From: Paeniglutamicibacter quisquiliarum
Lineage (GTDB): Bacteria; Actinomycetota; Actinomycetes; Actinomycetales; Micrococcaceae
Direction: 5' to 3'
DNA length: 39,893 bases
Assembly: GCF_019084045.1 (NCBI RefSeq)
Contig: NZ_JAHRED010000016.1
Location: 1-39,893 of the forward strand
Below the pieces are notes generated by a model. That model made no database searches, was not told the origin of the DNA, and worked only from the letters and a program-made list of their open reading frames with translations. Made by a program: the position numbers and the translations under genes. Shown here in pieces: positions 1 to 39,893 of this stretch; within the stretch, counting starts at the first letter, position 1; every line of letters begins with the position of its first letter.

Positions 1-114
1 GACGCCGAGGGGCGCAACCCGGCCGGCCTGCGATATTACATCGAAGGGGCCAGCCAAGGGGTCGGAAAAGAAGCACCTTCCTGCCGACACGCGCGCCTGG
101 TGACCGGTTGCTGA
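1..114 (+). CDS. Possible 3' end of a gene entering from the left
   Basis: Frame 1 is open from the first base to a TGA at 112-114 and could encode the last 37 residues of a protein. The first ten codons all end in G or C, as expected for coding DNA here. The translation includes the run NPAGLRYYIEGA, which I cannot assign to a family. Frame 3 is also open, so this is only a weak suggestion. Nothing else is seen up to position 157. Confidence 0.3.
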   Translation, partial: DAEGRNPAGLRYYIEGASQGVGKEAPSCRHARLVTGC

Positions 115-157
115 TCCACACCCCTAGGCCCCAGCGGGTAGAGCGAAGGCAAAAAAC

Positions 158-1159
158 TCAGAATCCCACGGGCAGCACGTCGCCAAATCGCCCGGATTCG
201 GTGATGCGCGCCCCGTTGTATTTAAAGGTACGCAAGACGATGCGCCGGTCATCGATCGTCAGTCCGGGAATCGCGTGCAGGATCTTGCGTTCGACGGCGA
301 GCGAATCCCAGGGGCTGTTCAGCCACACCACCATATGGATGTTGTTGGCGCCGGTGACCGCCGTCATGATCCGGATTTCGGGCAGTTCCGCTGCTAGGTT
401 GGGGCCCACGAGCAAGATGTCTTCGGGTGACATCGACCCCCAGAACACGGCGCTGACATTCTGGCCAAGCCCCTGTCGCACAATGTCGCACCGCACCATG
501 ATGTAGTTGCCGCCAATGAGGCGGTTGACCCGCCGCGCCGCCGCGGGTGGGGTGATCCCGGCACGCTGGGCGATTTCCCTGAAGCCCATGCGACCGTTGA
601 TGCTCAAGGAGCGCACGATTTCCTGGTCTATCTCATCCATCGCGACATGAGTCTCTCCGCCGTGGGATTCCGGGGGGTTCACCAGCCGGCGCAATTTGCG
701 CATGGTAGCCGGCGGCAACGCACGAAAATGCCAGTTGCTGGCTTCCACTAGCTGGCCTGTCACGGTTCGCACCGAGTAATGCAACACTCCGTCTAGGGAG
801 CCAATGGTGGTGAGCAGGAAGTCGGCCAGGCTCTGCCCGGGGGCTGCGACCGTCACCAGAAGATGTGCGGATCCCGCAATGAACTGGATCGTCATGGTCC
901 TGTGGTCCTGAAACAAGTCTTCGGCCACCTGGGTGACTTGGCTGTTGCGGCAAGTCAGTTCGATGAATGCCAATTCCATCAGTGCCGCCATGCCCGACCC
1001 CGGTGCAATCGAGATGCGCGCCATGCCTGCATTGGTGATGCGTTCCCAGCGTCGGGCCAGGGTGGTGGCATGTTGGCCCAGGATCACGGACAGCTCGCTC
1101 CAGCTCACGCGCGGCGCCAATTGCAGCGCATTGACGAGTTCCATGTCGTTTTCGGACAT
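158..1159 (-). CDS. Lrp/AsnC-family regulator with two tandem domains
   Basis: Predicted cytoplasmic transcription factor of 333 residues, about twice the length of a classical Lrp. It has an N-terminal AsnC-type helix-turn-helix (about residues 4-50) and a ligand-binding-type segment. A second complete helix-turn-helix starts near residue 175 (MDEIDQEIVRSL, then REIAQRAGITPPAAARRVNRL) and is followed by a second effector-type segment. The ATG at 1159 was chosen because AAGGA lies 9 nt upstream; the open frame continues further only as antisense shadow of the next gene. It is divergent from the amidohydrolase-AbgT operon with a 117-nt gap. Lrp regulators commonly control adjacent amino-acid or peptide genes, so local control is likely but inferred. 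Confidence 0.88.
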   Translation of the reverse strand: MSENDMELVNALQLAPRVSWSELSVILGQHATTLARRWERITNAGMARISIAPGSGMAALMELAFIELTCRNSQVTQVAEDLFQDHRTMTIQFIAGSAHLLVTVAAPGQSLADFLLTTIGSLDGVLHYSVRTVTGQLVEASNWHFRALPPATMRKLRRLVNPPESHGGETHVAMDEIDQEIVRSLSINGRMGFREIAQRAGITPPAAARRVNRLIGGNYIMVRCDIVRQGLGQNVSAVFWGSMSPEDILLVGPNLAAELPEIRIMTAVTGANNIHMVVWLNSPWDSLAVERKILHAIPGLTIDDRRIVLRTFKYNGARITESGRFGDVLPVGF

Positions 1160-1276
1160 GCCGTCAGTTCCTTGCAAGTTTTTGCTCCTATAACCATTTT
1201 CGTGCGTTTTGAAAGAAAAGCGCCTCATCATCTTAGCGTTTAGTTCGATATATGACCTGGAGCACATGGAGGAAAG
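1160..1276. promoter_or_regulatory. Divergent promoter region of the Lrp-like gene and the amidohydrolase operon
   Basis: This 117-nt gap is more AT-rich than the flanking genes and must hold the start signals for both directions. It contains an imperfect inverted repeat around 1204-1222 (GCGTTTT, then AAAAGCGC), a plausible but unproven Lrp-type operator. The amidohydrolase Shine-Dalgarno sequence GGAGG lies at its right edge. Confidence 0.5.
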
Positions 1277-2548
1277 ATGCCACAGCAGCGACAAACGGTG
1301 ATCGAACATGCAACCTTGATCGATGGCACGGGTGCCGCCCCGGCACAGATGCACACCGTCGTCTTGCGTGGACGCAAGATCCAGTGGGTTGGACCGGACG
1401 CCGAGACACCCATCCTGGACACCGATGCGGTCCGCATTGACGGGCGCGGACAATTCCTGCTCCCTGGCTTCATCGATTCGCACGTCCACTTGGCCATGCC
1501 CGCCGGCCAGCTCAGCGGCACAGGTATGTTGCACCTGCCCCCGCGTTTTGGCTACTACGCCTCCATCCCGCTGCTGCGCGCCACGCTCGATGCCGGCGTC
1601 ACCACCGTGCGCGACCTGGGCGGCATCGATATGGCGACCGAGGTTGCCATTGAACGCGGGCTTATCGAGGGTCCCGAAATCGTCTTTGCCTACCGCGCCC
1701 TGGGACCCACCGGCGGCCACGGCGACTTCCGCACCTGCTGCGGATTCAACCAGGGCGAGGCATTGTCCCCCAACGGGGACATCGGTTTCCTGACCGACGG
1801 TGTCGACGAGGCGCTGCGCAACACCCGCGAGGTCATGCGCCTGGGCGGTAAGGTCATCAAGGTCATGGCGGGCGGCGGCGTCTGGTCCCCGCGCGACACC
1901 CCTTGGCACGACGGCCTGAACATTGCCGAGATGCGAACCATCGTCGAGGAAGCGAGCAGCCACGGCGTACCGGTGGCCGCCCATGCCCAGTCGGCGCGTT
2001 CCATTTCCAACGCCCTGGTCGCGGGGGTGCGCAGCATCGAGCACGGCTACGAAATCGATGACAAGGCCATCGAATTGATGCTTGCAAAGGGCAGCTTCCT
2101 CGTTCCCACCCTGAGCACAGGAACCATCCCCCCGGACCCGGCCAAGGCCGCCCCGTATGCGGTGGAAAAGAAGCTGCGCCTGCAGGAAAAGCTCTACGGC
2201 TGCGTCTCGAAGGCCATCTCCGCCGGGGTCAAAGTCGCGCTGGGGACCGATGCCGGGGTCTGCGAGCACGGCATCAATCTGACGGAGCTTGGACACTTGG
2301 TCGATTTCGGCATGTCCCCCATGGATGCGCTCGTGGCCGGAACCTTGAACGCCGCAAAGCTGCTGCAATTGGAGGACCGCGTTGGATCCATCGAGCCCGG
2401 CAAGGACGCAGACATCGTGCTGACAGGCGTTGATCCGCTGGGCTCCATCCACGCGCTGGCCGATGCGAAGAACATTGATATCGTCTTTGCCAAGGGCCGG
2501 ATGGTTAAGGACCTTCGTACCTCGGTCCCCGCAGGAGTAGGCGCATGA
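1277..2548 (+). CDS. Amidohydrolase (imidazolonepropionase/prolidase-like metal-dependent hydrolase)
   Basis: Predicted cytoplasmic binuclear metal hydrolase of 423 residues that cleaves C-N bonds of an amide, cyclic amide or dipeptide-like substrate. Family residues are visible in order: the HxH pair His69 and His71 in GFIDSHVHL, the likely carboxylated Lys195 in KVIKVMAGGG, His236 in VAAHAQS, His256 in IEHGYE, and Asp325 in LGTDAG. The start has GGAGG only 4 nt upstream. The stop overlaps the next start as ATGA, so it is translationally coupled to the AbgT-like transporter. The exact substrate cannot be read from the sequence. Aminoacyl or N-acyl amino compounds fit the transporter and the Lrp-type regulator (inference). 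Confidence 0.9.
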   Translation: MPQQRQTVIEHATLIDGTGAAPAQMHTVVLRGRKIQWVGPDAETPILDTDAVRIDGRGQFLLPGFIDSHVHLAMPAGQLSGTGMLHLPPRFGYYASIPLLRATLDAGVTTVRDLGGIDMATEVAIERGLIEGPEIVFAYRALGPTGGHGDFRTCCGFNQGEALSPNGDIGFLTDGVDEALRNTREVMRLGGKVIKVMAGGGVWSPRDTPWHDGLNIAEMRTIVEEASSHGVPVAAHAQSARSISNALVAGVRSIEHGYEIDDKAIELMLAKGSFLVPTLSTGTIPPDPAKAAPYAVEKKLRLQEKLYGCVSKAISAGVKVALGTDAGVCEHGINLTELGHLVDFGMSPMDALVAGTLNAAKLLQLEDRVGSIEPGKDADIVLTGVDPLGSIHALADAKNIDIVFAKGRMVKDLRTSVPAGVGA

Positions 2549-4116
2549 GCACATTGATGGGCAAGAAGCCGGCGCCCCGGCCTTCCAGCGAGAAGAAGAA
2601 GTTCGGAGCGGCCGCCCTTGACCGCATTGAGCGCGTGGGCAACAGGCTGCCCGAGCCCTTCGCCCTCTTCCTGTACCTCTTCCTGGCCGTGGGACTCATT
2701 TCCACGGTGGTGTCCTGGTTCAATGTCAACACCACGCTTCCCGGTGCCGAAGGACCCACCGCGATCAAGGGCCTGTTCACCGGCGAGGGCATCACTTGGC
2801 TGATGACCACCGCAGTGCAGAACTTCATCGGGTTCCCGCCCCTTGGGGTAGTGGTCACCTTGTTGTTGGCCGTGGGTGTTGCCGAACGCACTGGCCTGCT
2901 GCTGGTGCTGGTAAAGTCCACCCTGGGCCGCGCCCCTGCCTGGGCATTGCCCTACGTCATGGCACTGGTGGCGTTGTGCGCGCACATCATGTCCGACGCC
3001 TCGATTCTGGTCATCCCGCCGATTGCCGCCCTGGTGTTCCGAGCCGCAGGCCGCAACCCGGTCGCGGGCCTGCTTGGGTCCTATGCCGTGGGCATTGCCG
3101 CCTTCAGCTGCACCCCGTTCGTCACGTCGACCGACGCCTTGCTGGCCGGCATTTCCAACGCCGCCGCAGTCCCGGTCGCCGGGCTGGTGCTGCCGGTCAC
3201 TGCGGTGTCCAACCTTTTGCTGAACATCGTGCTCGCCGGTGTCCTCACGGTGGCCGGCGGCCTAGTCATCGACAAACTGCTCGAGCCGCGGCTGAACCGC
3301 ACCGGTGTCGGGGTCAACGCCACGGCAGCCGAAGAAGCCAGCACGGACGTCACCGCCGCGGAGAAGTCGGCCCTGCGTTGGGCAGGAATCGCCCTGTTGG
3401 TGGTCGTCGGGCTGATCCTGGCCCTGGCCCTTCCGGCCGGTGCGCCGTTGCGCAACGAGACCGGCGGGTTTCTGCCCAAGTCCCCCCTGTTAAGCTCGGT
3501 CATCTTCATAGTGTTCTGCGTCGTGCTGGCGCCGGCCATTGTCTTCGGCGCACGTCTGCGCTTGATCACCAACATCCAGTCGGTCGTGGAAATGATGGGA
3601 CAGGCAGTGAAGGACGCGGTGTCCTTCATCGTGGTGGCCTTCATCTTGGCCCAGTTCCTCGCCCTGTTCACGTGGTCGGGGCTGGCGTCCTGGGTTGCCG
3701 TGTCGGGCGCGCAAACGCTCAAGGACGTGAACTTCACCGGCTACGGGGCCATCATCGCGTTCATCGTGGTGGTATCGATTCTGAACCTGTTGATATCCTC
3801 GGGATCCTCCCTGTGGACGCTGATTGCCGCGGTGTTCATTCCGATGTTTGCCCTGATCGGTTACGAGGCCGGATTCGTCCAAGCCGCCTTCCGCGTGGGA
3901 GATTCCGCCACCCAGGCACTGACTCCCTTGAACCCGTACTTGGTGATTATCCTGGGCTTCTTGCGCAAATACGAGCCAGAAGCCGGCATCGGTTCCATCA
4001 TCGCCCGCATGCTGCCATTCACCGTCGTATTCTGGGTCCTGTGGGTGCTGGTGCTGACGCTGTTCTTCATCACCGGCACGGGCACGGGACCGGGCATGGA
4101 CATCATGGTCGGATGA
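2545..4116 (+). CDS. AbgT-family transporter
   Basis: Integral membrane protein of 523 residues with about a dozen hydrophobic segments and a short basic cytoplasmic N-terminus. The first helix region, RLPEPFALFLYLFLAVG, and the late SSGSSLWTLIAAVFIPM segment are characteristic of the AbgT family, whose members import p-aminobenzoyl-glutamate or export sulfonamides. The gene overlaps the amidohydrolase by four bases (ATGA) and is followed after 21 nt by a strong terminator, giving a two-gene operon. The pairing of an AbgT carrier with an amidohydrolase parallels the E. coli abg locus, but this hydrolase is not of the AbgA/AbgB peptidase family. The transported compound is therefore open. Confidence 0.88.
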   Translation: MSTLMGKKPAPRPSSEKKKFGAAALDRIERVGNRLPEPFALFLYLFLAVGLISTVVSWFNVNTTLPGAEGPTAIKGLFTGEGITWLMTTAVQNFIGFPPLGVVVTLLLAVGVAERTGLLLVLVKSTLGRAPAWALPYVMALVALCAHIMSDASILVIPPIAALVFRAAGRNPVAGLLGSYAVGIAAFSCTPFVTSTDALLAGISNAAAVPVAGLVLPVTAVSNLLLNIVLAGVLTVAGGLVIDKLLEPRLNRTGVGVNATAAEEASTDVTAAEKSALRWAGIALLVVVGLILALALPAGAPLRNETGGFLPKSPLLSSVIFIVFCVVLAPAIVFGARLRLITNIQSVVEMMGQAVKDAVSFIVVAFILAQFLALFTWSGLASWVAVSGAQTLKDVNFTGYGAIIAFIVVVSILNLLISSGSSLWTLIAAVFIPMFALIGYEAGFVQAAFRVGDSATQALTPLNPYLVIILGFLRKYEPEAGIGSIIARMLPFTVVFWVLWVLVLTLFFITGTGTGPGMDIMVG

Positions 4117-4137
4117 TGTCTCCCGACATCCCGGGGT

Positions 4138-4181
4138 AAAGACGGGCAGGGCCGGTTGATTTTCCGGCCCTGCCCGTCTTT
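4138..4181 (+). terminator. Rho-independent terminator of the amidohydrolase-AbgT operon
   Basis: A perfect 18-bp inverted repeat (4138-4155 with 4164-4181) surrounds an 8-nt loop. The right arm ends in TTT, and the left arm begins AAA, so it may act in both directions. Confidence 0.85.
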
Positions 4182-4257
4182 GCCGATGGCGCCAACGACA
4201 GGGATGCCACTTCACCGAGACCTATCCCGCGGATTCTGCAAGAGGATCATTTCTGAA

Positions 4258-4282
4258 CGACAGAAGTGCGGTTATCGGCGAT
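4258..4282 (+). repeat. Copy A of a short dispersed repeat with core AGTGCGGTTATCGGCGAT
   Basis: The 18-nt core at 4265-4282 recurs exactly at 11486-11503 and 12869-12886, always on the same strand. Copies A and B match over 25 nt with one difference. The intergenic stretch 4182-4536 holds this repeat and the terminator at 4467-4502; I see no gene in it. Confidence 0.75.
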
Positions 4283-4466
4283 CATCAACGAGTCGTAGTA
4301 GGCATTGCAACCTCTGTGGCGGAATATCGGCATCGGCACGGTCGATTCCCCGATTCCTGGGGGAGCAATCCGTGCTGTCGCGCTTGCCGTGGGTAGCAGG
4401 GTGGTGACCCGGCCATGGTCATCCGAATTGCCCTGAGAGGGCGGCATCCAATACCGGTGTACCAAA

Positions 4467-4502
4467 CACCCGGGGGAGGGCCGCGTGGCCCTCCCCCGGG
4501 TG
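4467..4502 (-). terminator. Terminator of the MHS symporter gene
   Basis: A perfect 16-bp inverted repeat (4467-4482 with 4487-4502) has a 4-nt loop. On the minus strand it is followed by TTT and lies 34 nt beyond the symporter stop codon. Confidence 0.8.
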
Positions 4503-4536
4503 AGATTCGGGAATAGGGTATCCCCGTGGTCACGGA

Positions 4537-5883
4537 CTAGTCGTTGAGGTCCTTGCCCTTCGTTTCGGGGGAGGCGATTGCTGCGATGAGTACGAATGCG
4601 CAGAGCACCATCAGGTAGATGTCGAAGATCCGTGGGTTGCCTTGGGAGTACAGCCACGTCTGGAGGTAAGGTGCGGTGCCGCCAGCCAGGGCCCCGGCGA
4701 TTGAGTAGGGCAGGCCCATGCCCACTGCGCGCACATGGGTGGGGAACTGCTCGGGGAAGGTCGCGGGCATGATTGCCGTTGGCGCCGAAATCAGGATCAT
4801 GCCCACGCCCATGTAGCAGGCCAGGCGCCAGACCTCGGGTCCGCCGTTGAGAACGAGCGTGAGCGGAATGATGAGCACGATGGCACCGATGGCGAAGAAG
4901 TACCAGTTGAACTTGCGGCCAATGCGGTCCGAGAGCCAGCCCCAGAACACCAGGCAGGCCATGAAGAAGACGTTGGCGCCGGTGCTGATCCACAGTACCT
5001 GGGTAGGGTCCATTTTCAGCGGGCCCATGGCGAAGGCCGGGGCCATGATCGACCAGACGTAGAACATCACGGTGCCGCCGGCGGCCAGGCCGACGATGCG
5101 CAGGCAGGCGCGGCGGTGGCGCCAGATCTCGCGTCCCAACCCGCGTGTGCGCGGAGCTGCCAGCCCGGCGGCCTTGGCTGCCTCGGCGGCTTCGACCTTG
5201 GCGCGGAACATGGGGGTTTCATCCAGCTTGCGGCGGAGGTATAGGGCGTAGACGCCGAGTAGGCCGCCGAGGATGAAGGGCACCCGCCAGGCCCACTCGC
5301 GCACGGCGTCGGTGCCGAGGGTCGAGGATAAGACGGCGCCGAGCAGGGTGGCGGCGATGACGCCGACGGTGACGAAGACGAATACCGAGGATGACCACAA
5401 GCCGCGGGAGTGCCGCGGGGCCATTTCCGTGACGTAGGTGAACGAGGAGACCACCTCGCCGCCGTGCCCGAGGCCCTGGAGCATGCGGCCCGCGAGCAGG
5501 AAGACTGCCGCAGTGGCCCCGATCATTTGGTAGTTGGGGGAGATGCCGATGAGCAGGCTGCCGCCTGCGGTGATGAGCATCGATACGCTCATGGCGTGGC
5601 GGCGTCCGTACTTGTCGGCGAACCAGCCGAAGAACAGTCCGCCCAGGGGTCGCATGAAGAAGCCGGCCCCGAAGATGGCCAGCGTTCCCAGCAGGGCCGT
5701 GACGGGGTCCTGGGCATGGAAGAACTGGCCGGCAAAGTAGGCGGCGAAGATGGAATAGGCGGTCCAGTCGTACCATTCGAGGGCGTTGCCGACGCCCACG
5801 CCAAGGATGATCTTGCGCTTTTCCTTTCGCTCCATGGGAGTGTCGGACGAGCCGGGTAACGCTGTGGTGGTTGTTTCAGTCAT
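4537..5883 (-). CDS. MFS transporter of the metabolite:H+ symporter (MHS) type
   Basis: Predicted 448-residue inner-membrane symporter with 12 transmembrane segments, likely importing a carboxylate or aromatic acid. The MHS hallmarks are present: GNALEWYDWTAYSIFA at the first helix, RPLGGLFFGWFADKYGRR in loop 2-3, and the loop-8-9 signature WLSDRIGRK. The ATG at 5883 was preferred because GAAGG lies 7 nt upstream; an in-frame start 78 nt further up lacks a comparable site. It lies in the same orientation as the flavin reductase gene, which starts 687 nt upstream and ends 189 nt away, and is probably part of the same catabolic locus. A close family relative lies at 27041-28369. Confidence 0.88.
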   Translation of the reverse strand: MTETTTTALPGSSDTPMERKEKRKIILGVGVGNALEWYDWTAYSIFAAYFAGQFFHAQDPVTALLGTLAIFGAGFFMRPLGGLFFGWFADKYGRRHAMSVSMLITAGGSLLIGISPNYQMIGATAAVFLLAGRMLQGLGHGGEVVSSFTYVTEMAPRHSRGLWSSSVFVFVTVGVIAATLLGAVLSSTLGTDAVREWAWRVPFILGGLLGVYALYLRRKLDETPMFRAKVEAAEAAKAAGLAAPRTRGLGREIWRHRRACLRIVGLAAGGTVMFYVWSIMAPAFAMGPLKMDPTQVLWISTGANVFFMACLVFWGWLSDRIGRKFNWYFFAIGAIVLIIPLTLVLNGGPEVWRLACYMGVGMILISAPTAIMPATFPEQFPTHVRAVGMGLPYSIAGALAGGTAPYLQTWLYSQGNPRIFDIYLMVLCAFVLIAAIASPETKGKDLND

Positions 5884-6072
5884 GGTGGTGCCTTCGCGAG
5901 TAGACGTCGGACGGGTGGGATTTTTGGGCTCCGTGGAAAGGGCGCGGCCTGGTACCTGCATCCCATGGATGGATCACGCTTCGTGCGGGTGCTGGCGCTT
6001 TGCCGCCGGCCGCGGGTTCGATGCGGCTTGGTGGCGATCGTCATCGAAATGCCCGATCGCCGGGATGCGTGG

Positions 6073-6570
6073 TTATGCGGCGAGTTGCCTGAAGGCGGAG
6101 TCGTGGAACACCAGCGGGCTGGTCTGCTTGTCGAGGTGCAGGGCATGGATTTCCAGCAGCACCACGTCGTGGTCCCCGGCGGGATGTTCGTCGAAGACGC
6201 TGCATTCAAACCACAGGGAGGCGTTGGGCAGCAGCAGGGCGCCTGAATCCAGGCGATGCACCTCCACGCCGGCGAACCGCGCGTCCTTGTCCCGATTGGC
6301 GAGCTGCCTGCAGAGCGCGCCCTGGTCCTGTCCCAGGATGGAAACTCCGACGCGAGTTGCCTGCCGGAGAATGGGCCAAGTCCCCGAGGACTTCTGGACC
6401 GCGAACATCACCAGGGCCGGCTCGAGCGAGACGCCGACGGTGAACGACGAGGCGACAAGCGCATGGGCGAGGCCGTCGACCTCGGCCGTCATCGCGGCAA
6501 CCCCTGAGGGAAAGTGGGCAAAGGTCTCGCGGAGGACCTGCGAGTCCAGGGACTGGGATGTCATGATCAT
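6073..6570 (-). CDS. Flavin reductase (reductase component of a two-component monooxygenase)
   Basis: Predicted 165-residue NAD(P)H:flavin oxidoreductase of the flavin-reductase-like family. It would supply free reduced flavin to a partner oxygenase. The family features are RETFAHFPSGVAAMTA at the N-terminus, ALVASSFTVGVSLEPALV for flavin binding, and SILGQDQGALCRQLA. The start at 6570 has AAGGAG 6 nt upstream, and its leader is nearly identical to that of the divergent cupin gene (AAGGAGCAAAAA in both). The acyl-CoA-dehydrogenase-fold monooxygenase at 7795-9030 is the obvious partner. The 189-nt gap to the symporter gene shows no other gene. Confidence 0.87.
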   Translation of the reverse strand: MIMTSQSLDSQVLRETFAHFPSGVAAMTAEVDGLAHALVASSFTVGVSLEPALVMFAVQKSSGTWPILRQATRVGVSILGQDQGALCRQLANRDKDARFAGVEVHRLDSGALLLPNASLWFECSVFDEHPAGDHDVVLLEIHALHLDKQTSPLVFHDSAFRQLAA

Positions 6571-6727
6571 TTTTTGCTCCTTGGCTGGTTCCTCCACCGC
6601 CGCCGGGGCTCGGTGGAACTTCCTGTGAGCAGAAGCCTGCCAGATGAAAGCGAGCGTGTATAGCTCTTTTTGAACGTTCGTCTAAATTGCGGCAATATGA
6701 CGCAGCTCACAAAACTTTATTGCACTT

Positions 6728-6760
6728 ATGTTGCGACCGTAGTAGTTTCGGTCACAACAT
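6728..6760. promoter_or_regulatory. Inverted-repeat operator in the divergent reductase/cupin promoter region
   Basis: Arms ATGTTGCGACCG (6728-6739) and CGGTCACAACAT (6749-6760) are 12 nt long, pair at 11 of 12 positions and flank a 9-nt spacer. The site sits 41 nt before the cupin start in the 230-nt divergent gap. It is a good candidate binding site for the cluster's regulator, possibly the PaaX-family protein at 10312-11241. Confidence 0.65.
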
Positions 6761-6800
6761 ACGGTGCCGGTGCACCCACCCGCCATGAAGGAGCAAAAAA

Positions 6801-7328
6801 ATGACAGAGCAAATCCAGCGCCAGACCAGCCGCCTGAGCGTGGTCCGCCAGTCCGAGCGGGAAAACCTGTGGTTCCTGGGCGACTTGATCCAGCCGATCA
6901 TCAGCAGTGAAATGACGGACGGGCGATTCATGATGGCACTGACCCACTCGAAGCTCGCCTCGGAACCGCCGCTGCATGAACACGTCGGCGAGGACGAGAT
7001 CTTCTACATCCTTGAAGGAACCGTAACGTTCTGGGCCGCCGAAGCAGACGGCCTGACTCTTGGCCCCGGTGACTGCATCCTGATGCCCAAGGACGTCCCG
7101 CACACCTTCCAAGCCAGCCCCGACATCGAAGCAAAATGGCTGGTCATGTCGGCACCCGGCGGACTGGAGAAGTTCTTCCGCGCCGTGGCCATCCCCGCGG
7201 ACTACGCCGGGCCACAGCGCGGCTGGGAAATGGACGAGGAAACGGAACAGCGCCTGCAGAATGCCTGCGACGACTTCAACATCACGCTGCTGGCCGAGCC
7301 CGGGGTGGCGACGGGGACGGGCGCCTGA
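6801..7328 (+). CDS. Cupin-domain protein
   Basis: Predicted 175-residue cytoplasmic protein with one conserved cupin barrel. Motif 1 is seen in PPLHEHVGEDEIFYILEG (metal ligands His, His, Glu) and motif 2 in GDCILMPKDVPHTFQ (metal-binding His). Small cupins of this type act as dioxygenases, isomerases or quercetinase-like enzymes, so the reaction is not predictable. The start has AAGGAG followed by an A-rich spacer. The stop overlaps the SnoaL-like gene start as TGATG, showing translational coupling, and it is the first gene of a four-gene operon. Confidence 0.87.
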   Translation: MTEQIQRQTSRLSVVRQSERENLWFLGDLIQPIISSEMTDGRFMMALTHSKLASEPPLHEHVGEDEIFYILEGTVTFWAAEADGLTLGPGDCILMPKDVPHTFQASPDIEAKWLVMSAPGGLEKFFRAVAIPADYAGPQRGWEMDEETEQRLQNACDDFNITLLAEPGVATGTGA

Positions 7329-7786
7329 TGGAGGACGCGTCCGGCTCGCAAATGCTCGCGGTGCGGACGTTCTGGGAAGCGCAGGCGGCAGGAGACGCGG
7401 AAACGGCCCGCGCGGTGCTGGCCAAGGATGTGGAATGGACGCTCGTGGGTCACCACTCCTCCCTGGCAAGGACCTATCGCGGGGTGGATGAATTCTTCGA
7501 GGAATTGATCGGAACACTCGCGGCGACGTTCGTGCCGGGCAGCGCCGCTATGGAAATCCGCGGCATGTATCTCGACGCCGGGCAGTCCACGGTGGTCACC
7601 CACCTGCGCGAAACCGCCACCACCCGCGACGGATTGTTCTTTGACAACGACATTGTCACCATCATGACCGTCATCGACGGACGCATCACCCGGTGCCAGG
7701 AATTCATGGACCTCCACGAGGTCCGCCGAACCTTCGGCGAAGAAGACCTGCGCACGCCCCTGGCAAGATCCAACATCCAAGGTTAG
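7328..7786 (+). CDS. SnoaL-like (NTF2-fold) protein
   Basis: Predicted 152-residue protein with the alpha+beta cone fold of nuclear transport factor 2/SnoaL. Evidence is the pattern FWEAQAAGDAETARAVLAKDVEWTLVG near the start and DGRITRCQEFMDL near the end, both typical of the family. Members are polyketide cyclases, isomerases, dehydratases or non-catalytic subunits. The start ATG at 7328 overlaps the cupin stop by one base. Eight nt separate its stop from the monooxygenase start. Its position between cupin and oxygenase suggests a role in processing an oxygenated intermediate, which is inference. Confidence 0.82.
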   Translation: MEDASGSQMLAVRTFWEAQAAGDAETARAVLAKDVEWTLVGHHSSLARTYRGVDEFFEELIGTLAATFVPGSAAMEIRGMYLDAGQSTVVTHLRETATTRDGLFFDNDIVTIMTVIDGRITRCQEFMDLHEVRRTFGEEDLRTPLARSNIQG

Positions 7787-7794
7787 GCAGAGCA

Positions 7795-9030
7795 ATGACA
7801 CAAGTAGCAGTAAACCCGTCTACCGAAGACACCCGTGCGGTCTTAGCCGAAGCCCCTTCGGCGCAGGTCGTCTCCGACATGGTCCAGCGCGTCCACGAGA
7901 TCGGCCCGCTGTTGCGCAAGAACGCGGTGGTTGCCGACCAGCAACGCGTGATGTCCGATGAGTCCATCGAGGCCTTGGATTCCATCGGGGCCATGCGCAT
8001 CGCAGCCATGCGGCGCTACGGGGGCCACGAGGGCGGCGCCTCTATGCTCCTGGAGGTCGCCCGCACCATCGGGTACTACGACCCTGCCGCCGCCTGGTGC
8101 ACCGTCATCTCCAACGGATCGGTCATGCTGGCCAACCGCTACTCCGATGAGGTCCTCGACGAGGTGTTCGCCGACGGCCCGGTGCGCATGGCCTCGATCT
8201 TCGCCAGCCCGCAAGGCACTGCAACCCCCGACGCAGGCGGCTGGCGGGTCACCGGCGAATGGCCGTTCGCCTCGAACTCCTCGCACTCCGAGTGGGCCAT
8301 TGGCATCCTCTTCATCGAGGACGGGACAAGCGAAACCCCGCAGATCGGCTTCGCATTGATGCGCCGCGGCGAATACGAGGTCAAGGACACCTGGTACACC
8401 ATCGGCATGCGCGGCTCGGGATCAAACACCATGTCCACCCGGGACCTGTGGGTGCCCCGGGATCGTGTCATCACGTTCCAGCAGCTGATGGGGGACGCGA
8501 ACGAAAAGGATCCAAACGCGACCTTTGCCCGGCGCCTCACCCCGCACCTGACCATGTCCACTACCATCCAGGCCGCGTCGCTGGGGGCCGCGGCAGCGGC
8601 GCTGGACTTCGTCACGGAAAAGGCCCAATCCCGCGGTATCACCTACACCCAGTACAAGCGCCAAATCGATTCGGGCGCCTTCGTGCAGAACCTGGGGCAG
8701 GCGAGCATGAAGATCGATTCGGCCCTGCTGCTGCTGCGTCGTTCCGCCGCCGAGATCGACGCCGCGGCCGCAAGCACCACGCCCATTCCTTTGGCGGATC
8801 GCGCACGGAACCGCGGCGGGATCGGGCACGCGGGCCACGAATTGGTGGACGCGGTCAACGACTTGTGCTGGTTGCACGGGACCGCGGCCTTTGCCGAAAA
8901 CAGCCTGCTGGGACGCATGTGGAGGGACATCAACACCGGGACACGGCACGCCTCGATTACCGCACCCATGGGCTATGAACTCCACGGCAACGGCATGACC
9001 GAGACCGACTACATCTCGACGAAGCTGTAG
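7795..9030 (+). CDS. Flavin-dependent monooxygenase of the acyl-CoA-dehydrogenase fold (HsaA/HpaH-like)
   Basis: Predicted 411-residue oxygenase component that uses reduced flavin supplied in trans. The N-terminal helical domain (RIAAMRRYGGHEGGASMLLE, then YDPAAAWCTVISNG), the middle beta domain (WRVTGEWPFASNSSHSEWAI, then GMRGSGSNTMSTRDLWVP) and the C-terminal acyl-CoA-dehydrogenase type-2 domain (LLRRSAAEIDAAA, then DLCWLHGTAAFAENS) match the class containing HsaA, HpaH C2 and DszC. The ATG at 7795 has only a weak AGAG upstream but fits the 8-nt operon spacing. A flavin reductase in the same locus strongly supports a two-component system. The substrate is unknown; an aromatic or polycyclic phenol released by the adjacent esterase is possible. 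Confidence 0.87.
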   Translation: MTQVAVNPSTEDTRAVLAEAPSAQVVSDMVQRVHEIGPLLRKNAVVADQQRVMSDESIEALDSIGAMRIAAMRRYGGHEGGASMLLEVARTIGYYDPAAAWCTVISNGSVMLANRYSDEVLDEVFADGPVRMASIFASPQGTATPDAGGWRVTGEWPFASNSSHSEWAIGILFIEDGTSETPQIGFALMRRGEYEVKDTWYTIGMRGSGSNTMSTRDLWVPRDRVITFQQLMGDANEKDPNATFARRLTPHLTMSTTIQAASLGAAAAALDFVTEKAQSRGITYTQYKRQIDSGAFVQNLGQASMKIDSALLLLRRSAAEIDAAAASTTPIPLADRARNRGGIGHAGHELVDAVNDLCWLHGTAAFAENSLLGRMWRDINTGTRHASITAPMGYELHGNGMTETDYISTKL

Positions 9031-9044
9031 GGCAACGACACGTG

Positions 9045-10388
9045 ATGGGAACCTCCAGCCCCGTCGCCCCGGGCGGATTCAGGGAAAGGACAAGCGAGGC
9101 GGGGATCCGTTCCGTGCTGGGCATCCGGTATGCGCGGCTGTCGGGAGGGGAACGGTTCGCCGCCCCCGTCGCGGCGGCCGGCCAGCTTGATGTCGACCGG
9201 CTGGCCGGGGTTCCCGTCTTTCCCCAGCTCCGCAGCCGGCTGGCTGCAGCCATGGGAACGGGCGAGCCCAATCCACAGGCCGAGGATGCCTTCTTCCTCA
9301 ATGTCTGGGCACCCGCAAATGCCATCGGAGCGCCGGTCGTGGTCTTTGTCCACGGCGGTGCCTGGATGGGCGGGGGAGGATCCAACGAATGGTATGACGG
9401 TTCGTTGCTGGCCGCCGAGGGCATGGTGGTAGTGACGGTGAACTACCGGCTGGGCCCCGTGGCCCACTTGGCGCCGCCGGACACACCCGACCTCCCGCTG
9501 CAGGATCTGGCACTGGCCCTTGCCTGGGTGCGGGAGAACATCGGGGCCTTCGGCGGGAACCCGGACGAAGTGACGGTGGCCGGGCAGTCGGCAGGGGCCT
9601 GGTACGTGCATCTGCTCAGCCTGGATCCTGCCGCGCGCGGGCTCATGCGCCGCGTGGCGCTGCTGAGCATGGCCACGCGCCAACCGTGGACGCGCGAACG
9701 TCTCGGTGCCGTGAGGGATGCTGCGGCCCGGCTCCTGCATCCGCAGACGATGGAAAACGCCGGGATCCCGGATCTGTTGAGGGCCGGCGCCGGCGCCCTG
9801 CAGGAAACCGCCTTGCCGCGGCCCGTGGGGCACGCTGCCTCCGGGTACCTGCCCAGCGAAGCGGAGAACATTCCCGGGCGCTTCCTTGACCCCGCATGGT
9901 GCGCGCAACACCGCCACGTCGAGGAGGTCCTGCTCAGCTTCACGGCCGATGAAACGGCGACGTTCTTCTTCGCCTCGGATCCGGAGCGTGCGGTGACCCA
10001 TGAAATGGTTGAGGACTGGATCGCGGCCCTGGATCCCGGCGCCGTGCCGCCCGCAGCGGAAACCCGGTCCCGGGGGCCCTACGAGCGGCTGGTGGCGATT
10101 TCATCGTGGATCCAGTTCCAGCGATTCCCCACGGAACTCCATGCCGCCTACCGCCAGCGAGGACTTGCTTCGGAGCTGATGGAACTAAGCATGCGCAGCC
10201 CGCTGCCGGGGCTGATGGGCGGGCATTGCCTCGACTTGCCGTTCTGGTTCGGAACCCGCCGCGCCTGGGCCGACGCGCCCATGCTCGAAGGCACCGACCC
10301 CGAGCAATTCGCTAGGCAGTCGCTGGTGCTGCGCCGGCGGCTTGCCGGGTTCGTCCTTGGCCGGCCGGAGCCCCCGCCGAATGGATGA
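9045..10388 (+). CDS. Type-B carboxylesterase (alpha/beta hydrolase)
   Basis: Predicted serine esterase of about 447 residues. Visible signatures are the oxyanion-hole HGGAWMGGG, NYRLGPVAHL, the nucleophile elbow GQSAG, the acidic residue in FTADETATFFF, and the catalytic His in GGHCLDLPFWFG. The last two align with the Glu and His of the para-nitrobenzyl esterase/cholinesterase family. There is no signal peptide, so it should be cytoplasmic. GTG at 9042 and ATG at 9045 are both possible starts and differ by one residue. It closes the cupin-SnoaL-monooxygenase operon, 14 nt after the oxygenase, and its 3' end overlaps the convergent PaaX-family gene by 77 nt. Its likely job is to release an alcohol, phenol or acid for the monooxygenase. 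Confidence 0.86.
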   Translation: MGTSSPVAPGGFRERTSEAGIRSVLGIRYARLSGGERFAAPVAAAGQLDVDRLAGVPVFPQLRSRLAAAMGTGEPNPQAEDAFFLNVWAPANAIGAPVVVFVHGGAWMGGGGSNEWYDGSLLAAEGMVVVTVNYRLGPVAHLAPPDTPDLPLQDLALALAWVRENIGAFGGNPDEVTVAGQSAGAWYVHLLSLDPAARGLMRRVALLSMATRQPWTRERLGAVRDAAARLLHPQTMENAGIPDLLRAGAGALQETALPRPVGHAASGYLPSEAENIPGRFLDPAWCAQHRHVEEVLLSFTADETATFFFASDPERAVTHEMVEDWIAALDPGAVPPAAETRSRGPYERLVAISSWIQFQRFPTELHAAYRQRGLASELMELSMRSPLPGLMGGHCLDLPFWFGTRRAWADAPMLEGTDPEQFARQSLVLRRRLAGFVLGRPEPPPNG

Positions 10389-11241
10389 CCCGCTGGGCGT
10401 GCCAGCCCGCCAGCGGGCTGAGCCGCGCCCGCAGGTCCAGGAAGAGGGAACGCGCCTCGCCGCCCTTCCAGGATTCGGGCAGCGCCTCGGCCGGAAGGCC
10501 CGGATCCAGATAGGGCAGGGCGCGCCAATCGGTCACCATCCGAATGAAGTCTCCGAAGGCCGCCCGTGAGCCGGCTTCCGTCTGCTGGGCCGGATCGCCC
10601 CATCTGCCCAGCAACACGGAGTACTTGTCGATAAATTCCTGGTAGTGGGCTTCCAGGCTGTCCAGGTCCCACCACTGGGCCACCTTGGTTCGCAGTTCCT
10701 TCGGCCCGCCATGGTCGGCGTGGAAAAAGTCGACGAATTGGAGCAGGTCGTTGTCCTGCAGGTATTCCAGGGCCTCGTCGTAGACGTTCCCCGGGGCAAC
10801 ACACAGTCCGGCACCGACCACGCCGAACCCCATCCGGGCCAGCCCGCTGCGGATCTTGTGGCGCTGCCCACGCTGGGCCTCTGGAACCGAAAACGACACC
10901 AGCAGCCAGGGATCGGAGACCCGTGCCGGGTGAGGCGAGAAGATGCGTTCGTCGCCCACGCGCATGTGTTCCTCCAACGCGGGCGACAGGGCATACCCCG
11001 CCTCGCCCTTGACATGTTCGCTAATGAGCACTTCGCGTTTTTTCAACCGGGAAATCGACGACCGGACACTCGCCGGCTCGGCACCGAGATCCTGCAGCAA
11101 TTGCACGATGGCGGCCACGGCGATCGGAACACCGGCCGGACGCGCGTAGAGACCAAAGACCGTCAGGATATGACGATGGTGGGCAGCCTGCCCCAACTCC
11201 CCGGTCAGGCGACCGGCAATGATTTCTTCAATTGCACGCAT
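10312..11241 (-). CDS. PaaX-family transcriptional repressor
   Basis: Predicted 309-residue regulator. It has an N-terminal winged helix (about residues 20-90, including ASVRSSISRLKKREVL), a PaaX central domain (WLLVSFSVPEAQRGQRHKIR, then LARMGFGVVGAGLCVAP) and a PaaX C-terminal domain (YLDPGLPAEALPESW). PaaX proteins repress aromatic-acid pathways and are released by CoA thioesters. The gene is convergent with the esterase gene and overlaps its 3' end by 77 nt, so expression of one may interfere with the other. It is the only regulator in the cluster and therefore the best candidate for the inverted repeat at 6728-6760. The C-terminal tail is Ala/Gly-rich and may be poorly conserved. Confidence 0.87.
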   Translation of the reverse strand: MRAIEEIIAGRLTGELGQAAHHRHILTVFGLYARPAGVPIAVAAIVQLLQDLGAEPASVRSSISRLKKREVLISEHVKGEAGYALSPALEEHMRVGDERIFSPHPARVSDPWLLVSFSVPEAQRGQRHKIRSGLARMGFGVVGAGLCVAPGNVYDEALEYLQDNDLLQFVDFFHADHGGPKELRTKVAQWWDLDSLEAHYQEFIDKYSVLLGRWGDPAQQTEAGSRAAFGDFIRMVTDWRALPYLDPGLPAEALPESWKGGEARSLFLDLRARLSPLAGWHAQRVIHSAGAPAGQGRTRQAAGAAPATA

Positions 11242-11242
11242 A

Positions 11243-11264
11243 CTTCGAGCGTATCAATACGAAG
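11243..11264. promoter_or_regulatory. Palindrome immediately upstream of the PaaX-family gene
   Basis: CGTAT and ATACG (11250-11261) form a short palindrome nested in a wider CTTCG/CGAAG inverted repeat (11243-11264), starting 2 nt before the start codon. This placement suits an autoregulatory operator, but the short arms make it tentative. Confidence 0.35.
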
Positions 11265-11478
11265 GCATGCGTAACGCAAAGTCCATGGTCATAATCAGCC
11301 CATCCTTGCACGGACTGACCGGCATCTCGCAAACGAAGGGCGCTGGTCCGGAACCCAACGAGGCATTTGGCGCCACCTCCGCCGACTGGCATATCTCCCA
11401 GGAAACCGTGGGAGCGCGACCCCATCCCAAGCCGGATCACTGAGCAGATTCCCCGATGGACGGGAAAGCATCATCGTG

Positions 11479-11503
11479 CGACAGGAGTGCGGTTATCGGC
11501 GAT
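11479..11503 (+). repeat. Copy B of the AGTGCGGTTATCGGCGAT repeat, left of the DUF1016 gene
   Basis: The exact 18-nt core is at 11486-11503. With copy C at 12869-12886, in the same orientation, it brackets the DUF1016 nuclease gene. The intergenic stretch 11265-11747 holds this repeat and the palindrome at 11683-11711; no gene is seen in it. Confidence 0.75.
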
Positions 11504-11682
11504 TAGACCATTCCGGTAGACGTGGCGGGAGTACCCACATCTACCGTATATTTCCTCGAATCCACACGGCGCCGGACGTGGCTTCCCGATCAGAAAGTGC
11601 CCATTGCCCCCGCTCAGCCCGTCCGCGGCAACCCCTGCCAATAATTATCTTGTCAGTTGATGGGGTCAGGCCCTTTGTCCGC

Positions 11683-11711
11683 CAATTGTCCGGACGGCGT
11701 CTGGACAATTG
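11683..11711. promoter_or_regulatory. 29-nt palindrome upstream of the DUF1016 gene
   Basis: Outer arms CAATTGTCC and GGACAATTG pair perfectly; the inner five bases pair with one mismatch. It ends 36 nt before the DUF1016 start codon, and 27 of its 29 bases recur inside that gene at 12046-12074. It could be an autoregulatory operator. Confidence 0.6.
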
Positions 11712-11747
11712 GGCCGGGACGTCGGTGCCTCCAACTAGGGTTGAACC

Positions 11748-12794
11748 ATGACCGAGCTCGAGCCTGACCTTCCCGGGGACTATTCCGACGCACTCACCAC
11801 CCTGAAAGACCTCGTACGGGAAGCACAGCACCGCGCGCAGCGCGTCGTGAACACCGCCATGATCGAGCTGTACTGGAACATTGGCCGCACCATCCTTCAG
11901 CGCCAGCATGGCCAGCCATGGGGGAGCAAGGTCCTTGACCGGATCGCCCACGACCTGCGCGCGGAGTTCCCTCATATGAAGGGATTCTCCCGGACCAATG
12001 TGTACAACATGCGTGCCTTCGCCGCGGCCTGGAACGGCGAGGAACCAATTGTCCAGACGCCGTCTGGACAATTGAGCTGGAGTCACAACGTCGCGCTCCT
12101 GAACAAGCTGGACGACCATGAACTGCGTCGCTGGTACGCCTCACGGGCCGTCCAGCATGGCTGGTCGGTGGCCGTCCTGGAGCACCAGATCCGCACGTCC
12201 CTGCACACCCGCACCGGTGCGGCCCCGAACAACCTCGAGGCACGGCTGCCGGGCGAAGGCACAGACCTGGCGCGGGAGGTCGCCAAGGACCCCCTGGTGC
12301 TGGACTTCCTGGGACTCACCGAGGAAGCCCAAGAACACGCCCTGGAGGAGGCCATGACGCTGCGCCTGTCTCAGACCCTGGCCGAATTCGGGCCGGGCTT
12401 TGCCTTCGTGGGGCGCCAATATCACCTGGATGTCGACGGGGACGACTTCTTCGTGGACCTCCTGCTGTACCACGTGCCTTCGGACCGCTACGTGGTGGTG
12501 GAGCTCAAGGCCGGCAAGTTCAAGCCCGAGCATCTGGGACAGCTGAACTTCTACGTCGCTGCCGTCGACGACATGCTCCGGTTGCCCCGGCAGGCACCGA
12601 CCGTCGGGATCCTGGTGTGCGGGTCCAAGAACGACCGCACCGTGCGCTATGCCCTGGACGGTTCCGCCCAGCCCCTGGCCGTGACGTCCTACACGTACGA
12701 GGCCCTGCCGGTCGATGAGAAAGCGACCCTTCCGTCCCCGGATGCCATCACCGCAGCACTCGAGCACGATCCGAAGATCCTGCCCGACGCGTGA
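11748..12794 (+). CDS. DUF1016 (YhcG-like) PD-(D/E)XK nuclease-domain protein
   Basis: Predicted 348-residue protein. The N-terminal DUF1016 helical domain begins with ALTTLKDLVREAQHRAQ and MIELYWNIGRTILQRQ. The C-terminal PD-(D/E)XK nuclease core shows the acidic residue in FFVDLLLYH and the ExK triad in VVELKAGKF, followed by GQLNFYVAAVD. Members occur beside restriction systems and in phage-defence settings and are presumed DNA nucleases. Here the gene stands alone between two copies of an 18-nt direct repeat, upstream of a type III restriction-modification locus. Residues about 99-109 (IVQTPSGQL) are encoded by a 29-nt palindrome. A decayed relative lies on the opposite strand at 13147-13360. 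Confidence 0.9.
   Translation: MTELEPDLPGDYSDALTTLKDLVREAQHRAQRVVNTAMIELYWNIGRTILQRQHGQPWGSKVLDRIAHDLRAEFPHMKGFSRTNVYNMRAFAAAWNGEEPIVQTPSGQLSWSHNVALLNKLDDHELRRWYASRAVQHGWSVAVLEHQIRTSLHTRTGAAPNNLEARLPGEGTDLAREVAKDPLVLDFLGLTEEAQEHALEEAMTLRLSQTLAEFGPGFAFVGRQYHLDVDGDDFFVDLLLYHVPSDRYVVVELKAGKFKPEHLGQLNFYVAAVDDMLRLPRQAPTVGILVCGSKNDRTVRYALDGSAQPLAVTSYTYEALPVDEKATLPSPDAITAALEHDPKILPDA
12046..12074. repeat. Near-perfect 29-nt palindrome inside the DUF1016 coding sequence
   Basis: Arms CAATTGTCCAGACG (12046-12059) and CGTCTGGACAATTG (12061-12074) are perfectly complementary around a single central base. It differs from the upstream palindrome at 11683-11711 at only two positions. Confidence 0.8.
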
Positions 12795-12868
12795 CGCTTT
12801 GAAGGAGCCACCACACACGTCTCCGAACGGTGCAGGTCACCCAGAAAAATCGGCGGAGAAATGACGAA

Positions 12869-12886
12869 AGTGCGGTTATCGGCGAT
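12869..12886 (+). repeat. Copy C of the AGTGCGGTTATCGGCGAT repeat, right of the DUF1016 gene
   Basis: Exact 18-nt match to copies A and B, lying 74 nt after the DUF1016 stop codon and in the same orientation. Together with copy B it gives direct repeats 1383 nt apart. Confidence 0.75.
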
Positions 12887-12927
12887 TGAAGTGTGGGAAT
12901 CGCGGGAACCCACGTTTTTGCGCCCAT

Positions 12928-12961
12928 AGTGGTGGGTGCCCCGATCCGGGCACCCACCACT
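12928..12961. terminator. Hairpin between the DUF1016 gene and the small basic ORF
   Basis: A perfect 14-bp inverted repeat (12928-12941 with 12948-12961) has a 6-nt loop. It lies 13 nt beyond the stop of the convergent 39-residue ORF and 133 nt beyond the DUF1016 stop, so it may end both transcripts. There is no clear T-run on either side. Confidence 0.6.
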
Positions 12962-12974
12962 GCTGGCTTGGTTC

Positions 12975-13094
12975 CTAGCCCTTGCCGAGCGTGGATCCCG
13001 CCTGGGACTTGGCCGGCTTGCTCGAGGAATTCGAGGCGAGTTTCGCTCCCGCCTTGGACAGCGCCGCCTTGGAAGGCTTCGATGATTTGCCCAT
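12975..13094 (-). CDS. Small basic Ser/Lys/Ala-rich protein (39 residues)
   Basis: An ORF too short for usual gene calling, encoding a 39-residue, strongly basic protein with no acidic residue. It reads MGKSSKPSKAALSKAG at the start and SKPAKSQAGSTLGKG at the end, so an SKPxK...AG element appears twice. The start is supported by a strong AAGGGGGTG Shine-Dalgarno sequence 4 nt upstream of ATG, and the stop is followed by a 14-bp hairpin. The upstream leader can fold over the ribosome-binding site. A nucleic-acid- or ribosome-associated role is conceivable from the charge, but I do not recognise a characterised family. Confidence 0.68.
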   Translation of the reverse strand: MGKSSKPSKAALSKAGAKLASNSSSKPAKSQAGSTLGKG

Positions 13095-13098
13095 GTTT

Positions 13099-13133
13099 CA
13101 CCCCCTTTCCGGGGTGCCCCTGCCACTGGGGCA
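13099..13133 (-). promoter_or_regulatory. Two tandem leader hairpins, one masking the Shine-Dalgarno sequence
   Basis: On the minus strand, TGCCCC pairs with GGGGCA (13115-13133), then CACCCC pairs with GGGGTG (13099-13116). The second right arm is the ribosome-binding site of the 39-residue ORF. The facing GGGGCA and CACCCC segments could also pair alternatively, which would free that site. Confidence 0.45.
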
Positions 13134-13146
13134 GATGTGGCACACC

Positions 13147-13360
13147 CTACAAGACTGCTCCAACGCTTCGGGATTTTGATCTATCCGTGTCGTCCGGGAA
13201 CGCGTCGAGGGTAGCAATGAGTTGGTCCTTGGCCGGCGCCAGCACCCGGTCGGGGATGGTGAGCTGGTCGTGGGTGTAGGCGGCGACGGCCACCGGGTAG
13301 GTGGAGCGTCAGAGTGCGTAGCACGCGGTGCGGTCGTTCTTGCTGCAGCAGGTGAGGGTG
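13147..13360 (-). pseudogene. Remnant of a second DUF1016 nuclease gene (C-terminal end)
   Basis: The minus-strand frame ending at 13147 reads CSKNDRTACYAL, then a TGA stop (13309-13311), then RSTYPVAVAAYTHDQLTIP and a tail ending DAFPDD. This aligns with the C-terminus of the intact DUF1016 protein (GSKNDRTVRYALDGSAQPL and VTSYTYEALPV). The N-terminal two-thirds and the nuclease triad are missing, and an in-frame stop is present, so this is a decayed copy. It lies on the opposite strand to the intact gene, about 350 nt downstream of it. No gene is seen between 13361 and the terminator at 13467. Confidence 0.75.
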
Positions 13361-13466
13361 CCCGCGGTGGGGGGAGGGGGCCTCGCGCCGGAGCGTGTGA
13401 TCCACCAGTTCCGCCGACGGTGGTTCCTTAGCGCCGTAGAAGTTTCACCTACAAGTGACCGGTTCA

Positions 13467-13494
13467 GGGGGACGGCGCGCTCGCGCCGTCCCCT
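13467..13494 (-). terminator. GC-rich terminator of the 303-residue hypothetical gene
   Basis: GGGGACGGCGCG (13468-13479, allowing one bulged G) pairs with CGCGCCGTCCCC (13482-13493). It lies 18 nt beyond the minus-strand stop codon at 13512. Confidence 0.6.
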
Positions 13495-13511
13495 AGTCCG
13501 TCGAAGTGGTG

Positions 13512-14423
13512 CTAGCTGGCCTGGTCCAGTTCCTTGTTCAGGTGCTCACGGATCCGAGCCGCATCCATGGGAGTGAATTTCTCGTCCACTTCCCGCTGGT
13601 AGAGCCTGATGTGCGCGACCTTGCCGAGGTCCTGAACGGTCCGGTTTCGATTGAAGGTCCTGACCTCCGGGTGGTCCGCTTTGATCGCTTCCTTGGTCGG
13701 ACGGTCTCGCTTGCCGTCGCGGTCGTAGGTCGTCAGGTCGAGCTGTTCCTGCCTGGTCGTGTACCGGTTGTAGTACGGCCGGTCGCTCATGAGGAGTTTG
13801 TCGCTGACCCAGCCAAGTGGAAGCAGGATCAGTTGCTTCCCTCCGATGTAGGGAAGCTTCACGTCTCGCTCGATCCACGCCAAGGTGTTGGGATCCCAGA
13901 GCATGATCGCTTCGATGGAGGTCTCACGGGCCAGCTGGGGGTAGCTGACCATCATCTCCTGAGTGAAATCCACGAGGATGTCCATCACAATGCGGGTGAC
14001 CATGTCAGAGATCAGGTCCTTGCCCACGCCCTCGAGGAAGAGTGGGAGATGTTCGATGCGGTGCAGCGCCTTATCGGAACAGACGGGATCGCCAAGCGCA
14101 TCCCAGAGCGTCTGCCCGAGGCCCTTGCCGAACCCCTTCCCGTCTGTCCCGCGAGCCGAATAACCCAGCCTGGTTTGGCCGGGTTCCCTCATGCGCTGGA
14201 GAGTGTCCAAACCGCGGCTCCGCTCCACCAGGTCCGGGCTGCGGCGCCAATGCAACACTTCCTCGAAGAAAGAAATGAGGCGGGCGTCTGCCTGGAGGGA
14301 GTATCGGCACGAGCCATTCCTGATGGCGCTCGGATCCACAAAGATCCTATTGTCGTGATCAACGTCCACATCTACGAAGGGGACGCTTGGGGGGAGCCCG
14401 AAGGCATTACTGAGGTAGGCCAT
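13512..14423 (-). CDS. Uncharacterised 303-residue protein in the defence-like segment
   Basis: I do not recognise a named family. The start at 14423 is well supported by AGGAGG 6 nt upstream; a longer frame exists but lacks a site. The protein is soluble, with no membrane segment. An acidic N-terminal run, FVDVDVDHDNRIFVDPSAIR, is followed by a helical part and FLEGVGKDLISDMVTRIVMD in the middle. A charged C-terminal third contains TTYDRDGKRDRPTKEAIK. The clustered Asp residues could bind metal (inference). It stands alone between the DUF1016 remnant and the type III restriction gene, so a defence-linked role is possible but rests on neighbourhood only. Confidence 0.8.
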   Translation of the reverse strand: MAYLSNAFGLPPSVPFVDVDVDHDNRIFVDPSAIRNGSCRYSLQADARLISFFEEVLHWRRSPDLVERSRGLDTLQRMREPGQTRLGYSARGTDGKGFGKGLGQTLWDALGDPVCSDKALHRIEHLPLFLEGVGKDLISDMVTRIVMDILVDFTQEMMVSYPQLARETSIEAIMLWDPNTLAWIERDVKLPYIGGKQLILLPLGWVSDKLLMSDRPYYNRYTTRQEQLDLTTYDRDGKRDRPTKEAIKADHPEVRTFNRNRTVQDLGKVAHIRLYQREVDEKFTPMDAARIREHLNKELDQAS

Positions 14424-15322
14424 GATGGCCCTCCTATCTCCTGGCCTATTGGCCCGGGTATAGCCCATGCACACTGTGCGCGTGGGTAACGCAATGCAGC
14501 ACTGGGGCTGCGTGGCGCGCACCTTGGTCCGGTTGGACTTTGGCGCCTATCCCGGAGTAAGCTGAGATATCGGTTCCAACGATACTCACCCTGCTCGGGA
14601 CTCCTTCGCTTGAAGGAAGCCAGTGGGGTAAAAGTGTTTAAACACTGCTGACCACTTTCAATTGTACCACACGCCACAGGTGTCTCTGCGAAAGTCTGTT
14701 CGAGTAGCCCTCAGCGGCCTTCCAGACGCCTCGTGAGGGCCTTTCCGTCAGCACCGCCCTTCCTGGCCGCCTACGGTGTTGAGTCCCGTTACCGAGGCGC
14801 TGACGCCCTTACTTCCAGCCCTCGTACAGTTGGGCAGAGCGCGATGGGACGGCAGTGCCCCCACGGAACCCAAATCCTCACCTGGTCGAGCCCCTCTGGA
14901 CGGGCCACCGTGGCAGGGTCGGGATCGGCCCCGACGCAATGTCCGTTGGCGCGCGGGGCCGGCGGACCGCTTGACGCCACCTCAGCGGTACTCGCCTTGT
15001 CCCCGAGGTGACCGAATCTACAGCACTCTTCGGGGGCCTTGGCCTTCTGGACCCGGTGCTCAGTTCTTAGGGAGAGTGCTATCTGAAGTCGGCCTGGTCA
15101 CGCGAACGCCTGGTGTCTTGTCGCAGCATCGTCTGATGAGCGCAGTAGCTGTCTCCCAGACGAGGCAGGAAGTCGCGAACTACCAACGAGAAGTGGTTTT
15201 CGAGGAGCGGTCTCACGGCATCTAAATCATAGGTGGCGACCCGCAGCCTCTAATGAGACATTTGTACGATTGCCTCCAATGTGTCGTGGAATCCACGCAT
15301 CTCACGTGGCTGCATTCCGCCA
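14424..15322. other. Intergenic stretch of about 900 nt, no recognised gene
   Basis: Open frames here look accidental, with no matching motifs or start sites. A perfect 14-bp palindrome, AGTGTTTAAACACT, lies at 14633-14646, about 210 nt before the start of the minus-strand hypothetical gene. It could be an operator. A small CCTTC/GAAGG hairpin lies at 14603-14616. Confidence 0.5.
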
Positions 15323-17917
15323 CTAGTACGCTCCACCCACCTCGCGGAACAGTTGCTCAATGGCTTCCTTGGATGTCGCGCCGGCCAACTTCTTCTCCAG
15401 GCCGTCCCCGGTTTGGCCGGAAAGTTGGATCGCCAGCAGGGCCCCCCCGGTGTCCTTGATGACAATCGAGGCCCGACGGAAGTCACCATCGTGTTCACGG
15501 ACGTACCGGGCCAGGGCCGTCCACTTCGGGGACGTGTCAGCCAATGAGTGGTTGTGCGGGTCCACCAAGTCGATGGCCACCCCGCCTTCGCCATTGTCGT
15601 GGAAGAACAGGAAGTCCGGGTAGAGGTTCTTGGACACTTCTGAGTCCAGGTAGTGCACGGACAGCGCGTGGCTGCCGCCCACGGGGTTCCTGTACCAGCC
15701 CAGCAGCGTGCCGGAGGCCTGCTCGGCTTCAAGGACGCTTTCCTCCCAGCCGGTGAAGGTTTCGGGGAACAGCTTGCTCTCGGGCAGCGCGTAGAGGTGC
15801 CCTGCATACAGCGGCAGGGCCTCGACCAGGCCGGTGTCCTTGTTCAGGATCTCCGTCTTTTGGGAGATGGTCTCGGGCATCCCGAGGGTGCTGACCAATG
15901 CCGATCCGATGGGGGCGAAGATGGTCTCGAATTCCTGGCGTTGCGTCGGTTTCAGGCGTGCCACCGAACCGGCTGTGTTCCGTCGCCAGCACTCCACCCG
16001 CGCGCCGCACTGGGCCTCCAAGGCTTCGCGGGCCTCGCCGGACCGCGCCAGGGCAACGGTCCGCACGACCACTTCATTCCATTCCAAGTCCCCGGCAATG
16101 ACCAAGGAGGTGCTGTACCAGGCCGCGGCGGCATCGGGGAGCCGTCGTTTGGCCTCCTCCAGGAGCTGGCGCAGGTTCTTCTGGCTGGTGGCAGCCGTAC
16201 GCGAGATGGTCCCGGTGTTGGCACCGCTGTGCTGGTAGAACGTGTCCGTTTGAAAGCTCACTTCGAGCATTGATTCGGCAACCTTGTCGATCGCCACACG
16301 GTGCTGGCTGAACACCGAAGCGAGGGTCTCCACGACCACGTCGCGAGATTCCTGGGTGTAGGACGATCCACCGGGGTGCTCAAATCCGGAGTTGTCCAAC
16401 AAGGTGCCCAGGCGCACCAGACGGTTCACGTTCGAGGTGAACCGGCGCACCGGCTTCTGCTCCCGTGTCAATCCGCCGATGGCGTCCCAGACCGCTGCGG
16501 GGACCTCCGGGTTTCGCGTCATGCGCTTGGGATTCAGCTGCACCGGGACCTCGATGTCCGCCGAATCCATGAAGGATTTCACGACCATCGCCACTTCCAC
16601 CTTGTTGAAGTGCGGCAGGTACAGGTCAACGGCGTTGAGGTCGTCGAATTCGGGTTCTTCGATGTTCTTGGCCAGCGGGTTGCGCACCATGCGGCCAATG
16701 AGCTGGGCGATCTGCGTGTGCTCCTGGGCGGTGCGCAGGGACACCATGACCTCGGCGCGGGGGCAGTCCCAGCCGGTGGTCAACGCTTGCTTGAAGATCA
16801 CCGCGCGCAGGTTCCCCGACTGCGAGATCGAGGTGGGGGCAATGTACTGGACCACCCTGGGCATCTGGACGCCGCTGAGCCAGGTGGTGGTTGTGATGGG
16901 TGCGTGATCGCCGAACGAGTGGGCCACGGAATCCGCGTCGTCAAAGGCGTCGGAGGCGTCGGTGAGGGTTTGGACGATTTCGCCGATCTTGGCGTCCGTC
17001 GTCATATCCGGGACCTGGATCGCCAGAAGCGGCACAGGGTAGGACGACGCACCGGTGGCACGGGCCCACTGCTGCCATTGCCGGTCGGAACGGTCCAGGT
17101 CGGCCACGGCCTGGCGAATCAGGGTGTCATCGCTGGGCTGGTCATCCACCGCGTAGCTGACGTTGATGCGCTCCTTGATAAGGCCCGAGGCCCGCACCTT
17201 CTGGACATCGGCCACGACCTGCACCAGGGAACGGCCGGAGGCGCCGCGCATGGCCTCCTCAAATTTCTTGGGCGTTGCCGACAACCCGATGACAATGGGG
17301 GCCGGCGGGTTCACGATTGTGCGGAACGTGTCGTTGCCTCCCGGCACCTCGATGGTGGCCCCGTCAAGGATGCGGCGCAGAATCGTTGGCCGGCTCCGGT
17401 CCGTGGCTCCCCGGTGGGCCTCGTCGACCAGGATGATGAAGCCGCTGCCGCGCTGCTTGATGGTGTTGCCGATGGTCTCCCATAGCGAATACCTGCGCCC
17501 GTCGCCGGTCTGGATGTGGCGCTTGGCGCCGGTTCCGAGCTTTTGGACGTTTAGGAAGTAGATGAGTCCGGGGCTGAATTCTGCCTGGTCGAAGTCTGAT
17601 TCAACGGTCCGGAGCATGTTCATGTTGATTCGGTCCGAAGAGGCCTGGATCTTCTTGCGGGACTGCTCGTTGAGCTCCGCGTCGTCCGTCAGCCACAGGA
17701 TCGTGGTTTCCGGGCTCGGATCGGCGTCCCCGATTCCGAAGAACAAGCCCTCCAGAACCGCCGAGGCAATCACGGTCTTCCCGGCACCGGTCGGGGCACT
17801 GATGCCGATCGCCGTCTTGCGCTCACTGTTGGAGCGGAGTCTTTGCTTGGCGATGCTGATTTCGTTGAGGGTTTCCCCTACAACGTCGGCCTGGTAGTCG
17901 GCAAGGGTGAATTTCAC
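15323..17917 (-). CDS. res: Type III restriction enzyme Res subunit (DEAD-box helicase-nuclease)
   Basis: Predicted 864-residue ATP-dependent restriction subunit that acts in complex with Mod. Helicase motifs are clear: Walker A APTGAGKT (residues 41-48), DEAH (165-168), SAT (213-215) and motif VI QLIGRMVR (405-412). A C-terminal nuclease-like region carries YPDFLFF followed by VAIDLVDPH; the usual ExK of the PD-(D/E)XK motif is not seen in its standard form. It starts with GTG at 17917, overlapping the mod stop by four bases (GTGA), so it is translationally coupled to mod. Because mod appears frameshifted, Res may lack its DNA-recognition partner. Confidence 0.9.
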   Translation of the reverse strand: MKFTLADYQADVVGETLNEISIAKQRLRSNSERKTAIGISAPTGAGKTVIASAVLEGLFFGIGDADPSPETTILWLTDDAELNEQSRKKIQASSDRINMNMLRTVESDFDQAEFSPGLIYFLNVQKLGTGAKRHIQTGDGRRYSLWETIGNTIKQRGSGFIILVDEAHRGATDRSRPTILRRILDGATIEVPGGNDTFRTIVNPPAPIVIGLSATPKKFEEAMRGASGRSLVQVVADVQKVRASGLIKERINVSYAVDDQPSDDTLIRQAVADLDRSDRQWQQWARATGASSYPVPLLAIQVPDMTTDAKIGEIVQTLTDASDAFDDADSVAHSFGDHAPITTTTWLSGVQMPRVVQYIAPTSISQSGNLRAVIFKQALTTGWDCPRAEVMVSLRTAQEHTQIAQLIGRMVRNPLAKNIEEPEFDDLNAVDLYLPHFNKVEVAMVVKSFMDSADIEVPVQLNPKRMTRNPEVPAAVWDAIGGLTREQKPVRRFTSNVNRLVRLGTLLDNSGFEHPGGSSYTQESRDVVVETLASVFSQHRVAIDKVAESMLEVSFQTDTFYQHSGANTGTISRTAATSQKNLRQLLEEAKRRLPDAAAAWYSTSLVIAGDLEWNEVVVRTVALARSGEAREALEAQCGARVECWRRNTAGSVARLKPTQRQEFETIFAPIGSALVSTLGMPETISQKTEILNKDTGLVEALPLYAGHLYALPESKLFPETFTGWEESVLEAEQASGTLLGWYRNPVGGSHALSVHYLDSEVSKNLYPDFLFFHDNGEGGVAIDLVDPHNHSLADTSPKWTALARYVREHDGDFRRASIVIKDTGGALLAIQLSGQTGDGLEKKLAGATSKEAIEQLFREVGGAY

Positions 17918-19904
17918 GAATCGCTCCGGTTGATCTGGAAGGCGTCAAGGTAGGAGCCGTAGATGGGCTGAACGGTGATCTCGTCCCCGAATGCCTCCCC
18001 GGCAAGGTCGCCCTGCTCGGGAGAATCGGTGATGATGAAAACGTGTTTGACCTGGTTGGGCTTGGTGGCCAACAGCTCGGCCAATTCGGCGGCTTTGCCC
18101 GCATTGAACAGCACAGCCATCGACGACTCTTCGTTCCATTCATAGTCCTGGGTGTCCTCGGTGCGCTGCACCACGGACCCAACCGCGCCAGACTTCAGCC
18201 AGAACAACGGCGCGAGGCTCTCGTACTCCAGAGCTGCGTGAACCCGGCTCTCTTCCAGGTAGGCGAGATCCAGGAACTCCACGTTGGCCGGGAGGCCGTC
18301 GGAGTATGCCGATCCGTCTTGGCGCACCCCGGTCACGACTGTTTCGATGCGCGGCTTGGTGACGTGGTGGAACACGCCCTTCGCTTCGTACTCGGCTGAG
18401 CCTGGCTGATGGCCGGCTTTTCGCAGCGCGGCGTCGTCCTTGGCCGAAAGCTCGTTGTTGGTGACCAAGATGCACTGACGTGTCCCCTGGTCCTCGGCGT
18501 TGAGCCGGATGACGGCCTCGGCGGTTGTTCCCGAGCCGCCGAAGAAGTCGAGCACGATCGAGTCCTTTGGCGCGATCAGGCGAATCCAACGCATCAGAAC
18601 TTCATGGTCTTTCGGGAACGGGAACCGTTTGTCGCGGAACACTGATTGAAGGTGTCGAGAAGAAGCGCGGCGATCTTTGTCGAATATCGACATAGCCACT
18701 TGAAAACCCTGCTCATCGAGATATTTTTTGAGTCGTGGAAGGCGGGTGTTATCCGTATCGAACCAGATATTGCCCTCTTCGATGAGGGCGTCCATAGACT
18801 CGCGGGAGTATGCCCACCCATTGGGATGGCGCATGGTGACTTCGCCAGTTACGGGGTGTAAGAGGTCATACTGGAGGTTCGGCCGCGGGCTGGGGCTTCT
18901 GAGATCGTTTGCGTAGAACACCCGCCCTTGGGCGTCAATGCGGTTGTAGTTGTAGTTCCCATCCCTTTTTGCTGGATGGTCTTTGGGAAGCGATGAGAAC
19001 CACTTCCGGAGCAATGCGGTAGCGGTATCCGGGCCTTGTCCCGATTCATTCCAAGCTTCGGTGCCGGCCGCAAGCACGGTCTCTGCTCCTGGTCGTTCTT
19101 CACGCCACCTGATCCCGGAGGCGGTGGTCGATGCCTCATCCTTGGAGTAGATCAGCATGTAATCGGCGCCGTTTGAAACGTAGCGTGAATCGTTCTTGCG
19201 ACCACCTTGCCAAACCACATCAGAGATAAAGTTGTTGGACCCAAAAATCTCGTCCATGAGCATCCGTAAACGGTGGTGCTCATCGTCCCCGATGGCCACG
19301 ATGATAACCCCGGTCGTCTTCAGGAGTTTCTTGGCCAGCGTCAGCCGGCGTTCCATGAAGCTCAGCCACTTCGAGTGCCTGAAGCTGTCCTGCTCCGCGA
19401 CGTAGTGGTCGTTGTACTGCCACGTCTTGTTGCCGGTGTTATACGGCGGTCGATGTAAATCAAGTCCACCGATTCAGGGTGCGTGTATCCAAGCATTTCG
19501 AGGGCGTGGAAGTTCTCTCCGTTGATCACCACATGGGCAGGATCTTCCGGGTTGCCGGTGCGTACGGAACCCACGGTCTTCAGACCGGGAAAGACCACTT
19601 CACCGAACTGCCGAGCAGCGGTGACGTTCGAGAGCTTCTCTTCGACAACGTTTCCGTGCTCGTCCGCGAGAGTCACAGAGTCGCCGCTGATGGCTCGGAC
19701 CTTGTGGAAGGTGCCGTCGGCTTCGCGGATGGCTGTGCGACCTCGGCGCACCGGCGCCTGGGGCATCCGGATGCCTTCGGGAGAGTGCCGTTCAAAGACG
19801 AGACCGAATTTCTTGGTGGTGCGCTCGAACTCGGCCTTCAACCTTGCTCGGAGCCCTTCGTCCGTCACCTCGTTCAAGTAGACCTCGAACATGCTTTTGG
19901 ACAT
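17914..19904 (-). pseudogene. mod: Type III DNA methyltransferase Mod, frameshifted in the catalytic DPPY motif
   Basis: Predicted beta-type N6-adenine methyltransferase that provides sequence recognition for the type III system. The N-terminal part (from 19904, MSKSMFEVYLNEVTDEG, with AGGAG upstream) runs to SVDLIYID. The frame then breaks at about 19448-19449, where DPPYN should follow: the sequence reads GACCGCCGTATAAC, one C short of GAC CCG CCG TAT AAC. The other frame continues with NTGNKTWQYNDHYV, MERRLTLAKKLL and FFGGSGTTAEAVIRLN (AdoMet motif), and ends at 17914. Restoring one base gives a 663-residue protein, normal for Mod. Either the gene is inactivated or a base was lost in sequencing. 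Confidence 0.85.
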
Positions 19905-20084
19905 GACACTCCTAGAAAATCGCCGCGCGGACGGACACCAGTCTTATTTCTATCAGCAAAAGGTATGGGCACCCATTAAACATTGGGTTGCTGGGGCCAA
20001 TGTCGCAGTATTTAAGCGCGTCGAGTAGGACTTCACTGCACATATTCTGCCCAGTCATGAGCGAACGCAACCTAGGATAAGCGG

Positions 20085-20651
20085 ATGCTACATCTACAAC
20101 TCGATTTGGCCGCCGAGAATGCTATCGACTGGGCACAATACATACCGGCAGTCATCGGGCTTGGTGGTGTCGTAGTTGGTGGGCTGATCACCTTCGGTAT
20201 GCAAGCCTGGGAAAGGCACCTCACCCGGACAGCGAAAATGATGTCAGAGGTGGCCGAGATCGTCGTCCTATCTACCGCCATCAAAGATGGGCTCCAGACC
20301 ATTCACATGCCCGCTGTCGAGTACAAACTTTCCCAGGAACAGAATGATTCGTTTGCGGCCAAAGCGACGAGTGATTGGGCTGAAGCACAAGCAAAGCTCC
20401 TGCGGCTCAGCCTCACCGCTAACAAACACATCAGTGCAGCAGGCAGTCAGCTATTGGAATCACTCAAAACAGCAACGAACTACCTCGATCCACACAGCAG
20501 ACCAGGATTGAGGACTGATTTTGAGCACGGCGATCAGATGCTCAGGAACGTCGAGTTTGAGAAGGAAACACTGATTTCCGTTTCCATGGCACCAATTCTA
20601 CGAAAGCGGCGGACCCTGGCAAGCCGACGCGAAGGAAGACCGGGAGAGTGA
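20085..20651 (+). CDS. Small membrane-anchored protein, unknown function
   Basis: Predicted 188-residue protein with one N-terminal transmembrane segment (about residues 19-38, AVIGLGGVVVGGLITFG). A long helical, probably cytoplasmic region with coiled-coil character follows (AEAQAKLLRLSLTANKH), and the tail is basic. I do not recognise the family. It lies just beyond the start of the type III system on the opposite strand, near two other proteins with the same layout (N-terminal membrane anchor plus soluble domain). The start has only a modest GGATAAGCGG upstream, so it could be slightly misplaced. Confidence 0.6.
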   Translation: MLHLQLDLAAENAIDWAQYIPAVIGLGGVVVGGLITFGMQAWERHLTRTAKMMSEVAEIVVLSTAIKDGLQTIHMPAVEYKLSQEQNDSFAAKATSDWAEAQAKLLRLSLTANKHISAAGSQLLESLKTATNYLDPHSRPGLRTDFEHGDQMLRNVEFEKETLISVSMAPILRKRRTLASRREGRPGE

Positions 20652-20705
20652 TCGGCACACCTACCGAGAACCCGGCCCCATGCCAAAAGCTTGATACTAC
20701 GTGAA

Positions 20706-21338
20706 CTAAGAATTGGCCCTCGCCACCGGACTATCATCTGAGCTACGGCGCCAATCGCGGCCGTCGAGGCGATATGACATGTTGGCCGAAAATCGTGATA
20801 CCGCTCCTTCACTGAGTTCATCCTGTTTGGCGGGCACCGCAATGATTTCATAAGTTTCAGAAAAGGTCGTTCCAGCCAGGATGTGGACGCCTGTGGGTAG
20901 TTCTCTTCGGGACTTCAGTAGTTCGTCGAAGGTGAAGAGTTTAATGACAGCGTCGTGCTTGGAATGGTTTTGAATTCTGACTTGGATGCTTGTCATCATC
21001 ATGTTGGGGTCTGACCCGTGGCCCGCGCCGCCTCGCAGAGCGATGGACACGTTGCTGGCTTCGATGAATTCACCACGAGCTCGTTGCATCAGCGCTTCTG
21101 CTTCTCGTTCGTGTTCAGCGATACGTGTGAGCTCCCGTTCTGCCTGGTCGGAACGAAAACTCCTGACAGCCCATAGAAGCGTCAGGACCGTAGCGACAGC
21201 GCCGAACCATGTCCCTGTCGCGCCAACCCAGTCGGGGGTCCAGTTCTTAAGCACCAACAAAGCGAGGGAGGCACCAAGGGTGAGCCCGCCGAGCCCCCAC
21301 ATTGCCTGGACGAGAAATGAATGTTTTTGTGAGGACAT
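20706..21338 (-). CDS. Two-TM membrane-anchored protein, unknown function
   Basis: Predicted 210-residue protein with two N-terminal transmembrane helices (about residues 12-30 and 40-60). A charged helical linker (SDQAERELTRIAEHEREAEA) follows, then a beta-rich C-terminal domain (TSIQVRIQNHSKHDAVIKLF). This matches the general layout of the protein at 21865-22884, which also has a membrane anchor, a charged helix and a beta-sandwich-like domain. No family is recognised. It is convergent with the 188-residue gene, 54 nt away. The start at 21338 has a poor ribosome-binding site. Confidence 0.65.
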   Translation of the reverse strand: MSSQKHSFLVQAMWGLGGLTLGASLALLVLKNWTPDWVGATGTWFGAVATVLTLLWAVRSFRSDQAERELTRIAEHEREAEALMQRARGEFIEASNVSIALRGGAGHGSDPNMMMTSIQVRIQNHSKHDAVIKLFTFDELLKSRRELPTGVHILAGTTFSETYEIIAVPAKQDELSEGAVSRFSANMSYRLDGRDWRRSSDDSPVARANS

Positions 21339-21365
21339 AGACCCACAATAGCGATCGACTGACTT

Positions 21366-21536
21366 TCAGCCGGCCTTCACCTTCAGCACTTCCCTCCAGT
21401 GCGGCGTGATGTGCGGGCCCATCATCTCCTGGCGTATCTCCCCACGCCGGCCCTGTTTAATGGCGGCCTGGCTCAGTCCGGTGGCCGTCGCGCCGTCCTT
21501 GGGCGGCACGCGACTTCGCAGAGAACCGGGCAGACC
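21366..21536 (-). other. Possible small ORF or C-terminal gene fragment
   Basis: A minus-strand frame between a TAATAA and a TGA encodes up to 56 residues, or 47 from a GTG at 21509. It includes GLSQAAIKQGRRGEIRQEMM and HITPHWREVLKVKAG, which looks protein-like, with regular charge spacing. No ribosome-binding site is clear, so it may be a leftover 3' end of a lost gene. The rest of 21339-21864 shows nothing recognisable. Confidence 0.3.
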
Positions 21537-21864
21537 TTATTAACCCTTCAAGCGACGCTTGATTATGTCGGGTCCTACTGAACGATGAGCTTAATGGACC
21601 ACGCAGGACTGGAACTGGAATCCATCAGCCCAGCAGTGGCAGTGCTCCTTGTTCTCAAGTGGCCCGTAGTATTTGGCGGGGCCACACGTTCAGTTGTTTC
21701 CTGATGATGCCCGGGTAAACGTATGAAAGAGGATAGCCATACGGAGAATAGTGGGTGACGCCTTCGGACTTTCCAAGGCAACCGCACTTCGGTCCGGAGT
21801 TGAGGAACCCAGCCAGCCGATATTGTGAACGTCATGGGGAGATACCCGCAGCGAAAGGGAAAAT

Positions 21865-22884
21865 ATGCCTGATGTGTGGGGAGCGGACTGGTGGGATGCA
21901 TGGCAGGCGTTTGGAACCGTCGGTGCGGTTACGATAGCGATTTTTCTAGCCCTGTTTGAAGGTTTGAGAGCCCGCAGAGCAGAGGCGGCTCTTGCTTCGG
22001 AGCGGAAACAGAGAAAGCAGTCGGACCGGATCAGTACCGCGTCATTGGTATCTGCGTGGATTGAAACAACACACGAACCTTCCGCTGATGGCACGCACTA
22101 TTTGCGACGGGGAACCCTGCACCTTGCCAACGAGAGTAACGAGCCTGTCTTCAATGTCCAGGTATTGGTTGGTATTGGAAGGCCCGTTGTTCAGATTGGA
22201 CCGTTGGCGGTTCCTCACTCAATTCCGGTTCTTCCTTCCCGGCACCATCGTTCCTGGGACATTTCCCTAGGACTGCTAGGTTTTGGAGGAGGCCTGCAGC
22301 TCCCCTCGGACCCGGTTGCAAAACTCGCCTTTACGGATGTCAATGAAGTCCGCTGGAATCGCGACTTTGATGGGAAGCTCGGTGAGCAAAGCGCTGAGGG
22401 AAACGAACCTAAGCCAGACGACACCGAAGGAATGCGTCAGCTTGGCGACCCCACCAATACTTTCAATCCGATTTGGGCCGCTTTGGATTTCCACAACCTC
22501 ATCCGGCGCGAGGAACCGCCGATCACTCGTGCTGAATTATCACCGTTACTTGCGGAAAAGGCCCACGGCTGGGACGTTCTCGATGACGTTATGATTCAGT
22601 CAATGGGTAAAGACCTGGATGATTATGGCATGGCAGCACATGCCTGGTTTCCGGCGCCTCAAGTGGCTTATATCCGGCTCGTCCGTGAAGAAGAGACAAC
22701 GAATCCGTCTCAGGGCGCCGAGGCCATCGAGATTCAGGCTCAGATCATAACGTTGGTCTTTTACGCTGGGATCGGTTGGAAGATCTTTAGTGTTGGCGGC
22801 GGGGTGACAGAACCTAACTGGATAGAGTTTCCTCCCGGAACCATATCTGATGACCCCTGGACCGGTGCTTTTCTGGAGACATAA
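21865..22884 (+). CDS. Membrane-anchored protein with beta-rich domain, unknown function
   Basis: Predicted 339-residue protein with one N-terminal membrane segment (about residues 16-32, GTVGAVTIAIFLALFEG). A charged helix follows (LRARRAEAALASERKQRKQ), then a beta-rich region (TLHLANESNEPVFNVQVLVG) and a long C-terminal domain I cannot assign. The start is supported by GAAAGGG 5 nt upstream. It resembles the 210-residue protein at 20706-21338 in architecture, not obviously in sequence. A 10-bp hairpin follows the stop. Confidence 0.7.
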   Translation: MPDVWGADWWDAWQAFGTVGAVTIAIFLALFEGLRARRAEAALASERKQRKQSDRISTASLVSAWIETTHEPSADGTHYLRRGTLHLANESNEPVFNVQVLVGIGRPVVQIGPLAVPHSIPVLPSRHHRSWDISLGLLGFGGGLQLPSDPVAKLAFTDVNEVRWNRDFDGKLGEQSAEGNEPKPDDTEGMRQLGDPTNTFNPIWAALDFHNLIRREEPPITRAELSPLLAEKAHGWDVLDDVMIQSMGKDLDDYGMAAHAWFPAPQVAYIRLVREEETTNPSQGAEAIEIQAQIITLVFYAGIGWKIFSVGGGVTEPNWIEFPPGTISDDPWTGAFLET

Positions 22885-22896
22885 GAACCTCCAACC

Positions 22897-22926
22897 GGCT
22901 AGGGATGGACGCTTTGATCCCTAGCC
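22897..22926 (+). terminator. Hairpin after the 339-residue membrane protein gene
   Basis: GGCTAGGGAT (22897-22906) and ATCCCTAGCC (22917-22926) are perfectly complementary around a 10-nt loop, 12 nt after the stop codon. There is no T-run. The stretch 22927-23456 contains no convincing gene. Confidence 0.55.
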
Positions 22927-23456
22927 ATGAACAATCCACCCCCAGCGGCTGGATGGTCGACTTTTCATTGTGACAGTTTGACTGAATACAAACGCGGAGC
23001 TGTCAACGGTGGGCTGATGGATTTATATTCGCATCAATGGATCCGATGATGGGATGCTGGCCCGCGTGTCTCCACGCCGAAATCGAAGTGCGGTGAACCG
23101 CCGAATTTCGGGGAAACCAAAATTCTCAACATTGTGTCTCGTGTCCTATTTCTCAAGGCAGGTGAAATCCAACCGTTGATAAGACCCGGGGGAGTGGGTT
23201 TAGCCGGTATTGGTTGTGCGCGGGTCGGTACCGTGGAACAGAATGCCTTGGTGCGGATGTTCGCGTGTGGCAATCCGACGATCGTGATCGACAGCTCCTC
23301 GTCCCGGGGCCCGCCACCGGCCGGCCAACAGGATCTGCCCGGTGGGGCCGCTACAGCCTGGCCACCCCCGGGCATCCCGAAGGGACCATCCCGCAAGCCA
23401 GCGACCTCGTGTGGACGAGTGCCCAACCCCTCCAAAAACCCCGGAAACCTGGGGAT

Positions 23457-23485
23457 TTGATTTTCTCTCGAAGCACTACTATATT
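23457..23485 (+). promoter_or_regulatory. Sigma70-like promoter upstream of the hairpin array
   Basis: TTGATT (23457-23462) and TATATT (23480-23485) are separated by exactly 17 nt. They match the -35 consensus at 4 of 6 and the -10 consensus at 5 of 6 positions. Transcription would start near 23492, some 85 nt before the first array hairpin. Confidence 0.55.
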
Positions 23486-23576
23486 TCTTGGCATGCGGGT
23501 GGGAAGAACGAATTACCCCCCCCAGGTTGAGGAAGCTGCAGTTGCTTCCTTTGGGGAAACCCGCACAGCAGTACCT

Positions 23577-24257
23577 GGCCGTCGGACAGCTTGAGACGGC
23601 CACCGCAGTAATGAAGTACCAGCAGTAAAGCAGTAGCAGCAGTACCCGGCCGTCGGACAGCTTGAGACGGCCACCGCAGTACAGCAGTAGCCGGAGGGCG
23701 TGGTCGTCGGACCGCTTGAGACGACCGCAGCAGTACAGCAGGACCAGCAACCCCGGCAGCAAAGCAGTACAGCAGTAAATGCAGTAAAGCAGTAGCCGGA
23801 CGGCGTGGTCGTCGGACCGCTTGAGACGGCCGCAGCAGTACAGCAGGACCAGCAACCCCGGCAGCAAAGCAGTAAAGCAGTAGCCGGAGCGCGTGGTCGT
23901 CGGACCGCTTGAGACGGCCGCAGCAGTACAGCAGGACCAGCAACCCCGGCACTACAGAAGTACCAGCAGTAAAGCAGTAGCCGGAGCGCGTGGTCGTCGG
24001 ACAGCTTGGGACGGCCGCAGCAGTACAGCAGGACCAGCAACCCCGGCACTACAGAAGTACCAGCAGTACAGCAGTACAGCAGTACCCGGCCGTCGGACAG
24101 CTTGAGACGGTCGCAGCAAAACCGGCAACACCAGCAGTAAATCAGTAAAGCAGTACCCGGAGGGAGTGGTCGCCGGACAGCTTGAGACGACCACAGCAGT
24201 ACCAGCAACACCGGGAAGTACCTGCAGTACCGGGCCGTAGGACAGCTTGAGACGGCC
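23577..24257 (+). repeat. Array of nine 25-nt hairpin repeats with CAGCAGTA-type spacers
   Basis: Units begin at 23577, 23648, 23702, 23807, 23895, 23992, 24088, 24168 and 24233, each 25 nt. Each has a 7-nt left arm (GGCCGTC, GGTCGTC or a close variant), an 11-nt loop (GGACAGCTTGA or GGACCGCTTGA; GGACAGCTTGG in unit 6) and a 7-nt right arm (GACGGCC, GACGACC or GACGGTC). Spacers of 29-80 nt are built from CAGCAGTA and CAGTAAAG words; after units 3-6 they share the word AGCAGGACCAGCAACCCCGG. Unit-to-unit spacing runs from 54 to 105 nt. There is no fixed-length unique spacer, so this is not a CRISPR array. Confidence 0.9.
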
Positions 24258-24281
24258 ACAGCAGTAAAGCAACACCCCATT

Positions 24282-24323
24282 GGGCGGGCTGGTGATGAAT
24301 CCGTTTTCATCACCAGCCCGCCC
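24282..24323 (+). terminator. Strong terminator-like hairpin after the array
   Basis: A perfect 17-bp inverted repeat (24282-24298 with 24307-24323) has an 8-nt AT-rich loop and is followed by CTTTCC. It starts 25 nt after the last array hairpin. Confidence 0.7.
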
Positions 24324-24607
24324 CTTTCCGTTCTTGCCAAAGTTGGCGTCGCTCACCAGTTGCGCGCCACCGGGGCAGGAACCGGAGCTGACACTATCCA
24401 AGAACCCACCCCTTGCCTCCTCGGGTGTCCCTCTGCCGCTCGTGAGTGCTTCCCCATAGGGTTCGGGTTTGGGTAGCAATGGCGTGAAATGTGGATTTCG
24501 GCGCTCGTGAAGGTTTTCTGTTGTCGTTAGTTGCCGATGACGAGGATGCTTGCAGCCGCTTCGATGACATCGTCGATGATGGTTTAGAGCTGGTTTAGAG
24601 CTGGTTG

Positions 24608-24679
24608 AAGCGGATGGGCTTCCTGGCGGGGTGCGTTATGCAGCGATCACGGAACGCCTCCACTTAGCGATCAAATCCA
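24608..24679 (+). repeat. Left copy of a 72-nt direct repeat
   Basis: It matches 25173-25243 over its whole length with a few substitutions and one indel, including identical runs GCAGCGATCACGGAACGCC and CCACTTAGCGATCAAATCCA. It lies 565 nt from the second copy; the small HTH gene is between them. A tandem GGTTTAGAGCT pair sits just before it at about 24580-24604. Confidence 0.8.
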
Positions 24680-24878
24680 CGCCGGTAACTGTCGAGGAAC
24701 TGCCAGAAATCGATCCCGTCTTTCCAGCCGCATCATTAGCGGAACGGGGGCCGGTGGCCGATCCTAGCCACTTTTGGTTATGGTTGGCCACCAACCCAAC
24801 CCCCCAAACAATTTGAGGGCGTCAGAACGCCGATTAGCTGACATTGAGTGCCGCACCTACGCCGGATAGGAAGTTTTC

Positions 24879-25118
24879 ATGACCACACCTCCCTTCACAG
24901 CTGAGAAAGCTGCTGAAATCCGGAAACGGTTTGCAGCAGGAATCAGCAGGGTTCAACTCGCCAAGGAATTTGAGCTGAGCCAAACCGTCATCGGGCAGAT
25001 TCTCCGCAACGAAGCCGTGGGCAATGATTCACAAAGTGAAGGGTTACGCACCGCACGCGTCCACAACCGGACGAATCCACGCGGCCAAAAACACGCACCG
25101 CGAAAAAACTGGTACTAA
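24879..25118 (+). CDS. Small helix-turn-helix protein
   Basis: Predicted 79-residue DNA-binding protein. Residues about 8-45 (KAAEIRKRFAAGISRVQLAK, then FELSQTVIGQILRNE) form a resolvase/IS-type helix-turn-helix, followed by a basic tail (RTNPRGQKHAPRKNWY). The start has AGGAAG 5 nt upstream, and a strong hairpin follows the stop. It sits between two 71-72-nt direct repeats. It resembles the C-terminal HTH of serine recombinases (compare KAQLARDYGLSRETVYQYL in the recombinase at 26063) without a catalytic domain. It could be a remnant or a small regulator of the mobile segment. Confidence 0.72.
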   Translation: MTTPPFTAEKAAEIRKRFAAGISRVQLAKEFELSQTVIGQILRNEAVGNDSQSEGLRTARVHNRTNPRGQKHAPRKNWY

Positions 25119-25120
25119 TC

Positions 25121-25160
25121 CCGTGAAATCCTGGGGTGCCAACCACCCCGGATTTCACGG
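25121..25160 (+). terminator. Terminator of the small HTH gene
   Basis: CCGTGAAATCC and GGATTTCACGG pair perfectly at the base, with GGGGTG/CACCCC above and a CCAA loop. It begins 3 nt after the stop codon. No poly-T follows. Confidence 0.7.
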
Positions 25161-25172
25161 CTGGACCCTCAC

Positions 25173-25243
25173 AAGCGGAGGGGCTTCCGGGCCGGGTGCG
25201 TTTGCAGCGATCACGGAACGCCGCCACTTAGCGATCAAATCCA
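25173..25243 (+). repeat. Right copy of the 72-nt direct repeat
   Basis: See the left copy at 24608-24679. The remainder of the intergenic stretch up to 25499 holds a 7-bp CTTCACC/GGTGAAG hairpin at 25406-25429 and no convincing gene. Confidence 0.8.
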
Positions 25244-25499
25244 TAGACAACGTGGTCTCAACAAGATGTCTCGTGATATCCGGTGCAGGGAAGGCCGGAC
25301 CGGACGTTTGGTGGGACATGTCTGTCGGCATGGGGATCTCGGGAGGGCGCCGACAGCGTAATTGGGACTCACTGGCCTCGACCCATGAGGGGGGCGTTGC
25401 TAATACTTCACCTCCAACCAGTGGTGAAGCGGTAGCCGTTTCCTTGGCGAAGGCAAGTGCCGTTGGTCCGGGGCCAAGCACAGAACCCCAGGGGCATCG

Positions 25500-25853
25500 T
25501 TAGTTCATCGGCTTGTATGAGCGGTCCTCAAGCATCTCGAAAAGCTTGGGCGCATCGTTCTCGGCGGCGATGGCCTGCATGAAGTGACGGTCCAGGTTTC
25601 CGGACAGCGTCACCATGTATGGACGGTTGCGACCGAGACGCTCGAAGATCTTATGCATCATGTCCGTTGCCAGGCCATGCTTCCGGTACTCGTTGTCGAC
25701 GAAGAAGCCGCTGAGGTAGGTGAACTCGGGTTTGTGCTCCCAGCGTTTGTAGGTCGCCTGGCCGACAATGCTCCCGTCCTTGGTGAATGCCGCCAGCTGG
25801 CCCCATGCATCGGTCGGTGTTTCCCCCACCCAGCGAATAATGATGTCGTCCAT
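25500..25853 (-). CDS. GNAT-family N-acetyltransferase-like protein
   Basis: Predicted 117-residue small acetyltransferase-fold protein. The acetyl-CoA-binding motif A region is visible as LSGFFVDNEYRKHGLATDMM, preceded by the beta-hairpin GQLAAFTKDGSIVGQATYKR. It is shorter than typical GNAT enzymes (140-180 residues), so it may be minimal or truncated. The ATG at 25853 was chosen as the first residue of the conserved fold (MDDIIIRWVGE); a start 36 nt upstream is also possible. The substrate is unknown. It is convergent with the small HTH gene. Confidence 0.65.
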   Translation of the reverse strand: MDDIIIRWVGETPTDAWGQLAAFTKDGSIVGQATYKRWEHKPEFTYLSGFFVDNEYRKHGLATDMMHKIFERLGRNRPYMVTLSGNLDRHFMQAIAAENDAPKLFEMLEDRSYKPMN

Positions 25854-25929
25854 GCTCGAATTATGGCAGGGCAGCATTAAGCAAAACAAGATCCATGATT
25901 ACCGCTTGTCATTCTGGGGTATACCACAA

Positions 25930-26028
25930 CCTGACGTCAGGAGATCATTTTGTAGGGTTGTCAGATTAGGGTTCCATTTCATAATTATGGACAATCGATC
26001 TCGACCCTCTTAGACTCTAACCTGACAG
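25930..26028. promoter_or_regulatory. Candidate res/recombination site upstream of the serine recombinase
   Basis: It contains a perfect palindrome CCTGACGTCAGG (25930-25941), then TTGTCAGATTAG (25958-25969) and an inverted near-match CTAACCTGACAG (26017-26028). Repeated CCTGAC/GTCAGG dyads just before a resolvase gene are the usual layout of a resolvase-controlled res site and promoter. Confidence 0.45.
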
Positions 26029-26062
26029 ATAACCGTGATCTTCGAAAATATTGGGTGGGTTC

Positions 26063-26635
26063 GTGGGTGGACAGCGAATTGGGTACGTGCGGGTCAGCAT
26101 GCTGGACCAGAACGACCAGCGCCAGCTCGAAGGCCAGACCCTGGACCAGGTGTTTACCGACCATGCCTCGGGAAAAAACACACAGCGACCGAAGCTTGAT
26201 GAGTTGATCAGGTTCGCCCGGGCGGGGGATACCGTCGTAGTGCATTCCATGGACAGGCTGGCCCGAAACCTCGATGACCTGCGCTCGGTGGTGCAAACCC
26301 TGACCGGCAAGGGTGCCAGGGTCGAGTTCGCCAAGGAAGGTCTGGTGTTCACGGGGGAGGACTCCCCGATGGCGAACCTGATGCTCTCGGTCATGGGGGC
26401 CTTCGCCGAATTCGAACGGTCCCTTATCAAGGAACGCCAACGCGAAGGCATTGCCCTGGCGAAGACCCGCGGGGTCTACAAGGGGCGCAAGCGTGCCCTG
26501 GACCCGGAGCAGGTGGCCGAGCTGGTGGCCCGGGCGGCCGCCGGGATCCCCAAGGCTCAGCTTGCCCGGGACTACGGGCTGAGCCGGGAAACGGTGTACC
26601 AGTACCTGCGACGAGCGGAACAGCCCACCGTGTAA
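26063..26635 (+). CDS. Serine recombinase (resolvase/invertase family)
   Basis: Predicted 190-residue site-specific recombinase. The catalytic domain begins GQRIGYVRVSMLDQN, with the nucleophilic Ser in VRVS. It continues with HSMDRLARNLDDL (active-site Arg residues), ANLMLSVMGAFAEFER and RQREGIALAKTRGVYKGRK. A C-terminal HTH (QLARDYGLSRETVYQYLRR) completes the small-resolvase layout. GTG at 26063 places the first residues as in the family; a TTG at 26051 is an alternative. It probably resolves or inverts DNA of the surrounding mobile segment. No transposase gene is adjacent. Confidence 0.9.
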   Translation: MGGQRIGYVRVSMLDQNDQRQLEGQTLDQVFTDHASGKNTQRPKLDELIRFARAGDTVVVHSMDRLARNLDDLRSVVQTLTGKGARVEFAKEGLVFTGEDSPMANLMLSVMGAFAEFERSLIKERQREGIALAKTRGVYKGRKRALDPEQVAELVARAAAGIPKAQLARDYGLSRETVYQYLRRAEQPTV

Positions 26636-26964
26636 GAGGCCTGTTCACTGGACTCTTGCCTGGTGACTGGCTAGATAAGTGCTGCATGGCTACGGCTGTA
26701 GGTGCTGCATTTGAGGTAGGGGAGTGACTCAGTATCAGGGGCAGGGCCTGCGCGACTCTGGGGTGCAACGTTAAAGACCGTGAATAAGAAATTGCGCCAA
26801 TGCGGATACAACGTTTAGCATCGCGATCCGCACACTATTTCTGAGCATGCTGGGGTCTCGCTTATGGGCGTTCCTAATACACAGCAACGAGTTCATTTCA
26901 CTGAAAAGTTGACTGATATCTGCTCCCCTTGTTTGGGTGGGGCATCGTATGTTGAATCAGAAGC

Positions 26965-27002
26965 GGCCCGAGTCCTGTGGGTTGAACAGGATTCGGGCCT
27001 TT
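26965..27002. terminator. Bidirectional-type terminator between the recombinase and the second MHS gene
   Basis: GGCCCGAGTCCTGT (26965-26978) pairs with ACAGGATTCGGGCC (26986-26999), with one G-U pair, and TTT follows on the plus strand. On the minus strand it lies 38 nt beyond the symporter stop. The stretch 26636-27040 shows no other feature; a 78-codon frame crossing this hairpin is probably accidental. Confidence 0.75.
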
Positions 27003-27040
27003 CCTGGGGGTTGCCGGAACCGCCGGAACGGATCTGGCCG

Positions 27041-28369
27041 TTAGGTTTCGCGGATCAGGTTGCTGTCCTTCGTCTCCTTCATGAGGATGCCGGTCACTAG
27101 GGTAATCATGGCGACACCGATGAGGTAGTAAAGGAACCAGTCTTGATGGCCGCTTTGTGACAAGGCGGCGTTAATGTAGGGGGCGGTGCCGCCGAAGATG
27201 GCAGTGGCCAGAGAAAGTGGACCCGCGACACCGGCGGCGCGCACGCTGGTGGGGAAGACCTCGGCCCAGATGGCGCCATTGACGCCGAAGAGCAGGGCCA
27301 GAACCGTGAGCGAGGCAAGTAAGGCCGTGAGCAGACCAGCAAAACTACCGTCCACGAGAGAATGGATCGGGATGGTCAGTGCGACGAACGCGATGCCGAA
27401 GGCAATGACCATCGGCTTGCGCCCGATACGATCCCCGAGCCATCCCGCCAGCAAGACGGCGCCGAGGAAGTAGACCTGAGCGATAAGGCTTGCAGTGAGG
27501 GCGCTGGAGCTGTCCTGTCCATACTGGAGCTGGGCGTACGTTGGCATGAAGATGAGCCATGTGTAGAACATGATCGAACCGCCCGCCGAGAGGCCGAAGA
27601 CGACGAGGATCGCCTTCCAATGGTGCAACAGGCGTGGCTTGCGGGTCTCGATGCTTGTGCTGTCCACGCGTGCGTCGGCGGACTTGGAGGCTTCCTCGAA
27701 GGCATCGGTCTCGGTCAGGCTGCGGCGAAGGTGCAGGGCGTAGAGGCCTAGTACGCCGCCAATACCGAAAGCGACGCGCCAACCCCATTCACGCACATCA
27801 GATTCAGACAGGAGCGTGGTCAGTACAAGTCCTGTCAAAGTGGCAAGGATCGTTCCCAAAACGACGCTGAACCACGAGGTGCTACCGAAGAAGGCCCGGC
27901 GTCCGCGTGGTGCACGCTCTACGAGGTAGGTGATGGAAGTGCCCATCTCCCCACCGTGGGCAACGCCCTGCACCAGCCTAGCGAGGAGCAGAATTGCCGA
28001 CGCGCCGAGACCAATGGATCCATAGGTCGGCGCGACGGCGATTACTAGACTGCCAACGGCGGTCAACATCATCGCGAGAGTCAGGCTTTTGCGGCGACCT
28101 ACGCGGTCCGCATAGGCACCGAAGAGGAACCCGCCGAGGGGTCGAGTGATGAAACCGACCGCGAAAACCGCAAGAGTTGCCAGCAGTGCAGAGGCTGCAT
28201 TCTCAGGCTGGAAAAACTGGACGGCAAAATAAGGCGCGAAAATCGAATATATGGTCCAGTCGTACCACTCAAGCGAATTGCCGAAGTTGACCGCGACCAG
28301 ATCCTTGATGCGCTGTTTGCTGGACGTCGGATCCTGTTGCTTTCGCTGGATCATGCCGGGCTGGCTCAT
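27041..28369 (-). CDS. MFS transporter of the MHS type (second copy)
   Basis: Predicted 442-residue 12-TM symporter. It has MHS signatures FGNSLEWYDWTIYSIFAPYF, RPLGGFLFGAYADRVGRR and AGWLGDRIGRKPM. It is clearly a paralogue of the transporter at 4537-5883 but diverged throughout. Its start overlaps the stop of the upstream flavin-reductase-fold gene as ATGA, so the two are coupled. A terminator lies 38 nt downstream. The substrate is likely an organic or aromatic acid, as for most MHS carriers. Confidence 0.88.
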   Translation of the reverse strand: MSQPGMIQRKQQDPTSSKQRIKDLVAVNFGNSLEWYDWTIYSIFAPYFAVQFFQPENAASALLATLAVFAVGFITRPLGGFLFGAYADRVGRRKSLTLAMMLTAVGSLVIAVAPTYGSIGLGASAILLLARLVQGVAHGGEMGTSITYLVERAPRGRRAFFGSTSWFSVVLGTILATLTGLVLTTLLSESDVREWGWRVAFGIGGVLGLYALHLRRSLTETDAFEEASKSADARVDSTSIETRKPRLLHHWKAILVVFGLSAGGSIMFYTWLIFMPTYAQLQYGQDSSSALTASLIAQVYFLGAVLLAGWLGDRIGRKPMVIAFGIAFVALTIPIHSLVDGSFAGLLTALLASLTVLALLFGVNGAIWAEVFPTSVRAAGVAGPLSLATAIFGGTAPYINAALSQSGHQDWFLYYLIGVAMITLVTGILMKETKDSNLIRET

Positions 28370-29022
28370 GCGACTCGTCCTTCCAATCCCAAGCGCGCGT
28401 CTTCGTCCGCGCCGGGAACGCGCATCTCGAAGGTTTCCCGTACCACCGTGTAATCGAAATATCCGAGGCGGGCGATCGGCTCGATCTTTTCTATATCTAG
28501 GCGGCCGTCGACGGTGATGACCTCATCGTCGATGTGGATCGTTTCGACGGTGGCGAAGACGATGTCGACTGTGCCGACCGCGCTGTTGCCGGGGACTCGG
28601 TGCGTTGAATGGTACTTGCACTCGAACTTCACCGGACTTTCTTGCACCATCGGCACGGGATGATGGTCGGCGTAGGCCCGAGTGAGCCCAAGATGATCGA
28701 ACTCGCTTTCTTCGGGGTCCAGGGCCATTGCGCTCTTGTTCACTGCCTCGCGCAGTGCGTATGTGGCCATGTTCCAGACGAACCATCCGGTGGTTTCTGC
28801 ATTGATGACAGTGTCCTTCCGCCGCCCGTCGGGGTATTGATTGGCGGAAAACATGACCATGGGCGGATCAAAGGTAAGGTTCTGCCACTGGCTATAAGGT
28901 GCGATATTTTCTACGCCGTCCATGCTGACGCTCGAGAGCCAACCGATGGGACGCGGCACCGTGCAGCTCTTGAAGGGCGAGAACGGCAATGGGCTGGGTT
29001 CGTGCGCGGGATTGTATTTCAA
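28366..29022 (-). CDS. Flavin reductase-like (DIM6/NTAB) flavoprotein
   Basis: Predicted 218-residue FMN-binding split-barrel protein. The family pattern TVPRPIGWLSSVSMDGVENI, then APYSQWQNLTFDPPMVMFSA is clear, as is SPVKFECKYHS in the C-terminal half. Members reduce flavins or act on small aromatic substrates. The start is TTG at 29022, supported by GGAGG 5 nt upstream. It is the first gene of a two-gene operon with an MHS transporter and is divergent from a GntR regulator. This class differs from the 165-residue reductase at 6073-6570, being longer and diverged, yet it is again paired with an MHS carrier. Confidence 0.85.
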   Translation of the reverse strand: MKYNPAHEPSPLPFSPFKSCTVPRPIGWLSSVSMDGVENIAPYSQWQNLTFDPPMVMFSANQYPDGRRKDTVINAETTGWFVWNMATYALREAVNKSAMALDPEESEFDHLGLTRAYADHHPVPMVQESPVKFECKYHSTHRVPGNSAVGTVDIVFATVETIHIDDEVITVDGRLDIEKIEPIARLGYFDYTVVRETFEMRVPGADEDARLGLEGRVA

Positions 29023-29083
29023 GGTGACCTCCGTGTGATCGTACTCACAAATGTTCGATCAGCGTAGCGCATATACACGGAAT

Positions 29084-29096
29084 ATATCAACGATAT
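29084..29096. promoter_or_regulatory. Inverted repeat in the divergent GntR/flavoprotein promoter region
   Basis: ATATC and GATAT are separated by AAC, within an AT-rich 116-nt gap that also carries an outer ATACAC/GTGTAT pair. This suits a GntR/FadR-type operator controlling both directions, but no specific consensus is matched. Confidence 0.4.
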
Positions 29097-29138
29097 TTTC
29101 TCATCTATTGTGTATCCTGAGGACTGAAGGGGAGTGTT

Positions 29139-29801
29139 ATGACAAAGGCCGACGATGCATATGTGCTGCTGGCAGAGATGATTGAGACAGGGCAGCTGGC
29201 TCCGGGGGCTTTCCATACTGAAAGCGACCTGGTTGCTGAAGTCGGCATTGGCCGCACCCCGCTGCGGGAAGCGGTACAGCGCTTGGACCGTGACCACCTC
29301 GTGCGAATCCGACCGGGTCGGGGGATCGAAATACCGACAAATTCCGTCGAGGATCAGTTGCGCCGGCTAGAAGTAAGGCGTTCGATGGAAACGCTGGCGG
29401 TTGCCCTCGCGTGTGAGCGTGCGACTGACGTTGAGTTGATGCGTGTCAGGGTGCTGGCCGAGGAAATGGCTGAGATGTCCGAGCTACAGCCCTATGTCGC
29501 AGCCGTTAGGGAAACCCACCAGCTGTTGTGCGAAGCCTCCCACAACGAGTATCTCGCTGATGCGATGACGCCCCTGCAGGGACTATCCAGAAGATTTTGG
29601 CTGGCCCACGTTCTGGACCCAGGCGAAGAGGTGTCGTCGGGCAAGGCGTTGCACCTAGAATTGCTGGACTTCATCGTGGCTCGAGACTCCGAAGGGGCCA
29701 GCGACGCCTCAATCCGGCTGAATGACTATCTTGTTGCCTCCGCCCTCGGTGTGGCGACGCGTAAGGCACGTCTTGGAAGCAGGACGGTCCCGACCTCCTA
29801 A
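29139..29801 (+). CDS. GntR-family regulator (FadR/FCD subfamily)
   Basis: Predicted 220-residue repressor. The N-terminal winged helix-turn-helix contains FHTESDLVAEVGIGRTPLRE and AVQRLDRDHLVRIRPGRG. The C-terminal all-helical FCD domain shows the metal-binding pattern with His in ETHQLLCEASHNEYLADAM. The start is preceded by AAGGGGAG. It is divergent from the flavoprotein-MHS operon and most likely senses its substrate, which is usual for FCD-type GntR regulators beside transport genes. Confidence 0.88.
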   Translation: MTKADDAYVLLAEMIETGQLAPGAFHTESDLVAEVGIGRTPLREAVQRLDRDHLVRIRPGRGIEIPTNSVEDQLRRLEVRRSMETLAVALACERATDVELMRVRVLAEEMAEMSELQPYVAAVRETHQLLCEASHNEYLADAMTPLQGLSRRFWLAHVLDPGEEVSSGKALHLELLDFIVARDSEGASDASIRLNDYLVASALGVATRKARLGSRTVPTS

Positions 29802-29816
29802 GGCAACGCCATTCTG

Positions 29817-30105
29817 TTAAGGGTTCGCTGCCGGCGGCAAAATTATCGTGCTCAGTTTCGCGGGGTTGGTCCGCCGGTCGATGTCACGGCCCTTGACACG
29901 GTAATTCGAGGTAGCGCGTTTGACCATACGGATCCGGGTGCGTGAAGCGAGGACGATTTGGTCCCGTGCAGCCCGCAGCGCGACGGTGAACGAGGTTCGT
30001 CCCGGGCCGAAATTCGGACGCGCAAGGGTCACATCGCTCATCGCGGTGCGCAGCACCTGGTCGAGAGTCCGCAGCGCCTACGCCACATGCTCGATCCCGG
30101 AAGGA
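29817..30105 (-). pseudogene. C-terminal remnant of an IS4-family-type transposase
   Basis: The minus-strand frame reads ALRTLDQVLRTAMSDV, then PGRTSFTVALRAARDQIVL, and ends with VKRATSNYRVKGRD and PAKLSTIIL. This resembles the C-terminal end of actinobacterial IS4-type DDE transposases (pattern ALRTAM...DRASFTVALQAARD...VKRP.SRY). A TAG stop at 30078-30080 interrupts the frame, and the catalytic part is absent. It is a decayed insertion-sequence end. Confidence 0.6.
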
Positions 30106-30142
30106 TACCGGCCGCGCAGCACCCGTCCGCCCAGGATTGTGA

Positions 30143-30188
30143 ATCGCAGCGCTAATTGGCCGGGATATCGCAGCGATAAATGGCCGGG
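30143..30188 (+). repeat. Tandem 22-nt repeats at an insertion-sequence-like end
   Basis: ATCGCAGCGCTAATTGGCC (from 30143) and ATCGCAGCGATAAATGGCC (from 30167), both followed by GGG, are 22 nt each. They match at 20 positions and are 24 nt apart. Multiple short repeats near an end are typical of IS21-type elements. The stretch 30189-30646 shows no recognisable gene. Confidence 0.55.
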
Positions 30189-30646
30189 CGACAGATGCCG
30201 TATTCCTGCAACCCACAGGCTGGACGGAGCCCTCAAGAGAGACGCCCCCCAGTGGGCGCCACTTGCAGCCACAGCAATAGCGCCATTTACCGTTGCGGTT
30301 CACAGTTCGTAAATGTCGGCTCTTTCGCCGTTGGGTGTCGCGGTGAAGCATCGGCAAGTAGGACACGCTGGCCCTGTCCAGATGGTGGGTGGCCCTCAGC
30401 CGGCGCGTGCGATTCAGCCGCGTGCTCGACCTTGGGACCGGCGCGGCGTGCCGACCGCCAGCTGGGGCCGGCACGCGGTGCGGAGCCCGTGCCCATGCAC
30501 GCCTCGCCGCAGCAGGGAGAGGTCGTCGTGGGGGGATCTCCCGGGCGGTCGCATCCGGGAGGAGCCCAGGGCCTCATAGGGATCCGGCGGCTTCATGGCG
30601 ATGCCCTTTTCTGCGGCTCGGGGTCCGGCACCGGCTCCGGCACGGG

Positions 30647-30678
30647 GCGGTCCCCGCACCCCGGGGTGCGGGGACCGC
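30647..30678. terminator. Perfect 32-nt GC-rich palindrome downstream of the Hsp20 gene
   Basis: Sixteen bases on each side (GCGGTCCCCGCACCCC and its complement) are perfectly complementary with no spacer. It lies 128 nt beyond the Hsp20 stop codon and may act as its terminator or form a cruciform. Confidence 0.5.
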
Positions 30679-30806
30679 GTGGGGGAAGCGGCATCGGGAT
30701 CCGGCCTCGCGTTGCGCGTACGGCTCCGTGGCGGGCCCGAGGGGGCAGCAGCCACGGGTTAGGGCTGCGGGGAAGATGCCGTTCCCGTTTGGGGAAATCG
30801 ACGCAC

Positions 30807-31229
30807 CTAGGCGTCGATCGAATGCTGCTCCTGCGCGTTGGAGGTGATGGCGATCTTGCGTGGTTTGGCGTGCTCGGCAACGGGGATCAGCAAACGCAGC
30901 ACTCCGGTGTCGTAGGTGGCCTCGATGTGCCCGGTGTCCAGGTTCTCGCCCAGCACCAGCTGCCGGCTGAAGACCCCGCGGGGGCGTTCGGCAGCGAGGA
31001 TCTCCTTCCCTCCATCCAGGGCGCCGCGTTCGGCCTTGACCGTGACGACGTTGTTCTCAACATCCAGGTCGATCGAGCCGGGGTCCACGCCCGGCAGGTC
31101 GAATTCGACGTGGAACACATCCGCCTCGCGCCAAGCGTCCATGCTCATCGCCGCGGGCCGGGCCGTGGTTCCAAACACCTGCTCGGCGAGCCTGTCGAGG
31201 GTGCGGAACGGGTCGGTGCTCATCAACAT
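30807..31229 (-). CDS. Small heat-shock protein Hsp20 (alpha-crystallin family)
   Basis: Predicted 140-residue ATP-independent holdase chaperone. It has a short N-terminal arm ([15 protein letters not shown]) and an alpha-crystallin domain from about residue 30 to 125 ([20 protein letters not shown], then [14 protein letters not shown] and GVLRLLIPV). A C-terminal I-x-I motif is present (KIAI). The ATG at 31229 has GGAGAGG upstream; a second ATG 6 nt inside is possible. It stands alone. No HspR-type (HAIR) or CIRCE operator is visible upstream. Confidence 0.92.
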
Positions 31230-31864
31230 TGTTCCTCTCCTTTGTGGTCGTGCGTGTTTCCGGCCCCCGCCGGAACTTCGTCAGCGGGTGCATATTTTTT
31301 ATAGCACCAGCGATATGGAGATGCAATGGCATTTTTTCACCTCGTTTTCCGGGAAGGAGGCGTTGGTCCAGCACCCGTGTCGGCGCATCTTTCACGCCCC
31401 TCGAGGATCCATCCCGGGGCCGCGGGTCCGGGATGCGCTGCGGGAGGCTGCTTGGTTCTTCAGCAGGCCGAGCTTGACGTGGGAGGGTCGCTGCATTTGC
31501 CCGCGCGCGGCTTCCAGCACCATGAGGGATGCCGCGAAGGCGGGAAGGGTCAGCGGAGCAGGTTCAGCTGCCTTCGGGATCCGGGGCGGACCCATGCCGC
31601 CCGGCCACCCGAAATCGCGGGACATCTATCGCGGGCGGGGACCGCTGCGCACTATCCCGCTCGAATCATCCGCTTCCTTCGTATGCCCGGGGAACACGCT
31701 GGGAGTCCTTGAGGCATCGGGACAATCGAGGCGGTCCCTTTGGCTATCATGCTCCGGTCCTGGCATGCCGCTTCGTCGCTGACCCAAGAACGCTTCACCG
31801 CTCCGGGAACATGCACGGTCCGGGGGTGCGGAACCTCAAGACCAAAGCGGGCATCACGCACCGC
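31230..31864. other. Intergenic stretch without a recognisable gene
   Basis: About 635 nt between the Hsp20 gene and the end of the permease gene. Frames on both strands are open by composition only, with no start sites or family motifs. The AT-rich part around 31284-31340 probably contains the Hsp20 promoter. Confidence 0.5.
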
Positions 31865-33864
31865 TCAGCCGACGTGGATCCCGGGGCGCCGTTGTGGGTC
31901 CGGTTCAGCCTTGCGGATGATTTCGCGTACCACCGGAGCGGTGTCGCCCTCGCCCAGCAGCAGGTAGCGCATCAGGTGGTGCAGCGGGTTGCCTTCGGAC
32001 CATTCGAAGTAGGCCTGGGGATGGCACCGGTTGCGTCGCGCAAGGCCAACAGGACCGCGGCAAGCGCGTTGGGGGAGGCGGGGCTCTGTGCCCGCAGGAT
32101 CCGGTGGCCATCGACCTGCACGCCCTTGACCCGCAGGGTGTTGCTGAAGCTGGAGGGGTCACTGACCAGGATCTCCAGGAACATGACATCCGCGCTGCCG
32201 GGGACCGGGTTGATCCCGCGTTGGCTGGCTTCCTTGGTGGTGTATTCACTGATGCCGGTGGCCGCGGGCTTGTGGGCGATGAGGTCCAGGCGTCCGTCGT
32301 ACTCCAGGGATTCGCGGATGAAGCGGCGGGCGGTCTCATCGAACTCAATTCGGTCCGCGCGCAGCTCGGTGGTGCGGGTGACGCGGGAAACCAGCGAGAT
32401 GACCACGATGCCGGCGATGAACAGCACGGAGATTGACAGGCCGTCGGGCTTGGAGAGGATGTTGGCACCCAGGGCATAGAACAGGACCAGGGTCAGCGTG
32501 GCAAACGCCACGGCGGGGGCACCGTGGCGGTTGCGGAAGGCAGCGATGGTGACCGCGACCGAGGCGGAGACCATCATGGCCAGGATGCCGGTGGCGTAGG
32601 CTCCGGCTTGGGCATTGACGTCGGCGCGGAAGGCGAAGGTGATCAGGATGCTGACACCGATGTAGACCAGCACGACGGGGCGCACCGCGCTGCTCCATTC
32701 CGGGGCCATGCCGTAGGCCGGCAGGTACCGGGGCACGATGTTGATCAGCCCCGCCAGCGCGGAGGCCCCGGCGAACCACAGGATCAAGACGGTGCAGAAG
32801 TCATAGAGGGTGCCGAATCCCTCGCCAAGGCGCTCGTGCGCGAGGTAGGCCAGGGCGCGCCCGTTGGCGGCCCCGCCCACGGTAAACGCCTCGGGCGGGA
32901 TCAGCACGGCGGTGACGAAGCTGCTGCCCAAGAGGTACAGGCTCATGATGGAGGCCGCAGCGGTGAGGAGCTTGCGGGTGTTGCGGATCCGGGTAGCGAG
33001 GCGACCTTTGGCCGTGCGGCCCCGGGCGGCGACCAGCGGCATCATGCTGACCCCGGTCTCGAACCCGGACAAGCCCAGGACCAGCAGCGGGAACACCAGC
33101 ACCGCGGCACCGATCGCGCTGCCCACGTCGGGGGAAGAGGCGGCCAGGGAGGTTGTCCAGACCTGGAGGGTACCGGCCGTGGTGAAGATCCCGATGAGGC
33201 CATCGGCGATGACCACGGCGTTCACAAGCAGGAACAGGGCAACCAGGGGAACGGCCACGGCCACGGCCTCGGTGAATCCCAGGAGAAAGACCGCGCCCAG
33301 GGTAAGCAGCAGGACAATGGTCAGCAGTACGGCATGGCCGTCCAGGAATGCGGGGACGTGCGGGTTTTCCATCAGGTGCACGGTGGCGTCCGCGGCGGAA
33401 AGGGTGATGGTGATGATCCAGGAAGTGGCCACGAAGCCCAGCAGGATGAGGACAAAGACCTTGCCCCGCCAGAACGGCAAGAGCTTTTCCAGCATGGCGA
33501 TCGATCCTTGGCCGTGCGGGCTTGCCTGCGCCACCGTGCGGTACATCGGCAACATCCCGCCCAGGGTCAGGATGACGATCAGCAGCGTCGCCAAGGGGGA
33601 GAGGGCGCCGGCGGCCAGCGCCGCGATGGCCGGGAGGTAGGAAAGGGTGGAGAAGTAGTCCACGCCGGTCAGGCACATCACCTTCCACCAGGGATACTGC
33701 TGCTCTTCGTTCTCGCTGCTGGCCGGCCCCAGGGGCTGCACCCGGCGTTCAAGCAGCCACCGGGCCAGCGGCGTGGCCGGCGGGCGGTGGCCGGTGGGCC
33801 GCGGCACGCTTTCGGGAACAAAGGACTCGGTTGAGGCACCCAAGATTGGCCTCTTTTCTGGCAC
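31865..33864 (-). CDS. APC-superfamily permease with cytosolic C-terminal domain, frameshifted near its end
   Basis: Predicted 12-TM amino-acid or cation permease of about 666 residues. The first helix region is [20 protein letters not shown]; later helices include [19 protein letters not shown] and [21 protein letters not shown] soluble C-terminal domain of roughly 150 residues follows. The annotated frame ends at 31972 with an unlikely tail. At 32017-32020 a run of four G (plus strand) would need a fifth to continue as [20 protein letters not shown] and [20 protein letters not shown], ending at 31865. The restored tail fits the family, so a one-base deletion, real or from sequencing, is likely. 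The substrate is unknown. Confidence 0.82.
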
Positions 33865-33933
33865 AATTTCGTGAAGCTATTGCCCACGATACTCCGCCGG
33901 CAGTTCCCCCTCGTGCACCAGGCGGGACGGGGC

Positions 33934-34227
33934 CTAGATGCGGGAGGAGCCTGGTTCGGTGAGGTACTCGACGGCATTGCCGGCGGGGGTTCTTCGATCG
34001 GTGGCAGTAGCCAGGGACAGGGAATCCACGGCGTCCTCCAGGGTCCTGTGCACCCCGGCGAGGCGCCCGTGGCGGGTGACGGCCTCCCAGCGGTGGTCCT
34101 CTCGGCGGCGGATCGGCCCCAGGCCCCGCTCCGTCCCCGCATGGTGGACCAGGTAGAGGGAACGTCCCGAGGGGAGCACCTCAATCCCGTTGATCACCAG
34201 CGTCTTGAGTTCTTCCTGCGTGTTCAT
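33934..34227 (-). CDS. Small hypothetical protein (97 residues)
   Basis: Predicted soluble 97-residue protein with a mostly beta start (MNTQEELKTLVINGIEVLPS, then SLYLVHHAG) and an RRREDHRWEAVTRHG centre. The start has GGAGG 7-8 nt upstream. It lies 14 nt after the DUF4383 gene in the same direction, so the two probably form an operon. No family is recognised and no membrane segment is present. Confidence 0.72.
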   Translation of the reverse strand: MNTQEELKTLVINGIEVLPSGRSLYLVHHAGTERGLGPIRRREDHRWEAVTRHGRLAGVHRTLEDAVDSLSLATATDRRTPAGNAVEYLTEPGSSRI

Positions 34228-34241
34228 CGTTCTGCCTCCAG

Positions 34242-34730
34242 TCAAGGGGTCCTTCTCCGGTTCGGGGGTGCGGTCCTGCGGGCGCCTCCGTCGCGGTCTC
34301 GGGTCAGTAGCAGGGCGAGGGCGAGCATACCGAGGCCCAGGACCAGGTGCAGCCAGTTGTCGGCGTCGTTCACGGGCACGAAGTTCGCTTCGCTGTCGTG
34401 GTCGATGACCAGCCCGTAAATCCACAGCAGCAGGTAAATGACTCCGCCCCAGAGCAGGTAGCCCCAGGCGGCGCTCCGGGTCTTGGCCATGGCGATGCCC
34501 GCGACCCCGAAGAGCAGGTGCACGATGTTGTGCAGGATGGACACCTGGAACACGCCCAGCAGCATCGCCTCGGACCGATGGCTCGCGAAGGTGAGCTGGT
34601 CGTAGTTGGTGGTGATTCCGGGAATGAAGCCCAGGATGCCGACGAGCAGAAAAACTGCGCCGACGGCCAAGGCCGCCTTCTGGACGTTGCTGCGTTCGGC
34701 GGCGCTGCGTGCGGCAGCATTGCTGGTCAT
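34242..34730 (-). CDS. DUF4383 membrane protein
   Basis: Predicted 162-residue membrane protein with four transmembrane helices: ALAVGAVFLLVGILGFIPGI, ILHNIVHLLFGVAGIAMA, YLLWGGVIYLLLWIYGLVI and WLHLVLGLGMLALALLL. The patterns FIPGITTNYD, HNIVHLLFG and DADNWLHLVLG identify DUF4383, common in actinobacteria and of unknown function. The charged tail is cytoplasmic. It is followed by the 97-residue hypothetical gene. Confidence 0.86.
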   Translation of the reverse strand: MTSNAAARSAAERSNVQKAALAVGAVFLLVGILGFIPGITTNYDQLTFASHRSEAMLLGVFQVSILHNIVHLLFGVAGIAMAKTRSAAWGYLLWGGVIYLLLWIYGLVIDHDSEANFVPVNDADNWLHLVLGLGMLALALLLTRDRDGGARRTAPPNRRRTP

Positions 34731-35622
34731 GGTGTTGTCCTTTCAGGGGTGGTTTTCCTGGGGGCGGCCCTGCTGCCGGGGCGTTGAAGATTTCCCTGGC
34801 GGGGTGCCCGGCGCCCGGAGGATCCTCGCTACCGATATCGCCCGGACCCGTGGGGCGTCCTGCCAGGGAAGACGCCGGGCCGCAACCGGACCGCGGGCCC
34901 CGGCCGGGGGACGGACCTGCTCCGTGGAACCGAGGGAGGATGCATGGGGTGAAAAGACCCAGGGCATTGGGTCTGCGCTGTCCAGCGGAAGTGGCACGGC
35001 CGGGGCCGGGGATGGGGCGGTGGAGGATATGGCCATAGCGTCTCCGCGGGGAACCGTCGGGGCCGGTGGCCCCGGGTGGGAGGTCGGACGCTGCTTGCCG
35101 CCGCTCCCCATTTTACGAAAGCTTCACCGCCAGGGGAAGACGGACGGACGCCGGGATGGCTCCTTTGACCCACGCGAGGAGACTTGCAAAGTGGTGATGG
35201 AAACTCTGCGCACCCTATGCAGTGGGTCGTCCCCTTCCCACGGCCTGGGACACAAGTTCTCAGACGGTGCAGTTAGAAACTCAACCCGATGCTAGAGATG
35301 GTGGGAAAAACCTCCTGCACCGGTTCCACCACCATGCCGGCCAGGTGGCTGGAGGCCGGCGGCGGCCCAACTCGTTCCGCGGATGGTCTCCGGACGCCCG
35401 GGAACAGTCCACTTCCACGTAACAGGCCGCCCCGCCGCTGCCCGAAGATGCAAGGATATTCACCATGAGAGGGGAGATCCCCGAAAGACCGGGAAGGAAC
35501 GTTGGCTCGCATTGCGGGGAGAAACAAATAGGTGATTGGTTCCGCAGTTTCTGACCACAGGTAACCATGCTGACAGACGGTGAAGCCTTCCGTTCTTCCG
35601 AATCGCTGGGCAAACTGGATTC
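34731..35622. other. Intergenic stretch of about 890 nt without a recognisable gene
   Basis: The region is very GC-rich up to about 35100, then nearer average. Several frames are open on both strands, but none has a family motif, and they overlap each other. It separates divergent genes, so promoters for DUF4383 and the SGNH hydrolase should lie here. Confidence 0.5.
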
Positions 35623-36480
35623 ATGGAACCAGAACCTCGGCGTAGCCCCGGGACAGGTACTGAAAGCGGCCAAGAACCTGCTCCGTTGGTCACACTGCCG
35701 CCGCATCCATGGAAACGCTTTGTGGCTCTTGGCGATTCCTTCACCGAGGGCCTGGACGACCCTGATCCTTCGGACCCGGGGAATTACCGTGGGTGGGCCG
35801 ACTTGGTGGCCCATGAGTTGAGTTTCGGTGTCCCGGATTTCACCTACGCGAACCTGGCTGTACGTGGTCAGCGCCTACGCCAAGTCATCGACACGCAACT
35901 GGGTCCGGCCCTGGCTCTGGGTCCGGATTTAGTGTCGATCCAGGCCGGCGGAAACGACCTCCTGCACCCTGGCGCTGATCCTGACAAGCTGGCAAACATT
36001 CTCAATGGAGCGGTCTGCTCGTTGCGTGTCCGCGGTGCCACCGTGGTGATTTTCGCTGGCCCGGATTCGGGCCGTTCCACGGTGCTCGGACAGTTTCGCA
36101 CCAAGATTGCGGTGTTCAACGAAAATGTTCGCGGCATTGCCGAAAGCCACGGGGCGCTCGTGGCCGATTTGTGGGCCATGACCGAACTGCATGATCCGCG
36201 CATGTGGAGCCCTGACAGGTTGCATCCCTCCCCCCTGGGGCATCTCGCCGTGGCCGCCATGGTGCTAGGGAAACTCCAGGTCCCCCATTCCTTGGGCCCA
36301 CAGCAGCTCCGACCCCTGCCACCTAGGGACAGACGCGAAACCTGGTCGCAGAACCGCCTGTGGGCGCGCGAATACCTGATGCCATACCTCGTGCGGGGCA
36401 TCTCACGGAAATCAAGAAGCAACCAATTTGGCGCCAAACGCCCGGTCCCTGCGCCCCTGGAAGCCACACGGCGGAGGTGA
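35623..36480 (+). CDS. SGNH/GDSL hydrolase
   Basis: Predicted 285-residue esterase or lipase-like hydrolase. All blocks are visible: GDSFTEG with the catalytic Ser (block I), NLAVRGQRLRQV with Gly (block II), QAGGNDLL with Asn (block III) and DRLHPSPLGH with the catalytic Asp and His (block V). There is no signal peptide. A Pro-rich N-terminal extension of about 30 residues precedes the core, so the real start may be internal. The substrate is unknown. It is monocistronic, and no gene is recognised between its end and 36703. Confidence 0.88.
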   Translation: MEPEPRRSPGTGTESGQEPAPLVTLPPHPWKRFVALGDSFTEGLDDPDPSDPGNYRGWADLVAHELSFGVPDFTYANLAVRGQRLRQVIDTQLGPALALGPDLVSIQAGGNDLLHPGADPDKLANILNGAVCSLRVRGATVVIFAGPDSGRSTVLGQFRTKIAVFNENVRGIAESHGALVADLWAMTELHDPRMWSPDRLHPSPLGHLAVAAMVLGKLQVPHSLGPQQLRPLPPRDRRETWSQNRLWAREYLMPYLVRGISRKSRSNQFGAKRPVPAPLEATRRR

Positions 36481-36703
36481 AGTTCACCGATGACTGCTCG
36501 CTCTCGGGGTGGCCCAACCGTTCGTTCAGTGCCCACTGCAGGGCCTCGTGCGTGCCACCAGCACTGATTCGGCCGGTCGAGCAGCACCTCAAAACATACC
36601 TCTCACGGGGCACCACCGTGCAAGACATCCAAAGCAGGCCACCGAACGTGTGGGCCGTTTTCCGGGCGCAGCCCAAGCAACCAGGGTAGCGCTGCCCCGG
36701 GGC

Positions 36704-37786
36704 TTAATCCGCGATGAATGCGGCGGAGCCGCTGAGCACCGACTCAAAGCCGCCTTCCAGGTAGAACTGGCGTTGGAGCGAGGCCCCCGTGCCCTGGGAG
36801 AGGACCCGGCGCAGGCCGGATCTGACGTATTCGTCGTCCTTGTTTCGTTTCAGGGCAGGCAGGATGTATTCCATCAGCGCATCGATCATCCGGGCTGCTG
36901 CGGTGGGCTCCCCGGTGGCGGGGTTGAGGTGGTTTCCGAGCAACCCGAACTTTGCTGCCTGCCACTGCGCCACGTCCAAGGCTTCTGGTGCCGGGCAGGG
37001 CGCTGGCGGTGCTCCGTTGAGGCTGGTGTCCACCAATGCGCGGGCGATCAGGGCCAGCAGCACAGTATTCGAGGCGTTCATCTGCGCATCGGGGACCCGG
37101 ATTTCCAGGGTCCGGTAGCGCGAGGAGATCCGGGCCCCCCAGCCGATATGCCGCGGGTCAAGGACCACATCGGTCCCCAGCAGGATCTTCATCCGCTGCT
37201 CGTAGTCCGCAGCATCGAGAAACTGCGGGGGGATGCCTTGGACCGACCGCCTGCGGTGTTGGATGTTGCGCCACGAGGCAAACCCCGAATCCCGGCCCTT
37301 CCAGTATGGTGAGTTGGCGCCTATCGCGGTCAAGGTCGGTAGCCATCGCCGGACCGCGTTCATCGCGGTGACCTGCTCCTCGGGATCCGTGATGCCGATA
37401 TGCAGGTGCAATCCCGAGAGGTAGTGCTCGTGGGCGATGGCCCCGAGGAATTGATGGATGATCCGGTAGCGTTCGGAGGAACTGGTGCGGACGGCTACCC
37501 CGGGGACCCGGGGCGGGGTGCCCCATCCGACCGCGGTGGTCTCCAGCTGCCGCGCGGCTTCGGCCAGAGCCTTGCGGTAGGAGCGTATGGTGTGCACGGC
37601 CTGGGGACCGGTTTCCAGGATGGGGCTGTTGCTCTCGAGCTGGCAGGGCAGGAATTCGCTCTGGGTGGTGCACCCTGCAGCCGTGATGGCCAGCAATTCC
37701 CGACTCGCCGAGACCGAGGGTGCCGTGGGCAGGCCGGTGTGGGCATCGATGAGGAAGAATTCTTCCTCAATCCCGAAACTACGCAT
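36704..37786 (-). CDS. Carboxylate-amine ligase, YbdK/glutamate-cysteine-ligase-2 type
   Basis: Predicted 360-residue cytoplasmic ATP-dependent ligase of the GCS2 family. The N-terminal signature FGIEEEFFLID is followed by EFLPCQLESNSPILET (active-site Glu residues), HLHIGITDPEEQVTAMN and YRTLEIRVPDAQ. YbdK-type enzymes join a carboxylate to an amine with weak gamma-glutamylcysteine activity; many actinobacteria carry several copies of unknown substrate. The ATG at 37786 has GGAGG 4 nt upstream; the longer frame is not supported. It lies 230 nt beyond the end of the GAF-ANTAR gene, in the same orientation. Confidence 0.9.
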   Translation of the reverse strand: MRSFGIEEEFFLIDAHTGLPTAPSVSASRELLAITAAGCTTQSEFLPCQLESNSPILETGPQAVHTIRSYRKALAEAARQLETTAVGWGTPPRVPGVAVRTSSSERYRIIHQFLGAIAHEHYLSGLHLHIGITDPEEQVTAMNAVRRWLPTLTAIGANSPYWKGRDSGFASWRNIQHRRRSVQGIPPQFLDAADYEQRMKILLGTDVVLDPRHIGWGARISSRYRTLEIRVPDAQMNASNTVLLALIARALVDTSLNGAPPAPCPAPEALDVAQWQAAKFGLLGNHLNPATGEPTAAARMIDALMEYILPALKRNKDDEYVRSGLRRVLSQGTGASLQRQFYLEGGFESVLSGSAAFIAD

Positions 37787-38016
37787 CTTTCCTCCCCTGT
37801 CTGTTGCCGCTGAACCTGCCGTCGAAACCGGATGTGATGCGTGTCCGTCTCCCTGTCCGGGATCAGGCGTCTGCGTGGATGGCTGGGCCATCCTCGCAGA
37901 ACCATGATCCCCCAAGAAGTCGAGCTTGTGCATGGATTTTTGGGCACCCAACAATGTTCGGTTCTGCCCGGGCCCGATCCCCATGTTGCTGGGTCCATGG
38001 TCTTGACCGGGTTCCA

Positions 38017-38754
38017 TTACCGTGGATTCTCGAAATGCGTGGTCGCGCCCTCCGGGTCCTTCTGCTTGACCATGGCCTCCGCGATGTCGCGAAGCTTGAT
38101 GTTGCGACTGGAGGAGGCCGATTTGAGAATCTTCACTGCTTCGTCCTGGCTGCAGTTGTTCTGGCCCATGATCATTCCCACGGCCAGGTCGATGGTGGTG
38201 CGGGACTTCATGGCCTCCAAGGCATCGGCGGCGGTCTCTTGGTGGCGTGCCAGCCTCAGGGCTATCGCGAAGGCTTGGGAAGCCTGGGCGGCATAGCCCT
38301 GGGCCAGGTGCATTTTCTGGACCGTGAAACCGTGGGCCTCGGTGGAATAGAGGTTCAGTGCCGCATGGTCGCCTTGTTCCAGGTGGAAAGGGACGGCCAG
38401 GACCGAATGTATTCCCTCGGCCAAGAGGATCCGCGCATACTCGGGCCATTTGGTCTCGGCTTCCAGGTCCGGGACATGGACGAGGGCTTGGGTCCGTGCG
38501 GCGCACAGGCAGGGACCGTCCTTGAACCGGTATTGGAGTTCGTCAAGTTTTTGCGCCTCGAGGCTGCTGCTGGCCACGGTGCCGGCGCGCCGGTGTCGCA
38601 GCAAAGTGATGCCGCACATTACCTCCTCCCCGTGCTCGGATAATTCATGGACGGCCAGGCGGGTCAGGGCGTTGAGGAAGCTTTCGATTTCACTGGATCT
38701 CAGGATCAGCCCGTGGAGGTAGTCGCCGACGGTGACCTGTGCTTCATCGTTCAC
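38017..38754 (-). CDS. GAF-ANTAR domain RNA-binding antiterminator-type regulator
   Basis: Predicted 245-residue signalling protein. The GAF domain (about residues 20-150) includes CGITLLRHRRAGTVASSSLE, DGPCLCAARTQALVHV and HSVLAVPFHLEQG. The C-terminal ANTAR domain (about residues 170-235) includes RTTIDLAVGMIMGQNNCSQD. ANTAR domains bind paired RNA hairpins and prevent termination. The start is GTG at 38754 with AGGAG 7 nt upstream. This domain order is common in actinobacteria, where GAF senses a small ligand or redox state. No ANTAR target hairpin pair was recognised nearby. Confidence 0.88.
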   Translation of the reverse strand: MNDEAQVTVGDYLHGLILRSSEIESFLNALTRLAVHELSEHGEEVMCGITLLRHRRAGTVASSSLEAQKLDELQYRFKDGPCLCAARTQALVHVPDLEAETKWPEYARILLAEGIHSVLAVPFHLEQGDHAALNLYSTEAHGFTVQKMHLAQGYAAQASQAFAIALRLARHQETAADALEAMKSRTTIDLAVGMIMGQNNCSQDEAVKILKSASSSRNIKLRDIAEAMVKQKDPEGATTHFENPR

Positions 38755-39051
38755 GGCATGGCTCCTGTTGACGGGCCTGGGTCCTTCATCGCGCCGGACC
38801 CGGCAACGCCGACCTTGGGTGTGTCGCGCGACCGGTGCCCCAGGAAGGCCGTCTGGCAGGACCGGGGGGGCTGTGCGCTCAACTCCCGCCTTTGTTCCCA
38901 AGTTACGCGGAAGCCCGATAAATAGATAGGCAAAGAGATGTATGCGCTCCGCAGGTAACCGGCGTGCAGCGACCGGGCACTCCCGCGCTTGTTCGGGGGC
39001 CGGCCAAAGGCCATCCTCTTGGACGTGCTCCTTAGGTGTCTGCGGGGGAGT

Positions 39052-39307
39052 CTAGCTGGCTGCCGGACCGTGGATCGGGGCCTTGGCATAGCCCACCGCG
39101 CTCGTGATGGCCTCGTTGCGCACCACGGTGTCGTCCTGCAGGGTGGATTCACGGTAGCGACCGGTCACTGGACGCAACAGCCAGGGGCATGCTGCCGGCG
39201 GCAGGCAGAAAGGGGTTTGGCCTGAGAAGTGGGTACTGCTCGCTCCAGGCCCGAAGCCCGGCAAGGACGGACCCGGTGTCAATATTGATCCACTGTGTCC
39301 GTGGCAT
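39052..39307 (-). other. Possible small gene with a frameshift
   Basis: One frame from ATG at 39307 reads MPRTQWINIDTGSVLAGLRA and continues to about 39160. A second frame then continues with YRESTLQDDTVVRNEAITSA and ends at 39052. Both parts look like one protein of about 85 residues joined by an indel near 39160-39170. No family is recognised and the ribosome-binding site is weak. Between 38755 and 39051 I see nothing. Confidence 0.35.
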
Positions 39308-39440
39308 GGGGTGCTCTCGGGACTCCGGGATCCAGAAACGGTGCACTTCCCTTACCCCAGCGTCGCTCAACGCGTTCCTGGAACAAGGCCAGCAACGACG
39401 AGTCGTGTCGCCGCCAACCACTCATCTTTTTGGTAATCGA

Positions 39441-39472
39441 GTGTCGCGGTGGGCCATCCACCGCCGCGACAC
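39441..39472. terminator. Hairpin beside the transposase remnant
   Basis: GTGTCGCGG (39441-39449) and CCGCGACAC (39464-39472) are perfectly complementary, with inner GGTGG/CCACC pairing. It may be a terminator or lie at the end of the decayed insertion sequence. Confidence 0.5.
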
Positions 39473-39539
39473 CCGAGCACCATAAATTCGGCAGTGTGTA
39501 TTCAGTTTGATCAGGTTTGTTTGGCGGCGTTGGGCCCTT

Positions 39540-39740
39540 CGTTGGTGATCTGTCGCAGGGTCGTGGCGCGTGATGAGATTCCAGGCCAAGCAGCCGCTGA
39601 AACGAAATCATGGGTGTCGTCCGGCGGTTGTGGCGGAAGGTGAATTCGTCAGGGCAGGCCTGCAGATGCCCTGCTCTGCCCGAGCGGTGTGTGCCGCGCG
39701 GCCAGGACTTGAAGTTGCTGCTCGCCCGGTGCACCCGGGA
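39540..39740 (-). pseudogene. C-terminal remnant of an IS1595-like transposase
   Basis: The minus frame contains SNFKSWPRGTHR, then HLQACPDEFTFRHNRR and TPMISFQRLLGLE. This matches the end of ISXO2/IS1595-type DDE transposases (pattern LK.WLRGTHHG...HLQ.YLDEF.FRFNRR). No catalytic residues or start are present, and the flanking sequence is non-homologous, so it is a fragment. Sequence from 39741 to the window end contains no recognisable gene. Confidence 0.65.
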
Positions 39741-39893
39741 CCTGATCGGTACGGGCTTTCTTCCAGGCCAGGGCCCATTCCCGTGTCTCTGCCACCCAAA
39801 TGCCATCGCCCGCCAGTCATGGTTGTTGGGGGGATTCCTGGCCAAGGCCCGACCAAGCCGTCGACGACCCCGAAAACAAGCGCGACTGTAGTC

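Follow-up and report, generated by a model that had tools for sequence, protein, structure and literature searches.

The window analysed here, a 39,893-nucleotide stretch of DNA from Paeniglutamicibacter quisquiliarum, carries a run of nine 25-nt hairpins separated by linkers of 29-80 nt, which raises the question of what kind of element this array is and what it might do in the cell. A repeat search of the window returned a single family of nine copies (D2), with start spacings of 71, 54, 105, 88, 97, 96, 80 and 65 nt, and together with the coordinates (Table 1) this confirmed the units, position and linker range of the original prediction. The shared loop core also held, GGAC(A/C)GCTTG(A/G) forming the loop of 9/9 units, whereas the 7-bp stem ascribed to all of them is complete in seven (G-T pairs allowed), with one mismatched pair in each of units 8 and 9. 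Since the CGGACNGCTTGAGAC pattern has seven matches in the array and none elsewhere in the 4,439,639-base genome, with none for a control pattern, the array is beyond chance. The covariance model of the unit (R1, built from 48 units) recovers all nine window units at 61-69 bits, these units being part of its training set.

The statement that the array is neither a CRISPR array nor a simple tandem repeat was upheld, as its linkers are made of the same shared words and are not unique spacers of near-constant length. Among the Pfam matches of 28 open reading frames in the window there were no Cas families. With the exception of 65 nt, the start spacings in the window lie near 54 nt plus multiples of about 8.5 nt; these steps of about 8-9 nt equal the length of a CAGCAGTA-like word, as if the linkers lengthen by whole words of this kind.

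A predicted RNA gene from promoter to terminator

The array appears to make up the body of a noncoding RNA gene that stands alone, measures about 840 nt and runs from promoter to terminator (Table 1), a conclusion that we consider well supported by sequence comparison. The original prediction stopped at the outer hairpins and missed this gene, which extends past them on either side to include promoter, leader and terminator. TTGA-17-TATATT was detected by script in 27 of the 29 loci having upstream sequence and is readable by eye in the remaining two, and from its position transcription would start near 23490. The leader is predicted to form helices P1 (TGCGGG/CCCGCA, 23494-23499 with 23560-23565), P2 (CCCC/GGGG) and P3 (GGAAGC/GCTTCC, 23531-23536 with 23544-23549). 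Leaders fall into two groups with the same helices in different sequence (UGCGGG/CCCGCA in Paeniglutamicibacter, AACGG/CCGUU in the Arthrobacter-type loci), and the leaders of other genera have UUCCCC/GGGGAA, besides AACGG/CCGUU, in place of the helices of the window. A comparable GGGCGGGC... hairpin stands at the 3' end of every inspected array that is not cut off, and both promoter and terminator are kept across loci while the flanking genes change. Homology between copies begins about 232-243 nt 5' of the first unit in most Paeniglutamicibacter pairs, and downstream it reaches about +225 from the last unit in several pairs and only about +98 to +120 in others. A coding repeat was rejected, as the unit spacings are not multiples of three and so leave no conserved reading frame, and the open reading frames across the arrays are antisense chance frames. 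The promoter, leader and terminator, along with the lack of a fitting reading frame, thus point to one plus-strand noncoding transcript.

Table 1. Features of the array gene and its surroundings (window positions)
Feature	Position	Strand	Basis or remark
Conserved upstream block with terminator-like hairpin CCCCGGAAACCTGGGG (23439-23454)	23348..23456	+	homology between copies
Sigma-70-type promoter, TTGATT-17-TATATT	23457..23485	+	about 90 nt 5' of first hairpin
5' leader, helices P1-P3	23490..23565	+	consensus fold of 9 leaders
Array of nine type-A hairpins, stem GGYCGUC/GACGRCC, loop GGACMGCUUGR	23577..24257	+	repeat search, fold, model R1
Unit starts	23577, 23648, 23702, 23807, 23895, 23992, 24088, 24168, 24233		
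Linkers, in order	46, 29, 80, 63, 72, 71, 55, 40 nt		
Linker arm (example), CCGGC...GCCGG with CAGCAGTA-type words inside	23753..23799	+	linker folds; same words in other copies
Terminator hairpin, 18 bp, then CTTTCCGTTC (T-rich tail)	24282..24323	+	24 nt 3' of last unit; inverted-repeat search (I1)
Conserved downstream block	24324..24462	+	homology between copies
Serine recombinase, PF00239	26051-26635		

For the predicted 843-nt transcript the folding energy is -330.4 kcal/mol, whereas 20 shuffles average -290.3 (z -4.7); the mean unpaired probability is 0.76 in the loops, 0.54 in the linkers and 0.14 in the stems. The predicted fold does not leave the linkers wholly single-stranded, and in some of them a CCGGC...GCCGG arm is folded around CAGCAGTA words. 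Since the stems are interchangeable, not every hairpin stays local in the global fold.

Selection and variation of the hairpins

Conservation is highest where the RNA would be unpaired, the identity over 109 distinct units being 98% in the loop core, 86% in the stems and 71% and 79% in the flanks. In an alignment fitted to the model and comprising the 150 best of 167 matches, G·U occurs 61 times and A·C 7 times in the seven inner stem pairs (19 and 7 times with each distinct stem counted once), and this excess of G·U points to a plus-strand RNA. A structure-blind alignment gave UA 23 times, UG 13 and CG 12 at pair 14-34, with no mismatch. One of the alignments was made without L165 (near-identical to L164) and L162 (same record as L215). 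In a covariation test against 500 shuffles, the cells paired (91.2%), the cells changed on both sides and the covariation score exceeded all shuffles, while pairs with double changes (251/500) and further pair types (500/500) did not. Most units are predicted to have an 11-nt loop, and the common forms one of 10-11 nt with weak inner pairs; the short-loop units are predicted to fold extra inner pairs and a CAGC tetraloop.

Arrays of Paeniglutamicibacter have type-A hairpins only. All Arthrobacter-type arrays surveyed except L114 also contain a second hairpin, type B (CCGUC AAGCAGUAGGA GACGG), which has its stem and loop length in common with type A and was missing from the earlier description. 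The arrays surveyed have 4-10 type-A units each, a count that excludes the trailing A at 41-42 nt, which is a fuzzy match inside the terminator. Whether copy number varies between relatives had been left as a question, and it does: the orthologous loci L209b and L211, on two complete chromosomes and 89% identical over 1.5 kb, hold 9 A + 4 B and 10 A + 6 B hairpins, respectively. The pitch is near-regular at 45-47 nt in many Arthrobacter-type arrays (L209b, L210, L220, L221 and others), as against the word-stepped spacing of the window.

Distribution and novelty

A DNA search of 99 relatives found matches in eight, the source genome counted. With R1, 22 of the 395 sampled Micrococcaceae genomes were matched, and the 18 with at least two unit matches, in fact three or more each (source genome included), are referred to as carriers, each holding up to three arrays. 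Four genomes with one weak R1 match each (G047, G239, G348 and G419) were not counted, and G029 had a weak DNA match and none with R1. Among 396 genomes sampled across the order, for which the number from outside the family is not listed, R1 matched only the source genome and G154, both Micrococcaceae. Two of 72,556 plasmid records were matched, both of them Arthrobacter plasmids with nothing annotated under the match, and arrays also lie on chromosome-size contigs. A phage-borne element was rejected, with no match in 50,697 phage records and with 15 viral contigs that held one exact pattern match, none having two or more units. A pattern scan of genome contigs gave at least 118 stretches among the matches listed, mostly single chance matches. 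Fourteen of the 140 loci examined (L125 duplicates L169) had at least two unit-like matches on one strand, namely seven overlapping stretches of our own window, six Arthrobacter or Paeniglutamicibacter loci (L048, L076, L078, L100, L113 and L114) and L021 of Pseudomonas, which was rejected as an array, its two matches being 2.8 kb apart.

Rfam 15 gave no match at or above the gathering score in the window and six array loci, and a lax search of 23300-24500 gave four matches, all far below threshold. A literature search of mostly openly available papers found no description of a hairpin-array RNA, which does not prove its absence from print; in the main text of two RNA-discovery papers the names Arthrobacter and Micrococcaceae do not occur. 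The view that no described element has this pattern therefore stands, and the search with a covariance model has added that arrays recur, conserved, in related genomes; neither of the outcomes named beforehand as refuting has come about. We conclude that this is an apparently undescribed RNA-gene family, present on chromosomes and plasmids of some soil and cold-climate Micrococcaceae. To our knowledge, bacteria have rarely been found to make long structured RNAs that lack a known protein partner, and Actinobacteria have yielded few of them.

Neighbouring genes and mobility

No protein family is conserved beside the arrays within 10 kb in 33 array loci, some of which are cut by contig ends. The serine recombinase near the window array had been pointed out, but a linked partner it does not seem to be: a resolvase-family reading frame, though the commonest neighbour, is found within 10 kb in only 10/33 loci, at variable distance and on either strand. 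A mobile element with its own transposase was rejected as well, there being no conserved transposase or recombinase gene in the unit. An umuD/Y-family polymerase pair lies about 1.4 kb downstream of the array, convergent with it, in L161, L213, L215 and L217. The window also holds type III restriction-modification-like genes at 15323-19904, with methyltransferase matches in the successive reading frames 17914-19356 and 19362-19904, and a YhcG/DUF1016 PDDEXK nuclease at 11748-12794 that matches the PADLOC candidate family PDC-S02.

One genome has three cassettes at unrelated sites, and the copies of one Arthrobacter-type group are homologous between about -625 and about +222. The start of the cassette adjoins a CCCGCA...GGAACGCTTTGCGGGA hairpin in L209, L210, L211, L216, L222 and L223, and in L221 a motif resembling this hairpin also lies 3' of the right end. 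A relative (left flank L225) keeps the left-flank hairpin without the cassette; when the two flanks were joined and used to look for a clean empty site, each was matched only by itself. The end motif was rejected as an abundant REP family, with 0-13 copies per genome in eight genomes when one mismatch was allowed. No transposase, terminal inverted repeat or target duplication was established. In G012, 4.4 kb around the array is 99% identical between a chromosome-size contig and one of 163 kb, so arrays also move inside larger segments. At L211 a lone decayed leader with one unit (10527-10570) lies just 3' of the full array, as if it were an old second copy, and at L172 (9722-9881) an IS3-like transposase gene replaces the promoter and leader region of the array.

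Possible function and alternatives

Many identical exposed loops, an invariant loop sequence, a variable number of units, a strong promoter and no antisense excess are best accommodated by a multivalent RNA that titrates an RNA-binding factor, a sponge, and we put this reading forward tentatively, its likelihood falling a little short of even. RNA polymerase would start near 23490 and stop at the hairpin of 24282-24323, and the RNA would fold into a leader domain followed by a string of nine near-identical hairpins on linkers. Presenting the same 10-11-nt loop on each hairpin, it could serve as a multivalent ligand for many copies of one RNA-binding factor and draw this factor away from its other targets, while tandem duplication would add or remove units and so tune its capacity, and the gene would move between replicons. 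Complements of the 11-nt loop outside the arrays number 13 in 11 carriers and 13 in 8 non-carriers; without an excess nothing points to an exact-complement target, which leaves a protein as the likelier partner. A single comparable hairpin outside the arrays was found in none of six genomes (best non-array match E 0.25, 18.2 bits), so that natural competing targets are not seen and a simple mimic of mRNA sites is weakened.

Sponging of this kind has precedent in CsrB, CsrC, RsmY and RsmZ, which the available text of PMC5027483 describes as untranslated RNAs that bind several CsrA dimers and sequester them. Like the array RNA, these have repeated hairpins in a promoter-to-terminator gene. However, the array RNA has no Rfam match, and a CsrA search gave matches in 11/18 carriers and none in 7/18, including G005 (88% complete) and G328 (90%), while 6/9 non-carriers passed the cut-off, and CsrA is therefore unlikely as the general partner. 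Moreover, the first G of the loop is missing from 26 of the 109 distinct units, the other 83 having G or A at that position, and the loops of these 26 hold no GGA, unlike the CsrB/RsmZ type. An ANTAR-domain antiterminator as the sponged factor would be a special case, reminiscent of the dual-hairpin ANTAR targets, which are likewise small tandem hairpins with conserved loop residues. If G·U closed the loop, the inner hexamer would be ACAGCU, with A at position 1 and G at position 4 in 108/109 units each, the determinants of ANTAR targets as given in the available text of PMC3369931; the inner pairs of the short-loop units and a GAF-ANTAR protein encoded at window 38017-38901 would agree. Yet this rule is matched only under that alternative pairing, B loops miss it, other loop positions are conserved too, and with mostly 11-nt loops and weak inner pairs in the common form the RNA differs from the hexanucleotide loops and close spacing (5-12 nt in the eut targets) of the same account, the hairpins here being 29-80 nt apart. 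The array was thus not assigned to the ANTAR target class, and we hold an ANTAR partner to be highly improbable.

Other readings give the hairpins a different role. A self-assembling or scaffolding RNA, in which hairpins and leader would assemble into a large particle, of RNA or RNP, of the ROOL, GOLLD or OLE kind, is unlikely. These are also long stand-alone structured bacterial RNAs, and the available text of PMC12286853 has them forming homo-oligomers via kissing loops and A-minor contacts; a stably folded RNA (z -4.7) of fixed architecture, with its 45-47-nt pitch in many Arthrobacter-type arrays, would suit such a particle, and by eye the A loop has a self-complementary AGCU and the B-loop AAGC could pair with the A-loop GCUU. 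The complementarity is only 4 bp, however, B hairpins are absent from Paeniglutamicibacter arrays, and the free type-A number is unlike a defined particle, just as a variable-length array lacking an Rfam match is unlike the fixed fold of ROOL, GOLLD and OLE. STAXI too is a structured motif in tandem, but according to the part of PMC2864571 available it is mainly a pseudoknot, usually repeated three times near genes for DNA-handling proteins, where the array RNA has simple hairpins, 4-10 type-A units and no fixed neighbours. Loops that pair by short seeds with mRNAs or another small RNA would explain why a ten-nt core is nearly invariant and displayed many times, but 11-nt complements are not in excess outside the arrays, and we hold such a regulator to be rather improbable. 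An orphan type III antitoxin RNA deserves almost no credence: ToxI and CptI do combine repeated RNA units in one transcript, and such antitoxins consist of multiple RNA repeats (PMC8860590, available text), but theirs is a fixed-length repeat and not hairpins on variable linkers. None of the 33 loci has a conserved adjoining toxin gene, ToxN-type nucleases included, and type III toxin-antitoxin was rejected; a genome-wide ToxN search gave 0 in 18 carriers, and likewise 0 in its 14 controls.

It also has to be asked whether the array serves the cell as RNA at all. A mobile repeat that is selfish or degenerate, spreading as a cassette whose sequence is kept by recent copying and having no cellular role, could account for several copies per genome with unrelated flanks, for the ends near -625 and +222, for the left flank found without the element beside its hairpin site, and for decayed-looking copies such as those at L211 and L172. 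Terminal inverted repeats and target duplication were not established, however, and selection is needed to explain why linkers and stems change from group to group but the promoter, leader helices, loop and terminator are retained; we therefore judge a purely selfish origin to be an improbable explanation. Each unit is a DNA dyad as well, and two arrays are on sequenced plasmids, as would befit a dyad array that binds a transcription factor or a replication or partition protein. But duplex DNA gives no reason for G·U to outnumber A·C, the unpaired centre is better conserved than the dyad arms, a strong promoter and terminator bracket the array, and arrays are also found on chromosome-size contigs, making a DNA-level element very unlikely.

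Returning to the sponge, the RNA family appears to be new, whereas its mode of action may yet prove to be of a known kind. With slightly more reserve than for titration as such, we suggest that it could represent a new regulatory RNA class of Micrococcaceae, a modular hairpin array in a mobile cassette whose units are tuned by duplication and which would titrate or scaffold an RNA-binding factor that belongs to the host or to competing elements. Compact and modular, the RNA occurs in named strains, and the effect of valency could readily be tested on its natural variants, which have 4 to 10 type-A hairpins. We know of few RNA-binding regulators in this bacterial group, and the partner, if found, would reveal one.
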